The position numbers were made by a program, and so were the translations under genes. Below are positions 1 through 64,000 of a DNA stretch of 64,000 bases, in pieces. The stretch is taken from contig NZ_JACYXI010000010.1 of the NCBI RefSeq assembly GCF_014842915.1, positions 62,001 to 126,000 on the forward strand, given 5' to 3'. The notes under the pieces were generated by a model. The model made no database searches. It saw only the letters and a list, made by a program, of their open reading frames with translations, and was not told the origin of the DNA. Position 1 is the first letter of the stretch. Every line of letters starts with the position of its first letter. The DNA is from Roseibium litorale (GTDB lineage: Bacteria > Pseudomonadota > Alphaproteobacteria > Rhizobiales > Stappiaceae).

Positions 1-255
1 GAGAACGGCCAGACAGTGGGCGGACAGAAACCGGAACATGAAAGACTTGCTTGATCCAAAAATGGCAAAGCCCGGTACCGCGCATGCCGGAAACATAGAA
101 AAACATAGCTAATGAGGCTGGGAATAGAAACCGGAAAATACGGGATCGCCCGGGCAGCGGACGTATCTGGCAAAAATAATTCTTTAAAGACTTCCAATTA
201 TAAGGGAGTGAGTTGAGGCCGTTCAAACCGGCCGGTGAAACCGACGGGAGAAGTC
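1..255. other. Leading intergenic region
   Basis: No convincing gene is visible. The first 54 bases are open in frame 1 and end in TGA, so they could be the last codons of a gene lying mostly outside the window, but the stretch is too short to identify. The AT-rich segment around 173-207 lies where a promoter for the following cheZ would be expected, though I cannot assign clean -35 and -10 boxes. Confidence 0.4.
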
Positions 256-1005
256 ATGGCTGCGGTGAAGAGATCCTTTCGCGCGGAAAGCTTGATGCGG
301 CTGAGCGCAAGTGCGAATGAGGATCCCTCTTTGGTTGAGGAAAGACGCCATCGCCAGCTGCTTGAGGAAATCTCCTCGGTGAAGGCGATGCTTGCGCGCG
401 GGCAGAATGCCGCTCCTGCGCTTGATCCCGAAGAGATGAGCGAGAAGTTCATGAAAGAGTTCCGAAAGGAACTCTCGGAAGCCGCCAAGCTGAAAGTCGA
501 GCTGGATTCGATCTACGAAGCCATCGCCCAGACCAAACGTGAAATCGCCACGCTGCATCATACGACCGGCTCGAAAGGCGAAGACATGACTCGCGTCACC
601 AACGAACTGGATGCGGTTGTGTCCGGAACGGAAGGTGCCACGGAAACGATCTTGTCGGCGGCGGAATATATAGATGAAACCGCCAATACCCTTTCGGCCC
701 GCCTGAAGGGCCATGACGCCGAGATGGCAAATGACATTCAGGACCGGGTCATCCAGATCTTTGAGGCCTGTAACTTCCAGGATCTCACCGGACAGCGCAT
801 CACCAAGGTGGTCGGCACCCTGCGCTTCATTGAAGACAAGATCATCCGGATGATGGACATCTGGGGCGGCATCGAAAGCTTTAAGGAAATCGAGGTTGAG
901 CAACGCAAGGCCAAGGAGGGCGACGCCGCACTTCTCAATGGCCCATCTCTCGAAACCGATGTGAATGTGGCAACCCAGGACGACATCGACGCCCTGTTTG
1001 CATGA
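256..1005 (+). CDS. cheZ: Chemotaxis protein phosphatase CheZ
   Basis: Predicted CheZ, which removes the phosphate from CheY-P in the cytoplasm. The 249-residue protein is largely helical, as expected for the long CheZ four-helix bundle. The family signature is clear in FEACNFQDLTGQRITKVV: the Asp and Gln of this block match the residues that position the attacking water in CheZ. The last residues, TQDDIDALFA, resemble the CheY-binding tail of CheZ and the N-terminal FliM peptide. I chose ATG 256 because GGGAGA sits just upstream; a GTG at 235 in the same frame is possible. A hairpin terminator follows at 1038. A second cheZ lies at 39291, so this genome has at least two. No cheY or flagellar gene is adjacent here, and the left neighbour is outside the window. 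Confidence 0.85.
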   Translation: MAAVKRSFRAESLMRLSASANEDPSLVEERRHRQLLEEISSVKAMLARGQNAAPALDPEEMSEKFMKEFRKELSEAAKLKVELDSIYEAIAQTKREIATLHHTTGSKGEDMTRVTNELDAVVSGTEGATETILSAAEYIDETANTLSARLKGHDAEMANDIQDRVIQIFEACNFQDLTGQRITKVVGTLRFIEDKIIRMMDIWGGIESFKEIEVEQRKAKEGDAALLNGPSLETDVNVATQDDIDALFA

Positions 1006-1037
1006 TCGTCTCAAGATTAGCCGTAACATGTCATTCA

Positions 1038-1062
1038 GGCCCGGCCATGCGCCGGGTCTTTT
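1038..1062 (+). terminator. Terminator after cheZ
   Basis: The hairpin pairs CCCGGC (1040-1045) with GCCGGG (1051-1056), extended by one G-T and one G-C pair, and is followed by TCTTTT. It lies 33 bases after the cheZ stop. Confidence 0.7.
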
Positions 1063-1126
1063 GCTGTTGCCTTGCCGGATCTTGCCGGTTATGAAGAACA
1101 AAACATGAATATTGCCGGAGGGCGGG

Positions 1127-1771
1127 ATGGCGGAACGCGACGAGATCACCGGACTTTTGACCGGTGACGATGGGTTTGAGCGGTGCTGGTGGCATGGTAA
1201 CCTGGAAGACTATCAGCGGTATCATGACGAGGAATGGGGCCAGCCTGTCAGCAGTGATATCCGGCTCTTTGAAAAGATCTGTCTTGAGGGCTTCCAGTCG
1301 GGCTTGTCCTGGCTGACCATCCTGCGCAAGCGTGAAGGGTTCCGGAACGCCTTTGCCGGGTTCGACTTCGAGAAGGTCGCAAAGTTCACGGACGAGGACG
1401 TGGAGCGCTGTGTTGCCGACGCCGGTATCGTCCGCCACCGGGGCAAGATCCGCTCGACCATCAACAACGCCCAGAGAGCCCTGGATCTGCGTCAGGAATT
1501 TGGATCTCTCGCAGCTTACTTCTGGCGCTTCGAGCCGAAGCCGGAAGCACGGCCGCAGAAGCTGGATCTGGCAACTGCCCGTACGCTCGCGACTTCGCCG
1601 GAAAGCACCGCCTTGTCCAAGGACCTTAAGAAGCGCGGCTGGAGCTTTGTCGGCCCGACCACCGTCTATGCCTTCATGCAGTCCATGGGCATGGTCAACG
1701 ACCATCTGGATGGCTGCTGCTGCCGGGAGAAAGTCGAGGCGGCGAGGGCGGCTTTCGCGAGGCCCAGCTGA
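1127..1771 (+). CDS. tag: DNA-3-methyladenine glycosylase I
   Basis: Base-excision repair enzyme that removes 3-methyladenine from alkylated DNA. The 214-residue protein starts with the family's RCWW block. It has the YHDEEWG motif, the helix region around FQSGLSWLTIL, and the C-terminal HLDGC segment. The Cys near the N-terminus, His of YHDEEWG, and His and Cys of HLDGC match the zinc-binding set known in E. coli Tag. ATG 1127 has GGAGG at 1117-1121; an upstream in-frame TTG at 1112 overlaps that site and is rejected. It is monocistronic, in the gap between cheZ and the convergent histidine operon. Confidence 0.93.
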   Translation: MAERDEITGLLTGDDGFERCWWHGNLEDYQRYHDEEWGQPVSSDIRLFEKICLEGFQSGLSWLTILRKREGFRNAFAGFDFEKVAKFTDEDVERCVADAGIVRHRGKIRSTINNAQRALDLRQEFGSLAAYFWRFEPKPEARPQKLDLATARTLATSPESTALSKDLKKRGWSFVGPTTVYAFMQSMGMVNDHLDGCCCREKVEAARAAFARPS

Positions 1772-1849
1772 AAAATGCGCCGGAGATAGATCCGGCCGGT
1801 TGCCTGCTGCGTAGGATCAACAAAGACGGTCCCGTCCGATAATCCGTCT

Positions 1850-1951
1850 TGCTTCCGGTTGATGCATTGCCGGAAAACCTAGCAGCACTTACCCCCCTAA
1901 GCTTTGCTGCAATACCTGGGGACCACCTTCAAGGTGGTCCCCATTGTTTTT
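1850..1951 (+). ncRNA. Candidate small RNA with C6 apical loop
   Basis: Between the stop of tag and the end of hisG lie two consecutive hairpins. The first is GCAGCA-CTTA (1882-1891), a loop of exactly six C (1892-1897), then TAAG (1898-1901), a 3-nt bulge and TGCTGC (1905-1910). The second is a perfect 10-bp stem GGGGACCACC / GGTGGTCCCC (1918-1927 / 1933-1942) followed by ATTGTTTTT, a textbook Rho-independent terminator. GATAAT at 1838-1843 could be a -10 box, placing the start near 1850; no good -35 box is seen. Single-stranded C-rich loops are a known anti-Shine-Dalgarno device in alphaproteobacterial small RNAs. Alternatively this is only a distant terminator of tag. Confidence 0.42.
1918..1951 (+). 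terminator. Strong Rho-independent terminator
   Basis: Perfect 10-bp GC-rich stem with loop TTCAA and a downstream T-rich tract (1943-1951). It lies 146 bases after the tag stop, unusually far for a simple gene terminator. The minus-strand side has no U tract, so it does not obviously serve hisG. Confidence 0.8.
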
Positions 1952-1967
1952 CTAAGGATGCCGCCTG

Positions 1968-2936
1968 TCAGGCTGCCGTCACCTTGACGGCGAGCGGGGC
2001 AAAAAGCGGGTTCTCTTCGCCGAAGACATAGTCCAGGGTTTCGACGGTGACCCGCGTTGCACCGAGGGCAATCAGCTTGCGGGCACAGGCCGGAACGCTT
2101 GCCTTGGGGCAGAGCAGGGTCAGAACCTCATCCTGAACACCATCAAAAAGCTCACTCGCGCCTTCCTCGGCAGCGGCCGACAGAGCTGCTGCGCGGTCCG
2201 GAACCCTGGCGCGGACCAGCTTGTTGATCCGGGCAGCTTCTTCAGCGGCCACCTGATCGAGAATGGCGCGCGCTCCCGCAAGAGCGGTCTCGCTCCAGCC
2301 GGCGCTGAGGGAGGCAACCAGATGGGCCTGGCTGCGCAGCATCACACCGTCGGAAAGAACCTTCAGGTTGTTTGCATGAAGGGTCGAACCGGTGGAGGTG
2401 ATGTCGACAATCAGTTCCGCAGCGCCTGCGGCGGGCGCGCCTTCCGTGGCTCCAGCGCTCTCGACAATGCGGTAGTCGGCAATGCCGTGGGCTGCGAAAT
2501 AGGACCGGGTCAGGTTCACGTATTTCGTTGCGACCCGCAGGCGGCGGCCATGACGGTTGCGGAAGTCGGAGGCGACATCGCCGAGGTCGGCCATGCTTTC
2601 CACATCGATCCAGGCCTTCGGGACTGCGGTCACCACGTCGGCGCCGCCGAAGCCGAGCGGGGTGACGATATGCACGCTGCTGGCCGGATCGGTGATGGTC
2701 TCATGCACCAGATCGAGGCCGGTGATGCCGAAGTGAACGCTGCCTGCGGCCAGTTCGCGGGCGATTTCAGAGGCGGACAGGAAGGCGATCTCAACGTCCT
2801 TCAGGCCCTTGATCGCGCCGCGGTAGTTGCGCGCGCCGCCTGGCTGCGTGACCTGAAGGCCAGCGCGGGCGAAGAAATCGTGGGTGTTTTCCTGAAGCCG
2901 CCCCTTGGAGGGAATGGCGATCGTGAGCTTGCTCAT
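1968..2936 (-). CDS. hisG: ATP phosphoribosyltransferase, catalytic subunit
   Basis: First step of histidine biosynthesis: joins ATP and PRPP to give phosphoribosyl-ATP. The N-terminus ([11 protein letters not shown]) and the PRPP-binding region ([18 protein letters not shown]) are typical. At 322 residues it is about 90 longer than the short HisG form. The extra C-terminal part ends in a [14 protein letters not shown] stretch reminiscent of the regulatory ACT-like domain of long HisG. It nevertheless sits in an operon with hisZ, the partner normally needed by short HisG. The start ATG at 2936 overlaps the hisZ stop by 4 bases, implying translational coupling. Feedback inhibition by histidine is expected from family knowledge, not shown here. 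Confidence 0.93.
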
Positions 2937-4108
2937 GCGCTGGCTCCAGAAGTCTGTGCACTCGCGGGCAGGGCGGCGATCCGGTCGAGCCAGAGCGAGA
3001 AGCCAATAGCGGGCACGTCCGTGTCCGCACCCAAAAGCCTGACGAGACGGTCATAGCGCCCGCCGCCAACAAGCTGCCCGCCCGCCTGAGCGGAAGCGGA
3101 ATGAATTTCGAAGACGAAGCCGGAGTAATAATCGAGGCGGCGTCCGAAATCGGCTGCGAAGGTCATGCCTGCAACATCCAGCCCGCGTTCGCTCAGGGCC
3201 GTGAGGCGGGCCTTGAAGCTGGTGATCGGCTGGGCGAGATCGAGACCGGCTTCCTTGGCAAAGGCTTCCAGCGCGTCGACAGCTTCCGAGGCCGGACCTT
3301 CAATGGAAAGATACTTGCGCAGGGTTTCAGCGGCCTTCGGGTCAGCACCGGTGCCGCTGGCAAGCGCTGCCTGTTCCAGGAACCGGTCGGCGATTTCCGA
3401 AGGCGTTCTGCCGCCAACGGCGGAAATGCCGGCGATGGATAGTAGATCCTCGACCACGGCATGGGCGGCCTTGGGGTCTGCCCCTTCCAGCGCGGAGAGG
3501 AAGCCCAGGCGCACGTCGCGGCTCTCGTCGCTGGCTGCATCCGTTCCGGCCATACGTCGGATGGCGGAGGCCAGCTTGTCCGTTTCGCCGAAGAGATCGC
3601 GCAGACGGCGCTGCCAGACGGTGGGCAGGTTGAGGCCCGCGAGAACGGCGACGAACAGGGTTTCGTCACCAATCCGGATGTCCAGCTTGGTCACGCCGAA
3701 AGCGCCAAGCGCCTTGACCGACAGGTCCAGCATATCGGCATCCGCCGCTTCCAGATCCGTGCGGCCAAGGCTTTCGGCACCAATCTGGGGGATCTCGCCG
3801 AGGCCTTCCACGCGCTGGCGGAAAACAGGCCCGTGATAGGAATAGGCGGCCTGGCGTCCTGCAGGACCGGTTTCCAGGTGCTGGCGGCAGACCGGAATGG
3901 TGAAGTCCGGACGCAGGCACAGATCCGCGCCGTCCGGACCATTGGTCAGAAACAGGCGGCGGCGGATGTCTTCCCCGATCAGGTCCAGAAACACATCGGC
4001 GGGCTGCAGGATCGGCGGGCTGATCTCAGTGTGACCGGCAGCGCCCAAGACGGCGAGGGCGGCCTCGATCTGCTGTGCCCCGGGGCTTTTCACGCTGGTC
4101 ATGATCAT
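2933..4108 (-). CDS. hisZ: ATP phosphoribosyltransferase regulatory subunit
   Basis: HisZ is a catalytically inactive relative of histidyl-tRNA synthetase that assembles with HisG and activates it. The 391-residue protein keeps the class II synthetase core, visible as [14 protein letters not shown] (motif 2-like), [12 protein letters not shown] and GGGRYDRL. It lacks the C-terminal anticodon-binding domain, as HisZ proteins do. It overlaps hisS upstream (ATGA, 4105-4108) and hisG downstream. A second possible start lies two codons in, at 4102. The location between hisS and hisG makes the assignment secure over a second tRNA synthetase. Confidence 0.92.
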
Positions 4109-5754
4109 GCGTCCCCGTCCTGGCGGCGGGCGTCCTCGGCCTGCTGATCCAGAAGCTGGCGCACGGTGGCCACCAGATCGGCTTCCTTGACCGTGTGCTG
4201 CGCCGGACGGCTTTCGCGCCAGGTTACGTTGTCGGTGATCTCGCCGGACAGACGCTTGCCCTCGATCAGATCCTTGATCTGGATCTCACCGGCAGCGCGC
4301 TCGTCGGAGCCCTGGATGATCGCCAGAGGGCAACCGCGGCGGTCGGCATATTTCAGCTGGTTGCCGAACTTCTTCCAGTTGCCCTGATACATCTCGGCGC
4401 GGATGCCGGCTGCCCGCAGGGTCTGGGTCATTTGCTGATAGCGGACAAGAGCCTCCATATTGTCGCCGTCCATGACGGTGACCAGAACCGGTTCCAGAAC
4501 CTCGTTGCTGTTCAGCTTGCCGAGATTCTTGAGCGCCGTCATCAGGCGGGAGACGCCGATGGAGAAGCCGGTTGCTGGAACATCCCGGCCCGTGAAACGC
4601 TTGATCAGGCCATCATATCGCCCGCCACCACCGACAGAGCCGAAGACAACCTTCTCGCCCTTTTCGTTGGTCACGTCGAAAGTCAGCTCGGCCTCGTAGA
4701 CCGGGCCGGTGTAATATTCGAGACCGCGGATGACTGAAGGGTCGATCCTGATGCGGTCTTCATAGCCAGCACCTTTGAACAACATGGCCATTTGGAGAAG
4801 TTCATTGTAGCCAGCCAAACCGCTCACTGTAGCGTCAGCATCACCACCAAATTTTTGAAAGGCTGAACGTAGAACGCCTAAGGGTAGCGAATATACGCCA
4901 TCCTCTTGGGCTTTGGCGTTTTGCAAATCGGCTTCGTTTGGTGCTCGGTAGTGGGGCGTTTCTGGTGTGGAACCAGCAACTGCAACTGTTCGTCCCTCGA
5001 AGCATGCAAAGAGAAATTCAAACTTATCTATCTGCTCGTCTGAAAGTTCGGCACCTTTAGTGAAGTCACCTTTGCCTTCTTCTCCGCCATCCCAGCGTCC
5101 TGTTCCGAGCAATTTCTTAATTTCCGGGATTGGAAACTTGTCCATTTTGTCGATGGCGCGCAGAACCGTCAGGCGGCGTTCAGCGTTTTCATCGCCGCCA
5201 AGGCCGATGGCTTCCATCACGCCGTCCAGAACCTTGCGGTTGTTGACGCGGATGACATATTGCCCGCGCGGAATGCCCAGGGCTTCCAGCGCATCGGCCA
5301 TCATCATGCACATCTCGGCATCTGCCTGAGCGCCCGGTGCACCGATGCTGTCGGCGTCGAACTGCATGAACTGGCGGAAGCGGCCCGGTCCCGGCTTTTC
5401 GTTGCGGAACACATAGCCCGCCCGGTAGGTGCGGTAGGGCAGCTGGATCTCGTTGATGTTCTCGGCCACATGGCGCGCAAGCGGCGCGGTCAGGTCGTAG
5501 CGCAGGCTCATCCACTGCTCGTCATCGTCCTGAACGGAGAAGACGCCTGCATTCGGACGGTCCGTGTCGGGCAGGAACTTGCCGAGGCAGTCGGTGTATT
5601 CGAACAGCGGGGTCTCGACCGGATCGAAGCCATAATGCTCATAGACTTCCCGGATCTTGCCGATCATCTCGTCCGTTGCACGGATATCGGCAGCGGAGCG
5701 GTCGACGAAGCCGCGCGGCAAGCGGGCTTTCAGCTTGTTGGGTGTCTTGGCCAT
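4105..5754 (-). CDS. hisS: Histidyl-tRNA synthetase
   Basis: Charges tRNA-His. Class II motifs are visible: motif 2 around [20 protein letters not shown], the HisA block [12 protein letters not shown], and motif 3 GGGGRYDGL followed by GFSIGVSRL. The C-terminal anticodon-binding domain is present. I start at ATG 5754 (MAKTPNK, 549 residues); an in-frame ATG at 5781 is possible, and longer extensions look non-coding. It is the first gene of hisS-hisZ-hisG. Bases about 4780-5145, encoding the insertion region before the HisA motif, are much more AT-rich than the rest (43-45 percent GC on counted lines versus 60 percent at 5401-5460), as if exchanged by recombination. The reading frame is intact and the protein looks functional. 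Confidence 0.95.
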
Positions 5755-6074
5755 ATGTTTGTCTGGTCCTGGCGAGGTCATCTGAGGACCGGCTGTGCCT
5801 TCCGCCTCAAAGGGGCAGGAAAACGCACCGGTTTTTCCCGGCTGTCCTAGACGAAACGGTCTCCGAGAGCAAGGTGCAGGCAGGAGGCGGCACATGGACC
5901 ATACGGAAAAGTAATGAGTTTCTGCGATGGCTGTGGCAACGGAAACAGCTTCGGTCCGGGCTGCAGCGCATCGTGTCTTGCAATATGGCGCGGCGTGGCT
6001 ATGGTCCGCGCACTTCGGACTTGCCTTTTTATGGCGGGCAGACGACCAGAAAGACCTTCGGGACAGTGAGCATC
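5755..6074. promoter_or_regulatory. Divergent intergenic region hisS / glycan operon
   Basis: 320 bases without a convincing gene between divergently transcribed hisS and the GT2 gene. A candidate plus-strand promoter is TTGCAA (5978-5983), a 16-base spacer and TATGGT (6000-6005), about 70 bases before the GT2 start. I see no T-box-like structure upstream of hisS, and the region lacks strong hairpins. Confidence 0.3.
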
Positions 6075-7217
6075 ATGGATAGCGCGCAGATGGAAAAGGC
6101 CTCCTCCGGCGAGCAGGGTATTGTGCGGGCCGCAGAGCTGAGCATCATTCTGCCGACGTTCAACGAGGCGGAGAATGTGCCGATCCTTGTTGGGCTGCTG
6201 AAAGACACGCTCAAGGGCATCGATTGGGAAGTCATCGTCGTCGACGACAATTCCCCCGATGGCACCACCGAAGCCTCCCGCCGCATTGCTGCTGTTGATC
6301 CGCGTGTCCGCGTGATCCGGCGCATTGGCCGCCGGGGTCTGTCCGGCGCCTGTATCGAGGGCATTCTCTCCAGCTCCGCCACCTATGTTGCCGTGATGGA
6401 TGCGGATCTCCAGCATGATGAGAGCCTGCTGCCAAAGATGCTTGCCGAACTGAAGGGCGGTCAGGCCGATCTGGTGGTCGCCAGCCGCAAGGTGGCCGGC
6501 GGCACGATCGGCGAGGGCCTGTCCTCCGTTCGCGCCTGGGGCTCCAACATCGCCAATTCCCTGGCCCAGAAGCTTCTGAACGTCAGCTTGTCCGACCCGA
6601 TGAGTGGCTTCTTCATGATCCGCAGGGAGAAGGCGGAAGCCGTGGCGCCGAAACTCTCGGCGCAGGGCTTCAAGATCCTGCTCGATATCGTCTCCTCCTC
6701 TGAAGGCACGCTCCGGATCAAGGAACTGCCCTTCACCTTCCGCGAGCGCAAGCACGGCGAAAGCAAGCTGGATACGCTGGTAACCCTCGATTATTTCGGC
6801 CTGCTGCTCGCCAAATACTTTGGCGATGCCATCTCCGTCCGCTTCCTGATGTTCGGCCTCGTTGGCGCCAGCGGCCTGGTGGTTCACCTGATCGCCCTCA
6901 GAATGCTGATGGTGTTTGAAGGCTTCGAGTTCAATCTCGCCCAGACCGCCGCGTCCTTCGTGGCGATGACCTCGAACTTCTTCCTGAACAACCAGCTGAC
7001 CTACCGCGACCGCCGTCTGCATGGCGTCCGGATGATTGTCGGCTTGCTGACCTTCTATGCGGTCTGCAGCGTGGGTGTTCTGGCCAATGTGGGCGTCGCC
7101 AACCTCATCTATGTGAACGACGCCTATTGGTGGTTCATCGCAGGCACAGCGGGCGCGGTCATGGGCGCGGTCTGGAACTACGCGGCAAGCTCCGCCCTGA
7201 CCTGGCGCAAGGGCTGA
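6075..7217 (+). CDS. Family 2 glycosyltransferase with C-terminal GtrA domain
   Basis: Inner-membrane enzyme expected to move a sugar from a nucleotide donor to a polyprenyl phosphate carrier, like dolichol-phosphate mannosyltransferase or ArnC. Residues about 15-230 form the GT-A domain, with LSIILPTFNEAENV, IVVDDNSPDGT, the DADLQHDE metal-binding motif and the DPMSGFF block. Residues about 255-375 are a four-helix GtrA-type domain, a module linked to flipping or retaining lipid-linked sugars. I chose ATG 6075; the upstream frame stays open but overlaps the hisS promoter region. Only three bases separate it from the next gene, a GT39 transferase that would consume its product. Confidence 0.88.
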   Translation: MDSAQMEKASSGEQGIVRAAELSIILPTFNEAENVPILVGLLKDTLKGIDWEVIVVDDNSPDGTTEASRRIAAVDPRVRVIRRIGRRGLSGACIEGILSSSATYVAVMDADLQHDESLLPKMLAELKGGQADLVVASRKVAGGTIGEGLSSVRAWGSNIANSLAQKLLNVSLSDPMSGFFMIRREKAEAVAPKLSAQGFKILLDIVSSSEGTLRIKELPFTFRERKHGESKLDTLVTLDYFGLLLAKYFGDAISVRFLMFGLVGASGLVVHLIALRMLMVFEGFEFNLAQTAASFVAMTSNFFLNNQLTYRDRRLHGVRMIVGLLTFYAVCSVGVLANVGVANLIYVNDAYWWFIAGTAGAVMGAVWNYAASSALTWRKG

Positions 7218-7220
7218 TCC

Positions 7221-8738
7221 ATGGACGGCCGTCTTCACGGGGAAGACCTGCCGGTCTGGCTCAGGCCAGCCGGATTGACTGGTCTCGTGCTTGCCCTGAC
7301 CGTGCTGCGGCTCTGGTCGGGAGCCAATGCCCATTTCGTGGAAGACGAGGCCTATTACCGGCTCTGGGGCCTTGGTCCCTCCCTTGGCTATTACGATCAC
7401 CCGCCCATGATCGGCTGGTGGATTGCCGCAGGCCAGTGGTTGCTGGGCGATACGGTTCTGGCCGTCCGTCTGCTGGTGATCCTTGCCTCAGCGCTCGGCT
7501 CACTGTTCCTCTGGCGCACGGCGTATATTCTGTTTGGCCGGGTGGCTGCGGGCTGGTCTGTCCTCTTCCTCAACGCCAGCATCCTTGTTGGCGTTGGCGG
7601 CATTCTGGCGACGCCGGATGCCCCCTCCGTCTTCTTCTGGGGGCTCACCCTTTGGGCGCTGGCCGAGTTGCATGTCTCGCAGAAGGGCGGCTGGTGGCTG
7701 GCTGCCGGTCTCTTCGCAGGCCTTGGCCTGACTTCCAAATACTCGGTGCTGTTTCTTGGTGCCGGGATCGTGCTCTGGCTGCTTCTTGTCCCCGCCGCCC
7801 GCAAGTGGCTCTTGAGCTGGCAGCTTTGGGCTGGCGGCGTGGTGGCGATCGTCTGCTTTGCACCGGTGCTGTGGTGGAACTCAGCGCATGACTGGGTCAG
7901 CTTCTACAAGCAGTTTGGCCGCGCAGGCCGGGGTGAGCTGACCTCCAAATATGTGTTCGAGTTTCTGGGTGCGGTTCTTGGCCTGCTCAATCCTCTGATT
8001 GCCATTCCTGCAGCCATGGGAGCGGTCAATCTCTCCCGCCGGACATGGCGTGGAGATGGCGCAGCGGGGCTGATCGTTCTGACCGTGCTGCCGTTCCTGG
8101 TCTATCTGCTGATCCACTCGCTTCACGCCAGGGTTCAGGGCAACTGGCCTGCGCCGCTCTTTCCCGCCTTTGCCATCATGGCGGGGGTCTTCGTGAGCAG
8201 GGTCGAGACCGGCCGCCGGTTCTGGAGCCTTCTGTCCCGCGGCGCGGTGCTGCTGGGGCTGGTGGTCGCCGTTGTGGTCCAGATCCATGCCGTTCACGCG
8301 CTGACCGGACGCTTTGCCCGTAAGGATCCGACCTTCCAGCTCAGGGGCTGGCCTGAAATCGGCCGGGAAGTCGAGGCATTGGCCCAGAAGACTAACGCCA
8401 CCTACATCGCGACAAGCGGCTATGGTCTCAACGGGCAGCTCGCTTACCTCTTGAAGGACAGCTCCTCCCTGCCTGTCGTGCAGCTCAACGAGCGGATCCG
8501 CTATGTCATGCTGCCCGCACCGGATCAGGTGCTCTTCCACGGCACCGGGCTCTACCTCAGCGAGGAGCGGCGCAACGCCGCCGACCGCTTGCTCCGTCCG
8601 AAGTTCGGCAAGGTCGAGCAGATCGCGGTTCTGCCGCGCAAGGTCGATGGTACTGTTCTTGAGAACCTTGTCGTCTACGCGGTCAGCGACCCGCTAGGCG
8701 ATCCGCTTGACCCGGTGAGCACTGAGGTTGAGCCGTAG
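7221..8738 (+). CDS. Family 39-type membrane glycosyltransferase (ArnT/PMT_2-like)
   Basis: A 505-residue multi-spanning inner-membrane protein of the protein-mannosyltransferase/ArnT superfamily. These enzymes take a sugar from a polyprenyl phosphate and attach it to lipid A, protein or another acceptor on the periplasmic side. Near the N-terminus it shows EDEAYYRLWG followed by GYYDHPPMIGW, the first-loop acidic and DHPP-type motifs of this family. About ten hydrophobic helices follow and the C-terminal 130 residues are soluble. It is translationally close to the GT2-GtrA gene upstream, so the pair forms a donor-maker plus transferase unit. The true acceptor cannot be read from the sequence. 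Confidence 0.85.
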   Translation: MDGRLHGEDLPVWLRPAGLTGLVLALTVLRLWSGANAHFVEDEAYYRLWGLGPSLGYYDHPPMIGWWIAAGQWLLGDTVLAVRLLVILASALGSLFLWRTAYILFGRVAAGWSVLFLNASILVGVGGILATPDAPSVFFWGLTLWALAELHVSQKGGWWLAAGLFAGLGLTSKYSVLFLGAGIVLWLLLVPAARKWLLSWQLWAGGVVAIVCFAPVLWWNSAHDWVSFYKQFGRAGRGELTSKYVFEFLGAVLGLLNPLIAIPAAMGAVNLSRRTWRGDGAAGLIVLTVLPFLVYLLIHSLHARVQGNWPAPLFPAFAIMAGVFVSRVETGRRFWSLLSRGAVLLGLVVAVVVQIHAVHALTGRFARKDPTFQLRGWPEIGREVEALAQKTNATYIATSGYGLNGQLAYLLKDSSSLPVVQLNERIRYVMLPAPDQVLFHGTGLYLSEERRNAADRLLRPKFGKVEQIAVLPRKVDGTVLENLVVYAVSDPLGDPLDPVSTEVEP

Positions 8739-8835
8739 CGGAGCCGCGGCATCGCTCCAATCCTGTTGAAATTGCGGCAATAATGTCCCAAGGATAAGCT
8801 CAGTTTTTCTGAAGTTCCTCAGGGTCCGCCATTTC

Positions 8836-9633
8836 ATGAAGCGTATCGTTCTCGGTTCCCTCGACTATGGTTTGTCGTTTGGTGTCGACCGTGCAGTGCG
8901 CCAGTTGCTTGAAATGGGGCATTTGAGTGCGGCCGGATGTCTTGTTGCGACAGACTTGTGGTCCCGGGACTACAAGCCGCTCAAGGATCTGACCCCCGTT
9001 CTCGGAAACCGGGCCATGATCGGTCTGACCATCGCACTCTCTGGTGACCGGGTTCTGCCCATGAGCCAAAGAATGCAGGGCTTGCGGGGCGGGGTGATGC
9101 CCAGCCGCGGCTGGATCGCGCGCCGTGCCTTCGTGCGCATGCTGCCGGACGAGATCCTGATCGAGGAAATGCGGGTGCAGATCCTCGCGTTCGTCAGCCG
9201 TATGGACGTCGAGCCGGAATTCATCGCCTTGCGCGAGGGGCTGATGGAATACCGCGAGATCGTCAGGCTGGCATTGGCGGCCGTTGATGCTGCGGGTCTG
9301 GTTACCCGTCCGCTGCTGATTGCGGCAGATCACGATAGCCACCGGTTCCGGCGGCTCAAGAAGGATGTGGCGTTAAAGGGATACGGCTTGCTTCCCCGCG
9401 GTCCGGCCTTGCCCGAGGTGGCGGATACGGAGGAGTTGCATCGCCTGGTGCGCGGGCATTTCGATGGTCTTGCCGATATGACCTTTATTCCCTGCATTCC
9501 TGGCGAGGTTGATGACCGTCTGCGCCGGGACGAGCCAAAGCCGAAGCTGGCTGTCAGGGAATGCCAGAGACTTGTGCTGTCCAGCCGGCGTTTTTTCCAG
9601 ACGCTGGATCAGAAAGATGTCTTCCTGAACTGA
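8836..9633 (+). CDS. ChbG/HpnK (YdjC-like) deacetylase homologue, metal site degenerate
   Basis: The 265-residue protein follows the YdjC/ChbG fold pattern. It opens with SLDYGLSFGVDRAV where active members have ADDFGLSPGVNxAI. It then has IGLTIALSG where IGLHLxLTG is expected, and FIALREGLME where a DxHxHxH-type segment is expected. So one aspartate of the first motif is retained, but the metal-binding histidines of the second and third motifs appear replaced (His to Thr, HQHVH to REGLM). Active relatives are metal-dependent carbohydrate deacetylases. In this operon the protein may be a binding or scaffolding relative rather than an enzyme. It starts 97 bases after the GT39 gene and is followed by a perfect terminator. 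Confidence 0.68.
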   Translation: MKRIVLGSLDYGLSFGVDRAVRQLLEMGHLSAAGCLVATDLWSRDYKPLKDLTPVLGNRAMIGLTIALSGDRVLPMSQRMQGLRGGVMPSRGWIARRAFVRMLPDEILIEEMRVQILAFVSRMDVEPEFIALREGLMEYREIVRLALAAVDAAGLVTRPLLIAADHDSHRFRRLKKDVALKGYGLLPRGPALPEVADTEELHRLVRGHFDGLADMTFIPCIPGEVDDRLRRDEPKPKLAVRECQRLVLSSRRFFQTLDQKDVFLN

Positions 9634-9656
9634 GCCTTGCAGGCACCCGGAAACGA

Positions 9657-9692
9657 AAAAACGGTTCCGGCGGGGAACACGGAACCGTTTTT
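9657..9692. terminator. Strong terminator closing the glycan operon
   Basis: Arms AAAAACGGTTCC (9657-9668) and GGAACCGTTTTT (9681-9692) pair perfectly, with one more G-C pair inside and a 10-base loop. A- and T-runs on both sides make it usable in either direction; it lies 23 bases after the stop of the ChbG-like gene. Confidence 0.9.
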
Positions 9693-9760
9693 CGGAAAGG
9701 AAGCGTTGGAGGTCTGCTGCTTCCATGAGTAAATATGTAGGGCTGATTTTCGAATTTGCA

Positions 9761-9776
9761 CGTGATGTGGGTCACA
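9761..9776. promoter_or_regulatory. CRP-type palindrome upstream of crp-like gene
   Basis: CGTGA-TGTGGG-TCACA matches the classical CRP operator TGTGA-N6-TCACA except for the first base. It lies about 80 bases before the GTG start of the Crp-type regulator, which suggests autoregulation. A second copy of the same form is at 13246-13261. Confidence 0.5.
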
Positions 9777-9854
9777 CAATAGCGCGAATGCATTAATAAA
9801 CGCCGGGCTTGTGCTTCGGGTTAGGCACAGGCGTTGAGAAACGGGAGCAGGGCC

Positions 9855-10544
9855 GTGTCTGACGTACAGCATTTTTTGCGCAACAGCTTTTCGCTGGAGG
9901 GGCTTTCTTCAGACCTCGCTGAACAGCTCGCCGGTCTGGCGCGGCCTATGAAAATTCCGGCCGGAACAATCCTGTTTGAAAACGGCGATCCGGGAAACGG
10001 CTGTTATGCGGTTCTTGAGGGCTCGCTCAAGGTTTCCATTCTTTCCGTCGAAGGCGACGAGCAGCTTCTGGCGGTTCTGGGACCCGGCGATCTGGTTGGT
10101 GAACTGGCCCTGCTCGACGGGCGTCCGCGCTCGGCGACGGTCAGTGCCTTGAAAGAGGCGCGTCTTGCGTTCATCGACAAGGCGGCTTTTGAGCGCTTCG
10201 CGGATGAGAACCCTGCGGTCTACCGGCACATGCTGGCCATCGTCAGTAAACGGCTGCGCCATTCCAACGATGTTCTGGCCGCCCGGTCTTTCCTGCCGCT
10301 GCCGGGCCGTGTTGCCCAGACCCTGCTGCAACTGTCCGAGACCTTCGGCAAGACCCTGGACGATGGCCGCGTGCTGATCCATTACAAGCTCAGCCAGGCG
10401 GATATCGCCAATATGTCTGGAGCTGCCCGCGAGAATGTCAGCCGCGTGCTGAATGACTGGCGCCGCTGCGGCACGATCTCCCGCATCTCCGGCTACTATT
10501 GCCTTGAAAAGCCGGAACTGCTCCAGCAGGCCGCGACGCTCTGA
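9855..10544 (+). CDS. Crp/Fnr-family transcriptional regulator, CRP-like
   Basis: A 229-residue activator/repressor with an N-terminal cyclic-nucleotide-binding domain (about 20-130) and a C-terminal winged helix. In the phosphate-binding cassette, VGELALL followed by RPRSATV keeps the Gly-Glu-Leu and Arg-Ser of cAMP-binding CRP. FNR-type cluster cysteines are absent (only two Cys, both outside the expected places). The recognition helix reads ARENVSRVLNDW, and its R-E-x-x-x-R pattern is the one E. coli CRP uses to read GTGA. A matching CGTGA-N6-TCACA palindrome lies upstream. I chose GTG 9855 with purine-rich GGGAGCAGGG upstream; TTG 9834 is an alternative. A truncated haemoglobin gene follows 70 bases later and may be a target. 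Confidence 0.88.
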   Translation: MSDVQHFLRNSFSLEGLSSDLAEQLAGLARPMKIPAGTILFENGDPGNGCYAVLEGSLKVSILSVEGDEQLLAVLGPGDLVGELALLDGRPRSATVSALKEARLAFIDKAAFERFADENPAVYRHMLAIVSKRLRHSNDVLAARSFLPLPGRVAQTLLQLSETFGKTLDDGRVLIHYKLSQADIANMSGAARENVSRVLNDWRRCGTISRISGYYCLEKPELLQQAATL

Positions 10545-10614
10545 CACGGGGCCAAAGGCTGCGGGCAAAGCGGATTGTGCTTAAAATGTCGTCTGCGCGA
10601 AAGAGGCAGAGCGA

Positions 10615-11094
10615 ATGTCAGTCAGATCAGGAACACGGCAGACGGAACCGCTTCCGGACATCCGTCCGGCGATTGCCCGCGAGCCGGTGCATGCATCGAT
10701 CACCGAAGAGCAGATCTCCCGTCTGGTCTCGGAGTTCTACGGGCGCATCCGCCTTGATGCGCGGCTCGGCCCGATCTTCGAGGAAAAGCTTGCGGGCCGC
10801 TGGCCGGAGCATCTCGCCAAGATGAAGACCTTCTGGCAATCGGTGCTGCTGAAGACCGGGGCCTACAAGGGCAAGCCGGTTCCGGCGCATATGAAACTCA
10901 ACGGCTTGCAAGTGTCCGACTATCCGGACTGGCTGCAGATCTTCCGCTCGGTTGCCATTGAGGTGTTCGGCGGGGAAGCGGGTCTCGCGGTCATTGAAGT
11001 TGCCGAGCGGATCGCCCAGAGCCTCTGGTTCGCGTCTTTCGGCACGGCAGGCTGTGCCCTGCCCGAAGGGATGAGCGGCGCAAAGAGGCCGTAG
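10615..11094 (+). CDS. Group III truncated haemoglobin
   Basis: Small haem protein of about 159 residues. The helical globin pattern includes an FYGRIRLDARLGPIF segment, the K-MKTFWQSVLL block with its conserved Phe-Trp pair, and a His in PAHMKLNGL as a likely haem-pocket ligand. Group III truncated globins bind O2 or NO in many alphaproteobacteria, but their role is poorly fixed. The N-terminal 30 residues are polar and of unclear function. A start at ATG 10615 is preceded by AGAGG. A 7-bp hairpin with a T tract follows at 11110. The preceding Crp-type gene suggests joint control, possibly under low oxygen or nitrosative stress; this is inference. Confidence 0.85.
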   Translation: MSVRSGTRQTEPLPDIRPAIAREPVHASITEEQISRLVSEFYGRIRLDARLGPIFEEKLAGRWPEHLAKMKTFWQSVLLKTGAYKGKPVPAHMKLNGLQVSDYPDWLQIFRSVAIEVFGGEAGLAVIEVAERIAQSLWFASFGTAGCALPEGMSGAKRP

Positions 11095-11109
11095 TCCTCT
11101 GTCCCGTTT

Positions 11110-11136
11110 CTGCCGTGTTGAACGGCAGCAGTTTTT
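11110..11136 (+). terminator. Terminator after the truncated haemoglobin
   Basis: CTGCCGT (11110-11116), loop GTTGA, ACGGCAG (11122-11128), then CAGTTTTT. It lies 15 bases after the stop codon. Confidence 0.75.
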
Positions 11137-11191
11137 GTCCAAAAATTCCGCTAAGCTTGGCCAAACGTGAAGCTGAGAGGGAGATTCGAAC

Positions 11192-11614
11192 TTGGCTGCA
11201 GACCAGAGCGGAACAGGCGAAGAGGACAAGCCGAAAGGCGAATTGACCCTTCGCACCATGGCGATGCCCGCAGACACGAACGCTGCCGGTGATATTTTTG
11301 GCGGCTGGGTTCTCTCCCAGATGGATCTGGCAGGCGGTATCGCCGCCGGACAGCGGGCCGAAGGGCGTGTCGTCACGATCGCAGTCGACAAGATGAAGTT
11401 CATACGTCCCGTTCATGTGGGCGATGTGCTTTGCATCTACAGCAGTGTTGGTCGGATCGGCCGCTCCTCCATGGAAATCCTTTTGGAAGCCTGGGCCCTC
11501 CGTCACCGCTATGGAACCCGCGAAAAGGTCACGCAGGCCATGTTCACAATGGTGGCTGTCGATGAAGACGGCCGTCCCCGGCCTGTGCCGCAGCGGGACG
11601 AGAACCAGGACTGA
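11192..11614 (+). CDS. yciA: Acyl-CoA thioesterase, YciA type
   Basis: Hot-dog-fold thioesterase that hydrolyses acyl-CoA to free acid and CoA in the cytoplasm. The signature is strong: LRTMAMPADTNAAGDIFGGW, in which the DTN-GDIFGG stretch carries the catalytic Asp/Asn region, then QMDLAG and FIRPVHVGD. The length of 140 residues is normal for single hot-dog YciA, which forms hexamers. The start is a TTG at 11192 with GAGAGGGAG ending about 8 bases upstream; no in-frame ATG precedes the conserved region except within LRTMAM, too late. It is monocistronic. Confidence 0.9.
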   Translation: MAADQSGTGEEDKPKGELTLRTMAMPADTNAAGDIFGGWVLSQMDLAGGIAAGQRAEGRVVTIAVDKMKFIRPVHVGDVLCIYSSVGRIGRSSMEILLEAWALRHRYGTREKVTQAMFTMVAVDEDGRPRPVPQRDENQD

Positions 11615-11649
11615 CCGTCTCTTCTGGCCTCAAGCCGGATGCCGTGCCG

Positions 11650-11952
11650 TCAGGCGCGGCGCCGGCGGCTGACAATATCGGCAAAGAGCTGTTCGTCGAT
11701 GACGAAGGGGCAACCGTTGGCCCAATAGGACAGAAGAGACTTCAAGCGGTTAAGCCGTTCCTCTTCGCTCAGGGGCCGTTTTTGCTGCGGAAGCCCCCCT
11801 AAGATCCTGAGAGTTTGCAGTCTTGTCAGCACGCAGGTTTCAGCGGCATCGATAAAACTGGTTTCATCGGCGCTGGACAGGGCTTCACGCGATATCCGGG
11901 TCAGGCTGTTGGCCTGGGGCAGAAAGGGGTGCTGAGACAATAAATCCTCCAT
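11650..11952 (-). CDS. Hypothetical protein, 100 residues
   Basis: I do not recognise this family. The protein is mostly helical and charged, with a run of arginines at the C-terminus (SRRRRA) and no signal peptide or membrane segment. It opens with ATG 11952 preceded by GGGGA, and is convergent with yciA, 35 bases from its stop. Codon use looks like neighbouring genes, which supports a real gene. No domain, metal site or partner can be inferred. Confidence 0.55.
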   Translation of the reverse strand: MEDLLSQHPFLPQANSLTRISREALSSADETSFIDAAETCVLTRLQTLRILGGLPQQKRPLSEEERLNRLKSLLSYWANGCPFVIDEQLFADIVSRRRRA

Positions 11953-12207
11953 CGGTTCCCCGAGGAGGACTGGCGCAGGTATTTAGAAAGCCGCTTGGTT
12001 ATCAGGATCTCTCCTGATCACATCCCTTGCGGGGACCACCTTGCCCGGTCGGCAGGTTGGCGAGGGCGCCAGCCCTTCTCTTGATGATGCGTGTCTTATG
12101 TCACGGCTTGAACCCGCATTCAAGAGAGTGTCTTGCTCCCCTGTAACAAAAGATTGGAGGAAGAGGGAGACTGTCCGACAGGATCTGGCCGGTCTCCCCT
12201 TTCACGT

Positions 12208-13056
12208 TCAGATCCTGCGGAGCTTGAGCAGTTCGGCTCCGTTGCGGGCCCGCAGTGTTACCGTCTGGCGGTCCCGCTCGACTGTCCGTGCTTCTGTCAG
12301 GATCTGCGAGATCCTCGTTTCCAGCAGAGACTGAGCACGTATAGGGCATCCCATCTTCGTGCTCATTGGTTGTCCGCGCGTGCGGAACTGGCCATTCTCG
12401 ACAGAAATCTGCGCGGAGATACTGTTGCAGCCGACCGTTGCGCTGAGAATGCCACGGCGTTGAATGGACATGCGGGCGCTGCCGGCAAGTTCCTGTCCGA
12501 GGCGGACGAGGAAGCCATTGTCCGCAGCCGCGTGGGTGATGCGGTAGTCGCCGCTCAGGGCGCGAAGATCAATACCGCCGCCTGCATTGTGGCCGCCAGT
12601 GTTCCTGACGTCGACCATGCGGAAGGCTTCCCAGCCGCGGGCCCTTTGTGAAACCGCGGCAAGATGCGAGCGGGGACCAACGCCCGCCCGGACATAGAGA
12701 CCGTTCTGGCCGGAGCGCAGCGCGACTTCGCCTCTGCCAATCCGGTTCAGTTCAAAGGTCTCCCAGCTGCGAATGTGCGGGCTGCCAGCGGCCAGCATCG
12801 TGTTCTGGCCAACGCCAGCGCGCACATAGGTGCCGCTGCGGATATCCCGGAAGGCGATCTTGTTGCCGTCAAGCCGGACCGTGTCGAGTTTCGTTGCCTG
12901 ACGGGCATCCCGGGCCCAGGCAGCCAGTGTGCCGTTGACCACGGTGACGTAAAGACCGGACTTGGCCGATTGGAGAAGCACCTCGTCCGCTTTGGCCGCA
13001 GTTCCGGCGGCGAAGAGAAGAGTGAGGGCAAGAAGGGTATGGGCTACGCGTTTCAT
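12208..13056 (-). CDS. Exported beta-trefoil plus META-domain protein
   Basis: A 282-residue exported protein. Residues 1-23 form a signal peptide (KRVAHTLLALTLL then AKA/DE). Residues about 25-150 contain repeats of the type LQSAKSGLYV, FRDIRSGTYVRA and LRSGQNGLYVRA, spaced about 40 residues apart, as in fascin-like beta-trefoils. Residues about 165-280 match the META/HslJ pattern: a VGCNSISAQI start, STKMGCP in the middle and a hydrophobic LRARNGAELLKL end, with two cysteines that could form a disulphide. META domains occur in envelope proteins linked to stress or drug tolerance. I chose ATG 13056 because GAGGGGA sits 7 bases upstream. The domain combination is unusual to me; function unknown. 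Confidence 0.75.
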   Translation of the reverse strand: MKRVAHTLLALTLLFAAGTAAKADEVLLQSAKSGLYVTVVNGTLAAWARDARQATKLDTVRLDGNKIAFRDIRSGTYVRAGVGQNTMLAAGSPHIRSWETFELNRIGRGEVALRSGQNGLYVRAGVGPRSHLAAVSQRARGWEAFRMVDVRNTGGHNAGGGIDLRALSGDYRITHAAADNGFLVRLGQELAGSARMSIQRRGILSATVGCNSISAQISVENGQFRTRGQPMSTKMGCPIRAQSLLETRISQILTEARTVERDRQTVTLRARNGAELLKLRRI

Positions 13057-13245
13057 GGGTTGATCCCCTCGGGTCACAAACTGAATGAAACAAGCTTTAG
13101 GCTGCGGCTGCTGACCTGTGCTTGAATGGCTGGTTCAGTCTGCATTCAGCATGACGGGAGGAGGCGGGGCTTCTTCGATGCACATCTGGCAAAAAGCCCT
13201 GACCCGTCCTTGGTTCCAGCTATAGGGGATCTGAGGACATGCAAA

Positions 13246-13261
13246 CGTGATCGCTGTCACA
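13246..13261. promoter_or_regulatory. Second CRP-type palindrome
   Basis: CGTGA-TCGCTG-TCACA has the same half-sites and spacing as the site at 9761. It is about 190 bases upstream of the trefoil-META gene (minus strand) and just past the end of the LysR gene. Confidence 0.4.
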
Positions 13262-13331
13262 GCTGTTCTTAAGGGCTGTGACCAGCAGGATTTATGGTTA
13301 GCAAAAAGTAAACTGGATGCGGCTGGTCCGG

Positions 13332-14240
13332 CTAAGTCTGCTGTATCGCCCTGCTGGCTTCTTCAAGGCTGTGCGACACGAGCTTTGCAGCAGCTGCACT
13401 CAGGTGCCGCTCCTTGTGCCCAAGCAGGCAAAAGGTGCGGGAGGGGAGAGCAAAGTCAACGCGGGCCAGCACGCCCTGCGCAATTGCGGCAGCGGCTGCG
13501 GCCTTGGATATGACGCCCGCCGATTGGCTGAAGCGCACGGCGGAGATAATCGCCTCGTTGGAAGGGAACTCCAGGACGATCTTGAGGTCCGACGGGTTTT
13601 CGCCGAAGCGGGTGAGGGCGCTTTCAAATTCAGACCGTGTGCCCGAACCTTTTTCCCGCAGGACCCAGGTTGTCTCCGTGATCAGCGCCTTGGGAGTGGC
13701 GGGCGCTTGACGGGCAAACGGATGATCGGGGCTGGTAACGATCGTTAGAGCGTCGTCAGTCAAATGCTGGCGGCGCAGCAACGGGTTATCGAGTGTGCCC
13801 TCAATGTACCCGACATCAGCGATCCCTTGTGTGACCGCGGCTGCAACGCCTGCCGTGTTGCTGATGGTGAGAGAAAGATCGATGCCGGGATAGGCGGAAT
13901 GAAAGCTCATGAGCACCGGAGGCAGCCAATAGCTGGCGATGGTCTGGCTGGCATAGATGCTGATCGCTCCACGCTGAAGATTGCCGAGATCCGCCAGAAC
14001 CCGTTCCGCGGTTTGTGCCCGCGCAAGCGTTGCACGCGCTTCTTCCAGAAAGGTTTTGCCCGTATTGGTCAGGCAGAGACCGCGGCCTACCCGGTCGAAC
14101 AAGGCAACGCCGTAGGTCGCCTCAAGCTTCTTCAGCGCCGAGCTGACGGCAGAAGGCGTGAGATGAAGGTGGTCTGCCGCGCGGGTCAAATGCTCCCGTT
14201 CGGCGACGGCAATGAAGATGGCGAGCTGTTCGAGGGTCAT
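13332..14240 (-). CDS. LysR-family regulator divergent from yeiH
   Basis: A 302-residue LysR regulator. Residues 1-60 form the winged helix (LEQLAIFIAVAEREHLTRAA, then LTPSAVSSALKKLE), and residues about 90-295 the periplasmic-binding-like effector domain. It is divergent from a YeiH-type transporter with 107 bases between the two starts, an arrangement like E. coli yeiE-yeiH. The intergenic region contains dyads with the LysR T-N11-A form (14257-14275 and 14289-14303). The start at ATG 14240 gives the standard N-terminus. The effector is unknown; sulfite or sulfur compounds are possible by analogy. Confidence 0.88.
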   Translation of the reverse strand: MTLEQLAIFIAVAEREHLTRAADHLHLTPSAVSSALKKLEATYGVALFDRVGRGLCLTNTGKTFLEEARATLARAQTAERVLADLGNLQRGAISIYASQTIASYWLPPVLMSFHSAYPGIDLSLTISNTAGVAAAVTQGIADVGYIEGTLDNPLLRRQHLTDDALTIVTSPDHPFARQAPATPKALITETTWVLREKGSGTRSEFESALTRFGENPSDLKIVLEFPSNEAIISAVRFSQSAGVISKAAAAAAIAQGVLARVDFALPSRTFCLLGHKERHLSAAAAKLVSHSLEEASRAIQQT

Positions 14241-14256
14241 CTTGAAAAGAGAAAAT

Positions 14257-14303
14257 CATTCTATTTGATTGAATGATACATAAAATAACATTCGATAGAA
14301 ATG
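14257..14303. promoter_or_regulatory. LysR-type operator dyads
   Basis: CATTC-N9-GAATG (14257-14261 / 14271-14275) is a perfect 5-bp inverted repeat containing a T-N11-A core. A second weaker dyad, CATTCGATAGAAATG (14289-14303), follows toward yeiH. Both lie between the divergent LysR and yeiH starts in an AT-rich stretch. Confidence 0.55.
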
Positions 14304-14347
14304 CATAAACGCGTATGTCAGTTTCTCCTCATGAGAGTGAGGCAGAT

Positions 14348-15400
14348 ATGATCCGCGTAAACAGGTCCGGCTTTGGTCGGCTGCTGAGCATGCGAGCTCT
14401 GGGGGAATTGGCACCCGGTCTATTGCTGACCGGCGCAATTGCCCTTGCGGCCTATGCTGCGGAGTGGATGAAAGTGCATCTGACCAATGATGCTGTTCTT
14501 GAGAACCTGGTGCTGGCCATCCTTATCGGAATGATCTTCCGCTCGACCGTAAAGCTGCCTGAGTATTTCGAGCCCGGAATACGATTTGCAGCCAAGGCTC
14601 TTCTGGAGGCTGCGATTGTGCTTCTGGGGGCGTCGATCAGTTTGCAGGCTCTGGAGGCTGTCGGGTTGCTGACGATCCTGGGCATTACCTGCATCGTCGG
14701 GCTCTCCATTGTGTTCAGCTATTCGATCGGGCGGGGGCTCGGTTTGCATCACAAGCTTGCTTTGCTCGTGGCTTGCGGGAATTCGATCTGCGGCAACTCG
14801 GCCATTGTTGCAGCCGCCCCTGTTATCCGCGCCGAAGCGTCGGATGTTGCAGCATCCATCGCCTTCACGGCGATCCTGGGCATCGCAATTGTATTGGGCC
14901 TGCCTCTTCTGATGGGGGCTTTCTCGCTGGATGCGGCGCGTTACGGCACTCTGGCAGGACTGACGGTTTACGCAGTGCCGCAGGTGCTGGCCGCAGCCCA
15001 GCCCGGCGGATTGATCGCCGTACAGACTGGCGCCCTGGTGAAGCTCGTGAGGGTCATGCTGCTGGGACCAGTTCTGATCCTGCTTGGCGTCCTGACCGCA
15101 CGGGGGAACACGGAACAAGCGGGAACCAGGATTGCCTGGAGGGCTGTCGTGCCCTGGTTCATCATCGGCTTCGGGCTCATGGTGGCCCTGCGCTCGGCGG
15201 AAGTTATTCCGCTGTCGATGGTGGAACCAATTAACCGGGTCTCAGGCTTCCTGACCGTTCTGTCGATGGCGGGGCTGGGGCTGGCCGTGGATATCCGCAA
15301 GCTTGCCAATGCCTGCAGCAAGGTGATGGCGGCGGCTCTTCTATCGGTGCTGGCTCTGACGGCGATGAGCCTTGTCTTCGTGAAGCTGATCAGCCTTTGA
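14348..15400 (+). CDS. yeiH: YeiH-family putative sulfate exporter
   Basis: A 350-residue membrane protein with about ten hydrophobic segments and the family's hallmarks: LGASISL in the third helix region, ACGNSICGNSAI with two short CGNS repeats, and VPQVLAAA. The family (UPF0324/YeiH) is predicted to export sulfate or a related anion; its function is not firmly proven. ATG 14348 has GTGAGGCAGAT upstream and fits better than ATG 14315. The divergent LysR gene is its likely regulator. Confidence 0.85.
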   Translation: MIRVNRSGFGRLLSMRALGELAPGLLLTGAIALAAYAAEWMKVHLTNDAVLENLVLAILIGMIFRSTVKLPEYFEPGIRFAAKALLEAAIVLLGASISLQALEAVGLLTILGITCIVGLSIVFSYSIGRGLGLHHKLALLVACGNSICGNSAIVAAAPVIRAEASDVAASIAFTAILGIAIVLGLPLLMGAFSLDAARYGTLAGLTVYAVPQVLAAAQPGGLIAVQTGALVKLVRVMLLGPVLILLGVLTARGNTEQAGTRIAWRAVVPWFIIGFGLMVALRSAEVIPLSMVEPINRVSGFLTVLSMAGLGLAVDIRKLANACSKVMAAALLSVLALTAMSLVFVKLISL

Positions 15401-15416
15401 CACCGGAGTCGGCCAG

Positions 15417-15623
15417 TCAATAGTGCGGAGGCTTGTCTATCTGGTGGCCGGGGAGGGCGTTTTCGATGAGCTCTTCCATCTGATCCGTCATTTCCATGAG
15501 CTTGCGGGTCAGGCGGTCAATCTGCCTGCCCTGCTCGAAGACCACTGCATTCAATTCATCGATCGTATGATTGGCGTGGGCCAGGTCGATCTCGAGCTTT
15601 TCGATCCGTGCTTCGTGGTCCAT
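15417..15623 (-). CDS. slyX: SlyX-like protein
   Basis: A 68-residue, charged, coiled-coil protein: RIEKLEIDLAHANHTIDELN, then QGRQIDRLTRKLMEM, and a proline-rich PPHY tail that is the SlyX hallmark. SlyX function is unknown. I chose ATG 15623 (MDHEARIEKLE); in-frame starts at 15635 and 15668 would add residues not seen in the family. It is convergent with yeiH, with 16 bases between stops. Confidence 0.85.
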   Translation of the reverse strand: MDHEARIEKLEIDLAHANHTIDELNAVVFEQGRQIDRLTRKLMEMTDQMEELIENALPGHQIDKPPHY

Positions 15624-15712
15624 TGGGGATCCCATTAAATTGGCTGCGCGGCATAGATAACCGTTCATACCTGCCGGGGCGAGGAAAAACCATGAGCTAT
15701 ACGGTCGATGAG

Positions 15713-15742
15713 CCGGACCGGGCCGCTTGGTACCCGGTCCGG
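15713..15742. repeat. Perfect 10-bp inverted repeat, terminator-like
   Basis: CCGGACCGGG (15713-15722) and CCCGGTCCGG (15733-15742) around a 10-base loop. It follows the stop of the minus-strand membrane protein, but there is no T tract on either side, so an intrinsic terminator is uncertain. Confidence 0.6.
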
Positions 15743-15749
15743 TGAAGCG

Positions 15750-16094
15750 TCAGCCCGCGACGATATGTGCTGTGCCGAAGGCGAAAAATGCGAAGGTGAT
15801 CAAGGCCAGAAGGTAAAACCAGTACCGGACCTTTATGAAAAACAGGCTGTCACCGCGCACCAGCAGGATCTCTTGACCAGTCTGCTTGTCGATCACAGCC
15901 CGGCCCTTGTCCGTGCCTTCCAGAAGCCGGACGACGCCATAGGCTCCAAGACAGGCGCCGAGAGAAATAACGCCTGCCATAAGGTCGCTGACAGATGTGC
16001 CGGACAGGACGCTTGCGGCCATGACGCCGAAGATGCCGCCCAAAGCGGCACCAAGTGGAAGCAATAGCCCCCAGCCTCTCCAGATCAGGAACAT
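15750..16094 (-). CDS. Small membrane protein, 114 residues
   Basis: Unnamed inner-membrane protein with three hydrophobic segments: about 8-27, 37-57 and 90-110. A short basic and acidic cytoplasmic-looking stretch (RLLEGTDKGRAVIDK) lies between the second and third. The FLIWRGWG opening recurs in small uncharacterised proteins of many bacteria. ATG 16094 is preceded by AAAGGAAAA. No partner gene suggests a role. Confidence 0.7.
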   Translation of the reverse strand: MFLIWRGWGLLLPLGAALGGIFGVMAASVLSGTSVSDLMAGVISLGACLGAYGVVRLLEGTDKGRAVIDKQTGQEILLVRGDSLFFIKVRYWFYLLALITFAFFAFGTAHIVAG

Positions 16095-16266
16095 CGAATT
16101 TTCCTTTATTTGATTCCGCCATTATGATTTGACCTCATCCGTAAAAGGACTGAGGGAATTTTGCTTGATACCCGGGTCAGATAGCAGACCGGCTCAAGTT
16201 CAAGAAACCAGTCCCCTTCAAAATCCACTGCGGAATGCCGCGAAGATCCAGAGCAAGGCGAGACGA

Positions 16267-16971
16267 ATGACCGATTTGAGCATGTTTCCGATCACGGCCA
16301 AATGGCCTGCCAAGAATCCAGACGTGATTCAGCTCTATTCACTGCCCACCCCCAATGGGATCAAGGTCAGCGCCATGCTGGAGGAGACGGGTCTGGCTTA
16401 TGAACCGCATCTGGTCGATTTTGGGTCGAATGATCAGATGAGCCCGGCATTTTTGTCGCTCAACCCGAACAACAAGATTCCCGCCATTCTCGATCCCAAT
16501 GGCCCGGACGGAAAGCCTCTCGGCTTGTGGGAATCGGGTGCGATCCTCATCTATCTGGCGGAGAAGAGCGGTCAGTTCCTGTCCAAGGATCCTGCCGGGA
16601 AATATGAGACCATCCAGTGGCTCATGTGGCAGATGGGCGGCTTTGGCCCGATGTCGGGCCAGCTGGGGTTCTTCCATAAATTCGCTGGCCGCGAATACGA
16701 GGACCGCCGCCCCTTCGAGCGCTACCGCGACGAGGTCAAGCGTCTGCTGAATGTATTGGATCAGCGTCTTGAAGGCCGTGACTTCATTATGGGCGGCGAC
16801 TACACAATTGCCGATATAGCGTCCTGGCCGTGGGTCCGCACGATTTCAGGGTTCTATGAGGCTGGCGAACATGTGGACCTCGACAGCCGGAAAAATGTCT
16901 TGCGCTGGTATGAAGCCTGTCTTGCCCGCCCGGCAAGCGAGAAGGCGACGAACATTCCGGCTCGCGGTTAA
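16267..16971 (+). CDS. Glutathione S-transferase family protein (YfcG-like)
   Basis: A 234-residue cytosolic enzyme of the Nu/Ure2-like glutathione transferase group, whose members act as disulfide-bond oxidoreductases. N-terminal thioredoxin-like domain: QLYSLPTPNGIKVSAMLEE, with the TPNG segment replacing a catalytic cysteine, then NPNNKIPAI and the glutathione-contacting ESGAILIYLAE. C-terminal helical domain from about 105, with GGDYTIADIASWPWV as its N-capping motif. ATG 16267 follows AAGGCGAG. An upstream in-frame extension to 16129 looks non-coding. A strong hairpin follows at 16992. Confidence 0.9.
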   Translation: MTDLSMFPITAKWPAKNPDVIQLYSLPTPNGIKVSAMLEETGLAYEPHLVDFGSNDQMSPAFLSLNPNNKIPAILDPNGPDGKPLGLWESGAILIYLAEKSGQFLSKDPAGKYETIQWLMWQMGGFGPMSGQLGFFHKFAGREYEDRRPFERYRDEVKRLLNVLDQRLEGRDFIMGGDYTIADIASWPWVRTISGFYEAGEHVDLDSRKNVLRWYEACLARPASEKATNIPARG

Positions 16972-16991
16972 GCGCATCAATTGCGTCATTG

Positions 16992-17026
16992 CCCGTCAAG
17001 GGCGGCCTCAGCCGTCCCTTGACGGG
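16992..17026. terminator. Convergent hairpin between GST and RND genes
   Basis: CCCGTCAAGGG (16992-17002) pairs perfectly with CCCTTGACGGG (17016-17026), with further inner pairing CGGC/GCCG. No clear T tract on either side; it lies just before the RND stop codon at 17040. Confidence 0.65.
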
Positions 17027-17039
17027 TGTCCTCAAACGG

Positions 17040-20000
17040 TCATTCACCCGGAGCCGGGTGATCGGGCGCGGCAACCGCAATTTCCCGCTGCAGGCGGGCA
17101 TCTTCTTCGGCCTTGGGCTTGATAAAGCGTCCGAGGATCAGGTAGGCGACCGGCGTCAGGAAGAGCGTTGACAGGGTTGCGAGGCCAAGGCCACCGACGA
17201 TGATCCAGCCGAGTGCGATGCGTGCTTCTGCCCCGGCGCCGCTGGCCATGATCAGCGGCACCCCGCCGACAATCGTGCAGATCATGGTCATCATCACAGG
17301 CCGCAGGCGGATGTTGGCCGCGTTCTCGACGGCCTCGCGCACACTCTGGCCACGGTCGCGGAGCTGATTGGCGAATTCGACGATAAGGATGCCATTCTTC
17401 GCCATGATGCCAACCAGCAGCACCAGCCCGATCTGACTGTAGACGTTGAGCGTTGTGCCCGTCAGGAGCATTGCAAAGACCGCGCAGGCGAGGCCAAGCG
17501 GCACCGTGGCCATGATGATCAGGGCGCTGATGAAGCTTTCGAACTGAGCTGCCAGCACAAGCAGGATAATCAGAACGGCGAAGCCGAACGTTCGTGTCAT
17601 GCTGGACGATTGTTCGCCAAGGGTCGCAGCTTCCGCAAGCGGGATAATGCGCGCGCCCGGCGGAAGCAAAGGGGTGGCGATCTGCACGGCGGTGTCATAA
17701 GCCTCGCCGAGCGCGAAGTCAGGTGTCAGACCGGCCGTTATGGCCACCGAGCGCAACTGTTGTTCCCGTGTGAGCGATGGCGGCACGGCTTTTTCGACGA
17801 GGCTCGCAATCGTTGAGACCGGAACGAAACGGCCGTCGCTGGTTTTGATGAAGATGTTCTCCAGATCCGTCGGGTCATTGATTGGATTGGTGGTCGAGAC
17901 GAACTTCACGTCATAGGCACGGTCACCAATGAAGACCTGACCGACCTTGCGCCCGTCAAGCATGGCCTGCATCGCTGTTCCCAGGCCATTGATGTCAATG
18001 CCAAGATCCGATGCCCTTTCCCGGTCAACCGATATGGAAAGCTGGGGCTGTGTTGCCTCGGTCGAGAGGCGGACCTGACGGAAACGCTTGTCTTTTTCCA
18101 TCTCGGAGATGATGCGGTCCGCGGCAGCACCAAGCTTTGCGTAGTCGCTGCCGGCAACCGCAAACTGCAGGCCTGAACCTGCCCCGCGAATTCCGAGACT
18201 GTTGGGCTGAAAAGCGAAGGCACGGACGCCGGGAACGTTCTGGACCAGTCTGTTGACCTCAGAAAGGATCTCCTGCTGGGACCGTTTACGCTCTTCCCAT
18301 GGTGCCAGCCTGATCACCATGAAACCGCTGTTGGCGGAGCCACCGGAGCCTGCGATGGAAAATGTGCTGAGGATCTCGCCCCGCTCGCGCAGGGGCTCGA
18401 GCAGTTCTTCAATGCCGCGCATTTCCTGCGAGAGATAGTCAAGGCTCACACCTTGAGGCGCTGAGATCCGCAAGAAGCCCATGGAGCGGTCTTCCGCCGG
18501 TGTGAGCTCGGACTTGATCGAGCCGAACATCACTCCTGCTGCTCCGGCGAACAGAAGCGACACCACCACAACAACAAGCGGAGCGTCCAGGCAGGCCTTC
18601 AGGCAGCGGTGATAGAGGCCGCCGAGCGCGCGTCCGGCTGCGCCGGTCATCCCGCTATGCTCCTTGTGCTCGCTGCCCGCCTTCAGGATGCGGGAGGCAA
18701 GCATGGGGCAAAGAGACAGTGCGACGATGGACGACAGGAAGACAGCGATTGCCAGAACGAAGCCGAATTCCCGGAAGAGGCCGCCGGTCTGGCCGGGCAG
18801 AAACGACAAGGGCACAAAGACCGCAACCAGCGTGGCCGTCGTGGCAATGACGGCGAAGAAAACCTCATCGGTTCCAAGCACGGCTGCCGCGCGCGGACCC
18901 GTCCCCTGGTTCCGCCGGCGCACAATGTTCTCAAGAACCACAATCGCATCATCGACGACGAGACCCGTGGCAAGGACCAAAGCAAGCAAGGTCAGGATGT
19001 TGACGGAGAAACCCGCAAGGTAGATGGCCGCCAATGTTCCGATAAGGGCTACCGGCATGGAGACCCCGGGTATGATGGTCGCCCGCCAATCCCACAGGAA
19101 CAGATAGATGATCAGAAGAACGACACTGACGGAGATAACGAGCGCGATCTCGACCTCGTGAATGGCGCCGTTGATGAAGGTGGCGTCGTCACTGGTGATC
19201 TCGATGTTCATGCCCGCGGGCAGGTTCTCCTGAATCCGGAGCGCTGCGGCGCGGACGCCCTCGGAAATCTCGAGCGTGTTGGACTGGGCCGCACGCACGA
19301 TCCCGAGACCGATGCCATTCCTGCCATTCACCCGGAGCTGAGATTGTCCGATATCCGGCCCAAGGGTGACGACTGCAAAATCGCCGAGCCGGGCGCGTCG
19401 GTTGATGATCATCCGCTCAAAGGCTTCAGGTGTATTCACCGATGCGGTCGCGCGGACGATCAGGTCCTGATTGTTGCTGGTCAACGATCCGGCGGGCCTG
19501 TCGAAGGCCATTGACGAGAGGGCATTGGCAACATCGGCGACGGTCAGGTTGAGACTTGCCATCTTCGCCTGATCGATGTCGATGCGGAAGATCTTCTCCC
19601 GGTCACCGTAGGCCTGGACGTCGGCAACACCGGGGACGGCAGCCAGAATGTCCGAGATTTCATCTTCAACGAGCACGGTCATATCTTCGACCGGGATTGT
19701 ATCGGAGGTCAGTCCGAGGCGGACCACCGGCTGGGAGTTGGCATCTGCCTTGATGATGCGCGAGGCGTCCGCGTCTTCCGGCAGGTCGTTGACGATACGC
19801 CCCAGGGCGTCGCGCATATCAGATGCAGCGGTGTCGAGATTGACATCGCTGGAAAACTCGACGGTGACCCGGCTTTCGCCATAAGACGAGGTGGAGGAGA
19901 TGGACTTGACGCCAGAAACCCGTGAAATGGCCCCTTCAATCACACCCGTCACCTCGCGGTCGACCGTTTCCGCTGCCGCTGAATCGTAGCTGGTCCGGAC

Positions 20001-20162
20001 GGTGATAACAGGCCTGTCAACATCCGGGAGTTCCCGGATTTCCACGCCGAAATACGCGGCAACACCGGCCACGACGATCAGCGTATTGATGACAAATGCC
20101 AGGACAGGGCGCCGCACGAACAGCGCGGTCAGGCCAGACCCATGATTATTCTGTGTGCTCAT
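17040..20162 (-). CDS. RND multidrug efflux permease
   Basis: Inner-membrane proton-driven pump of 1040 residues, the normal length for the hydrophobe/amphiphile efflux family. It starts with LTALFVRRPVLAFVINTLIV. It has 12 transmembrane helices in two halves with two large periplasmic loops. The proton-relay pair of acidic residues is visible in TGLVVDDAIVVLEN (helix 4), and GIMAKNGILIVEFANQLRD marks the second half. It lies 19 bases downstream of its adaptor gene, forming a two-gene operon without an outer-membrane channel gene, so it probably uses a TolC-like channel encoded elsewhere. Substrates cannot be read from sequence. Confidence 0.94.
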   Translation of the reverse strand: MSTQNNHGSGLTALFVRRPVLAFVINTLIVVAGVAAYFGVEIRELPDVDRPVITVRTSYDSAAAETVDREVTGVIEGAISRVSGVKSISSTSSYGESRVTVEFSSDVNLDTAASDMRDALGRIVNDLPEDADASRIIKADANSQPVVRLGLTSDTIPVEDMTVLVEDEISDILAAVPGVADVQAYGDREKIFRIDIDQAKMASLNLTVADVANALSSMAFDRPAGSLTSNNQDLIVRATASVNTPEAFERMIINRRARLGDFAVVTLGPDIGQSQLRVNGRNGIGLGIVRAAQSNTLEISEGVRAAALRIQENLPAGMNIEITSDDATFINGAIHEVEIALVISVSVVLLIIYLFLWDWRATIIPGVSMPVALIGTLAAIYLAGFSVNILTLLALVLATGLVVDDAIVVLENIVRRRNQGTGPRAAAVLGTDEVFFAVIATTATLVAVFVPLSFLPGQTGGLFREFGFVLAIAVFLSSIVALSLCPMLASRILKAGSEHKEHSGMTGAAGRALGGLYHRCLKACLDAPLVVVVVSLLFAGAAGVMFGSIKSELTPAEDRSMGFLRISAPQGVSLDYLSQEMRGIEELLEPLRERGEILSTFSIAGSGGSANSGFMVIRLAPWEERKRSQQEILSEVNRLVQNVPGVRAFAFQPNSLGIRGAGSGLQFAVAGSDYAKLGAAADRIISEMEKDKRFRQVRLSTEATQPQLSISVDRERASDLGIDINGLGTAMQAMLDGRKVGQVFIGDRAYDVKFVSTTNPINDPTDLENIFIKTSDGRFVPVSTIASLVEKAVPPSLTREQQLRSVAITAGLTPDFALGEAYDTAVQIATPLLPPGARIIPLAEAATLGEQSSSMTRTFGFAVLIILLVLAAQFESFISALIIMATVPLGLACAVFAMLLTGTTLNVYSQIGLVLLVGIMAKNGILIVEFANQLRDRGQSVREAVENAANIRLRPVMMTMICTIVGGVPLIMASGAGAEARIALGWIIVGGLGLATLSTLFLTPVAYLILGRFIKPKAEEDARLQREIAVAAPDHPAPGE

Positions 20163-20181
20163 TGGTTGAGCCTCGCGGCAT

Positions 20182-21360
20182 TCAGGAGCTGCTGTTTGTG
20201 GACGACAGTTTTTGACCGGACGCCGGGGCCGGTTTGGTCTCGCGGCCCAGGATGTTCAGCTTTACGCCCTGCCTTGCGAGATGAAGTCCCTCAGTGACCA
20301 CTTCCTCGCCTGCTTCCAGGGGGGCTTTCACGAGAACACTGTCTGTGTTGCGCTGGATAATGTCGACGCTCACCCGTTGCGCCGCGCCGTCACGCACTGC
20401 CCAGACATAAGCACCATCTGTACCCCATTGCACGGCCAGAGGATTGACTGCCGGGTAGTGGTCGCCGGGGAATTGCATGGAAACCTGGAACGACATCCCC
20501 GCCCTAAGCTTATCAGCATCATTGGTAATCCGGGCCTGAACATGGAGGGTCCGGCTGTCAGTTTCGATCCTGTTGTCGACAGCGCTCACTTCGCCAGAGA
20601 AAGTTTCACCAGGGCGGGCCACGGAGGTCGCCGTTAAAGGAGAGCCAACCTTGACGGATGAAGCGAAGCGTTCCGGGACCCAGAAATCGATCAGGATCTC
20701 GGATCTGTCGTCGACGGTGGCGATTACTGTCTGGGAGGTTACATAATTGCCTGCGGTGATTGGCAGAATGCCGACTGTTCCACCAATCGGCGACTCGATG
20801 GAGCGTCTGGAGAGATTGAGCTCGGCCTCGCGCAGCTGCAGCCGGGCGTTATCTACGGCGAGCTCAGCATCGGTCACCTGCACTGTGGTGGCGGTGTTGG
20901 ATCTCAGCAGCGCTTTCATGCGCTCAAGGCGCGCTTCCGCGTCTTTAAGCGCGAGCGCTGCGCGTTCAGCTGCGATTTCCTCAGCATCAGAGTCCAGCTT
21001 GGCGATCACATCGCCCGGCTTAACCGTTTCTCCGGAATTGACAAGGAACTGGATCATCCGGCCGCTGGTGAACGGGGTAACCTGCACCGACCGGACGGCG
21101 CGGCCGGTCCCGATTGCCGAGAGGCGGTCATTGATGGTCTCTTCCACAACTGGCGCAGTGATGACGCTGCCTTGTGGGGCTCTCCGGCCCGTTTCTCTTC
21201 CTCCAGGTGCCTCGGCTCCTTTGGAAGCGGTCTCGAACGGCAGTCCCCTCATGCCCCAGCGGGCGAGTTGATCGCCTGCGCCAGGGTAGAACCGGGCCCA
21301 TAGGCCAGCCGCAACAACGACCGCGATCAAAATCAGAGCTAGTTGCTTCCAGATTGACAT
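20182..21360 (-). CDS. RND efflux periplasmic adaptor (membrane fusion) protein
   Basis: A 392-residue adaptor linking the RND pump to an outer-membrane channel. Residues about 7-25 are an uncleaved or cleaved hydrophobic N-terminal segment. The lipoyl halves flank a coiled-coil hairpin at about 130-185 (ERAALALKDAEARLERMK, NARLQLREAELNLSRRS), followed by the beta-barrel (DFWVPERFASSVKVG) and membrane-proximal domain. No lipobox is present. It is the first gene of the pump operon, and a 15-bp palindrome lies about 105 bases upstream of its start. Confidence 0.92.
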   Translation of the reverse strand: MSIWKQLALILIAVVVAAGLWARFYPGAGDQLARWGMRGLPFETASKGAEAPGGRETGRRAPQGSVITAPVVEETINDRLSAIGTGRAVRSVQVTPFTSGRMIQFLVNSGETVKPGDVIAKLDSDAEEIAAERAALALKDAEARLERMKALLRSNTATTVQVTDAELAVDNARLQLREAELNLSRRSIESPIGGTVGILPITAGNYVTSQTVIATVDDRSEILIDFWVPERFASSVKVGSPLTATSVARPGETFSGEVSAVDNRIETDSRTLHVQARITNDADKLRAGMSFQVSMQFPGDHYPAVNPLAVQWGTDGAYVWAVRDGAAQRVSVDIIQRNTDSVLVKAPLEAGEEVVTEGLHLARQGVKLNILGRETKPAPASGQKLSSTNSSS

Positions 21361-21463
21361 TCACTCACCAAAAACCACGCATCACCTGCATCGGGGAAAA
21401 ACATGCGCATGACTACGTAAGCGTGACAAGTTCCAAATCGGAGCTGATGCCGTGGAAATTGTA

Positions 21464-21478
21464 ACGCTTTGTAAGCGT
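21464..21478. promoter_or_regulatory. Operator-like palindrome upstream of RND operon
   Basis: ACGCTT-TGT-AAGCGT is a perfect 6+6 palindrome. On the minus strand it overlaps the start of a TACAAT -10-like box. A related TAAGCGT half-site lies at 21418-21424. No regulator gene is adjacent, so a TetR- or MarR-type repressor would have to be encoded elsewhere. Confidence 0.4.
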
Positions 21479-21610
21479 CATCAGCACGTTACCGGCTTGA
21501 TACGGAAGTTCCCCATCGCCGGATCACGGGCAGTTCATCTGCCTGGCTCCAGGTGCGCATCGCCTGATCATCCGGATGCAGCTGCGGGAAAGGTGTTCTG
21601 CCCGCCAAAC

Positions 21611-21640
21611 AAAAAGGGCGGCCCGAAGACCGCCCTTTCC
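21611..21640 (-). terminator. groEL terminator
   Basis: On the minus strand AAAGGGCGG and CCGCCCTTT pair around a 7-base loop and are followed by TT. It lies 24-53 bases past the groEL stop. Confidence 0.85.
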
Positions 21641-21663
21641 GAATTCTCAGGCGTTTAGACTTC

Positions 21664-23313
<1,650 letters not shown>

Positions 23314-23357
23314 TCACTTCTTGATTGGAATATCGGGAAATCAGGACAGTCGCGTGA

Positions 23358-23645
23358 TTACGCGAGAACGCCCATGATGTCGGATTCCTTCATGATCAGC
23401 AGGTCTTCACCGTTGATCTTGACTTCGGTGCCGGACCACTTGCCGAACAGAACGCGATCACCAGCCTTCACGTCGAGGGGGATCAGGTCACCGTTTTCCT
23501 TGCGGGCACCAGCGCCGACGGCGACGATCTCGCCTTCCTGCGGCTTTTCCTTAGCGGTGTCCGGAATGATGATGCCGCCAGCAGTCTTCTCTTCAGATTC
23601 TACACGGCGAACAACGACACGGTCGTGCAGCGGACGAAATGTCAT
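23358..23645 (-). CDS. groES: Co-chaperonin GroES (Hsp10)
   Basis: The 95-residue lid of the GroEL chamber. [19 protein letters not shown] is the canonical N-terminus; the mobile loop [17 protein letters not shown], which binds GroEL, is intact, as is the [14 protein letters not shown] roof strand. ATG 23645 is standard for the family. It is the first gene of the operon. Confidence 0.99.
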
Positions 23646-23749
23646 TTTGGCTCTTTCCTCTCATGGTGCACGCCCCCACCTTTAGGCAGCGTGCGGGCAT
23701 GATAATTTTGGGTCGAAAGATACCCGGGCCGCTCTGGACCCGAGGCATG

Positions 23750-23776
23750 TTGGCACTCCCCACAGGCGAGTGCTAA
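23750..23776. promoter_or_regulatory. CIRCE operator for HrcA
   Basis: TTGGCACTC (23750-23758), 9-base spacer, GAGTGCTAA (23768-23776). This differs from the CIRCE consensus TTAGCACTC-N9-GAGTGCTAA at one base. HrcA binds CIRCE to repress groESL until heat or misfolded protein titrates GroEL. Confidence 0.96.
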
Positions 23777-23786
23777 CAGCGTTTCC

Positions 23787-23815
23787 GATGTAGGAGCGGA
23801 CCCGGTTCTTGTCAA
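23787..23815 (-). promoter_or_regulatory. groESL promoter
   Basis: On the minus strand TTGACA (23815-23810), a 17-base spacer and TACATC (23792-23787). This is a good -35 with a fair -10, placing the start site at or just inside the CIRCE element as expected for HrcA repression. Confidence 0.65.
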
Positions 23816-23858
23816 TGGTGATGAGGGAGAAAAAAAGCTCGGGATTGAGTCATTTTTT

Positions 23859-23892
23859 GGAAAGCGGCGCTACGCTTCAGCGCGGCTTTTCC
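23859..23892. repeat. Imperfect inverted repeat between groESL promoter and exported-protein gene
   Basis: Arms GGAAAGCGGCGCT and AGCGCGGCTTTTCC pair with one mismatch and one bulge around ACGCTTC. No T tract follows on either strand, so a terminator role for the neighbouring minus-strand gene is doubtful. Confidence 0.5.
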
Positions 23893-23995
23893 ATCGGGCC
23901 CTTTCCGGGCCTTGATCAACGCCGGACGCATGGTGCCCGGCGCAAAATCTGTCCTTTTGCAGCGGCCCTTGCCAAGGCGGGACGAAGCCACGGCT

Positions 23996-24565
23996 CTACT
24001 TGGCGGCCTTGACCTCGAACGACAGGCTGATCACGCCGGTTTTGCCGCCAATCGCGTCCGCAAATGTTGTTTCCAGCGTGTAGCTTCCTTCCGGAAGACC
24101 TTCAAAAGTGAAGTTCAGAGAGGTGAAGGCCTGGCGGTCCTCAGCTCTGGATGAACCCGCCAGCGCGGCAAATTTGTTTTCTGCGGCCAGAACCTGTCCT
24201 GAAGGTGTTATCAGGCGGTAGCTCGCGTCCATCGCGTAGTCATAGCCGGAGCCGGTCTTGTTGAAGCCATAGCCGACAGGCTGAACATAGACGGTCATGG
24301 TCTCACCCGGAGCAAAAACCGCAGATTCCCGGGGAGTGTATTTACCGTAGCCACGAGCAGGGCCTTCTGCGAAACCGGCTGCCGTGAAGGCCAAGGGTGA
24401 GGCTGTCCATGCAGTCTCAAGCTGATCGTAGCTGCCGGCAAGCTCTGCGGAAGGCGCGGGGGCCGTTAAGGTGGCAGGCTCTGCCAGCGCTGCTGCCGGC
24501 AAAACTGCACAAACTGTGAGAAGCGAACCTGCTAACCGGAACCACCGGATGATACCTGCCGTCAT
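23996..24565 (-). CDS. Exported protein of unknown function, 189 residues
   Basis: I do not recognise the family. Residues 1-29 look like a signal peptide (arginine, then LAGSLLTVCAVLPAAALA). The mature part is probably beta-rich, with the stretch FAPGETMTVYVQPVGYGFN and a C-terminal GSYTLETTFADAIGGKTG region typical of immunoglobulin-like or accessory envelope proteins. No cysteines remain in the mature protein. ATG 24565 has AGGGGG seven bases upstream, which decides the start. It is transcribed toward groESL and has no evident operon partner. Confidence 0.65.
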   Translation of the reverse strand: MTAGIIRWFRLAGSLLTVCAVLPAAALAEPATLTAPAPSAELAGSYDQLETAWTASPLAFTAAGFAEGPARGYGKYTPRESAVFAPGETMTVYVQPVGYGFNKTGSGYDYAMDASYRLITPSGQVLAAENKFAALAGSSRAEDRQAFTSLNFTFEGLPEGSYTLETTFADAIGGKTGVISLSFEVKAAK

Positions 24566-24679
24566 CAATGCCCCCTGCAAAGCTCAAGCGTATTGTTTTT
24601 TCAACGTGTTTTCAGTCGATATAGACCGACTTCCCCTCAGGCACAAGAAAATGACGGGGACGGGGTAAACATCATCCGG

Positions 24680-26149
24680 CTAACCGCTCCGCTCCTGCCA
24701 GGACTGGCGCTTGCGGTAGATGGTCGAGGGGCTGATTTCCAGAGCGGCGGCTGCCATGGCGATGTTGCCGTCAAAGGCGTCCAGCGCGTCCTCGATGATT
24801 CGCTTCTCCTGCGCCCACAAGGGCTCAATGGTGGAGAAGGCACGTGCGGGAGCCGCAGCGCGGGCCCGCTCACGGGACAGGTCGACGATAGTGCCGCTGC
24901 GCCCGGATGGGTCTCGGATCAGCATCGGAAGCATGTCGAAGGTGACAGCCAGCCCGTCGTTCATGACCACGATCTGGCGGATCGTGTTTTCCAGCTGGCG
25001 CACGTTGCCCGGCCAGTTGTAAGCGGTCAGCCGGGTTTCTGCGTCTGCGTCAAAACCTCTGAAGCCACGGCGTTCTTCCGCCGCAAAACGCTCCAGGAAG
25101 GTCTGGGCCAGGATCAGGATATCGTCGCGGCGCTCGCGCAGGGGCGGCAGTTGAATCGGCAGCACGTGAAGCCTGTAGTAGAGGTCTTCACGGAACCGGC
25201 CTGCAGTCACTTCCGCCAGCGGGTTTCGGTTGGTCGCGCAGATGATGCGTGCGTCGACCTTGCGTGTGGTGGTGTCTCCAAGGCGCTGGAAAGTCCCGGT
25301 CTGCAGGAAGCGTAGCAGCTTGCTCTGCAAGAGCAGGTCCATTTCACCGATTTCATCGAGGAAGAGGGTACCGCCGTCGGCCTGTTCCGCAGCGCCTGCC
25401 CGGTTGTCCGTGGCGCCGGTAAAGGCGCCGCGGACATGGCCGAAAATTTCGCTTTCGATCAGGTCGCGCGGGATTGCGGCGCAGTTGATTGTAACGAGTC
25501 GCTCGGACTTCCGCTCGGACAGGGAGTGGAGGGCGTTTGCGCAAAGTTCCTTGCCGGTTCCAGATTCCCCGGTAATGAAAACAGGGGCATGGGACGGCGC
25601 CATGCGCTTGATTTGGTCATAAACCACGCTCATTGCAACTGAGCGGCCGATCAGCTTTTCCAGACCGCTGGCGGCAGGCGCGCGCGGAATGCGTATGGCG
25701 TTGTCCGATTGATCCTTCAGGAGCTGCTCGGTTGCGGGAATGACAATAGGAACCGGCTTGCGCTGGTCCAGCTGGAAAGAGATCTTGGACGCCAGCATGT
25801 CCAGCGAGAAGGGCTTTGTCAGGAAGTCGTGTGCTCCGGCCCGCATGGCGCTCACCGCCCGGGAAACAGATCCCTTGGCGGAAACCGCGATGATGACCGA
25901 CGAAGGGCAGCGGACTGCAAAGGCTTCAAGCGCCTCGTCTCCGCCAATGGTTTCAAGATCCAGAACAAGAACGTCTGTGTTGTTCCTGGCAAGATCGTCA
26001 AGGCAGGATGATGGGTCCGAATAAAGGACGGGATCTGAACAGCGCACCTTCAGCTTTGCTGTCACGGCGGCGGACCGTGCTGCTTCTGATGCGGACATGT
26101 CTAGAACGCGAACTGTTACGGGCCTTGTGAAGGCCTGATTACTCCCCAT
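24680..26149 (-). CDS. Sigma-54-dependent response regulator (NtrC/LuxO type)
   Basis: A 489-residue activator of sigma-54 promoters. Receiver-like domain about 10-130: the phospho-acceptor Asp is in VLVLDLETIG and the switch Lys in FLTKPF. The acidic pair that binds magnesium at the start of the receiver is missing (VRVLDMSASEA). AAA+ domain about 165-400: Walker A GESGTGKE, the sigma-54-contacting GAFTGA loop, Walker B GGTLFLDEIGEM. The C-terminal Fis-type helix-turn-helix is AAAALEISPSTIYRKRQSW. No histidine kinase is adjacent. I chose ATG 26149 with GGGGGA upstream; a longer frame to 26251 lacks homologous character. The target promoters are unknown. Confidence 0.88.
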   Translation of the reverse strand: MGSNQAFTRPVTVRVLDMSASEAARSAAVTAKLKVRCSDPVLYSDPSSCLDDLARNNTDVLVLDLETIGGDEALEAFAVRCPSSVIIAVSAKGSVSRAVSAMRAGAHDFLTKPFSLDMLASKISFQLDQRKPVPIVIPATEQLLKDQSDNAIRIPRAPAASGLEKLIGRSVAMSVVYDQIKRMAPSHAPVFITGESGTGKELCANALHSLSERKSERLVTINCAAIPRDLIESEIFGHVRGAFTGATDNRAGAAEQADGGTLFLDEIGEMDLLLQSKLLRFLQTGTFQRLGDTTTRKVDARIICATNRNPLAEVTAGRFREDLYYRLHVLPIQLPPLRERRDDILILAQTFLERFAAEERRGFRGFDADAETRLTAYNWPGNVRQLENTIRQIVVMNDGLAVTFDMLPMLIRDPSGRSGTIVDLSRERARAAAPARAFSTIEPLWAQEKRIIEDALDAFDGNIAMAAAALEISPSTIYRKRQSWQERSG

Positions 26150-26493
26150 TGCTGGGCTTCCCCCGTCGCTCGTGGCTACGCGTTTACTGCTGGGCCAAGG
26201 ATTGACCTGACAAGAATAATTCCCCCAACAGGGTAAACAAAGGGTTGTCACTATTGCGAAAAGAAAACGGAGGCTTGCGCCTTGGTCTTTTCCGGGCGCT
26301 GGACCCGTTCTGGTGCTGTCAGCTGGCCAAACACCTGAACGAAGTCTTTAATTTGCGCAGATCTGCGGCCGTTAGCGGGGGACAACCGGTGCTATCCCCA
26401 GAAGCATGCTGCCATAGGATTCGGAGGGGGGCGTTTCTTAAGGCATGATTAACGGCAGATTTGTGATTCGAGTAAGAGAGACTTCGGGGATAA
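26150..26493. other. Divergent intergenic region, regulator / TipF-like gene
   Basis: 344 bases with no convincing gene between the divergent sigma-54 activator and the EAL-domain gene. I looked for a -24/-12 sigma-54 promoter and found no good TGGC-N8-TGC match. Likely contains ordinary promoters in both directions that I cannot place. Confidence 0.4.
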
Positions 26494-28035
26494 ATGGGGC
26501 GCATCGCGACCATCTTTATCGTGATTTGCATGGCGGTTATCGCCATGTCGGTCTCGGCAGTGCTGGTTTTCCAGTTTGGCCGTCCGTTCGGCGAGGCCGT
26601 GTCACTGTCTCTCGCTCTCATGTGCACCATGATCCTGCTGCATCTCCTTCTCAGCCGTTCGCGTGAGCGCAGCGCTGTGAGTGAGGCGGTTGAGCGTCTC
26701 GAAGACCGTATGAGCGAAATCGACGAGGATGTCGGCAACCTGGAAGGCCGGCTGACGGGTGTCGAACACACCATACCGCGCCGGACCCGTGAGGAAATTG
26801 ATCCTCTCTTTGCCGAGGTTGAGGTGCTGGGGTCTCTGGTCAAGCAGATGGCGGAAGCCATGTCGGATCTGGAAACCCGTTTTGAGGACCAGCAGCAGCT
26901 CCCGCCGCCGCCTCAGATGCCAGAGCTTTCGCATTATGCTCCGCAGGGCAGCTACGGCAACGGGCCGGTCTCTCATGCTCAGAGCCAGCCTGGCAGTCAG
27001 TATATGCCCCAGCCGTCTCAGCCTTCGCTGAGTTCTGCCCTCGATCAGCATGGGAACTATGCTGCGCCGCATCAGCCGGCACCCGACTATCCGAACCAGA
27101 ACCCGGCAGGTCATGGCTACACTGCGCCGCCGGTAATGCCTCAGGCGCCTATGGGCAAACCCGCCGCGCAACCCGCTCATCCTGGCGTTTCTCAGGCTGC
27201 TGACGACTTTGCGCGGCCACCGGCTCCTCGTCCTGCTCCGGCAGCTGCCTCTGATCCGGGCATGCGCGAACTGATCCTGTCGGCGCTCAATGCCAACCGC
27301 GTTGAGCTTCATTTGCAGCCGATTGTGACCCTGCCTCAGCGGCAGGTGAAATACTATGAGGCCTTCACTCGGCTGCGGGATTCTCAGGGCGAACTGATCG
27401 ATGCTGCGACCTTCCTGCCTGAAGCCGTGCGCTCCGGCCTTATTGCCCGCATCGACAATCTGCAGCTGTTCCGCTCTGTTCAGGTCATCCGGCGTCTGAC
27501 GGCCCGTAATCGCAATGCGGCGCTGTTCTGCAATGTCTCTTCCCTGTCGCTCGTGGACGAAACCTTCTTCCCCGGCTTCCTGGAGTTCGTGCGCTCGAAC
27601 AAGAGCTTCGCCGATGTGATCGTGTTTGAGTTCGCGCAGGAAGATGTCGCCCAGATGGGCGTGATGGAAATGGAAAGCCTCAGCGCTCTTGCCGAGATTG
27701 GCTTCCACTTTTCCATCGACCGCATCACCGACATGAAGATGGATTTCAAGACCCTGGCACAGCGCGGCTTCAAATACGCCAAGCTTCATGCCGACTATCT
27801 GATCGGCCGCCGGGCTGCCGATCACGGGCACATCCATCCGTCCGATTTCGGTGATCTTCTGCACCGCTACGGCATCGAGCTGATCCCTGATCATGTGGAG
27901 ACCGAGTCCCAGGTGCTTGAGCTGCTCGACTATGAGGTCAAGCTGGCTCAGGGCAACCTCTTCTCTCCGCCGCGCCCGGTGCGTGCCGAAGTTCTCCAAG
28001 GCGCCCCTGCCCCTGCGGCCCGCAAGCGGGCCTGA
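26494..28035 (+). CDS. TipF-like membrane protein with degenerate EAL domain
   Basis: A 513-residue protein with two N-terminal membrane helices (about 5-27 and 32-52), a coiled coil (about 58-130), a Pro/Gln-rich linker (about 130-255) and a C-terminal EAL domain (about 260-495). This order matches Caulobacter TipF, a c-di-GMP receptor that positions the flagellum. The EAL domain keeps the first Glu (YEAF), the NVSS Asn and the QG motif. It has IDR where DDF is expected, KLH where KID is expected, and DHVET where AEGVET is expected. It should therefore bind rather than hydrolyse c-di-GMP. TipF orthology is inference from architecture. A perfect convergent terminator follows. Confidence 0.75.
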   Translation: MGRIATIFIVICMAVIAMSVSAVLVFQFGRPFGEAVSLSLALMCTMILLHLLLSRSRERSAVSEAVERLEDRMSEIDEDVGNLEGRLTGVEHTIPRRTREEIDPLFAEVEVLGSLVKQMAEAMSDLETRFEDQQQLPPPPQMPELSHYAPQGSYGNGPVSHAQSQPGSQYMPQPSQPSLSSALDQHGNYAAPHQPAPDYPNQNPAGHGYTAPPVMPQAPMGKPAAQPAHPGVSQAADDFARPPAPRPAPAAASDPGMRELILSALNANRVELHLQPIVTLPQRQVKYYEAFTRLRDSQGELIDAATFLPEAVRSGLIARIDNLQLFRSVQVIRRLTARNRNAALFCNVSSLSLVDETFFPGFLEFVRSNKSFADVIVFEFAQEDVAQMGVMEMESLSALAEIGFHFSIDRITDMKMDFKTLAQRGFKYAKLHADYLIGRRAADHGHIHPSDFGDLLHRYGIELIPDHVETESQVLELLDYEVKLAQGNLFSPPRPVRAEVLQGAPAPAARKRA

Positions 28036-28224
28036 GTTTCTTCCTCGGGGCGGGGCCAATTTCTGCTGACTGCTTCTTATTTTCAGGAAAACCTCCCCTC
28101 CGTGCCTTCCCGGACGTCGCGCAGCTGAGATCCAGGATCTGATGCTGGTAAGTGAAGCTTGCGAGGTTCGGTCCTGGCTCAGGGCCGGGACTGCGCGACT
28201 GCAGCACTGGCTTACGCATAAAAG

Positions 28225-28252
28225 AAGGGCCGGGAACTGCTTCCCGGCCCTT
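28225..28252. terminator. Bidirectional terminator
   Basis: AAGGGCCGGGAA (28225-28236) and TTCCCGGCCCTT (28241-28252) pair perfectly over 12 bases with a CTGC loop. It sits between the convergent EAL gene and the M16 peptidase pair. Confidence 0.9.
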
Positions 28253-28283
28253 CGGTCTTCAATCTGTCTTATCTGCGTGCTGA

Positions 28284-29621
28284 TCAGTTCGCCTTGATTT
28301 CCGGTCCGACGGTGGAGATGGAGGGTTCCTTGCCGTCCAGAAGGCGTTTTGCGACACGCTTCACATCTGCCAGGGTCACCGCTTCGATCTCCGCGTTGCG
28401 GCGGTCGAAATAGTCGATCCCGAGCTTTGCATTTTGAATCGCGACCAGCTGAGCCGCGATTTTTCCCGAGGAGTCAAAGCGCAGAGGATAGGAACCTGTG
28501 ATGTAGCGCTTCGCGCTGTCCAGCTCTTCCTGGGTCGGGCCTTCTGTTGCCATACGGGTAAGCTGATCGCGCATGACCTTGATGGTCTCATTGGCACGGT
28601 CGGCACGGGTCGCAGCCGATGCGAACAGGATCCCGGTGTGATCGTAAGGCGCAAGCTGCGTGTAGGCGCCGTAGGTCAGGCCACGCTTTTCGCGCACTTC
28701 CTCATACATCCATGAGGTGAAGGTGCCGCCGCCAAGAATGTGGTTCATGACATAGGCGGCCTGATAGTCCGGATCATCCCGCTTCAAGCCCGGCAAGGCG
28801 AAGAGGATGGAGGTCTGCTGCACATCCATGGTGCTGTTGACGGTCTTGCCGGTTTCGGCAGTCACGTCCGGTACCTCGGTCAGCTCGCCCTTTTCCGGCA
28901 GACCTGCGAAGACTTCATCAAGCAGCGGCGCAAGCGTCTTGGCATCGATGGCACCGACGACGCCGATCTTCAGGCCTTCACGGGTGAGGAGCCGGGTCTT
29001 CATGCCACGCAGATCTTCGGCCGTCAGGGCCGCAAGCGTCTCTTCGGTACCATCATTGGGGCGGGCATAGGGGTGATCCCCGACGATGGCCTTCATCAGG
29101 TCCCGGCTCGCCACGGTGTCCGGATCCTGCGAAGCGCGGCGGATACCGGAGGCGATCTGGGTCTTCATCCGGTTGATCGCGACTTCGTCGAAGCGGGGCT
29201 CGTTGACCGCGAGGCGCAGCATGTCGAAGGCTTCTCCCCGGGTCGTCGTCAAAGTGCGCAAGGACCCGTAGAAATTGTCCTTGTCTGCATTGAAGCTGAC
29301 GCTGACCGCGAGATCCTCAAGTTTGCCCTGATAGTCCTCCGAGGTCATGTCTCCCGCGCCCTCGTCAAGCGTCGCAGCGAGAAGCCGGGTGAGACCTTCT
29401 TTGCCAGAGGGGTCTTGTGTCGTGCCGCCTGCAAAGGAGAAATTCATGGCGATGACAGGAATGGTTTCGTCATGGACAAGCCAGGCTTCGATGCCCTTGG
29501 GGCTGGTCACCCGTTCGATCTCGACCGCCGCGGAGGGTGCTGCCGACAAAGCCAGGAGACCGAGAGCGGCGAGGGGGGCTGCAACCTTTCGCGGCAGAGC
29601 AGCGGAAATGAAATGGAACAT
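28284..29621 (-). CDS. M16-family peptidase homologue lacking the zinc motif
   Basis: A 445-residue exported protein with a signal peptide (residues 1-30, LAALGLLALSAAPSAA). Where active M16 peptidases have HxxEH, this one reads GLTRLLAATL, so it cannot bind zinc in the usual way. The C-terminal half keeps the M16 substrate-handling motif EEVREKRGLTYGAY. M16 enzymes often work as an active plus an inactive partner. It begins 4 bases after the stop of the active subunit gene (TGA-TCGC-ATG), so the two are probably co-translated and form a periplasmic heterodimer. Confidence 0.9.
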   Translation of the reverse strand: MFHFISAALPRKVAAPLAALGLLALSAAPSAAVEIERVTSPKGIEAWLVHDETIPVIAMNFSFAGGTTQDPSGKEGLTRLLAATLDEGAGDMTSEDYQGKLEDLAVSVSFNADKDNFYGSLRTLTTTRGEAFDMLRLAVNEPRFDEVAINRMKTQIASGIRRASQDPDTVASRDLMKAIVGDHPYARPNDGTEETLAALTAEDLRGMKTRLLTREGLKIGVVGAIDAKTLAPLLDEVFAGLPEKGELTEVPDVTAETGKTVNSTMDVQQTSILFALPGLKRDDPDYQAAYVMNHILGGGTFTSWMYEEVREKRGLTYGAYTQLAPYDHTGILFASAATRADRANETIKVMRDQLTRMATEGPTQEELDSAKRYITGSYPLRFDSSGKIAAQLVAIQNAKLGIDYFDRRNAEIEAVTLADVKRVAKRLLDGKEPSISTVGPEIKAN

Positions 29622-29625
29622 GCGA

Positions 29626-31068
29626 TCAGCCCTTCGGAGTTGCGTTGGTTGCATTGGCTTCAGGTGCCGCAGCAGGCTTTGGCATCTTCAACTCGCCGAT
29701 GACCGGATCTCCTTGAAGATAGGTCTTGGCGGCATTCTGGACGTCTTCTGCCGTAACAGCCTGAATCCGCGAGGGCCAGTTTTGCACCTGATCAATGGTT
29801 TGCCCTGATGCCAGCGCCGCGCCGAAGATACGGGCCAGTGTCTGCTGACTGTCCTGGGCGTAGATGGCATCGGCCACCATGGAGTTCTTGGCGCGCGTCA
29901 GCTCCTCTTGCGTCACGCCTCCAGCTATGAGCTTGTTCAGCTCCTCGTGGATTACCGCTTCCATTTCATCCAGCGTGTGTCCTGGAACCGGGGTCGCGTA
30001 GAAACCGAAGCGGCCGTCATCCAGCGCATCGCCGGAATAGTAGCTGCCGGCACTGATGGCGATCTTCCGGTTGAGGACAGCTTCCTTGTGCAGCCGGCTC
30101 GTTGCGCCGCCGCCCATGATATAGGAGAGCACATCCAGGGCCTCGGAGGTGTGGCCTTCTCCGGTGTGCTGGCTCGGAACGATCCAGCTCATGGAAATGC
30201 TTTCCTGCCGGACACGGTCGTCCGTAACGGTGATACGTCGTTCACCAGCCAGGGGCGGTTCGGTTGGACGCACGCGCGGACCCGGCTCCGCGCGGCGGGC
30301 AACCTTGCCATAGGTGTCTTCGGCCAGCTTCTTGACCTGATCGGCGTCCACATCGCCTGCGATGACGACGATGGCGTTGTTCGGGGTGTAAAAGCGGTCG
30401 TAGAAAGCGATCGCTTTTTCCTTGTCGAGGGCCTCGATCTCGCTCTTCCAGCCGATCACCGGCGAGCCATAGGGATGGTTCACGAAGGTAATTGCGGTGA
30501 GGGCCTCGTTGAGACGCGAGCCTGGATCGTTTTCCACGCGCATGCGGCGCTCTTCCAGAACGACGTCCCGCTCCGGATTGACCACTTCATCGCTGAGGAT
30601 GAGGTTCTGCATCCGGTCGGCTTCCATCTCCATCATCTTGGCCAGATGGTCCTTGGAAACGCGCTGGAAATAAGCGGTGTAGTCATAGCTGGTGAAGGCG
30701 TTTTCCTGTCCGCCGATTTCGGCGACCAGCGTCGAGAAAGCGCCGTCCGGATGGTCCTTGGTGCCCTTGAACATCAGGTGTTCAAGAAAATGTGCGACGC
30801 CCGACTCGCCTTCAGGCTCGTCTGCGGATCCTGTCTTGTACCAGATCATGTGCGTGACCACGGGAGCCCGGTGATCGGGGATCACAACCACTTCCAGACC
30901 ATTGCTCAGGGTAAAATGGCTGAGGTTTGGTGCGATCTGAATCGTTTCCGCCGGCTTGTCCTGGGCGAGGGCAAAAGAGGGCAGTGTGACCGGACCGGCC
31001 AGGGACAGGGCGATGACGGCAAGTGCGCCGCCGCTTCTCAGGAGTTTCCGATGGCGGGAAATGAGCAA
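29626..31068 (-). CDS. M16-family zinc peptidase, active subunit
   Basis: Periplasmic zinc protease of about 480 residues. The inverted zinc motif HFLEH is in GVAHFLEHLMFKGT, and the distal glutamate lies in the following helix region (VVLEERRMRVEND). A signal peptide precedes residue 35 (ALAVIALSLAGPVTLPSFALA). I start at TTG 31068 because ACGGAGACC lies just upstream and this gives a normal signal peptide; the only upstream Met codon (31131) adds an uncharacteristic tail. The inactive partner follows directly. Members of this group degrade peptides or misfolded envelope proteins; the substrate here is unknown. Confidence 0.9.
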   Translation of the reverse strand: MLISRHRKLLRSGGALAVIALSLAGPVTLPSFALAQDKPAETIQIAPNLSHFTLSNGLEVVVIPDHRAPVVTHMIWYKTGSADEPEGESGVAHFLEHLMFKGTKDHPDGAFSTLVAEIGGQENAFTSYDYTAYFQRVSKDHLAKMMEMEADRMQNLILSDEVVNPERDVVLEERRMRVENDPGSRLNEALTAITFVNHPYGSPVIGWKSEIEALDKEKAIAFYDRFYTPNNAIVVIAGDVDADQVKKLAEDTYGKVARRAEPGPRVRPTEPPLAGERRITVTDDRVRQESISMSWIVPSQHTGEGHTSEALDVLSYIMGGGATSRLHKEAVLNRKIAISAGSYYSGDALDDGRFGFYATPVPGHTLDEMEAVIHEELNKLIAGGVTQEELTRAKNSMVADAIYAQDSQQTLARIFGAALASGQTIDQVQNWPSRIQAVTAEDVQNAAKTYLQGDPVIGELKMPKPAAAPEANATNATPKG

Positions 31069-31280
31069 CTTGGTCTCCGTTGATCGAAACGTGGAACATT
31101 CCGGCCCGTGCGCGTCGCCGCGCACAGGCACACCGTTTCAAAGTGATATAGGCGGGGCGCCCGAAAAGGTCGCCTTAAAGTTTGGTCATGTTTGCGTGAT
31201 GCGGGCGCGGTCTTTGCTGGCCGCCAGAGCAACGCCAAAGAGCATTGCGGAGGAGATAAGGAGAACGGGAAGCGTGGCAA

Positions 31281-31314
31281 TAAAAAGGCCGCCGGGAAAT
31301 CAATCCGGGCGGCC
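31281..31314 (-). terminator. Terminator after the lipoprotein gene
   Basis: GGCCGCC (31288-31294) and GGCGGCC (31308-31314) form the stem; on the minus strand the hairpin is followed by TTTTTA (31286-31281). It lies 24 bases past the lipoprotein stop and ends the minus-strand lspA-lipoprotein transcript. Confidence 0.75.
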
Positions 31315-31337
31315 CTCAAATCACACATTTGTCCGGC

Positions 31338-32030
31338 TCAGTTGTTGCCACGCTGGCAAGTCCCGCCGGTTTCTTCCAGACACTTCATATCAAGGGGGCG
31401 GCCATCAAACGGATCGTAGTTCGCATCCTTCGGATCCTCCTTGACCTCCGGCAGCTTCGATCCATCGGAGGACTGGCTGTATTTGGTGGGGGGATCTGTC
31501 AGATAGCGGCGCTTGATCCCTGCCTCGTTGCTATTACCGGCAACTTCGCGGCTCAGGGTATTCGCGGAGGAATTTTGCGCGCGCAGCTCTGCTGGACTCA
31601 GCTTGTCACCGGAGATGACCTGCTGATCCCGGCTTTCTGCCAGGCGGTCGATGCTTGCGTCATTGCGGATGTTGATACCGCGCATCTGCTCGGACCGCAG
31701 AACGCCGGAGTGCATCCGGTCCGTGCCCTTGTAGATTTCTTGAATCTCGGCAAGGTCCTTGTTCTGCTGCGACTGCGGCCAGGACGGGGAGTCCTTGCCT
31801 GCAACCCGGGTTTCGGGTTGGGGCAGGCTGTCCATGTTGGACGGCATGGCCAGTGGTGCGCGGGGCGCATATTCGATCGGCTTGGCATGAGGATCGACTG
31901 CTCCAAGGCCGGACATCAGACCGGCGACGAGGGCTGTATCCGGTGCCTGGGTGGTGCCATCAGGGGCTTCACACGCAGCAAGACCAGCGGCCGCAATCAG
32001 AACCAACAGCGGTCGGGAGAATGTCTTCAT
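31338..32030 (-). CDS. Lipoprotein of unknown function
   Basis: A 230-residue predicted lipoprotein: LLVLIAAAGLAAC is a clear lipobox with Cys at residue 20. The rest is low in hydrophobic residues and probably disordered. An EYAPRAPLAMP segment resembles the PRAPLxxP motif of DUF3035/BamF-type lipoproteins linked to outer-membrane assembly in alphaproteobacteria; that link is only suggestive. I chose ATG 32030 because it gives the signal peptide directly. It is downstream of lspA, the signal peptidase that would process it. Confidence 0.75.
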   Translation of the reverse strand: MKTFSRPLLVLIAAAGLAACEAPDGTTQAPDTALVAGLMSGLGAVDPHAKPIEYAPRAPLAMPSNMDSLPQPETRVAGKDSPSWPQSQQNKDLAEIQEIYKGTDRMHSGVLRSEQMRGINIRNDASIDRLAESRDQQVISGDKLSPAELRAQNSSANTLSREVAGNSNEAGIKRRYLTDPPTKYSQSSDGSKLPEVKEDPKDANYDPFDGRPLDMKCLEETGGTCQRGNN

Positions 32031-32149
32031 TATCGTCCGCAGCACCCCGGACTCCTTGTTCCTGCCTGAACCAGAGCACGGGAAGATCCCGTGCGAGAAA
32101 TTTTTGAGTATCAATCCCGTGGGGACTTAACCCGTTGTTTGCGGCTGAA

Positions 32150-32662
32150 TTAGGACCGCCCTCGCAGACCGTCATACAGGAGACCTGCCACTCCGGCAAC
32201 GATCCAGACGTCTGCTAGGTTGAACACGTACCAGGAAAAGCTGCCAGCGTGAAAATGCACGAAGTCCACGACAGCGCCGAATGCGAGCCGGTCGATGCCA
32301 TTACCGATGGCCCCGCCGATGATCAGGGCAAGCGCAAGGGCGACAAACCGGCTGGGTGCCCGCACCGACCAGACCCACAGACCGATGGTCGCGGCGACGG
32401 TGAAAAGCGCCAGGATCCAGCGGCCTAGATCTCCGTCCTGCTGGAACAGGCCATAGGAAATGCCCCGGTTCCAGACGAGGACGATGTCGAGCACCGGCAG
32501 CAGCCGGACCGGTCCGTTGACTGCAAGGTCGAAGCCGTAGACGAGCCACAGCTTCGTCCCCTGGTCCAGGATCAGTCCAACAAGCGCGATGAGCGCAACG
32601 AACCCACTGAAATGCCCCCAGAACCACTGGTTCTTGAAAGACGGTTGATCCGTTGCACTCAT
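32150..32662 (-). CDS. lspA: Lipoprotein signal peptidase (signal peptidase II)
   Basis: Inner-membrane aspartyl protease that cleaves the signal peptide of lipoproteins after diacylglyceryl transfer. The 170-residue protein has four membrane helices and both catalytic aspartates: GNGIDRL and FNLADVW. The LDQGTKLW segment after helix 1 and the VWNRGISYG block are typical. ATG 32662 has AGGAG five bases upstream. It follows ileS closely (20 bases), the common ileS-lspA pairing. Confidence 0.95.
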   Translation of the reverse strand: MSATDQPSFKNQWFWGHFSGFVALIALVGLILDQGTKLWLVYGFDLAVNGPVRLLPVLDIVLVWNRGISYGLFQQDGDLGRWILALFTVAATIGLWVWSVRAPSRFVALALALIIGGAIGNGIDRLAFGAVVDFVHFHAGSFSWYVFNLADVWIVAGVAGLLYDGLRGRS

Positions 32663-32682
32663 TGCTTCTCCTGTCATTGGGC

Positions 32683-35643
32683 TCAAGCAGCGTGAGCCGC
32701 GTCCCATTCCCGGAGTGCGTCCGCATCGCGGAGTGTGACATCCGGGTAGTCCTTGTCGCTGCCAACTTCCGGAAGGATCTTCCAGGAGCGGGCGCACTTG
32801 GTGCCTTCAGCAAGGCCCGGAACCACAGCAACACCCGGCGTGTCATCCAGCGTGAAGGCACCTTCCGGAGCCGCATCAGAGCTGAGCGTCAGCTGGCTGG
32901 TGATGGCGATATCCGCCATGTCGCGGCCATCAAGGGCGGCCATCAGGTTCGCATCGGTGACATAGACAACCGGATGTGCTTCCAGCGAGGAGCCGATGCG
33001 CTTTTCGCGGCGCTCGATTTCCAGGGCGCCGGTGATGACGCGGCGGACCGTGCGGATCTTTTCCCACTTCTCGGCAAGAGCCGTGTTCAGCCACTCGGAA
33101 GGAACCACCGGGAACTGCTCAAGGTGAACCGACTTGTCCTCGCCGAAGCGGGACATCCAGCTCTCTTCCATGGTGAAGGGCAGCATCGGAGCCATCCAGG
33201 TCACCAGGCAGTTGAACAGCTTGTCGATCACATAGAGTGATGCCTTGCGGCGGACCGAGGACTGAGCATCGCAATAAAGCGCGTCCTTGCGGATGTCGAA
33301 GTAGAAGGCTGACAGGTCCACGGTCATGAACGTGAACAGGTGATGGAACACGCGCTTATAGTCGAAGTCCCAATAGGCCTTGCGCACCAGCACATCCAGC
33401 TCCGCCAGACGGTGGAGCATCAGCTGCTCCAGTTCCGGCATGTCGGCAAGCGCCACATCTTCGCCGGTGGCATGGGCGAGGGAGCCCAGCATCCAGCGCA
33501 GGGTGTTGCGCAGCTTGCGGTAGCTGTCGACGGAGGTCTTCAGGATTTCCGGCCCGATCCGCTGGTCTTCCCAATAGTCGGTAGACGCTACCCAGAGGCG
33601 CAGGATGTCGGCGCCATATTGTTTGATGATGTCCTGCGGGAAGACCTGGTTGCCCAGGGACTTGGACATCTTGCGGCCATCCTCGGCCATGGTGAAGCCG
33701 TGGGTCAGAACCGCATCGTAGGGCGCATGACCGCGGGTGCCGCAGCTTTCCAGCAGGGAGGAGTGGAACCAGCCGCGGTGCTGATCCGAGCCTTCGAGAT
33801 AGAGCACGTAGTCATTGCCGCCGGTGCCCTGGCGGTTCGGCATCAAATCCTCGCGCTTTTCCAGGCAGAAGGCATGGGTCGAGCCACTGTCGAACCACAC
33901 ATCCAGGATGTCCTTGACCATCACCCAGTCGTTGACGTCGTCAACCTGACCGCTGAGGAACCGTTCCTTGGCGCCGTCAACATACCAGGCATCCGCCCCT
34001 TCAGCCGTGAAGGCGTCAAAGATGCGCTGGTTGACGGTTTCGTTCTTCAAGACTTCCGACGTGTCCTTGTGGATGAAGACGGTGATCGGCACCCCCCAGG
34101 CACGTTGGCGGGACAGAACCCAGTCCGGGCGGTTCTCGATCATGGACCGCAGACGGTTCTGACCGGAGGCCGGAGCGAAACGGGTGTTGTCAATCGCGTT
34201 CAGGGCACGGGCACGCAGGGTGTCGCCTTCGCCGCCGATGGCGCGGTCCATATAGACGAACCACTGCGGCGTGTTGCGGAAGATGATCGGCTTCTTCGAG
34301 CGCCAGGAATGCGGATACTGGTGCTTGATCCGGCCAAGGCCGATCAGCGCGCCTGCTTCCTTCAGCTTCTCGATATTCGCCTTGTTGGCAGTACCCTTTT
34401 CACCCTTGTGGGTGATGACCTGGTGGCCATCAAAGCCCGGCGCGTCCTTGGTGTAGAAGCCGTCATCGGCGACCGTGAAGGGGATTGCCGTGTCGATGCC
34501 GCGGGCTTCCAGCTCGCGGGAGCTGGACATCCAGATTTCAAAGTCATCCACGCCGTGGCTCGGCGCTGTGTGCACGAAGCCCGTACCGGCATCGTCCGTC
34601 ACATGGTCGCCATCTAGAAGCGGCACGTCGAATTCGTAGCCACCCAGGTCCAGATCCCGGTAGGGATGGGCAAGGGTCGCCGCGCCCAGCTCATCTGCGG
34701 AGACGGTGCGCAGGCGCTTGAACTCTGTGATGCGGGCGTTCTTAAAGACGTCTTCTGCCAGCTTGTCGGCCAGCACCAGAAGGTCGCCCTTCTGGACCCA
34801 GTTTTCTTCCGGCAGCCCTTCCTGCGTCACCTCATAGAGGCCGTAGTCGATGCGCGAGGAATAGGAAACCGCCCGGTTGCCCGGGATGGTCCAGGGGGTG
34901 GTGGTCCAGATGACCACAGCGGCATCCAGAAGCTGCTCGGCTGCAGCTTCATCCGTGCCACCGGCTTCCACGACCGGGAACTTCACCCAGATCGCATCGG
35001 ACTGATAGTCGTGATACTCGATCTCGGCTTCAGCCAGCGCGGTCTTTTCGACCACCGACCACATGACCGGCTTGGAGCCGCGGTACAGCTGGCCGGACAT
35101 CGCGAATTTCATCAGCTCGTTGGCGATGACGGCTTCGCTTTCAAAGCGCATGGTCAGATAGGGATTGTCCCAGTCACCCTCGATGCCGAGGCGCTTGAAC
35201 TCTTCCTTCTGGACGCCAACCCAGTGATTGGCGAAGTCCCGGCACTCCTGGCGGAACTCGTTGACCGGAACCTCGTCCTTGTTCTTGCCCTTGGCGCGGT
35301 ACTGTTCTTCGATCTTCCACTCGATCGGCAGTCCGTGGCAGTCCCAGCCCGGAACATAGTTGCTGTCCCAGCCGGTCATCTGCATGGAGCGGGTGACCAT
35401 ATCCTTCAGCGTCTTGTTCAGCGCATGGCCGATATGGATGTTGCCGTTCGCATAGGGAGGGCCGTCGTGCAGGACGAACTTGTTCCGTCCTTTCCCGGCT
35501 TCCCGCAGCTTCTTGTAAAGGTCGAGCTTCTGCCAATGGGCGATGATTTCCGGCTCCTTCTTGGGAAGGCCCGCGCGCATCGGAAACTCGGTTGTCGGAA
35601 GGTTCAGCGTCTCGGAATAGTCGCGTGTCTTGGTATCGGTCAT
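32683..35643 (-). CDS. ileS: Isoleucyl-tRNA synthetase
   Basis: Class I synthetase of 986 residues that charges tRNA-Ile and edits mischarged valine. [10 protein letters not shown] (residue about 70) and KMSKSLGN are the ATP-binding signatures; the editing domain lies between them, with [16 protein letters not shown]. The C-terminal zinc finger of the E. coli enzyme is reduced: only one Cys remains in KCARSWKI, and the second pair is replaced ([10 protein letters not shown]). This reduction seems to occur in other alphaproteobacteria as well. It is followed by lspA. Confidence 0.97.
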
Positions 35644-35934
35644 CGTTCAGTAGGGTCCGGTCAGGGCGCCTGCTGCCACGGTCGGTCGGGCGCCATCGGT
35701 CTAAATAGGTCGGCGGCCGGGACGGGCCGCTTGCGCAAGGGGATAATCCCGGTCCTGCGGCGCCGCGTGGATCGCGTCAGCCGAAGGCCGGGCCGGTAAT
35801 TCGGCCGGATATCCGGGAAGACCAGTCTGTGGGGCGGTCTACGATGAGGTCAAAGCGAGCATTCATGGCGCAAGGACATAGCAGCAGTTGGCCGGGGAAT
35901 AAAGCAAATCCATCGGGCTCGCAGGCGATAATGC

Positions 35935-36852
35935 TCAAGCAGGTTTGCGGATCCGCTCGCGGTGCGCAATGTAGAGCCCGCCGCCAACGATAAGAGCGAT
36001 CCCGATCCACGTCATACCGTCCGGAAAATCGCCGAAGACCAGATATCCCAGCAGTGTGGCGCCGATAATCTCGACATAGTTAAGCGGCGCCAGCATCGAG
36101 GCTTCGCCCTTCTGGAACGCAAGCACGACAAGCGCGTGTCCAAGAAACGAGATCCCCCCGATCATCACCAGAAGTGGCACTTCGCCAATATGGGGCATCA
36201 CGAAGGCATAGCCGGTCTGTCCGGTGAACGTCGTGACGGCCATGACGATCCCCATGATGACCGTGCCCGCCACACCCGTTCCAAACTGGATGGCATAGAG
36301 GCTCTCCTGTCCCGCGAAGCGGCGGTTCAGTATGAGGTAACAGGCAAAGAGAGTTGCCGTGCAGAGCGGAAGCAGGGCAGCAAGACCTGCATCGGCGAAG
36401 CTCGGACGGAGAATGAGCAAGACCCCCGCCAGACCAACCACGATGCCGGCGACGCGTCTCACACCGATCTTTTCTCTCAGGAACAGCACTGCCAGAATGG
36501 TCAGGATCATTGGCTCCACAAAGAAGATGGCCATAGCGGTTGCCAAGGGCATGAATTTCAGAGCAGTGAAAAAGCAAAGGGAGGAGGCCGTCAGCATGGA
36601 ACCGCGCAGCAGATTGATGCCGAGCCGGCGGCTCTTGAGACGGCGCAGATTGCCTGTCAGCGCAGCGGCCGCAACACAGATCAGAAGTTGAAAGAAGAAC
36701 CGGGCGAATGTGATTTCAAGCGGAGGGATCCGCACGGACAGATATTTCGCGATCGTGTCCATGACCGGCAGGATGAACATGGCCAGGGTCATCAGACCAA
36801 TGGCGGCCATGTTTTCACGCTGGTCGGCCTCGGAAACGTGGGGCGCGGTCAT
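35935..36852 (-). CDS. DMT-superfamily (EamA) transporter
   Basis: A 305-residue inner-membrane protein with ten hydrophobic helices in two EamA repeats (about 17-145 and 157-298). The first repeat contains ALKFMPLATAMAIFFVEPM, the second HALVVLAFQKGEASMLAPL; both are typical of drug/metabolite transporters. The substrate is unknown. It starts 9 bases after the stop of ribF, so it is probably co-transcribed with it; a role in flavin export cannot be excluded but is only suggested by position. Confidence 0.88.
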   Translation of the reverse strand: MTAPHVSEADQRENMAAIGLMTLAMFILPVMDTIAKYLSVRIPPLEITFARFFFQLLICVAAAALTGNLRRLKSRRLGINLLRGSMLTASSLCFFTALKFMPLATAMAIFFVEPMILTILAVLFLREKIGVRRVAGIVVGLAGVLLILRPSFADAGLAALLPLCTATLFACYLILNRRFAGQESLYAIQFGTGVAGTVIMGIVMAVTTFTGQTGYAFVMPHIGEVPLLVMIGGISFLGHALVVLAFQKGEASMLAPLNYVEIIGATLLGYLVFGDFPDGMTWIGIALIVGGGLYIAHRERIRKPA

Positions 36853-36861
36853 TTCGGCTGG

Positions 36862-37857
36862 TCACTCACCCTGGAGAAGGCTGAAGTCCAGCCCGGAAAG
36901 CGGTTGCATGGCGGCAATGGCCGCTCTGGCTTCGTCGCTGTCACGGTCCATCTGCGCGATCAGCGCTTCCACGCTGTCGAACTTCTCTTCACCGCGAAGA
37001 TAGGAAATCAGGTGAACGCGCAGCTGCTTGTCATAGAGGTCGCCGGAGAAATCGAACAGGAAGACCTCAAACAAGGCAGCGCCATTGTCGAAGGTCGGGC
37101 GCCTGCCGTAGCTTGCTACACCATCATATTTCTCATCGCCTATCCGCACCTTTACCGCATAGATGCCGTGCTTGAGCGGGCAGTCCGCGCCCAAGGAAAG
37201 GTTGGCGGTCGGATAGCCAAGATCCCGCCCGCGCTTGTCACCGTGCTGGACGCGGGAATCGAAAAACCAGCGGTAGCCGAGCAAGCCGTTCGCGAGAGCG
37301 ACATCTCCCTCCGCAAGGGCAGCTCTGATACGAGAAGAGGAAACCACCTCTGCACCTTCGTCCTTCTCCGGAGAGACGATTGTCACCCCGAAGCCGAGCG
37401 CGCTGCCAGCTTCACACAGATAATCCGGAGTGCCTTTGCGGGCCTTGCCAAAGTGGAAGTCGTAACCTGTTACGGCGTGTGAGATGCCTAGCTGTCCGAT
37501 CAGGATGTCCTTGACGAAAGCCTCTGCTTCCATCCCGGCAAAATCCTTGTTGAACGGCATGACCAGCACGCCGCTCAAGTCACAGGCTTTCAGAATGTCA
37601 GCCTTCTGGTCGGCCGGTGTCAGGCGGAAAACGGGATTGGAGGGATTAAACACGGTTCGCGGATGCGGCTCGAAGGTCATTGCGAAGACCGGTTCGCCAA
37701 GGGCTGCTCCCTGTTCGTGCGCGACATCAAGGACGGCGCGATGCCCCCTGTGGACGCCGTCGAAGTTGCCGATTGCGACGACACCGCCCTTCAGGTTTTC
37801 CGGAAAGTCTTTCGGGTCATTGATGACAGCAAAAGCTGCTGACCGGGATGCAGGCAT
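36862..37857 (-). CDS. ribF: Bifunctional riboflavin kinase / FAD synthetase
   Basis: Makes FMN from riboflavin and FAD from FMN. N-terminal adenylyltransferase domain (about 15-185) with GNFDGVHRGHRAV, the nucleotide-binding HIGH-like motif, and VSSSRIRAAL. C-terminal flavokinase domain (about 190-325) with GKRGRDLGYPTANLS variant GDKRGRDLGYPTANL and FEVFLFDFSGDLYDK. The length of 331 residues is standard. It sits upstream of the EamA transporter, in the broader ribF/ileS/lspA neighbourhood common in this order. Confidence 0.95.
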   Translation of the reverse strand: MPASRSAAFAVINDPKDFPENLKGGVVAIGNFDGVHRGHRAVLDVAHEQGAALGEPVFAMTFEPHPRTVFNPSNPVFRLTPADQKADILKACDLSGVLVMPFNKDFAGMEAEAFVKDILIGQLGISHAVTGYDFHFGKARKGTPDYLCEAGSALGFGVTIVSPEKDEGAEVVSSSRIRAALAEGDVALANGLLGYRWFFDSRVQHGDKRGRDLGYPTANLSLGADCPLKHGIYAVKVRIGDEKYDGVASYGRRPTFDNGAALFEVFLFDFSGDLYDKQLRVHLISYLRGEEKFDSVEALIAQMDRDSDEARAAIAAMQPLSGLDFSLLQGE

Positions 37858-38034
37858 GCGACGTACCTTGGAGGCGCTGACGGCAGAACGTCAGGAGAAA
37901 CGATTGGACAGACCGCACACGCCATCGCATGGCATGTCACGTGTCACCTTTGAGCAGGGAACCTGCCGGTTCGCAGGCCAAAGGTCAAGCAAGGCAAGTG
38001 CCCGATCTGCTCGTTTGGCGCAACCGTTCTTTTC

Positions 38035-38472
38035 TCAAAGATCCTCGGATCGGGAGGGAACCTTGACCAGAGCCTCTCCCTCAAGGACCACGGTTCCTTC
38101 GACACTGCAGACGCAGGAGAGGCGGGCTCTGTTGCCGCGTTCCAGAAGCTCCTCGACCCGGACGGTCACAAGCACCTTGTCGTCAATGCGGACCGGCGCC
38201 TTGAAGTTCAGGGTTTGTGAGAGATAGATCGCGCCAGGACCGGGCAGCCGTGTTCCGAGAACCGCAGATATCAGGCTTGCTGTATAGAGGCCGTGCGCGA
38301 TGCGGGTCTTGAAGGGCGTCCGGGCGGCGAAATGCTCTGAAAGATGGATGGGATTGCGGTCTCCAGAAACTTCGGCAAAACCGACGACGTCCGATGAACT
38401 GACGTGTTTTTCGAGGGTTTCCTGCATCCCGATCGTCAGATCTTCAAAGTACAGGGTCTGCAATTCCAGCAT
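38035..38472 (-). CDS. MaoC-family dehydratase (PhaJ-like)
   Basis: Hot-dog enzyme of about 145 residues, likely an (R)-specific enoyl-CoA hydratase. The catalytic Asp and His are in SGDRNPIHLSEHFA, and GLYTASLISAVLGTRLPGPG forms the following helix. ATG 38472 (MLELQTLYFEDL) gives the family's usual start. The likely role is supply of (R)-3-hydroxyacyl-CoA from beta-oxidation or a related dehydration; the substrate cannot be fixed. Confidence 0.88.
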   Translation of the reverse strand: MLELQTLYFEDLTIGMQETLEKHVSSSDVVGFAEVSGDRNPIHLSEHFAARTPFKTRIAHGLYTASLISAVLGTRLPGPGAIYLSQTLNFKAPVRIDDKVLVTVRVEELLERGNRARLSCVCSVEGTVVLEGEALVKVPSRSEDL

Positions 38473-38720
38473 GGCGCTATCCCGGTTAAGACGTGAAAAA
38501 TCCTTGTGTTGCATACGTTATGGAACAGTCACGGCACGGACAATTGGGCTTTGGATGCATAAAGTCTGGCGCATTAACGGAGTTTTCAGGGGCTTAGGCT
38601 AGTTTCTCCAGAGTGTGGGGAGGCGGGGACACAAAATTGGTGCCTCTCTCCTTTGACGTCATGTCGCGTTTCCTCGGCCCATGGGCACGGGCCGCGTAGT
38701 TTGACAGTATGGAGTATACG

Positions 38721-39104
38721 ATGGCCCTTGATCTTCAGATGCCGGTCCTCGTGGTCGATGACTACAAGACGATGATCCGTATTATCCGGAACCTGCTTAA
38801 GCAGCTTGGTTTTGAAAACATCGATGACGCAGCGGACGGCACCGAAGCGCTCGAGAAGATGAAACAGCGCCGTTATGGTCTGGTCATTTCTGACTGGAAC
38901 ATGGAGCCGATGACCGGATATGAACTGCTCAAGCAGGTTCGTGCGGATGGAAGTCTGAGCAAGACCCCGTTCATCATGGTCACTGCTGAATCCAAGACCG
39001 AAAACGTGATCGCCGCCAAGAAGGCAGGTGTGAACAACTACATCGTGAAGCCGTTCAATGCGCAGACGCTGAAGGGTAAGATCGAGGCAGTGTTCTCGGA
39101 TTAA
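38721..39104 (+). CDS. cheY: CheY-type single-domain response regulator
   Basis: A 127-residue receiver domain with no output domain. The acidic pair (VVDDYKTM), phospho-acceptor Asp (ISDWNMEPM), Thr (VTAES) and Lys (VKPFN) are all present; the order and spacing match CheY. GGAG at 38711-38714 precedes ATG 38721; an ATG four codons earlier is less likely. A cheZ gene follows after 186 bases, so kinase input, this regulator and its phosphatase can work as one module. The kinase (CheA) is not in the window. Confidence 0.92.
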   Translation: MALDLQMPVLVVDDYKTMIRIIRNLLKQLGFENIDDAADGTEALEKMKQRRYGLVISDWNMEPMTGYELLKQVRADGSLSKTPFIMVTAESKTENVIAAKKAGVNNYIVKPFNAQTLKGKIEAVFSD

Positions 39105-39177
39105 AACCGGCGCGATGAGACGGGCGGTACTCGTGACATCAGGTGCCGCCGGCATCGCCTACCGGGAAAAAAGGGGA

Positions 39178-39195
39178 CCATGCTGGGGAGCATGG
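39178..39195. repeat. Small perfect hairpin between cheY and cheZ
   Basis: CCATGCT (39178-39184), loop GGGG, AGCATGG (39189-39195). No T run follows, so it may attenuate or stabilise the cheY message rather than terminate it. Confidence 0.4.
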
Positions 39196-39290
39196 AACCG
39201 GGACCGTTTAAGGCCGCTCTGGTTAGACCTCCGGCGGGGTGGAGGGAGAGCGGCAGGCCCCCTTCTCTTTAAAAAAGAAAGGCTGATCCA

Positions 39291-39989
39291 ATGGCCGCTA
39301 TGACAAAAGAAAGTCTGGCGAAGGTTATCGACTTTCTGCAAGAAAATAAAAACCGCGGCGGCGATGTATCCCTGACCGACGTCATGCAGCTTGCTGAAGT
39401 CATGTCCGGGTCCATGCAGGAAGTGGTTGCGGCGGTTCAGCCGGCTGTTACAGGGGAACTCACGGCAATCGCCCGGGAAATCACCCGGATGAAGGCTGAG
39501 ATCGCGGCCCTGCGCGCCAACGACATGAAGACCAGCAAGATCCCGAGTGCGGGACGGGAGCTGGACGCCATTGTCGAGGCGACCGAAAAAGCAACGCATT
39601 CCATTATGGAAGCGGCAGAAGAGATCATGTCTGCCGACACCAGCGACGCCGAAGCTTACCAGCAGATGGTGAGCGACAAGATGATCGAGATTTTCGAAGC
39701 CTGCACGTTCCAGGACATCACCGGCCAGCGGATTTCGAAAGTGGTCGCGACGCTGAACTACATAGACCAGCGGGTGAGCGCATTCGTCGATCAACTTCGC
39801 ATACCTGAAGGCTTTGAAACGCCAGCTGAGGAAACGGACGAGGACCGCCGCAAGCGCGAGCAGATCCTCCATGGGCCGCAGCACGAAGGCGAAGGGGTTT
39901 CCCAGTCCGACATCGATGCGATGCTCAACGACACAGGGGAAGAGTCTCAGGGCGACACTCAGGCGGATATCGACAAGCTGTTCGGGTGA
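39291..39989 (+). CDS. cheZ: Chemotaxis protein phosphatase CheZ, second copy
   Basis: A 232-residue CheZ. The catalytic block FEACTFQDITGQRISKVV keeps the Asp and Gln of the family and closely matches the copy at 256-1005. The C-terminus carries two candidate CheY-binding peptides in tandem, SQSDIDAMLN and, 12 residues on, TQADIDKLFG; the usual CheZ has one. The linker (TEEDRRKREQIL-type charged stretch, then HEGEG) is flexible. ATG 39291 follows GAAAGG. It is paired with cheY and followed by the structured repeat at 40061. Confidence 0.9.
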   Translation: MAAMTKESLAKVIDFLQENKNRGGDVSLTDVMQLAEVMSGSMQEVVAAVQPAVTGELTAIAREITRMKAEIAALRANDMKTSKIPSAGRELDAIVEATEKATHSIMEAAEEIMSADTSDAEAYQQMVSDKMIEIFEACTFQDITGQRISKVVATLNYIDQRVSAFVDQLRIPEGFETPAEETDEDRRKREQILHGPQHEGEGVSQSDIDAMLNDTGEESQGDTQADIDKLFG

Positions 39990-40060
39990 TGCCGGACCTC
40001 TGGTGCTGACTGAAAAGGCTGCCTGTCAGGCGGCCTTTTTGCTGTTTGGCCTCCCGGCAT

Positions 40061-40328
40061 TAGGGTGTGGACCCATAAATTTGGAGGCAATGGTTTGAGC
40101 GAATTTGTTTGGCTACAAGGCGCGAGACTGCAGGAAGCCGTATGGCTTTCAAAGTCTTGCAACGCTGTAGCCGGACAAATTCGCCAAATCCTTACAGGAC
40201 GCGCAACTGGCTGTGAAATGCGGCGTTGAGCGTCTCAACCGGGCATAAAGCCCGCTTTTCGCCTCTCGCCTTGCCTTTCAGTGCCAGTTGACGCGCCATT
40301 ACCTTCAAATTTATGGGTCCACACCCTA
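40061..40328. mobile_element. Structured MITE-like element with 31-bp inverted ends
   Basis: The ends are inverted copies: left 40063-40093 and right 40296-40326 agree at 29 of 31 bases and both begin GGGTGTGGACCCATAAATTT. Each end is flanked by TA (40061-40062, 40327-40328), a typical target duplication of IS630/Tc1-like or IS5/IS427-like elements. No transposase is encoded. Two long hairpins fill the interior. The first has arms 40099-40117 and 40166-40184, 19 bp including wobbles, and continues inward. The second has arms 40200-40218 and 40276-40295, with a small CGGGC/GCCCG stem at 40240-40254 inside. It sits between the convergent cheZ and HAD-hydrolase genes. Confidence 0.8.
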
Positions 40329-40342
40329 GGCAGAATGACTGG

Positions 40343-41215
40343 TTACCAGACAAGCCGGGGGATTGCGGCGCGGGCGCGCAGGCCCTCTTCGGCCAGGCGG
40401 CGGCGCACCAGTGCCTCGTCCGGCTCATGGGTTGGCCCGAAATCAGAAGCGTGGATGCCGCCGGTAACGAAAAGGACGTCCAGATCCTGGGAAACCGCAC
40501 CGCGGATATCTGTCGGCAGACCGTCGCCGACGCACAGGATTGCCCCGCGGTCAGCGGGTGCTCCGCGCAGAACCTCAAGGCGCTGGCAGGCGGCGTCATA
40601 GATCGGTGCATGCGGCTTGCCGAGAATGGCAACCTTGCCCCCAAAATCCTCATAGAGCCGGGCCAGGGCGCCTGCGCACCAGATCAGGCGTTCGCCGCGC
40701 TCGACAACAATGTCCGGATTGGCGCAGATCATAGTCAGACCGCGCTTGGCCAGCCTTTCCAGCTGATCCCTGTAATCGTCCGGAGTTTCCTGTTCATCGT
40801 TGAGAAGGCCCGTGCAGCTGATCAGGGTTGCGTCTTCTTCGGAAGAAAGGCTCAGGTCCAGCCCCTCATAGAGGGAAAGGTGGATGTCCGGGCCGATATG
40901 CAAAACCTTCGCGCCGGGATGCGCTTCGATATATTCCCGGGTGACATCGCCTGATGTCACGATGTCATCGTAGACATCCTGGCCGATTCCCAAAGCGGCG
41001 AGTTGTTCCCTGATCAGACCATTGAGACGCGGGGCATTGGTGATCAGAACAACGGTTCCGCCAGCTTTCTGCCGGAAGGCGGACAAAGCTCCGGACGCTT
41101 CCGGGAACTTGGTGACACCATTGTGGAGCACGCCCCAAACGTCGCACAGGACAGCTGAATACTCCGGTGCAATGTCGCGAAGGCCGGAGACAAGAAGCGG
41201 TGCAGAAGCATTCAT
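40343..41215 (-). CDS. HAD-superfamily hydrolase, TIGR01459 type
   Basis: A 290-residue phosphatase-like protein of the NagD/pyridoxal-phosphatase branch of the HAD superfamily. Motif I is [10 protein letters not shown], with the nucleophile Asp followed by a second acidic position replaced by W. Motif II is ITNAPR, and motif IV lies in [13 protein letters not shown]. The substrate is unknown. It is commonly found near ribF in related genomes. It is divergent from mutL, with 112 bases between starts. Confidence 0.85.
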
Positions 41216-41327
41216 GGAAGGTCACTCGGAAGCTGGGGGATCTGATAAGGTACGGCGGAATCGGCCGGGAAGCCGCGCGGACCTTACAGGAAGCATGTGG
41301 CAGACGGAACCATGGAAAGGAATTTGG

Positions 41328-43211
41328 ATGCAGGTTCGCCAGCTCAGTGAGGATGTCATTAACCGGATTGCCGCCGGTGAAGTGATCGAGCGGCCAGCCA
41401 GCGTCATCAAGGAACTGGTCGAGAATGCCGTTGATGCAGGGGCAACCTTGGTGGATGTCGTGACGGCAGCAGGCGGCAAAACCCTGATGCGCGTGTCTGA
41501 TGACGGATCGGGCATGACCAGGAAGGACTTGGAACTGGCCATCCGCCGTCATTGCACGTCCAAGATCCGCGAGGAGGACTTGTTCGACATCCGGACTTTG
41601 GGCTTTCGCGGCGAGGCGCTTCCCTCTATCGGCTCGATTGCCCGGCTTGCCATTCAGACCCGTCATGCGGACGAAGACCATGCGTGGCAGATTGCAGTGG
41701 AAGGCGGGCGGGAGACATCGGCCATGCCGGCAGCCCGTCATAAGGGAACCCAGGTAGAGGTCCGCGACCTCTTTTTCGCGACGCCCGCCCGTCTGAAGTT
41801 CCTGAAATCCGACCGCGCCGAGGCTTCGGCGATTACGGAGGTGATCCGGCGTATCGCTCTGGCTTATCCGCAGATCGGTTTTTCCCTTTCCGGAGCTGAC
41901 CGGCAGCCGCAGGCGTGGCCAGCTGCCCGCGGCGGGGACCCGCGTCTTGCCCGGATCGCTCAGGTGCTTGGCCAGGATTTCGTCGACAACGCCATGGAAA
42001 TCGATGCGGAGCGGGAAGGGGTCAGGCTTACCGGATTTGCCGGTTTGCCGACCCATCACCGGGGCACGGCTCAGTTCCAGTTTTTCTTCGTGAATGGGCG
42101 TCCAGTGAAGGACAAGCTGCTGCTTTCCGGCTTGCGGGGAGCTTATGCGGATGTGCTGGCCCGCGACCGGCATCCCGTTGTCGTTCTGTTTCTGGAGCTC
42201 GAACCGCAGCTGGTGGACGTCAATGTCCATCCGGCAAAAGCCGATGTGCGGTTCCGGGACGGACAGCTGGTGCGCGGCCTTCTCGTGGGCTCCATCAAGC
42301 AGGCGCTGCTTCAGGCCGGGCACAGGTCGTCAACGTCCAACGCTGCTGTCGCCATGGACGCCATCCGGGCAACCGGGTTCGGAGCACCGCGCCAGACACC
42401 GGGATGGCAGCCTCAGCCTGCGCGGCACTGGGCGCCTGATGCATTCCGCCCTGCGGCCCCGTCTCAGGTTTCTTCACCGGCAGCAGGCGGCATGCCCTTT
42501 GGCGCTGAAGGGGCTTTTGCAGAGCCGGCGGCTTCCTATGCCCCCGAGCATCAGGACAGCCTGTCCTCGCTTGTCATGCCGTCAGCCGATGCGCGGGCGA
42601 ATGACATTCCCGCTGATGAGCAGCATATGGCGCTGCCCCTCGGGGCGGCCCGCGCCCAGGTTCATGGCACCTATATTATCTCCCAGACGGAAGACGGCAT
42701 CGTCATTGTGGATCAGCATGCCGCCCACGAACGGCTGGTTTATGAGCGCCTGAAGGAGGCGCTGGCTAAAAAGTCGGTCGCCCGCCAGATGCTCTTGATC
42801 CCCGAAGTGGTCGAACTGCCGGAAGAGGATGTCGCCCGCCTGACGGAGCACTCTGAAGAGCTGGAAGCTGTTGGCTTGTCGCTGGAGGCCTTTGGACCGG
42901 GCGCGGTGGCCGTGCGGGAAACTCCGGCGATGCTTGGAGACATGAACATCCGGGGCATGGTTATGGATCTCGTCGATGAGCTGGCGGAGTGGGATACCGC
43001 GACGGGCTTGCGTGAGCGTCTCGACCATGTGGCAGCCACCATGGCCTGTCATGGGTCGATCCGCGCCGGACGCCGTATGCGGGCCCCTGAAATGGATGCG
43101 CTTTTGCGGGACATGGAGGCAACCCCACTGTCAGGGCAGTGCAACCACGGGCGCCCCACTTGGGTCGAACTCAAGCTCTCCGATATCGAAAAGCTCTTTG
43201 GGCGTAAGTAG
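41328..43211 (+). CDS. mutL: DNA mismatch repair protein MutL
   Basis: Links MutS mismatch recognition to downstream repair. N-terminal GHKL ATPase: [20 protein letters not shown], then DDGSGM and [10 protein letters not shown], all intact. The central linker (about 330-440) is Pro/Ala-rich and variable. The C-terminal dimerisation domain (about 440-627) contains [18 protein letters not shown] and [11 protein letters not shown]. It ends with a [11 protein letters not shown] block, as in MutL proteins of this class. ATG 41328 ([10 protein letters not shown]) with AAAGGA upstream is chosen over a long open extension. Confidence 0.96.
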
Positions 43212-43214
43212 GCG

Positions 43215-46200
43215 TTATTCGGCGGCAGCCTTGGGAACCGTTGTGTTCCGGTACATGTGCATGCTTTTGGGGATTTCCGTGAGGCTTGCCAGAGCCTCCG
43301 TGACGAGCGGAGGAAGGTTGCGCTGCAAATTTGCGAGCGGCTTCGGACGGCCAATCAGGAACCCCTGGATTTCGTCGCAGCCGCTGCTTGCCAGAAACAG
43401 CAGCTTGTCCATTTCTTCGACACCTTCCGCCACGATGCTCATGTTCAGCGCCTTGCCGAGCCGGACAACCGTTTCGATGATGGCCTGAGAGGAAGAGTTC
43501 TGGCCTGCTTCCTGAACAAAGGAACGGTCGATCTTGATCGTGTCGAACGGGAACCGGCTGAGATAGCCGAGAGACGAGTAGCCCACACCAAAGTCATCAA
43601 GGGCGATCTTGAAGCCAAGATCCTTGAGGCTCATCAAGATCGACAAAGCGCGCTCGTCGTCTTCAATCAGGAGATTTTCGGTGATCTCGAACTCCAGCCT
43701 GCTTGCCTCTACTTGATGACGTTCCAAGGCCTTGCGCACATTGTCGATGAAATCGGCATCGCGGAACTGTACCGGGCTGACATTCACGCTGATCCGGGCA
43801 TCAAGGATGCTGGCCTTTGCAGCTGAGAGAGCAGCGTCAATGACCCACTGGCCGATTGGAATGATCTGGCCGGAGTTCTCGGCGGCCGGGATGAAGTCCA
43901 CCGGGCTGACCTGTCCCCGGACCGGGTGGTTCCAGCGGATGAGGGCCTCATAGGAAGCAATTCTCAGTGTCTTCAGATCCAGCCGGGGCTGGAAGTGAAG
44001 CTCGAACTGCCCCGCCTGAATGGCGTCATGCAGGTCCTCTTCCAGAAGGCGCCTTGCGCGCATCTCGTCGCCCATGCCGGGCTGATAGACCTTGTAGGTC
44101 CGGCGTCCCAGGTCCTTTGCATTGTACAGCGCGATGTCCGCGTTGGAGACAATCACCTCTGCGTTCTCGGTTTCACGGGTGATCAAGGCGACGCCGATGC
44201 TTGCACCGGGCCTAAGCACAAGACCGTTTCCGCAGTCTATCGGCTCGGCGAGCAGATGGACCAGCCGGTGCGCGAGGTCAGCAGCCTGATTGGAGAACTC
44301 GATCCCGCGCAGGATCACGGCGAACTCATCCCCGCCCAGCCGGGCGATCGTGTCTGCGGGGCGGGTGTGTTCGCGCAGTCTGTCTGCTGTCACACGGATA
44401 ACCTTGTCGCCGACCGGGTGACCGTGAATGTCATTGATATCCTTGAATCTATCCAGATCCAGCAGCAGAAGGGCCGCAGATTTGCCTGTGGTCCGGCAAT
44501 AGTCGATCACGTGATTGATCTCGGAATTGAAGACAGCGCGGTTCGGCAGGTCGGTCAGAGTGTCATGCTGGGCAAGATGCAGGATCTTGGCTTCGGCTGC
44601 CTTGCGCTGGCGAAGGTCAACGAGTGCTGAGACGCGGGTCGGCGTTCCGCGGTAGGCGATGACGCGGGTGCGGATTTCGACCGGGATGGGCTCACCACTG
44701 CGATTGACCAGCTCCATTTCCCGCGGCTGAAGCTCGGCTTTCGCAAGATGGCTTTCCAGGGTGCCTGCCAGCTCTGACTGCACGAACTCATAGAGACCGC
44801 GCATCTTCAGCTCATCGATCTTGTAACCCAGGAGATCCTCAAGGGCGGCATTGCCGTCGAGGATGCGCCCGTCGACGGAGATCACGATGGCGTCGAAGGT
44901 CGCGTTGGCGAGGGCGGACATCCTCTCGCCTTCCTCGCGCGAGCGCTTTGCGTCGGCGGCTTTGCCCTGGGCAACTTCAACATTCTGGATCGTGTCCATG
45001 AGAGCGTTGAACATGCGTGTCAGGCGCTCGGAATCGTCGCCGCGTTCGACGGCCAGGCGCATGTTCAAGTCAGCCTTGCCCGCGATCACCTTTTCCAAAG
45101 CGTCTTCCACATGGCCGATGCCGAGGCGTGTGCCGTGCTCGGATTCGTTCATGCCGATGTCTTCCGCATTCGCATCAATGCGCAGCGGAACGGCAAAAGA
45201 CAGGGCGCGGAGGAAGACGTATCCGGCACCAAAGCACCAGACAAAGTTGATCACAACGCCTTCAAGCTGGATCAGGAACTGGGCGCCGCGGTCCCCCAAG
45301 GGGAGATGGCTTTCAGGCGCAAGCAACGCAAGCCCGAGTGTGCCGACGACACCGGCAACACCGTGGACCCCGATGGCCCCGACTGCGTCGTCGATCTTCA
45401 GATACCGCTCGATGAGGGTAGTCGAGTAGACAGCCGCAAGGCCTCCCAAGACGCCGATGACCGCACTGCCCGCAGGCGTCAGCACATGGCAGCCAGCGGT
45501 GATGGCTACAAGGCCTCCCAGAAGTCCGGAAAGTGACTTCTCAGGCAGGATCACCCTGTCCTGGGACCAGCCGAGGAAATAGCCCGCCGCCGCCCCCGTG
45601 GCAGCGGCCAGAACCGTGTTGACGATGATGGGAGCGATATCTGCGGATGCCTTGAGGGTCGATCCGCCGTTGAACCCGATCCATCCAACAAACAAAAGCA
45701 GCGCGCCAGCGGTGGCAAGCACCGAACTGTGCCCCTGGATGCGCATGGGCAGACCGTTGTGATCATACCGGCCCTGCCGGGGGCCGATGAGCAGGCAGGC
45801 AGCAAGTGCGATCCAGCCGCCGGTGCCATGAACAACGGTTGAACCGGCGAAATCCACGAAGCCCTGGTTGGCCAGAAAGGAGCTCGTGTTTTCGATCAGA
45901 GCGCTCCCCCAAGCCCAGTGCGTGAAGACTGGATAGATGACCGCAGCCGTAAACAGAGAACACCAGACATAAGCGGAGAGCCGCATGCGTTCGGCAACCG
46001 CTCCGGAGATGATGGTCGCAGCCGTCCCGCAAAACATCACCTGAAAAGCGAAGAAGGCGTAGCCCCAGGTGTCGAGCTTTTCCAGAAGAAACAGGTTCTG
46101 GTCGAAACCGATCCAGAAGCCGTTTGACGCGCCAAAGGCGAACATGAACCCTACGCTGGCGAAGGCTATAACGCTGAAGGCGAAATCCAGGAGGTTCTTC

Positions 46201-46451
46201 TGGGCGACGTTGATGGAGTTCTTTGAGCGGACAAGTCCTGCCTCCAGCAGCATGAAGCCGACCTGCATCATCAGAACGAGAGCTGCCGCGATCATGACCC
46301 AAAGCAGATCGAGGCTCTCCCTCAGGCTTTCATGTGCCTCAAGCACAGAACGGCCTGTATCGGTTGCCCAGGCGCCGTGCGTCATGGTCAGTGAAACTGC
46401 CATGGCCGCCGCAATCCACACCCCGAAGTGGAGAAGCAACTTCTTCGCCAT
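43215..46451 (-). CDS. Ammonium transporter - HAMP-like - PAS - GGDEF - EAL fusion
   Basis: A 1078-residue protein. A signal peptide (about 1-28) precedes an Amt domain (about 40-425) with its key residues kept: the Asp and first pore His in DFAGSTVVHGTGG, the second pore His in GAIGVHGVAG, the gate Phe in FQVMF, and Phe/Ser in GWIGFNGGS. A HAMP-like stretch (about 435-495) leads to PAS (about 505-620). GGDEF (about 628-790) keeps ARLGGDEFAVI and the RPAD inhibitory site. EAL (about 805-1050) keeps YEALIRW, DDFGVGYSS, KIDRSF and AEGVEE. Both c-di-GMP enzymes look active. I infer an ammonium sensor or transceptor controlling c-di-GMP. No glnK lies nearby. ATG 46472 is an alternative start. Confidence 0.93.
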   Translation of the reverse strand: MAKKLLLHFGVWIAAAMAVSLTMTHGAWATDTGRSVLEAHESLRESLDLLWVMIAAALVLMMQVGFMLLEAGLVRSKNSINVAQKNLLDFAFSVIAFASVGFMFAFGASNGFWIGFDQNLFLLEKLDTWGYAFFAFQVMFCGTAATIISGAVAERMRLSAYVWCSLFTAAVIYPVFTHWAWGSALIENTSSFLANQGFVDFAGSTVVHGTGGWIALAACLLIGPRQGRYDHNGLPMRIQGHSSVLATAGALLLFVGWIGFNGGSTLKASADIAPIIVNTVLAAATGAAAGYFLGWSQDRVILPEKSLSGLLGGLVAITAGCHVLTPAGSAVIGVLGGLAAVYSTTLIERYLKIDDAVGAIGVHGVAGVVGTLGLALLAPESHLPLGDRGAQFLIQLEGVVINFVWCFGAGYVFLRALSFAVPLRIDANAEDIGMNESEHGTRLGIGHVEDALEKVIAGKADLNMRLAVERGDDSERLTRMFNALMDTIQNVEVAQGKAADAKRSREEGERMSALANATFDAIVISVDGRILDGNAALEDLLGYKIDELKMRGLYEFVQSELAGTLESHLAKAELQPREMELVNRSGEPIPVEIRTRVIAYRGTPTRVSALVDLRQRKAAEAKILHLAQHDTLTDLPNRAVFNSEINHVIDYCRTTGKSAALLLLDLDRFKDINDIHGHPVGDKVIRVTADRLREHTRPADTIARLGGDEFAVILRGIEFSNQAADLAHRLVHLLAEPIDCGNGLVLRPGASIGVALITRETENAEVIVSNADIALYNAKDLGRRTYKVYQPGMGDEMRARRLLEEDLHDAIQAGQFELHFQPRLDLKTLRIASYEALIRWNHPVRGQVSPVDFIPAAENSGQIIPIGQWVIDAALSAAKASILDARISVNVSPVQFRDADFIDNVRKALERHQVEASRLEFEITENLLIEDDERALSILMSLKDLGFKIALDDFGVGYSSLGYLSRFPFDTIKIDRSFVQEAGQNSSSQAIIETVVRLGKALNMSIVAEGVEEMDKLLFLASSGCDEIQGFLIGRPKPLANLQRNLPPLVTEALASLTEIPKSMHMYRNTTVPKAAAE

Positions 46452-46547
46452 CAAATGCCCCAAACCATTCAACCCGCTTGAGAATTTAGGGAAAGTGTTA
46501 AGCGTTGGTTTTCATTAGATAAAAAACCGTGGAGCGTGGAGAGTATT

Positions 46548-46572
46548 GGGAAAACTTACAGAGAGTTTTCCC
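46548..46572. repeat. Inverted repeat upstream of the Amt fusion gene
   Basis: GGGAAAACT (46548-46556) and AGTTTTCCC (46564-46572) pair perfectly with a 7-base loop. It lies about 97 bases before the fusion gene start and about 80 bases past the tadA stop. It could be a tadA terminator (weak T tract) or an operator for the fusion gene. Confidence 0.6.
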
Positions 46573-46652
46573 TTCTAACTCCATGTTTCCGCAAGGGCAG
46601 AATGCGAGTGGTGATCGGAAGCCTGATTTCAGATTTTTTAAGCAAAAGATTT

Positions 46653-47144
46653 CTAGTCACGTCTCTCCTGGAAGAATTCTTTCAAAAGCTGTGCGGCCGG
46701 GCGCTCTGAAATACCTGAATAAACCTCTGGGGCGTGGTGACAAGTCGGCTGGCAGAAGAAACGGGTTCCGTGCTCGACGGCTCCTCCCTTCTCGTCGCTT
46801 GCTCCAAAGTAAAGGCGGCGGATGCGGGCGAAAGAAATAGCCCCCGCGCACATGGGGCAGGGTTCGAGGGTTACATAGAGATCGCACTCGGGAAGGCGCT
46901 GGGTGCCAAGTTTTGCGCAGGCCGCGCGGATGACCTGGATTTCGGCATGGGCGGTCGGGTCATTCAGCTCAAGGGTCCGGTTGCCATCTGCCGCCAGGAT
47001 GGCGCCGTTTTGCACCAGGACAGCTCCGACCGGCACCTCCCCGCGGGCTGCAGCAAGTTCCGCCTGCCGCAGGGCCTCCGTCATGAAGCTGATGCTAGAG
47101 GCCCCGGTGTTTTGGGAGGGCGGATAGGGAGTGCCGGCTGGCAT
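46653..47144 (-). CDS. tadA: tRNA-specific adenosine deaminase
   Basis: Converts the wobble adenosine 34 of tRNA-Arg(ACG) to inosine. The zinc-site motifs are complete: HAEIQVIRAA with the catalytic Glu, and LEPCPMCAGAIS with the two ligand cysteines. The 163-residue length includes an N-terminal stretch (MPAGTPYPPSQNTG) before the core; ATG 47144 lacks a good ribosome site and ATG 47084 is an alternative. In this order of bacteria tadA is often next to rluB, as here. Confidence 0.94.
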   Translation of the reverse strand: MPAGTPYPPSQNTGASSISFMTEALRQAELAAARGEVPVGAVLVQNGAILAADGNRTLELNDPTAHAEIQVIRAACAKLGTQRLPECDLYVTLEPCPMCAGAISFARIRRLYFGASDEKGGAVEHGTRFFCQPTCHHAPEVYSGISERPAAQLLKEFFQERRD

Positions 47145-47326
47145 GGGGCAAGACGTCCATTGAAGCTACGGAATGTGCCGGTTGTAGCTTTACAGTTTTG
47201 GGCTGTCAGCCGTTAAACGGGGCACAGGAGACAAAACCGGCGGTATGCCCATAAAGCCGGGCTGTTCTGCGAAAAAGGCAGCACTTGCTGATTCCCGAAA
47301 TCCTCTGGCTCTGCTATGACGCGCGC

Positions 47327-49075
47327 ATGACGACAGAACAGCCCCCAAAGAACCGCCGCGGACCTCGTCCGGCTGGCGGCTCCAAGTCCCGTTTTTCCGG
47401 CGGCAAGCCCGGGGATCGGGATTCGCGCCCTCGTGGCAACCGGTTTTCCTCAGCCTCTGGTGACGGCCCTGAAGGCCGCCGTGAGGACCGCGAAGGCGGA
47501 CGGCCTCAGCGCCCGTCCGGCAAGCCTGGTTTCGGCCCCAAGAAGTCCTTCGGGCGCGACGGTGACGGCAAGCGTCAAGGTGGCGGAAAATGGGGTGGCG
47601 GCAAGCCGGGCTCCGAAGGCCGTGGACGGGGTGCGCCGGATGGCAGCCACCGGACCGGTCCTGGGGCGGACAGGCGTTCGGACAAGCCGCGCAAAGAGCG
47701 TCCCGCTGAGGTCGAAAGCTTCGATCTGGAAAAGGGCGAGCGGATTGCCAAGGTGATGGCCCGTGCTGGTCTCTGCTCCCGCCGTGATGCGGAAGCCTGG
47801 ATCGCGGAAGGGCGCGTCGAGGTCAATGGCCAGCTTCTGGAAACGCCGGCAGTGACCGTGACCGCAAAGGACAAGGTCGTTGTCGATGGCGAGCCGCTGC
47901 CGATGCGCGAGCGGACCCGTCTGTGGCTCTATCACAAGCCGCGGGGTCTGGTGACCACCAACAAGGATCCGGAGGGCCGTACGACTGTGTTCGAACGCCT
48001 GCCGCGGGATCTGCCGCGCGTGATCGCCGTTGGCCGTCTCGATATCAATACCGAAGGCCTGCTGCTTCTGACCAATGATGGCGGTCTGGCCCGCGTGCTT
48101 GAGCTTCCGGCAACCGGCTGGCTGCGCCGCTACCGGGTGCGCGCATTCGGTTCCGTGACCCAGGAACAGCTGAACTCCCTGGCGGAGGGTGTTGCGATCG
48201 ACGGCGTGCTCTATGGCGCCATCGAAGCAACGCTCGACAAGCAGCAGGGCGATAACTGCTGGCTGACGGTTGGCCTGCGTGAAGGCAAGAACCGCGAAGT
48301 CAAGCGGGTGCTGGAGCATTTGGGCCTGTCGGTGAACCGCTTGATCCGTCTTTCCTTCGGCCCGTTCCAGCTGATGGAACTGGAAGAGGGTGAAGTGCGT
48401 GAAATCCGCGGCCGCGTTCTGCGCGACCAGCTCGGGGAGAGCCTGGCCGAGGAAGCTGGTGCTGATTTTGATGCGCCTCTTTATCATCAGCCTCAGGCAG
48501 AAGAAGCCAAGCCGCAGAAAGCCGCAGGGCGTGGCGGCGAACGCGGGCAGAAACCTGCCGAAAAGGGCGGCTGGCTTACACAGCGTGAAGGCGAAAGCGC
48601 CAAGGCCGGTGGCCGTGGCGGCAAGCGGGACGACGGCCGCAAAGGCGGGGACCGCCCCTCCGGTGGCCAGAAGCGGCGCAAGAATGCTGGCGAGCGTCAG
48701 GTGAAGGTGTCGCCGCGCAGCCGGTTCCGTTTGACCAGCGAGCCCAAGAGCCGTCCGGAGCGGGAAGAATTCTCCCGGCCAGCCCGTCCTCCGCGCCGCA
48801 TCTGGAGCGAGGAAGGCATCGTGGAGGACAAGCGCCAGGAAGACCGGACCGGCCGCGACAAGAAACGCCCGGACCGCGATGGCGGGTTTGATCGCGAGGC
48901 CCGGGGAGATCGCGGTGGACGTCCAGAACGGGCACCGCGTGAAAACCGCGGCCCGCGCGCTGACCGTCCTGCTGGCCGGGGCAGTGAACGCGGTGGCGAT
49001 CGTGGCGGTGACCGCAATGGCGGCAGAGGTGGTGACCGCGGCGGACGGCCTCCCCATCGCGGAGGGCGGTCTTGA
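47327..49075 (+). CDS. rluB: 23S rRNA pseudouridine synthase, RluB/RsuA type, with long charged tails
   Basis: Predicted to make a pseudouridine in 23S rRNA. The core (about 140-400) has an S4 RNA-binding domain (KVMARAGLCSRRDAEAWI) and the synthase domain with the catalytic Asp in GRLDINTEGLLLLTNDGG. At 582 residues it is about twice the enzyme core. An N-terminal Gly/Arg/Asp-rich tail (about 1-135) and a C-terminal tail (about 410-582) rich in RGGDRGG-type repeats look disordered and are likely RNA-binding. ATG 47327 is chosen over a TTG at 47285. It overlaps rsmD by four bases. Confidence 0.9.
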   Translation: MTTEQPPKNRRGPRPAGGSKSRFSGGKPGDRDSRPRGNRFSSASGDGPEGRREDREGGRPQRPSGKPGFGPKKSFGRDGDGKRQGGGKWGGGKPGSEGRGRGAPDGSHRTGPGADRRSDKPRKERPAEVESFDLEKGERIAKVMARAGLCSRRDAEAWIAEGRVEVNGQLLETPAVTVTAKDKVVVDGEPLPMRERTRLWLYHKPRGLVTTNKDPEGRTTVFERLPRDLPRVIAVGRLDINTEGLLLLTNDGGLARVLELPATGWLRRYRVRAFGSVTQEQLNSLAEGVAIDGVLYGAIEATLDKQQGDNCWLTVGLREGKNREVKRVLEHLGLSVNRLIRLSFGPFQLMELEEGEVREIRGRVLRDQLGESLAEEAGADFDAPLYHQPQAEEAKPQKAAGRGGERGQKPAEKGGWLTQREGESAKAGGRGGKRDDGRKGGDRPSGGQKRRKNAGERQVKVSPRSRFRLTSEPKSRPEREEFSRPARPPRRIWSEEGIVEDKRQEDRTGRDKKRPDRDGGFDREARGDRGGRPERAPRENRGPRADRPAGRGSERGGDRGGDRNGGRGGDRGGRPPHRGGRS

Positions 49076-49626
49076 GGATCGTCGCAGGCAAGTTCAAGGG
49101 AGCGGCTCTCGCCGCTCCCAAGACCCAGGCCACACGCCCGACCAGCGACCGCTTGCGGGAAACCATATTCAACATTCTGGCACATGGCATCCAGCTTGAT
49201 CTCGATGGGATCCGGGTGCTGGATCTTTTTGCGGGCACGGGGGCTCTCGGTTTCGAGGCCGTCAGCCGTGGCGCGCGTCATTGCACCTTCATCGAGGAAA
49301 GTGCGGAAGCGCGGGGCGTGATCCGTCAGAATATGGAGACGCTTGGCCTCAATGGCGCGGCAAAGATCTTCCGCCGGGATGCGACGCGCCTCGGCGCAGC
49401 CGGAACCATCGAGCCTTTCGATCTCGTTTTCGCCGACCCGCCCTATGACAAGGGCCTGGGCGAAGCAGCGCTTGCCTCGGCACTTGCAGGCGGCTGGGTG
49501 AAGCCAGGAACCATCTGCGTTCTGGAAGAGCGGGCCTCCGCCACGATTGCCATTCCGGCAGGATTTGAAGAGCTGGACCGCCGCAGCGCTGGTGACAGTC
49601 AGGTTGTTTTCCTGCGCTGTGAATGA
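49072..49626 (+). CDS. rsmD: 16S rRNA guanine-966 N2-methyltransferase
   Basis: S-adenosylmethionine-dependent methyltransferase of 184 residues. The SAM motif is VLDLFAGTGALGFEAVSRGA and the catalytic motif is FADPPY. Start at TTG 49072, which overlaps the rluB stop as TTGA, with GGAGG upstream. The overlap implies coupled translation of two rRNA-modifying enzymes. Confidence 0.94.
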   Translation: MRIVAGKFKGAALAAPKTQATRPTSDRLRETIFNILAHGIQLDLDGIRVLDLFAGTGALGFEAVSRGARHCTFIEESAEARGVIRQNMETLGLNGAAKIFRRDATRLGAAGTIEPFDLVFADPPYDKGLGEAALASALAGGWVKPGTICVLEERASATIAIPAGFEELDRRSAGDSQVVFLRCE

Positions 49627-49639
49627 CCGCGCTTGCTGC

Positions 49640-50461
49640 CTATGACCTGGGCAGCATGATGTGAACGGTGCGCTGGGCCGGAAGATTGGTCCGGCTCACC
49701 ACGTGCTCTGAATCCGTGTCCATGCTGATTTCATAGCCATCACTGGCAGCGCGCGCCGCAAAGGCTTGCAGCGCTCCCGGGAAATGGAAATGCATCGGGA
49801 TGACCATCGCGGGCCGGATGTCATTCAGGACTTTCATCAGGCTTTCGAGACGCAAGGTTGTCGAATTGTCTACGGCCGCGAAGACCACATCGATCTGACC
49901 GAGCCGAAGCAGGTCTTCTTCGGTCAGCTGGTGATGCAGGTGCCCGAGATGGGCAATGCAAAGATCTCCCACTTCAAACACAAAGATCGAGTTTCCGAGC
50001 CTCCGGCTGCCGCCATCCCAGCCGCGGATATTGGTCTGGATATTGCGGATGCGCACGTCGCCAACGGTCAGATCGTAGTCGACGGGCGTTCCGTCCGGAT
50101 TCCAGCCAGGCAGAAGATGCTGAATGTCCGGATCGGGCATGAGGCTGTAGTGCGTGCTATGCGCACCATTCATGGTGGCAACCGTTGGCGGAAGGGCGGG
50201 CCGGATCTGGTCATTGTAGTCCGTGGCAATCCGAATTCCGCCCGGTGTTTCAATTTCGAATGTCGAGTGGCCGATATAGCGGATCCTGACGGACCCGGTT
50301 TCCACCGCGGCTTTGTACACCCGGGCAGGCCCGAAAGCTCCGTCCGCAATCACCTGGCAAATGGCAAAAGCGGGAGCCGAAATGAAAAAGGCGAGCAGAA
50401 AGGCCGATATCGCAGCAGCGCTCCTGCCTCGTCCCCGTCTGGAAACCGCATTGCAACTCAT
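49640..50461 (-). CDS. Exported metallo-beta-lactamase-fold hydrolase
   Basis: A 273-residue MBL-fold protein with a signal peptide (about 1-33, ISAFLLAFFISAPAFA), so it acts outside the cytoplasm, which is uncommon for this UlaG-like branch. The fold is marked by RIRYIGHSTFEIETPGGIRIATDY and AHLGHLHHQL. The usual HxHxDH metal motif is altered to GAHSTH, with glycine and threonine at the first His and the Asp positions, so metal binding may differ. ATG 50461 has GAGGAGG five bases upstream. It is convergent with rsmD. Confidence 0.8.
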   Translation of the reverse strand: MSCNAVSRRGRGRSAAAISAFLLAFFISAPAFAICQVIADGAFGPARVYKAAVETGSVRIRYIGHSTFEIETPGGIRIATDYNDQIRPALPPTVATMNGAHSTHYSLMPDPDIQHLLPGWNPDGTPVDYDLTVGDVRIRNIQTNIRGWDGGSRRLGNSIFVFEVGDLCIAHLGHLHHQLTEEDLLRLGQIDVVFAAVDNSTTLRLESLMKVLNDIRPAMVIPMHFHFPGALQAFAARAASDGYEISMDTDSEHVVSRTNLPAQRTVHIMLPRS

Positions 50462-50565
50462 GCCCGCCTCCTCATGCCAGCAGTTTTCTGACCTAAGGGA
50501 AGGTTAGGCGCTGACAGACTGAATGCAAGCGCAAATGAGCATCAAGAATGCAGGGAAGAGAGGGG

Positions 50566-50639
50566 CAACCGTTCCGAAGGGAGACAAATGAGTTTGGAAC
50601 GGTTGCCAGTTGGAGACAGGTGGGAGGAGAACCCGTCTC
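50566..50639. repeat. Two tandem hairpins in the gap before a hypothetical gene
   Basis: CAACCGTTCC (50566-50575) and GGAACGGTTG (50596-50605) pair perfectly over a 20-base spacer. GAGAC-A-GGT (50613-50621) pairs with ACC-C-GTCTC (50631-50639). They lie 14-87 bases past the stop of the minus-strand hypothetical gene ending at 50653; neither has a clear T tract. Confidence 0.55.
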
Positions 50640-50652
50640 TGTATGGATGGGA

Positions 50653-51006
50653 TCAGCAGCTGTGCAGGCTAATAGGCCGTTTGCCAGAGCGCGGTGAAAG
50701 ATAACGGTCACCCGAAAGGGTTGCTTCCATGTTCAGGGCCTGGAAGTGAATGAGTTCGCCTGCGTACCCGCTCTCTTCCACGAGCGAGCGTTTGGAACAA
50801 CAGGCCGCAATTGCCAGGCCGAGCCGTCTCAGATGTGCGCGGCGGTAGCAATAGACGGCAAGGCGGCTGCGCTGGGTTTCAGGCAGCGCTTGTGCGAGAG
50901 ACATGGCGGCGTCTAGGGGCGCCGAGACCAGCTGCGAGAAAATCGTCTCTGGAACGGGACAGTCGTCTGCGCTGTAGGGCTCGTTGGTTTTGGTCATGGG
51001 CGTCAT
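50653..51006 (-). CDS. Hypothetical protein, 117 residues
   Basis: I do not recognise this protein. It is soluble and largely helical in its first 80 residues (PLDAAMSLAQALPETQRSRL, then CYRRAHLRRLGLAIAACCSK), with four or five cysteines, and a polar tail. No signal peptide or known motif. ATG 51006 has an in-frame alternative at 50997. It is followed by the two hairpins at 50566-50639. Confidence 0.5.
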   Translation of the reverse strand: MTPMTKTNEPYSADDCPVPETIFSQLVSAPLDAAMSLAQALPETQRSRLAVYCYRRAHLRRLGLAIAACCSKRSLVEESGYAGELIHFQALNMEATLSGDRYLSPRSGKRPISLHSC

Positions 51007-51133
51007 GCTCGGTTAATGTACTTCGAGCATTGGTTTAATTCGTTAACAGATGGTTAATTTCACCCATATATTAAATAAACTTATCTTCTAATGCGGAAAG
51101 TACCTATGTTGCGAGACTGAAATACTCGCATAT

Positions 51134-51961
51134 TTACATAGAGGCTATTGAGGCGATGAGCAGTGTGCGGGTCTGCTCCCGCAGGGGCTCCGCACTGTCG
51201 AGAATCTGCCGGGACTTGAGAAAATCCAGAACACGGACATTGTCGTGGGGCGGCTGTATCAAGATGTCCGGCGCGCGCGACTTGAGTTTCTCCGAAGTAA
51301 TTGTTTGCATCAGAATCTGGGTTGTTCCGAAAATGGCATCTACGGAACCCGGCAGGTGGCGCCCGGGTCTGGGCTGGGGCACACCGACCACGTCCACGGC
51401 GACGACAATATCCAGGTCTTCCGGCAGCACATCAAAAGGAAGCGGGTTGGTTACCCCACCATCAACCAGAACGCGGTCGTCATGCTTCACCGGCTTGAAG
51501 ACGGCGGGGATTGCGATGGATGCGGCTATGGCCGGCAGGAGAGGGCCTGAGGAAAACCTGAAGGCGCTGCAGCCATAGAAATCCGTTGCCAGGATCTGAA
51601 GCGGAATCGGCAGATCCTCGAACCTTTCGCCAATGTGCTCGCCTACGAAGACCTTGAGCACCTTGAGCGGGTCGAACTGCACCATATTGCCGTCGAACCA
51701 CTCGTTGAACTTGCGCGGCCGGAGTTTCCAGAGGCGACCAAGAACGGCATTGCGGTCCCCCAAGGTATCCAGAGTGATTGACCGGAGACGTTCGCCAGAC
51801 AGGCCTGAGGCGTAGGCGGCGCCAAAAATGGAGCCAATCGATGTTCCTGCTATGGCAGCAGGCTTGAGACCAAGGTCATCAAACGCCTCCAGAACCGGGA
51901 TATGGGCAAGCCCCCTGGCGCCGCCTCCGCCAAGAGCCAGTCCAATACGAGGGTGCTGCAT
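51134..51961 (-). CDS. Patatin-like phospholipase
   Basis: A 275-residue serine hydrolase with the patatin signature. The oxyanion loop is GLALGGGGARGLAHI, the nucleophile serine is in AGTSIGSIFGAAYASG, and the catalytic Asp is in VDGGVTNPLP. Bacterial patatins of this size hydrolyse lipid esters in the cytoplasm or membrane. ATG 51961 has GGAGG five bases upstream, which decides against ATG 51973. It is monocistronic. Confidence 0.92.
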   Translation of the reverse strand: MQHPRIGLALGGGGARGLAHIPVLEAFDDLGLKPAAIAGTSIGSIFGAAYASGLSGERLRSITLDTLGDRNAVLGRLWKLRPRKFNEWFDGNMVQFDPLKVLKVFVGEHIGERFEDLPIPLQILATDFYGCSAFRFSSGPLLPAIAASIAIPAVFKPVKHDDRVLVDGGVTNPLPFDVLPEDLDIVVAVDVVGVPQPRPGRHLPGSVDAIFGTTQILMQTITSEKLKSRAPDILIQPPHDNVRVLDFLKSRQILDSAEPLREQTRTLLIASIASM

Positions 51962-52054
51962 GAAAGCCTCCATTTGAGTTTCATGCGGAAAGTGGCGTTC
52001 AAGCCCTCGGGTGGCAAGTGCAGTTAGTCAGAAGTTAGGGGCGGCGGGAAGGTC

Positions 52055-55000
52055 TTAGCTGAAGAAGGCCAGGTCGCCTGGGCTTGCCTCAAGCCATGAG
52101 GTGAACTGCTCGAACGGCATTGGCCGGGCAATCAGGTAGCCTTGCACAGAGAAATTGCCCATCATCCGAAGCCGTTCGAACTGCGTTTCTGTTTCGACGC
52201 CTTCGCACACGACATCAATGTTCAGGGCACGGGCCAAATGGATGAGGTGGTTGACCACGATCTCTTTCTTGTTGTCCGTCAGGATCTGGGCGGTAAAGCT
52301 CCGGTCGATCTTCAGGCCATTGATCGGGAGGTCCGCGACATGGGACAGGGACGCATAGCCGGTGCCGAAGTCATCGAGTTCGATGTGGACGCCCTGGTCG
52401 TAAAGCTCTTCCAGGACCTGCCAATTGTGATTGCGCTCCGTGTCCAGGAAGACGGACTCGAGCACCTCCGCCGTCAGCAGTTCCGGTCCGACATCATATT
52501 TCGCCATGGCCGTCAGGAAATCCTGAAGCAGCGTGCCGGACGGCAGGTGTGATGGGGAAAGGTTCACGGCCATTCTGCCGAAATGAAGCCCTGCCTTTTT
52601 CCATTTGCCCGCTGCGGCAATCGCCTTGTCCAGAACGATCTGGCCGAGAGGCACAGCGAGGCTGGTCTTTTCGATGACATTCAGGAAGGACCCAGGCGCC
52701 AGAACACCCCGGGTGGGGTGCTGCCAGCGCACAAGGGCCTCAACCCCGGTCACCTGCTGCGTCCGGTTGTTGACCTGGGGCTGGAACACCAGGAAGAACT
52801 CGTCCCGCCTGAAAGCCAGCCGGAGCTCCTGCTCAAGCCTTGCTTCCTCGTCGCTGTCGATCTTCATGTCGCTGGTGAAATAGCTCCAGCGGTCCTTGCC
52901 CTCGTCCTTGGAGCGGTAGAGAGCCAGGTCAGCGTGAACCAGAAGGGAAGAGAAATCTTCTCCGTCATCAGGGCAGCAGGCAACACCCATTGAAACGGAG
53001 GGCCAAATCTGATTACCCTCATACTCCATCGGTCCGCGCATGACGAGATTCAGTCTTTCGCAAAGTTCCTCCGCATCAGAGTGCGGTCCGGAAGCGAGGA
53101 TAACAAACTCATCTCCGCCCCAGCGGTAAGCGGTTCCAAGGCCGAAGCACCCTGTCTGCAGTCTCTCACCGGTCTCTTCAAGGCAGGCATCGCCGGCGGA
53201 ATGGCCAAGCGTATCGTTGATCCGTTTGAAGTTATCTATGTCGATGTGAATGATGAATGCCGGCTTTTCGGAATTACCGGGGGCGAAAGCGGCTTTCGCG
53301 TCACGCTGGCAGGCTGCCCTGTTGGGCAGCCTGGTAAGGGCGTCGAAATAGGCGAGGCGTTCGGCCTCTTCCCGCGCCAGCTGGGTTTCCTTCTCGCGCT
53401 TGATGCGTTCGGAAATGTCATTGCAGATAGCTATGAGTGACGTCTTGCTGCGGGACTTGTGGGCTTGCAACTGGACTTCCACCGGATAGGTGGTGCCGTC
53501 CTTGCGTTTGTGCCGGCTTTCAACCTTGACGGAGGTCAAACGACCCTCGACGACGTCGCTGATTGTCTTTAGCAGGCTTTCCCGATTTGCCTCCTGAGAG
53601 ATATCCCACAGGTACAGATCAAGAATTTCCCGGTCCGAGTAGCCAAGGTTCTCGCGGGCACACCTGTTTGCGTGCTCGCATTTGAACGTCTCACCGTCGA
53701 AAATGTAAATTTCGTTCAAAGACGCTTCGAGGATACCAGCAAGCCATTGGCTGCGGTCCAGCGCGTTGTGCTGTTCAGTGATGTCACGCGTCGTGCCGAA
53801 CAAACGTGCCGCTTTGCCATCATCACCGGCTTCTATGTTACACCGCACATGGACGTGGCGGACTTCACCATCCTTCCGGATCAGCTGGTGCTCGATTTCG
53901 AAGGGAGTGCAAGTCTCCATGTGCGCATTCACAGTTTCTGTGAGCCTGCGCAAATCCTCTTCGGGCACCATGTCGTAATAGGTTTTTACTGCTTCGGGCA
54001 ATGAGGTTGAGTGTGGAATGCCAGTAATTTGGTAGATCTGGTCGGACCATACAATTTCTCCGGTCCGCAAGTTGCGTTCCCAGCTCCCTACGGCGGCGAT
54101 GCGTTGAGCTTCTTCCAGCCGGTCTTTTTGACGTTCAAGTGCCTTGGTATTGTGCTGCACAGCACGTTCAAGCTTCCTGCGCGTCCGCAAGACAGCTTTT
54201 TGCAATCCATGGGACATGCGGCTGAACAAAGCCCAGGTGATAATTGCGATAAGGCTGAGCAGAAGGAGGACCACCGTCAGGCTCTTGAGAAGAGTGAGGG
54301 CATCCTCCGTGATGTCATGGGAGATCAGGAGGGAACTATGGTTTTGGCCGTCTGCATAGGGCAACGCCAGGAGACTGGTCATGAGGAGCTGGCCGTCAGT
54401 CCAGACAAGTCTGTCAGGCAGCCAGTTGTCATTGGCCGATGCTCCGATGCGTGAAGATATATCTGACGGAATCACGGACTTCCCGATCGGCCTGTACGCC
54501 TGGTTACCCGCGAAAAGCCAGCCCTGCTGGCCTGCTCCGGTAGAACCCGGCTCTCGGCTTATCCGCTGAACCGGCTGAAATTCGATAATGCTGACACCCA
54601 GTGTCGAGTGGATAAACTGCAGGGTCTGGCGCATCCCGGCACCGATGCGGACATAACCCGCGATTTCACCATTCTTCCGCCAAGGGGCAATTGCCATAAC
54701 AGCCGGGCTGCCGTCCGTGCCTGGTTCCAGCCCAGATACGAGGTTTCCGGTTCGCGCGCTCTGCTTTAGCAGGCTGCTTGAGAGCGAAAATGAGGCCTCG
54801 GGTAGGGCCTTTTGCGCCGGGAGCAACTGCAGGTTCGTGTCATAAAGGGCCAGTTCCGAAATGTGCCCGTTCCCTGACAGCAACGGGATCGTCTGCTCCA
54901 AGAGCCTGCGCACATAACTGGTTTCACCAGATTGAAAAGCTTTTTCCATCTGCGGCATGCGGATCAGAGCTTCCAGTGTCTTTTCAACACCTGCGATCGC

Positions 55001-55273
55001 TTGGGCGTTCTGGTAGTCAAGAAGCCGCCGTGTAACATCTGCCTTCCGGTCGAGTGTCCTATTGACATGCCTCAGTTCATTGGTGGCGTTGAAAGTCAAC
55101 AAGGACAGGAACAGGGCGACGAAGAAACAGATAAGCGCGATCTTCAACGGCCGGACAAAATGCCGGCCATTTTTACTCCAGTGCAGAAGGATCATGTCCA
55201 TGCGTGCTGAGAAACCGCGGGTTTCCTGCATTCTGGGATCTACTGGGTTTTCAGTTTCTGCATTGGCCGACAC
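52055..55273 (-). CDS. Membrane sensor with two PAS, GGDEF and EAL domains
   Basis: A 1072-residue c-di-GMP protein. Two membrane helices (about 46-66 and 337-358) bracket an extracytoplasmic sensor region that resembles a Cache-type domain. Then come a coiled coil, two PAS domains (about 400-510 and 515-630), GGDEF (about 640-800) and EAL (about 815-1065). The cyclase motif is YRWGGDEFVIL without the RxxD inhibitory site. The phosphodiesterase motifs VEALVRW, DDFGTGYAS, KIDRSF and EGVETE are intact. Both activities look possible. I start at GTG 55273 with GAAGG upstream. A set of GCGTTAA repeats lies upstream at 55393-55449. Confidence 0.92.
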   Translation of the reverse strand: MSANAETENPVDPRMQETRGFSARMDMILLHWSKNGRHFVRPLKIALICFFVALFLSLLTFNATNELRHVNRTLDRKADVTRRLLDYQNAQAIAGVEKTLEALIRMPQMEKAFQSGETSYVRRLLEQTIPLLSGNGHISELALYDTNLQLLPAQKALPEASFSLSSSLLKQSARTGNLVSGLEPGTDGSPAVMAIAPWRKNGEIAGYVRIGAGMRQTLQFIHSTLGVSIIEFQPVQRISREPGSTGAGQQGWLFAGNQAYRPIGKSVIPSDISSRIGASANDNWLPDRLVWTDGQLLMTSLLALPYADGQNHSSLLISHDITEDALTLLKSLTVVLLLLSLIAIITWALFSRMSHGLQKAVLRTRRKLERAVQHNTKALERQKDRLEEAQRIAAVGSWERNLRTGEIVWSDQIYQITGIPHSTSLPEAVKTYYDMVPEEDLRRLTETVNAHMETCTPFEIEHQLIRKDGEVRHVHVRCNIEAGDDGKAARLFGTTRDITEQHNALDRSQWLAGILEASLNEIYIFDGETFKCEHANRCARENLGYSDREILDLYLWDISQEANRESLLKTISDVVEGRLTSVKVESRHKRKDGTTYPVEVQLQAHKSRSKTSLIAICNDISERIKREKETQLAREEAERLAYFDALTRLPNRAACQRDAKAAFAPGNSEKPAFIIHIDIDNFKRINDTLGHSAGDACLEETGERLQTGCFGLGTAYRWGGDEFVILASGPHSDAEELCERLNLVMRGPMEYEGNQIWPSVSMGVACCPDDGEDFSSLLVHADLALYRSKDEGKDRWSYFTSDMKIDSDEEARLEQELRLAFRRDEFFLVFQPQVNNRTQQVTGVEALVRWQHPTRGVLAPGSFLNVIEKTSLAVPLGQIVLDKAIAAAGKWKKAGLHFGRMAVNLSPSHLPSGTLLQDFLTAMAKYDVGPELLTAEVLESVFLDTERNHNWQVLEELYDQGVHIELDDFGTGYASLSHVADLPINGLKIDRSFTAQILTDNKKEIVVNHLIHLARALNIDVVCEGVETETQFERLRMMGNFSVQGYLIARPMPFEQFTSWLEASPGDLAFFS

Positions 55274-55392
55274 CCTTACCTTCTCCGTGTTCTTGTGGAC
55301 GCGTCCAAGCTGGACAACTCAGAAATGGAGTATCAACGGTTTCTACTGGGCCTGATTTGCTGCGGATTTGAATGATCGTATCCATGACCCGC

Positions 55393-55449
55393 TTTAACGC
55401 ATAGACCCAAGGCGTTAATTTGAATTGAATCGTTAGGTTATGCGTTAAA
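55393..55449. promoter_or_regulatory. Repeated GCGTTAA operator-like sites
   Basis: TTTAACGCATA (55393-55403) and TATGCGTTAAA (55439-55449) are perfect 11-bp inverted copies. A third GCGTTAA at 55412-55418 forms TTAACGC-N11-GCGTTAA with the first. The cluster is AT-rich and 120-176 bases upstream of the GGDEF-EAL gene start. Confidence 0.4.
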
Positions 55450-55531
55450 TCTTCAAGAATGATCACGCTGGGGCGCCTGGTTTTTAAGCGGGCGCAAAGC
55501 ACATTTGTAGAGTATTTCAAACCTTACAGGT

Positions 55532-56494
55532 TTAGCGTGTAATCTCACTCAAAGATGGCCAGAGTGTGGATCCTGATTTTTTGAAAAATGGAAGCATTTC
55601 GGTCAAAAGGCCACCCGGATTTTCTTCTGCAATGAAATGTCCTCCTGCTATGCTTCTGCCGCTTACTACCTCCGCCCAGCGGGCCCAGACGTCCAGGGGT
55701 GTTTCGCTGGCTTGAGCAATGCCTGTCTGGCCCCACAAGGCGAGTGTCGGACACTTGATCTTTTTTTCCGCTGCGGCATCCACCGCATCATGCTCAAAAT
55801 CGCAGCTGGCTCCGGCACGGTAGTCTTCGCAGGTGGCGGCAATCCGGTCCGCTTGCGCGAAGAAGGCGTGATAGTGGGCAAGGGCGCCTTCGGAGAAACA
55901 ATCGAGCGACTTGGCCGCGGTCCAGCTTGCGAGCGTGTGGTTGAGGAAACTCTCAGCGGAAGCGGCAATCATTTTTTCCGGAAACGGGGCAGGCTGAGCC
56001 AGGAAGGCCCAGTGGTAGACCTTCAAGGCAAAGGCCCGGTCCATTCTGGCCCAGTAGGTATGGGTCGGCAGAATGTCGAGAACCGCCAGCCGCTCAAGCG
56101 TATCCGGGTGATCGAGCGCCAGGCGGTAGGAAACCCTTGCGCCGCGGTCATGCCCTGCAAGAGAGAAGCGCGAATAGCCGAGCTGCTCCATGAGCGCGAC
56201 CATCGTCCGGGCTATTTCCCGTTTGGAATAGGCAGTGTGATCGGAGGAAAGCGGGGGGACCGCGCTTTGGCCATAGCCCGGAAGGTCGGGAATGATCAGG
56301 GTGAAGTGCCGGGCAAGCTCCGGTGCCACCTTGTGCCACATGGCTCCGGTCTGGGGATAGCCATGCAGCAGCAGCAGGGGTGGGCCATTGCCGCCGAGGC
56401 GCAGATAGATTTCTGTGCCTTCGCAAACAAGGTAGCGGGTCTCGAAACCGGGAAAGAGATCCGGCAATTCTTCGCCGGGTAGGGGCTGGATCAC
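55532..56494 (-). CDS. Alpha/beta-hydrolase, haloacetate dehalogenase-like
   Basis: A 320-residue alpha/beta hydrolase. LLLLHGYPQTGAMWHKVAP is the oxyanion-hole segment. The nucleophile is an Asp in AGHDRGARVSYRL, which marks the haloacid/epoxide hydrolase branch. The acid and base regions follow near the C-terminus (GGHFIAEENPG). It could be a fluoroacetate dehalogenase or epoxide hydrolase; the substrate is not determined. I chose GTG 56494 with GGGAG seven bases upstream. Confidence 0.82.
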   Translation of the reverse strand: MIQPLPGEELPDLFPGFETRYLVCEGTEIYLRLGGNGPPLLLLHGYPQTGAMWHKVAPELARHFTLIIPDLPGYGQSAVPPLSSDHTAYSKREIARTMVALMEQLGYSRFSLAGHDRGARVSYRLALDHPDTLERLAVLDILPTHTYWARMDRAFALKVYHWAFLAQPAPFPEKMIAASAESFLNHTLASWTAAKSLDCFSEGALAHYHAFFAQADRIAATCEDYRAGASCDFEHDAVDAAAEKKIKCPTLALWGQTGIAQASETPLDVWARWAEVVSGRSIAGGHFIAEENPGGLLTEMLPFFKKSGSTLWPSLSEITR

Positions 56495-56624
56495 TGTGCA
56501 TCTCCCGAAGCGCGGTTCGGGGTAACGTCGCACAGTCCGCTCTGCAGGTGCAATTCGACCAGAGTATCGGCTCCGGCGGATGAGTTCGGTCTGCCGGAGC
56601 GATTGATTTCAGGCGCGCCGGAAA

Positions 56625-57899
56625 TCAGGCGTCTCGGGCAAGGGCGCGCCAGGCAATGTCCGAGCGGCAGAAGCCTTCGGGCCAGTCGATCTTGGCAATG
56701 GCCGCATAGGCCCGGTCGCGGGCTTCGCGAACGGTCTTGCCACGGGCCGTGACGTTGAGAACGCGGCCGCCATTGGCGAGGATCTTACCATCGCTGGCCT
56801 TCGTACCTGCGTGGAAGATCTGAACGCCTTCTTCGGCGCCTGCGGCTTCAAGGCCACGGATCTCTGTACCTTTCTGATAGGAGCCCGGATAGCCTTCTGC
56901 CGCCATGACGACCGTCAGCGCCACTTCGTCGTGCCAGCGCGCACCGACCTTGTCGAGTGTCCCGTCCGTGGAGGCCATCAGCAGGGTCAGAAGGTCGTCC
57001 TTGAGGCGCATCATCAGCACCTGGCATTCCGGATCGCCGAAACGGGTGTTGAACTCGATCAGCTTGGGACCTGCTTCCGAGATCATCAGACCCGCAAAGA
57101 GAACGCCTTTGAACGGCGTGCCGCGCTTTGCCATTTCGGCAACGGCAGGCTCGATGATTTCCTTCATCGTGCGGGCGGTCAATTCCTCGGTCATGACCGG
57201 AGCCGGGGAATAGGCGCCCATGCCGCCCGTGTTGGGGCCTTCGTCGCCATCAAAGGCGCGCTTGTGGTCCTGGGCCGTTGCGAGCGGCAGGCAGTGCGTG
57301 CCGTCGACCAGCACGAAGAAGCTGGCTTCTTCGCCGGTCAGGAACTCTTCTATCACCACTTCCGCGCCCGCAGCGCCGAACTGGCCGTTGAAGCAATCCT
57401 CGACGGCGTCCAGGGCTTCCTTCTCGGTCATGGCGACAACGACACCCTTGCCCGCGGCCAGGCCATCGGCCTTGATGACGATCGGGGCGCCCTGTTCCTT
57501 TACATAGGCGAGGGCTGCGTCGCGCTCTGAGAAGCGGCTATAGGCAGCAGTCGGGATGTTCGCATCATCGCAAACGCCCTTGGTAAAGGCCTTGGAGCCC
57601 TCAAGCTGGGCAGCGGCCTTGCTGGGGCCGAAAGCCTTGATCCCTGATGCGCTGAGATCGTCCACGATCCCCTCGACCAGCGGCACTTCCGGTCCGACCA
57701 CCACATAGTCGATGGACTTTTCCTTGCAGAAAGCGATCACGGCCGCGTGGTCGGAAACGTCCAAATCGGCGAGCGTCGCGACATCCGCAATGCCCGCATT
57801 GCCGGGGGCAGCATAGATGGTTGTGACGAGGGAGGAGTTGGCGAGCGCCCAGCCGAGGGCATGTTCGCGGCCTCCGGAGCCGATCAGGAGGATATTCAT
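56625..57899 (-). CDS. purD: Phosphoribosylamine-glycine ligase
   Basis: Second step of purine biosynthesis: joins glycine to phosphoribosylamine using ATP. The 424-residue ATP-grasp enzyme shows [19 protein letters not shown] at its N-terminus, [14 protein letters not shown] (ATP-grasp loop), [14 protein letters not shown] and [20 protein letters not shown] 57899 is the natural start. It is divergent from an acetyltransferase gene 125 bases away. Confidence 0.97.
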
Positions 57900-58024
57900 G
57901 AAGCGCAGTCTCTCTTTCGATGGCAGGTGTTGCCGGGGACCGGATGCCTCCCGGACTGACCGGAGGCTGTTTGAGCGGCGGTCTACCATGGCAGGGGGCA
58001 GCGGACAATGCGGGCAGGTGGCCG

Positions 58025-58492
58025 ATGCGCGCCAATTTTGAACTGATCCTGGCGGGGCCCGCCCACGGGCGTATTTTGCGTGCGCTTGCCGATGAGGCGT
58101 TGGCAGAAGATGCTGCTTCCTTCGCGAAAGAAGAGGCCGACGCCTTTAACCGGCTGCTGGTCGATGCGGGGGCAGGCCGCATTTACTTGCTGACCGTATC
58201 CGGGGAACCTGCCGGCTTCGTTATTGTGCTGTACCGGCATTCCGTCCGTCCGGCGGGACGGGTTGCGGTCATCAGCGACTTTTATCTCCGGCGCGGCCAT
58301 CGCGGCAGGCCGATTGCCCGCAGGGCTCTCAGGGACGTGCTGCTTGATCTGGATGCCTTCGGGATTGCGGGCGTTGACGCGTTGGCGCATCCCGGCAGCG
58401 AGCTGGCCCGTCTGCTTGAAATGGAAGGTTTTCAGGTGGAGGGCGGGTGTCTTTACCGCTGTTGCTTGCAGGATTTCGATCCAATGCCCTAA
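58025..58492 (+). CDS. GNAT-like acetyltransferase
   Basis: A 155-residue protein with the GNAT layout: strands around [18 protein letters not shown] and [20 protein letters not shown], where [10 protein letters not shown] replaces the usual acetyl-CoA P-loop R/QxxGxG/A. The Q/R-x-x-G-x-x-I spacing is close but not perfect, so donor binding is likely but unproven. ATG 58025 with AGGTGG upstream is chosen over earlier in-frame codons. A diguanylate cyclase follows 73 bases later. Confidence 0.7.
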
Positions 58493-58565
58493 CGCTGGGC
58501 AAAGTTGGGTGAAACTCACGCAGTTTACCGCCTTGTCAAAACTATCCGGGCTGCTACAGAGAGGC

Positions 58566-59825
58566 ATGCTCTCTTCGAATGTCTTTTTGCTGGTCGTTCA
58601 GGCTACGCTTTACTTCACCGTCATGATGACGCTGCTCCGGGCCCGTAAATCGCTCGGAATAGGCGTTTTCATGTGCGCGCTTGGCGTGATGCATTTTCTT
58701 GAGACCTATCTCGCGAGTGTCTTCTACATCCAGCTTCCTTTCGGCATCATCTCGCCCGGTTCGACAGTGATGTTCTCCGGCAAGCTGCTGATGATCCTGC
58801 TGCTCTACATTCGCGAAGATGCGGCGGTTGTCCGCCAGCCCATCTACGGCCTGTTGATCGGGAACTTCCTGATCGTCGGGCTGGTGATGATCCTGCGCAA
58901 CCACAACACCGTATCGGTGGTCCCCGGTCATGTGCCTGACATCGGATTCGTCGATGAAATGGGCTGGCTGATGGTGTGGGGCACCATTCTGCTGTTCCTG
59001 GATTCGGTTGGCATCATCGTTCTTTACGAGCGGATGGGTAATCTGTTCGGCCGTCATCTCGGATGGCGTTTTCTCTTTTGTGGTGCTGTGATGCTGAGCT
59101 TCGATCAGGCGGGTTTCTATCTGGCTCTGCGCTATATTTCGCAGGCGCCGATTGAGGTTTTCCTGGGCGGCTGGATGGCGAAGATGTTTGCAACCGTGGT
59201 CTACACGGGCTTCTTCATCACCTACCTGAAATTCTTCGACGACGAGAAGCGCTGGCTTACCCATCGTCCGTTCCGCGACGTGTTCCAGGTGCTCACGTTC
59301 CGCGAGCGCTATCAGGATCTTCTGGAGACAACGAGCCTGGATCATCTGACGGGCGCCTTCCTCCGCCGGCGCTATGATGCTCACGCTCCGGAAATTCTGA
59401 AGGAGTGTCTAGAGGCGGGAAAACCGCTGTCCATGCTGATTTTCGACATCGATCACTTCAAGGGTGTGAACGACCGTCTCGGCCATCAGGTAGGCGATCA
59501 GGTCCTCAAGGCTGTCGGTAAACTTCTGAAGGAGAATGTCCGGCAGCAAGACAGTCTTTACCGGGTGGGCGGCGAAGAGTTCGTCATGCTGGCCTGCCAT
59601 TTGTCCGCGGACAAGGCCGTGGGGCTAGCTGAACGGATCCGAAAGCAAATCGAGCAAGTCAGCGACGTCACGCTGCCGGAAAAGGTGACAGTCAGCATCG
59701 GTGTTGCTTGTGCGCCGGACGATGGCGCCCGTCTCGACGATCTGTTCCGCGTTGCCGATCAGCGGCTTTATGAAGCCAAGCACCGCGGGCGGAATCGGGT
59801 CTCCGGCCCTTCACCTCTGGCCTGA
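58566..59825 (+). CDS. Membrane-bound diguanylate cyclase
   Basis: A 419-residue c-di-GMP synthase. About seven hydrophobic helices fill residues 1-230, a sensor region I cannot assign to a named domain. It contains an SGKLLMILLLYIREDA stretch that may recur in other GGDEF proteins. The GGDEF domain (about 255-415) has YRVGGEEFVML, the active GGEEF variant, and RQQD five residues upstream, an intact inhibitory site. It should therefore be an active, product-inhibited cyclase. ATG 58566 has GAGAGG four bases upstream. Confidence 0.9.
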   Translation: MLSSNVFLLVVQATLYFTVMMTLLRARKSLGIGVFMCALGVMHFLETYLASVFYIQLPFGIISPGSTVMFSGKLLMILLLYIREDAAVVRQPIYGLLIGNFLIVGLVMILRNHNTVSVVPGHVPDIGFVDEMGWLMVWGTILLFLDSVGIIVLYERMGNLFGRHLGWRFLFCGAVMLSFDQAGFYLALRYISQAPIEVFLGGWMAKMFATVVYTGFFITYLKFFDDEKRWLTHRPFRDVFQVLTFRERYQDLLETTSLDHLTGAFLRRRYDAHAPEILKECLEAGKPLSMLIFDIDHFKGVNDRLGHQVGDQVLKAVGKLLKENVRQQDSLYRVGGEEFVMLACHLSADKAVGLAERIRKQIEQVSDVTLPEKVTVSIGVACAPDDGARLDDLFRVADQRLYEAKHRGRNRVSGPSPLA

Positions 59826-59892
59826 CCTTTAGAAGATCTGCCGCTTTAGAAAACACTCGCCAAGCATCGCTTCGGCGCGTTAAACCGTGGTC

Positions 59893-60837
59893 ATGATTTT
59901 CGGAACAAAAGACACGGGCCCAGTCGCTGACGCGGTCAAGCGCCACTGGGTTGATACACGGCTTCCAGCCTGGGCACGCCCCTATGCGCGCCTGGCCCGG
60001 TGGGAGCGCCCCATTGGCTGGTGGCTGCTGCTTTGGCCCTGCTGGTGGTCCGCAGCGCTTGCTGCCATCAAGGCAGGGCATCTTGGCCCCAATCTCTGGC
60101 ACCTCGCACTGTTTTTAATCGGCGCGGTAGCTATGCGCGGCGCAGGCTGCACCTACAACGATCTTGTCGACGAAGACATTGATGCTCAGGTCGAACGGAC
60201 CCGCTCCCGGCCCATTCCAGCCGGTCAGGTTTCCCGGACGCAGGCCAAGTTCTTTCTGGTCCTTCAGGCGGTTGTGGGTCTTGTTGTTCTGCTGCAGTTC
60301 AACACCTACACGATCCTTCTCGGGATCGCTTCGCTGCTGCCTGTTGCCGTCTATCCGTTCATGAAGCGGGTGACGAACTGGCCGCAGTTCTTCCTCGGGC
60401 TCGCCTTTTCCTGGGGTGCTTTAATGGGCTGGGCTGCTGAATTCGGCCATATTGGCTGGGCGCCTGTCGCGCTTTATATCGGCGGGATCTGTTGGACGAT
60501 CGGCTACGATACGATCTACGCCCATCAGGACAAAGAGGATGATGCGCTCGTAGGCGTGAAGTCGACGGCCCGTCTGTTCGGCATCTTCACCAAGCCCGCG
60601 ATGCTGCTGCTCTACGCTGCTGCGACCGTTCTCTTCGCACTGGCGGCAACCCTGGCGGATGCCGGTCCTGCGGCCTTTGCTGGCATTGCCATTGGCGCGC
60701 TTCACCTGCTTTGGCAGGCGATCATTCTGGACATTGATGATCCCGACCAGTGCCTGAAACTGTTCAGATCCAACACGGCTTATGGCTGGATCCTCTTCAT
60801 TGGTCTCGTTCTGGATTCTTTGATCGGGAATTTCTAA
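59893..60837 (+). CDS. ubiA: 4-Hydroxybenzoate polyprenyltransferase
   Basis: Attaches the polyprenyl tail to 4-hydroxybenzoate in ubiquinone synthesis, in the inner membrane. The 314-residue protein has about eight membrane helices and both aspartate motifs that bind the prenyl diphosphate: YNDLVDEDIDAQVERT and DTIYAHQDKEDD. ARWERPIGWWLLLWP is the N-terminal family signature. ATG 59893 is preferred to a GTG two codons earlier. It converges with the DUF6101 gene at a shared hairpin. Confidence 0.95.
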   Translation: MIFGTKDTGPVADAVKRHWVDTRLPAWARPYARLARWERPIGWWLLLWPCWWSAALAAIKAGHLGPNLWHLALFLIGAVAMRGAGCTYNDLVDEDIDAQVERTRSRPIPAGQVSRTQAKFFLVLQAVVGLVVLLQFNTYTILLGIASLLPVAVYPFMKRVTNWPQFFLGLAFSWGALMGWAAEFGHIGWAPVALYIGGICWTIGYDTIYAHQDKEDDALVGVKSTARLFGIFTKPAMLLLYAAATVLFALAATLADAGPAAFAGIAIGALHLLWQAIILDIDDPDQCLKLFRSNTAYGWILFIGLVLDSLIGNF

Positions 60838-60848
60838 GGAACTTCAAA

Positions 60849-60870
60849 CCCGGTCCTGCTCAGGACCGGG
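60849..60870. terminator. Shared hairpin between ubiA and the DUF6101 gene
   Basis: CCCGGTCCT (60849-60857), loop GCTC, AGGACCGGG (60862-60870). The stop codon of the minus-strand gene (60860-60862) lies in its loop. Weak T tract, but position and symmetry fit a bidirectional terminator. Confidence 0.7.
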
Positions 60871-61459
60871 CAATGATTTCCCGCTCGTCCCGGTGGACCG
60901 GGAGAGTTGCCCCTGCTGCCCCGCGCTGACGGCGGACCAGAAAGCGGGGGCGGCGCCCCGTCAGAAGCGCCAGCTTGCGGCGCTGGGCAGGCTGACCTGC
61001 GGGGTTGGCACTATAGGCCTCAATCGGCTTGACCCGGCCACCCAAATCACACACCAGCATCGGCAGTTCGAGAGCAGAGGCCCATGCCGGCCATGCGGCT
61101 GCAAGCTGCTCGGCTCTTTCCGTATCCGCCAGAAGAACCGAAAGCTGGGGATCCGTGTGCTTGAGGATCAGCCGTGCCCGGATCGCGCCGGGTGTTGCGC
61201 CCGGGGTGATCTGCACCATCACTCCGCAGAAGGACTGAACCGGAAGAACAACCGTCGCGTCTTCTGCACCGGCCATATGACGGGTGATCGAAACACTGGT
61301 GCGGTCCAGATGAACTTGCACCTGTTCACCGGTAAAAGCGCCGCTGAATGCATCCGGCATCCTGCTTTGGAAGATGTTGGGCAGTAGAGCCGGATCAGGA
61401 AGTGGTTGAACTTCCGATCCATGCTCAAAAGCTCTGTCTTGTAATGCTTGACGTCCCAA
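60860..61459 (-). CDS. DUF6101-family protein
   Basis: A 199-residue protein that I recognise as DUF6101, conserved in this bacterial order and of unknown function. The C-terminus carries the family's RRPRFLVRRQRG tail; the middle is beta-rich (QVHLDRTSVSITRHMAGA, then VLPVQSFCGVMVQI) and resembles a PilZ-like or similar small barrel only loosely. The start is a TTG at 61459 with GGAGAGG five bases upstream. It is divergent from pmbA, in a conserved neighbourhood. Confidence 0.75.
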   Translation of the reverse strand: MGRQALQDRAFEHGSEVQPLPDPALLPNIFQSRMPDAFSGAFTGEQVQVHLDRTSVSITRHMAGAEDATVVLPVQSFCGVMVQITPGATPGAIRARLILKHTDPQLSVLLADTERAEQLAAAWPAWASALELPMLVCDLGGRVKPIEAYSANPAGQPAQRRKLALLTGRRPRFLVRRQRGAAGATLPVHRDEREIIARS

Positions 61460-61704
61460 TTTGCCTCTCCGTCGGACCCTGGTTGTTTTTTAGGTCTCGC
61501 GAATGAGTTCACACTAGCGCTGGGCGGTGGCGATCCACTTAACGGATACGGTTAAAAAAGTTTGATTTTAAAGAGGGTTACTTAAATCTAACTCGAACGG
61601 TAACCTTTGTGAAACCAAGAGGGCTGGGGTTGGCGGTTCGCCTGCGCTTGCTCCCTTTTGGCCATCGTCCTAAACAGGGTTTCCCATCAGGAGAGACATG
61701 CACC

Positions 61705-63048
61705 ATGGCAGACATCATCGACCAGAGTGAACTGGAGCGCCGGGCAGGCCAGCTTGTGGAAGCAGCCCGGAAGGCTGGCGCGGATGCCTGCGATGCGGTC
61801 GCGGTAACCGGTGTGTCCCTGGCGGTTGATGTGCGCGATGGCAAGGTCGAGGAAACCGACAGGGCGGAAGGGGACGATGTTACCTTGCGGGTGTTCGTCG
61901 GCAAGCGGACGGCTTCCGTTTCCGCCAACCGGATCGACGATCCGGCGGCCCTTGCCGAACGCGCCGTCGCCATGGCCAAGGTTACACCGGAAGACCCCTA
62001 TGCCGGGCTCGCGGACCCGGATCTGCTGCTCAAGCGCCTTCCTGAGCTAGAGCTGCTGGATCCTTCCGAGATGGACGCCGCCCGTCTTGCCGACCGGGCG
62101 CGAGAGGCAGAAGCCGCGGGCCTCTCGGTCTCGGGCGTGTCCAAGTCCGGTGGCGCGTCTGCGTCCTGGCGGCTGGCAGGTGTCGTCCTCGTCACCAGCC
62201 ACGGGTTCTCCGGTTCCTATCTCAGCTCCCGCAACGGCATTTCCATGACGGCGGTCGCGGGCGAGGGCACGGGCATGGAGCGGGATTATGACTTTGATTC
62301 CCAGACCTTCTTTGAGGATATGGAAGATCCGGCGCTGATTGGCCGCAGAGCCGGTGAGCGGGCTGTGCGCCGCCTCAATCCGAAGAAGATTTCCACCCGA
62401 ACAGCCAATGTCCTTTATGAATCGCGCGCTGCCCGCAGCCTTCTGGGTCATTTTGCCGGTGCGGTGAATGGGGCTTCCATCGCCCGAAAGACCAGTTTCC
62501 TGAAGGACCGGATGGGCCAGCAGGTATTTGGAGCAGGCATCCGGATTGTCGATGACCCATTCAAGCCGCGCGGTGGGGCAACCCGTCCCTTCGATGGCGA
62601 AGGCACGGGCGCGGAAGTGCTGAACATGGTCGAGGACGGTGTTCTGAAGCACTGGTTCCTGGATGGGGCCACAGCACGCGAACTGGGCCTGCAGCCAAAT
62701 GGCAGAGCCCATCGCGGTGGAGCCGGTACGTCTCCCGGTTCCACCAACCTGACCTTCATGCCGGGCGAAAAGTCTCCCGAAGAGATGATGAAGGAAATGG
62801 GCAGCGGGCTTCTGGTCAGTGATCTGATCGGCCACGGCGTCAATGGGGTGACAGGGGATTACTCCCGCGGGGCCGCCGGTTTCTGGTTCGAAAATGGCGA
62901 GGTTGTCCAGGCCGTCAGCGAAATTACCATTGCCGGAAACCTGACGGACATGTTTGCCCGGATGGTTCCGGCCAGCGACCTTGATGCGCGTTATTCGACG
63001 GCAACCCCGTCGATCATGATCGAGGGGCTTGCCATTGCCGGAGACTGA
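61705..63048 (+). CDS. pmbA: TldD/PmbA-family peptidase subunit
   Basis: A 447-residue protein of the TldD/TldE (PmbA) family, which forms a heterodimeric zinc protease that trims modified peptides and antitoxins. The N-terminal region (ELERRAGQLVEAARKAGADA, then VRDGKVEETDRAEGDD) and the C-terminal GVNGVTGDYSRGAAGFW block are those of PmbA/TldE, the subunit lacking the HExxxH metal site. ATG 61705 lies after AGGAGA. The active TldD partner is not in the window. Confidence 0.9.
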   Translation: MADIIDQSELERRAGQLVEAARKAGADACDAVAVTGVSLAVDVRDGKVEETDRAEGDDVTLRVFVGKRTASVSANRIDDPAALAERAVAMAKVTPEDPYAGLADPDLLLKRLPELELLDPSEMDAARLADRAREAEAAGLSVSGVSKSGGASASWRLAGVVLVTSHGFSGSYLSSRNGISMTAVAGEGTGMERDYDFDSQTFFEDMEDPALIGRRAGERAVRRLNPKKISTRTANVLYESRAARSLLGHFAGAVNGASIARKTSFLKDRMGQQVFGAGIRIVDDPFKPRGGATRPFDGEGTGAEVLNMVEDGVLKHWFLDGATARELGLQPNGRAHRGGAGTSPGSTNLTFMPGEKSPEEMMKEMGSGLLVSDLIGHGVNGVTGDYSRGAAGFWFENGEVVQAVSEITIAGNLTDMFARMVPASDLDARYSTATPSIMIEGLAIAGD

Positions 63049-63049
63049 C

Positions 63050-63847
63050 ATGCGCCGGGCTTCTTCCCTGAACGCCGATGATCTGGAGCTTCTGGAGGCT
63101 GCCGCCCGGACAGCGGGAGAGCTTGCCATGAGCTTCTTCGGCCAGGACCCCCGCCGCTGGTTCAAGGACAACAATTCCCCGGTGTCCGAAGCCGACATGG
63201 CGGTTGATAGGCATCTGGCGGAAGTGCTGCGCAATGCCCGGCCCGGCTACGGCTGGCTTTCTGAAGAGACGGTGGACAGCCCGGAACGGCTTTCCTGCGA
63301 ACGCACCTTCATCGTTGATCCGATCGATGGCACCCGTGCATTTCTGCTCGGCGGCGATGAATGGACCGTTTCACTGGCGGTGGCCGAAGCAGGGCGCCCA
63401 GTTGCGGCAGCTCTTCTTTGCCCTGTCAGGGGAGAGATGTTCCTGGCAACCACGGGCGGCGGCGCAACGCTGAACGGCGAGGTGATGAAGGTCTCTGGCC
63501 ATGAGAAACTGGCCGGGTCGCGGCTTGCGGCCCCGCATTCGGTCACTGCGAATGCAGGTGTCCGGGCCATGGGGTTTCAGTCCGGGCCCGGCATCCGGTC
63601 GCTGGCCTACCGCATCGCCCTGGTCGCGGCAAACCGGCTGGAAGTTGCCGCGGCGCGGGCCTATGCGAATGACTGGGATCTTGCGGCAGCCGATCTTTTG
63701 GTGCAGGAAGCAGGCGGCAGATTAACCGACCTTGATGGGCAGGCTGTTTCCTACAACCGGTCCTCCACCCGCCACCCGGCCTTGATCGCTGCACCTTTGC
63801 AGCTGGTTCCCGCCGTTTGTGGTGCCCTTAAGGGCGTGGTCAGCTGA
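63050..63847 (+). CDS. Inositol-monophosphatase-family protein, CysQ-like
   Basis: A 265-residue magnesium-dependent phosphatase. The metal-binding signature is FIVDPIDGTRAFLLGGDEW, preceded by a SEETV metal site, and the second motif is NDWDLAAADLLVQEAGG. It fits inositol monophosphatases or 3'(2'),5'-bisphosphate nucleotidases (CysQ); sequence alone does not separate them. It begins two bases after the pmbA stop (TGA-C-ATG), so the two are likely co-translated. A DUF4170 gene follows, the usual arrangement in this order. Confidence 0.85.
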   Translation: MRRASSLNADDLELLEAAARTAGELAMSFFGQDPRRWFKDNNSPVSEADMAVDRHLAEVLRNARPGYGWLSEETVDSPERLSCERTFIVDPIDGTRAFLLGGDEWTVSLAVAEAGRPVAAALLCPVRGEMFLATTGGGATLNGEVMKVSGHEKLAGSRLAAPHSVTANAGVRAMGFQSGPGIRSLAYRIALVAANRLEVAAARAYANDWDLAAADLLVQEAGGRLTDLDGQAVSYNRSSTRHPALIAAPLQLVPAVCGALKGVVS

Positions 63848-63889
63848 CCCTATGAACCGTTTAAACGGCAACGAGCAGGATCAAGAGAC

Positions 63890-64000
63890 ATGAGCGAAGC
63901 CGAAACTCCGAAGCAGCTTCTCCACCTTGTGTTTGGCGGTGAGCTGGACAATCCGGAAGGCCTGACATTCCGCGATCTCGAAGCGCTGGACATTGTCGGC
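63890..64000 (+). CDS. DUF4170-family protein, truncated by window end
   Basis: The first 37 codons of a small protein. The HLVFGGELDNPEGLTFRDL stretch followed by DIVG matches the DUF4170 family, a short protein of unknown function usually found just after the inositol-monophosphatase-like gene, as here. AAGAG lies upstream of ATG 63890. The rest lies beyond the window. Confidence 0.75.
   Translation, partial: MSEAETPKQLLHLVFGGELDNPEGLTFRDLEALDIVG

What the first reader, a model, noticed from the sequence alone, without database searches (positions are those of the whole stretch)
43215..46451. Ammonium channel fused to a complete c-di-GMP synthase/hydrolase pair
Seen: an Amt domain with the twin pore histidines, gate phenylalanine and aspartate kept, followed by HAMP-like, PAS, GGDEF (with RxxD site) and EAL domains, all with intact catalytic motifs. 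Known: Amt proteins normally act with GlnK, and fusions to histidine kinases or cyclases have been reported. Inference: ammonium passage or binding is relayed through HAMP and PAS to set c-di-GMP, linking nitrogen supply to motility or biofilm. The dual GGDEF-EAL output and absence of glnK make this the best candidate for a little-described system here.
Basis: partly seen in the sequence, partly recalled or inferred. Interest (0 to 1): 0.85.

Follow-up and report, generated by a model that had tools for sequence, protein, structure and literature searches.

The report
Putative ammonium receptor controlling cyclic di-GMP
A bacterium related to Roseibium carries one membrane protein in which an ammonium-channel-like sensor is fused to the enzymes that make and break the signal c-di-GMP, so outside ammonium probably helps set swimming or settling; receptors of this kind are known, and this two-enzyme version still has to be tested.

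Summary
Window 43215-46451 (-) encodes 1078 aa: Amt, HAMP-like linker, PAS, GGDEF, EAL. It is no chance fusion: 27 of 45 genomes of its genus carry Amt, GGDEF and EAL in one frame, and the catalytic residues checked are kept in 30 of 30 aligned orthologs. It belongs to a known kind, Amt-type ammonium receptors: Ks-Amt5 (Amt-histidine kinase, PMC5764959) and PDB 8qj3/8qj4/8qpf (Amt plus GGDEF). A six-position version of the buried Ks-Amt5 ammonium site is complete in 30/30 orthologs and in 0 of 24 distinct unfused Amts of the genus, so binding is a likelier trigger than transport. New here: Amt-GGDEF-EAL arose more than once (single clade rejected); this lineage shares Amt and HAMP linker with Amt-chemoreceptor (MCP) fusions, suggesting outputs exchanged after HAMP; a genus relative has Amt-MCP-PilZ. 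glnK is absent only locally. Ammonium response, direction and net enzyme activity are untested. New variant of a known kind.

The parts
43215..46451 (-). Whole gene: Amt - HAMP-like linker - PAS - GGDEF - EAL, 1078 aa, ATG start
46362..46451 (-). N-terminal signal-peptide-like stretch (aa 1-30, ...AWA/TD), read by eye
   Evidence: sequence; aa 1-40 have mean identity 0.16 to orthologs
45129..46304 (-). Amt domain (aa 50-441); twin His H208/H363, Phe gate F140/F260, filter W181/S264
46005..46265 (-). Stretch holding the putative NH4+ receptor-site residues Q63, E70, N86, D89, T146, S149 (Ks-Amt5 Q24, E31, N47, D50, T109, T112)
44985..45143 (-). HAMP-like linker (aa 437-489), alignable with Amt-MCP relatives
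44610..44930 (-). PAS domain (aa 508-614)
44100..44573 (-). GGDEF domain (aa 627-784), RLGGDEF intact, RxxD at R697-D700
43344..44039 (-). EAL domain (aa 805-1036), catalytic residues intact

Best explanation
It is a one-protein receptor for outside ammonium. An Amt fold that keeps the pore filter and twin His guides NH4+ into a buried receptor site (Q63, E70, N86, D89, T146, S149). Occupancy shifts the C-terminal helix and HAMP-like linker. HAMP and PAS pair the subunits and switch the balance between the GGDEF cyclase and the EAL phosphodiesterase, so c-di-GMP follows ammonium without GlnK or a response regulator. Shown by sequence: the architecture, its conservation, intact active-site residues and most of the site residues. 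Inferred: NH4+ binding, the relay, and that both enzymes work. The direction is a guess: I lean to ammonium raising cyclase output, at about 55 to 45.
For: Domains in one frame; 27 of 45 genus genomes with Amt+GGDEF+EAL in one frame. Site residues mapped on Ks-Amt5. The six-position site (Q,E,N,D,T,S/T) is complete in 30/30 orthologs, 17/17 Amt-MCP, 22/23 Amt-HK and 11/14 GGDEF-EAL fusions of other classes, against 0 of 25 rows (24 distinct genes; L035 and L211 are one gene) of more distant unfused Amts of the genus, both other full-length Amts of this genome among them. GGDEF and EAL catalytic residues 30/30. Within the fetched stretches no neighbour family recurs outside the closest relatives, as expected of a stand-alone unit. 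Ks-Amt5 binds NH4+ selectively without efficient transport, and NH4+ changes its kinase activity (PMC5764959, Results parts 1-2 read). The closest solved chains include an Amt with C-terminal GGDEF.
Against: No activity data. T51 of the Ks-Amt5 site is F90 here and T112 is S149. Two of the three residues said to block the Ks-Amt5 pore differ (Y30 is L69, F34 is L73), and F,L,L at these places also stands in an unfused Amt of this genome (L002), so transport is not excluded. The site is also complete in 8 of 14 unfused Amts that are closer to the query (E<=1e-60), so it marks a subfamily, not fusion as such; rows are related, not independent. Amt is trimeric (PMC5764959), while GGDEF, EAL and HAMP usually work as dimers (recalled). 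The fold prediction of linker plus PAS was too poor to use (mean pLDDT 43).
Confidence: 0.7

Rival explanations
1. Transceptor: the Amt part still conducts ammonium, and passage (flux), not static binding, drives the c-di-GMP output.
For: All pore residues tested are kept, and two of three blocking residues of Ks-Amt5 are not.
Against: The receptor site, incomplete in the genome's two other full-length Amts, is complete in 30/30 orthologs; the related Ks-Amt5 does not translocate efficiently (PMC5764959).
Confidence: 0.15
2. Ammonium-gated phosphodiesterase: the GGDEF domain only binds GTP to tune the EAL, so the net output is c-di-GMP removal. (A narrower form of the best explanation; the odds overlap.)
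For: RxxD is kept in only 17 (R) and 20 (D) of 30 orthologs; the two best-scoring NCBIfam models on the C-terminal half are phosphodiesterases, both far below their cut-offs.
Against: The GGDEF signature and metal residues are kept in all 30 orthologs bar one F-to-Y at the last letter.
Confidence: 0.3
3. The Amt part is only a membrane anchor and the PAS domain is the real sensor of another cue.
For: A PAS domain is present in all 30 orthologs; PAS domains often sense (recalled).
Against: PAS has 8 invariant positions in 107, against 110 in 401 of Amt; there is no Cys in the window's PAS stretch and no invariant His, so no LOV or axial-His haem signature; the receptor site is invariant in the orthologs.
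Confidence: 0.1

Closest known systems
Ks-Amt5 of Kuenenia stuttgartiensis (PDB 6eu6, PMC5764959)
   Same: Amt receptor domain, 171 of 397 aligned residues identical; filter, Phe gate, twin His and five of seven NH4+ site residues identical, a sixth T to S.
   Different: Its output is a histidine kinase without HAMP or PAS (PMC5764959); here HAMP-like, PAS, GGDEF and EAL.
Amt-GGDEF receptor of PDB 8qj3/8qj4/8qpf (named only 'Ammonium transporter'; that it is Sd-Amt1 of Shewanella denitrificans, Amt-HAMP-cyclase, is recalled, the paper is not held)
   Same: Amt plus GGDEF; same site letters Q,E,N,D,T,S and the same F for T51 (letters copied by hand).
   Different: Chains of 644-661 residues with Amt and GGDEF matches only, so no room for EAL; its Amt lies with Amt-HK proteins, not with this lineage.
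Amt-HAMP-MCP proteins of Alphaproteobacteria (found here; one is annotated merely as ammonium transporter on a Phaeobacter plasmid)
   Same: Nearest Amt relatives outside the orthologs, alignable HAMP linker, same NH4+ site 17/17.
   Different: Output is a chemotaxis signalling domain.
AmtB, the GlnK-controlled ammonium channel (2nuu and kin)
   Same: Fold family and pore residues.
   Different: Lacks the receptor site (EcAmtB reads T,Y,V,T,G,V at the six positions) and has no output domain.

Membership tests
Amt-type ammonium receptor (Ks-Amt5 kind) | Complete Amt domain with filter, Phe gate and twin His | tested here: met
Amt-type ammonium receptor (Ks-Amt5 kind) | Buried two-ion NH4+ site (Q24, E31, N47, D50, T51, T109, T112) | tested here: met
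   Met for six of seven if S counts for T: five identical, T112 to S, T51 to F; the cyclase-linked chain 8qj3 shows the same two changes
Amt-type ammonium receptor (Ks-Amt5 kind) | C-terminally fused signalling output in the same chain | tested here: met
Amt-type ammonium receptor (Ks-Amt5 kind) | Pore blocked by bulky F27, Y30, F34 | tested here: inconclusive
   F66, L69, L73; the same three letters stand in an unfused Amt of the genome (L002)
Amt-type ammonium receptor (Ks-Amt5 kind) | NH4+ binding changes output activity | not testable with these tools
   needs purified protein
Amt-HAMP-diguanylate cyclase receptor (8qj3 kind) | HAMP between Amt and output (recalled for 8qj3) | tested here: met
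   HAMP-like linker by homology; no direct Pfam hit in the window protein
Amt-HAMP-diguanylate cyclase receptor (8qj3 kind) | GGDEF as the sole output, same lineage | tested here: not met
   PAS and EAL added; separate Amt lineage
Bifunctional GGDEF-EAL enzyme | Intact catalytic residues in both domains | tested here: met
   30/30 orthologs
Bifunctional GGDEF-EAL enzyme | Both activities measured | not testable with these tools
   needs enzyme assays
GlnK-gated AmtB uptake channel | glnK next to the amt gene | tested here: not met
   the nearest P-II gene lies beside another amt on contig C32

The most novel reading that the evidence does not exclude
One ammonium-receptor module (Amt with a buried NH4+ site plus HAMP) has been plugged into three major bacterial outputs: histidine kinase, chemoreceptor and c-di-GMP enzymes. 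GGDEF-EAL was attached at least twice, and in this lineage it was exchanged with a chemoreceptor output just after HAMP. In a genus relative (G007) ammonium would set c-di-GMP through this protein while an Amt-MCP-PilZ chemoreceptor reads ammonium and c-di-GMP together: a two-receptor ammonium circuit deciding between swimming towards and settling at a nitrogen source.
Probability: 0.45. Interest if true: 0.72.

Novelty: new variant of a known kind. Interest (0 to 1): 0.56.

Why it matters
Few bacterial c-di-GMP enzymes have a known input signal (recalled). Here a candidate input can be named from residues, and the path from signal to messenger would sit in one chain, so it can be tested directly. 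The Amt-MCP and Amt-MCP-PilZ relatives suggest an ammonium-sensing family that annotation may label as transporters, as it does in the one annotated case looked at.

Tried and rejected
Chance or artefact fusion: rejected, 27 of 45 genus genomes and 30 aligned orthologs. Degenerate output domains: rejected. Single origin of all Amt-GGDEF-EAL proteins: rejected by AU test, p 4.6e-31 (two trees, quick tree, 43 of 100 rows held together; the label was set before the tree, the test was chosen after seeing it). In the GGDEF-EAL tree the 30 orthologs are one group (99*), with own-genome paralogs rather than the other-class fusions next to them, but the supports there are weak, many branches are long, and starred branches do not by themselves force more than one origin of the other-class group (17 of the 18 other own EAL frames used, L201 left out as too short a match). 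Rows left out: L005, L034, L035 (duplicates or near-copies) and L156 (fragment) from the first Amt tree (104 rows); also EcAmtB, L119, L157, L146 (long branches) from the second (100 rows). Conserved operon: all five neighbours tested (tadA, mutL, rluB, rsmD, a HAD gene) are seen in 6 of 28 stretches, three of them in a seventh (L087), none in the other 21; no other frame family found in at least 4 of the 28 stretches lies outside these seven. Flanks seen are mostly about 4 kb. Nitrogen-type promoter: no sigma-54-like site upstream of the gene (one match in the 64 kb, elsewhere, chance mean 2.5); no sigma-70-like site in 46300-46800. Fold of linker plus PAS: two-row alignment, mean pLDDT 43, discarded, no fold search made. 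Plasmids: none of the 5000 records kept covers 80% of the query (capped). One genome-contig scan gave one ortholog, Roseibium suaedae.

Literature: ten searches. No listed title or abstract start showed an Amt-GGDEF-EAL or Amt-MCP protein; the lists were cut (for example 15 of 65, 15 of 97, 15 of 217, 15 of 138, 10 of 535 papers), and the library is open-licence papers only, so this is no proof of absence from print. Two c-di-GMP gene censuses, of five alphaproteobacterial orders (PMC9756655) and of Azospirillum (PMC5845226), do not hold the word ammonium in the main text; their supplements were not seen. Seen of papers: PMC5764959 passages and Results parts 1-2 of 3; PMC10433425, PMC12918730, PMC9756655, PMC8534201, PMC7646526, PMC9239204, PMC5845226 by term search only. 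The Sd-Amt1 paper is recalled; the DOI I tried is not held.

Full report
What is there. The minus-strand frame 43215-46451 starts with ATG and gives 1078 aa. Pfam finds Ammonium_transp 50-441, PAS_9 520-612, GGDEF 627-784 and EAL 805-1036, and no HAMP. The window lies in a 4.94-Mb genome. The nearest named relative for this gene is Roseibium suaedae (90% identity; Stappiaceae, Hyphomicrobiales), whose contig is that of G044, 'same genus'; I call the genus Roseibium on that ground. Neighbours are a mutL frame that ends tail to tail with the gene and a tadA-like gene on the same strand about 200 bp upstream (gene names from my reading of the translations).

Not chance. Of 45 genomes of the genus, 27 have a match at 66% identity or more with a frame of 1065-1143 aa; the loci of all 27 hold Amt, GGDEF and EAL in one frame, the EAL seen in part because the loci end 1500 bp beyond the match. 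In the family draw 38 of 87 genomes match at E<=1e-60; two of them, G071 and G082, have only an Amt-MCP there. In the order draw 43 of 397 match, with 54 places; of the best 30, given as loci, 29 hold Amt+GGDEF+EAL in one frame and L049 is cut by its contig end after PAS. In the class draw 33 of 385 match; of 27 stretches I fetched from it (20, 7), 20 are Amt-HK, 4 Amt-MCP, 3 unfused and none GGDEF-EAL, while an unfetched frame of 1039 aa in G586 stays unclassified. In the phylum draw 38 of 398 match; of 19 stretches fetched, 14 are GGDEF-EAL, 2 MCP, 1 HK, 1 Amt-PAS only and 1 unfused, and 8 more are unfused. I picked stretches partly by frame length, so these class counts are no prevalences.

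Enzymes. In the 30 aligned orthologs (window plus 29 from 28 genomes) the metal-binding DxD, the letters GGDE and the EAL residues E835, N890, E922, D952, D953, K973, E1009, Q1029 are invariant; the last F of GGDEF is Y once. RxxD is kept in part only: R697 in 17, D700 in 20 of 30 (the roles of the residues are recalled from the families). Both activities are therefore likely to be under selection; feedback inhibition at RxxD is not general.

Sensor. Ks-Amt5 is an Amt-histidine kinase that binds NH4+ but does not translocate it efficiently, with a buried site of Q24, E31, N47, D50, T51, T109, T112 (PMC5764959). On the alignment printed by the PDB search these map to Q63, E70, N86, D89, F90, T146, S149 (the 16 published Ks-Amt5 residues looked up all came out with the published letter). 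Taking six positions (T51 left out, S allowed for T112) as the site, it is complete in 30 of 30 orthologs, 11 of 14 GGDEF-EAL fusions of other classes (the misses: one ends in A, one reads QENNAS, one lacks its N-terminal part), 17 of 17 Amt-MCP, 22 of 23 Amt-HK (the miss, L119, lacks its N-terminal part), 8 of 14 unfused Amts picked at E<=1e-60, and 0 of 25 rows of other unfused Amts of the genus, which read AENLSS or HEIDAS. One gene stands twice in those 25 (L035 and L211), so 24 genes. The genome's own two other full-length Amts are of these two types (L002, L003). The site marks a receptor-like subfamily that includes some unfused members, and the rows are kin, not independent samples.

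Linker. The HAMP of the Amt-MCP protein L113 matches the window protein at 437-489 and 23 of the 30 orthologs; 7 orthologs give no match at E<=0.01. Profile against profile, ortholog and Amt-MCP linkers align over 55 columns (probability 98.9, E 3e-17), against 40 columns (E 4.5e-8) for Amt-HK and 37 (E 3e-7) for other-class GGDEF-EAL fusions; five column-shuffled controls gave E 9e-4 to 0.5. Pfam scores HAMP at E<=0.01 in 7 of 30 orthologs, 9 of 17 Amt-MCP, 2 of 23 Amt-HK and 1 of 14 others. Mean identity of orthologs to Amt-MCP is 0.26, 0.35, 0.20, 0.13, 0.08 in steps of 20 from 441, against 0.06, 0.22, 0.16, 0.03, 0.07 to Amt-HK (21 of 23 used). So Amt plus HAMP looks like one shared module, and the outputs part company at about residue 490-505.

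History. In the Amt-domain tree the 30 orthologs are one group (100*) that joins 16 of 17 Amt-MCP rows (95*; 86 with the 17th), while the 13 other-class GGDEF-EAL rows and the 8qj3 chain lie with most Amt-HK rows (98*) (quick tree, SH-aLRT only). Without four long rows, orthologs plus 15 MCP rows are starred (97*) and with the 16th the support is 93. Forcing all 43 GGDEF-EAL rows into one clade is rejected, p 4.6e-31. In the GGDEF-EAL tree the orthologs are one group (99*), but deeper branches are weak and long. Whether MCP was replaced by PAS-GGDEF-EAL or the reverse cannot be told.

Mechanism. I propose that NH4+ enters the outer pore, occupies the buried site and shifts the C-terminal helix; HAMP and PAS relay this to the GGDEF-EAL pair, and c-di-GMP changes. 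Ks-Amt5 gives the precedent for NH4+ changing an output. For the cyclase-linked receptor I recall, without having the paper, that NH4+ binding pairs HAMP domains and activates the output. The direction of the change here is a guess. How trimeric Amt drives dimeric outputs is an open question that this protein could help to answer.

Wider picture. The genome has 19 EAL-domain frames, so this is one of many inputs into c-di-GMP. It has two P-II genes, one beside another amt, so uptake under GlnK and this receptor probably coexist. A P-II protein affects c-di-GMP levels in Azospirillum brasilense (PMC7646526, passages); the present protein would be a shorter route from outside ammonium.

Verdict. 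Observation confirmed; interpretation right in outline, with binding preferred to passage and the glnK argument weakened. New variant of a known kind, of interest mainly because a family with exchanged outputs, Amt-MCP-PilZ among them, did not show up in the papers listed by my searches and is easy to test.

Noticed in passing
L110:1817-4486 (G007, same genus): Amt-MCP protein with a C-terminal PilZ domain (32.5 bits, cut-off 22.5): a chemoreceptor that could read ammonium and c-di-GMP. Its sister L112 has a weak match to the same tail (phmmer E 1e-8 among 16 proteins). G007 also carries the GGDEF-EAL receptor (L028).
   Followed up: partly
L180:3974-6439 (Phaeobacter inhibens plasmid pP88_b, typed conjugative): An 821-aa Amt-MCP fusion annotated only as 'ammonium transporter', next to a recombinase and an IS481 transposase.
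   Followed up: partly
G000 contig C34:173040-173432 (L176:4490-4915, -): A short frame (141 aa) matching only the last third of Amt (46.5 bits; frame), possibly a remnant.
   Followed up: no
L107 (G025): Two paralogous Amt-PAS-GGDEF-EAL genes about 7.4 kb apart in one genome.
   Followed up: no
L144:2449-4578 (G1094): An Amt-PAS-PAS protein of 710 aa without GGDEF-EAL in its frame, nested among GGDEF-EAL fusions in the tree.
   Followed up: no
L159-L163, L168-L170, L173: Nine unfused Amts: eight keep the complete six-position receptor site and L173 has A for the last letter; possible stand-alone receptors or unusual transporters.
   Followed up: no
L119:3073-4884 (G042, same genus): An Amt-HK frame of 604 aa whose Amt match starts at profile position 48, without the first helices and the receptor site.
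   Followed up: no
window 52055-55273 (-): A second large PAS-PAS-GGDEF-EAL protein (1072 aa) about 5.6 kb from the receptor gene.
   Followed up: partly
window 26494-28035 (+): A 513-aa protein with a C-terminal EAL domain (122.7 bits) and no other Pfam match at E<=0.001.
   Followed up: no
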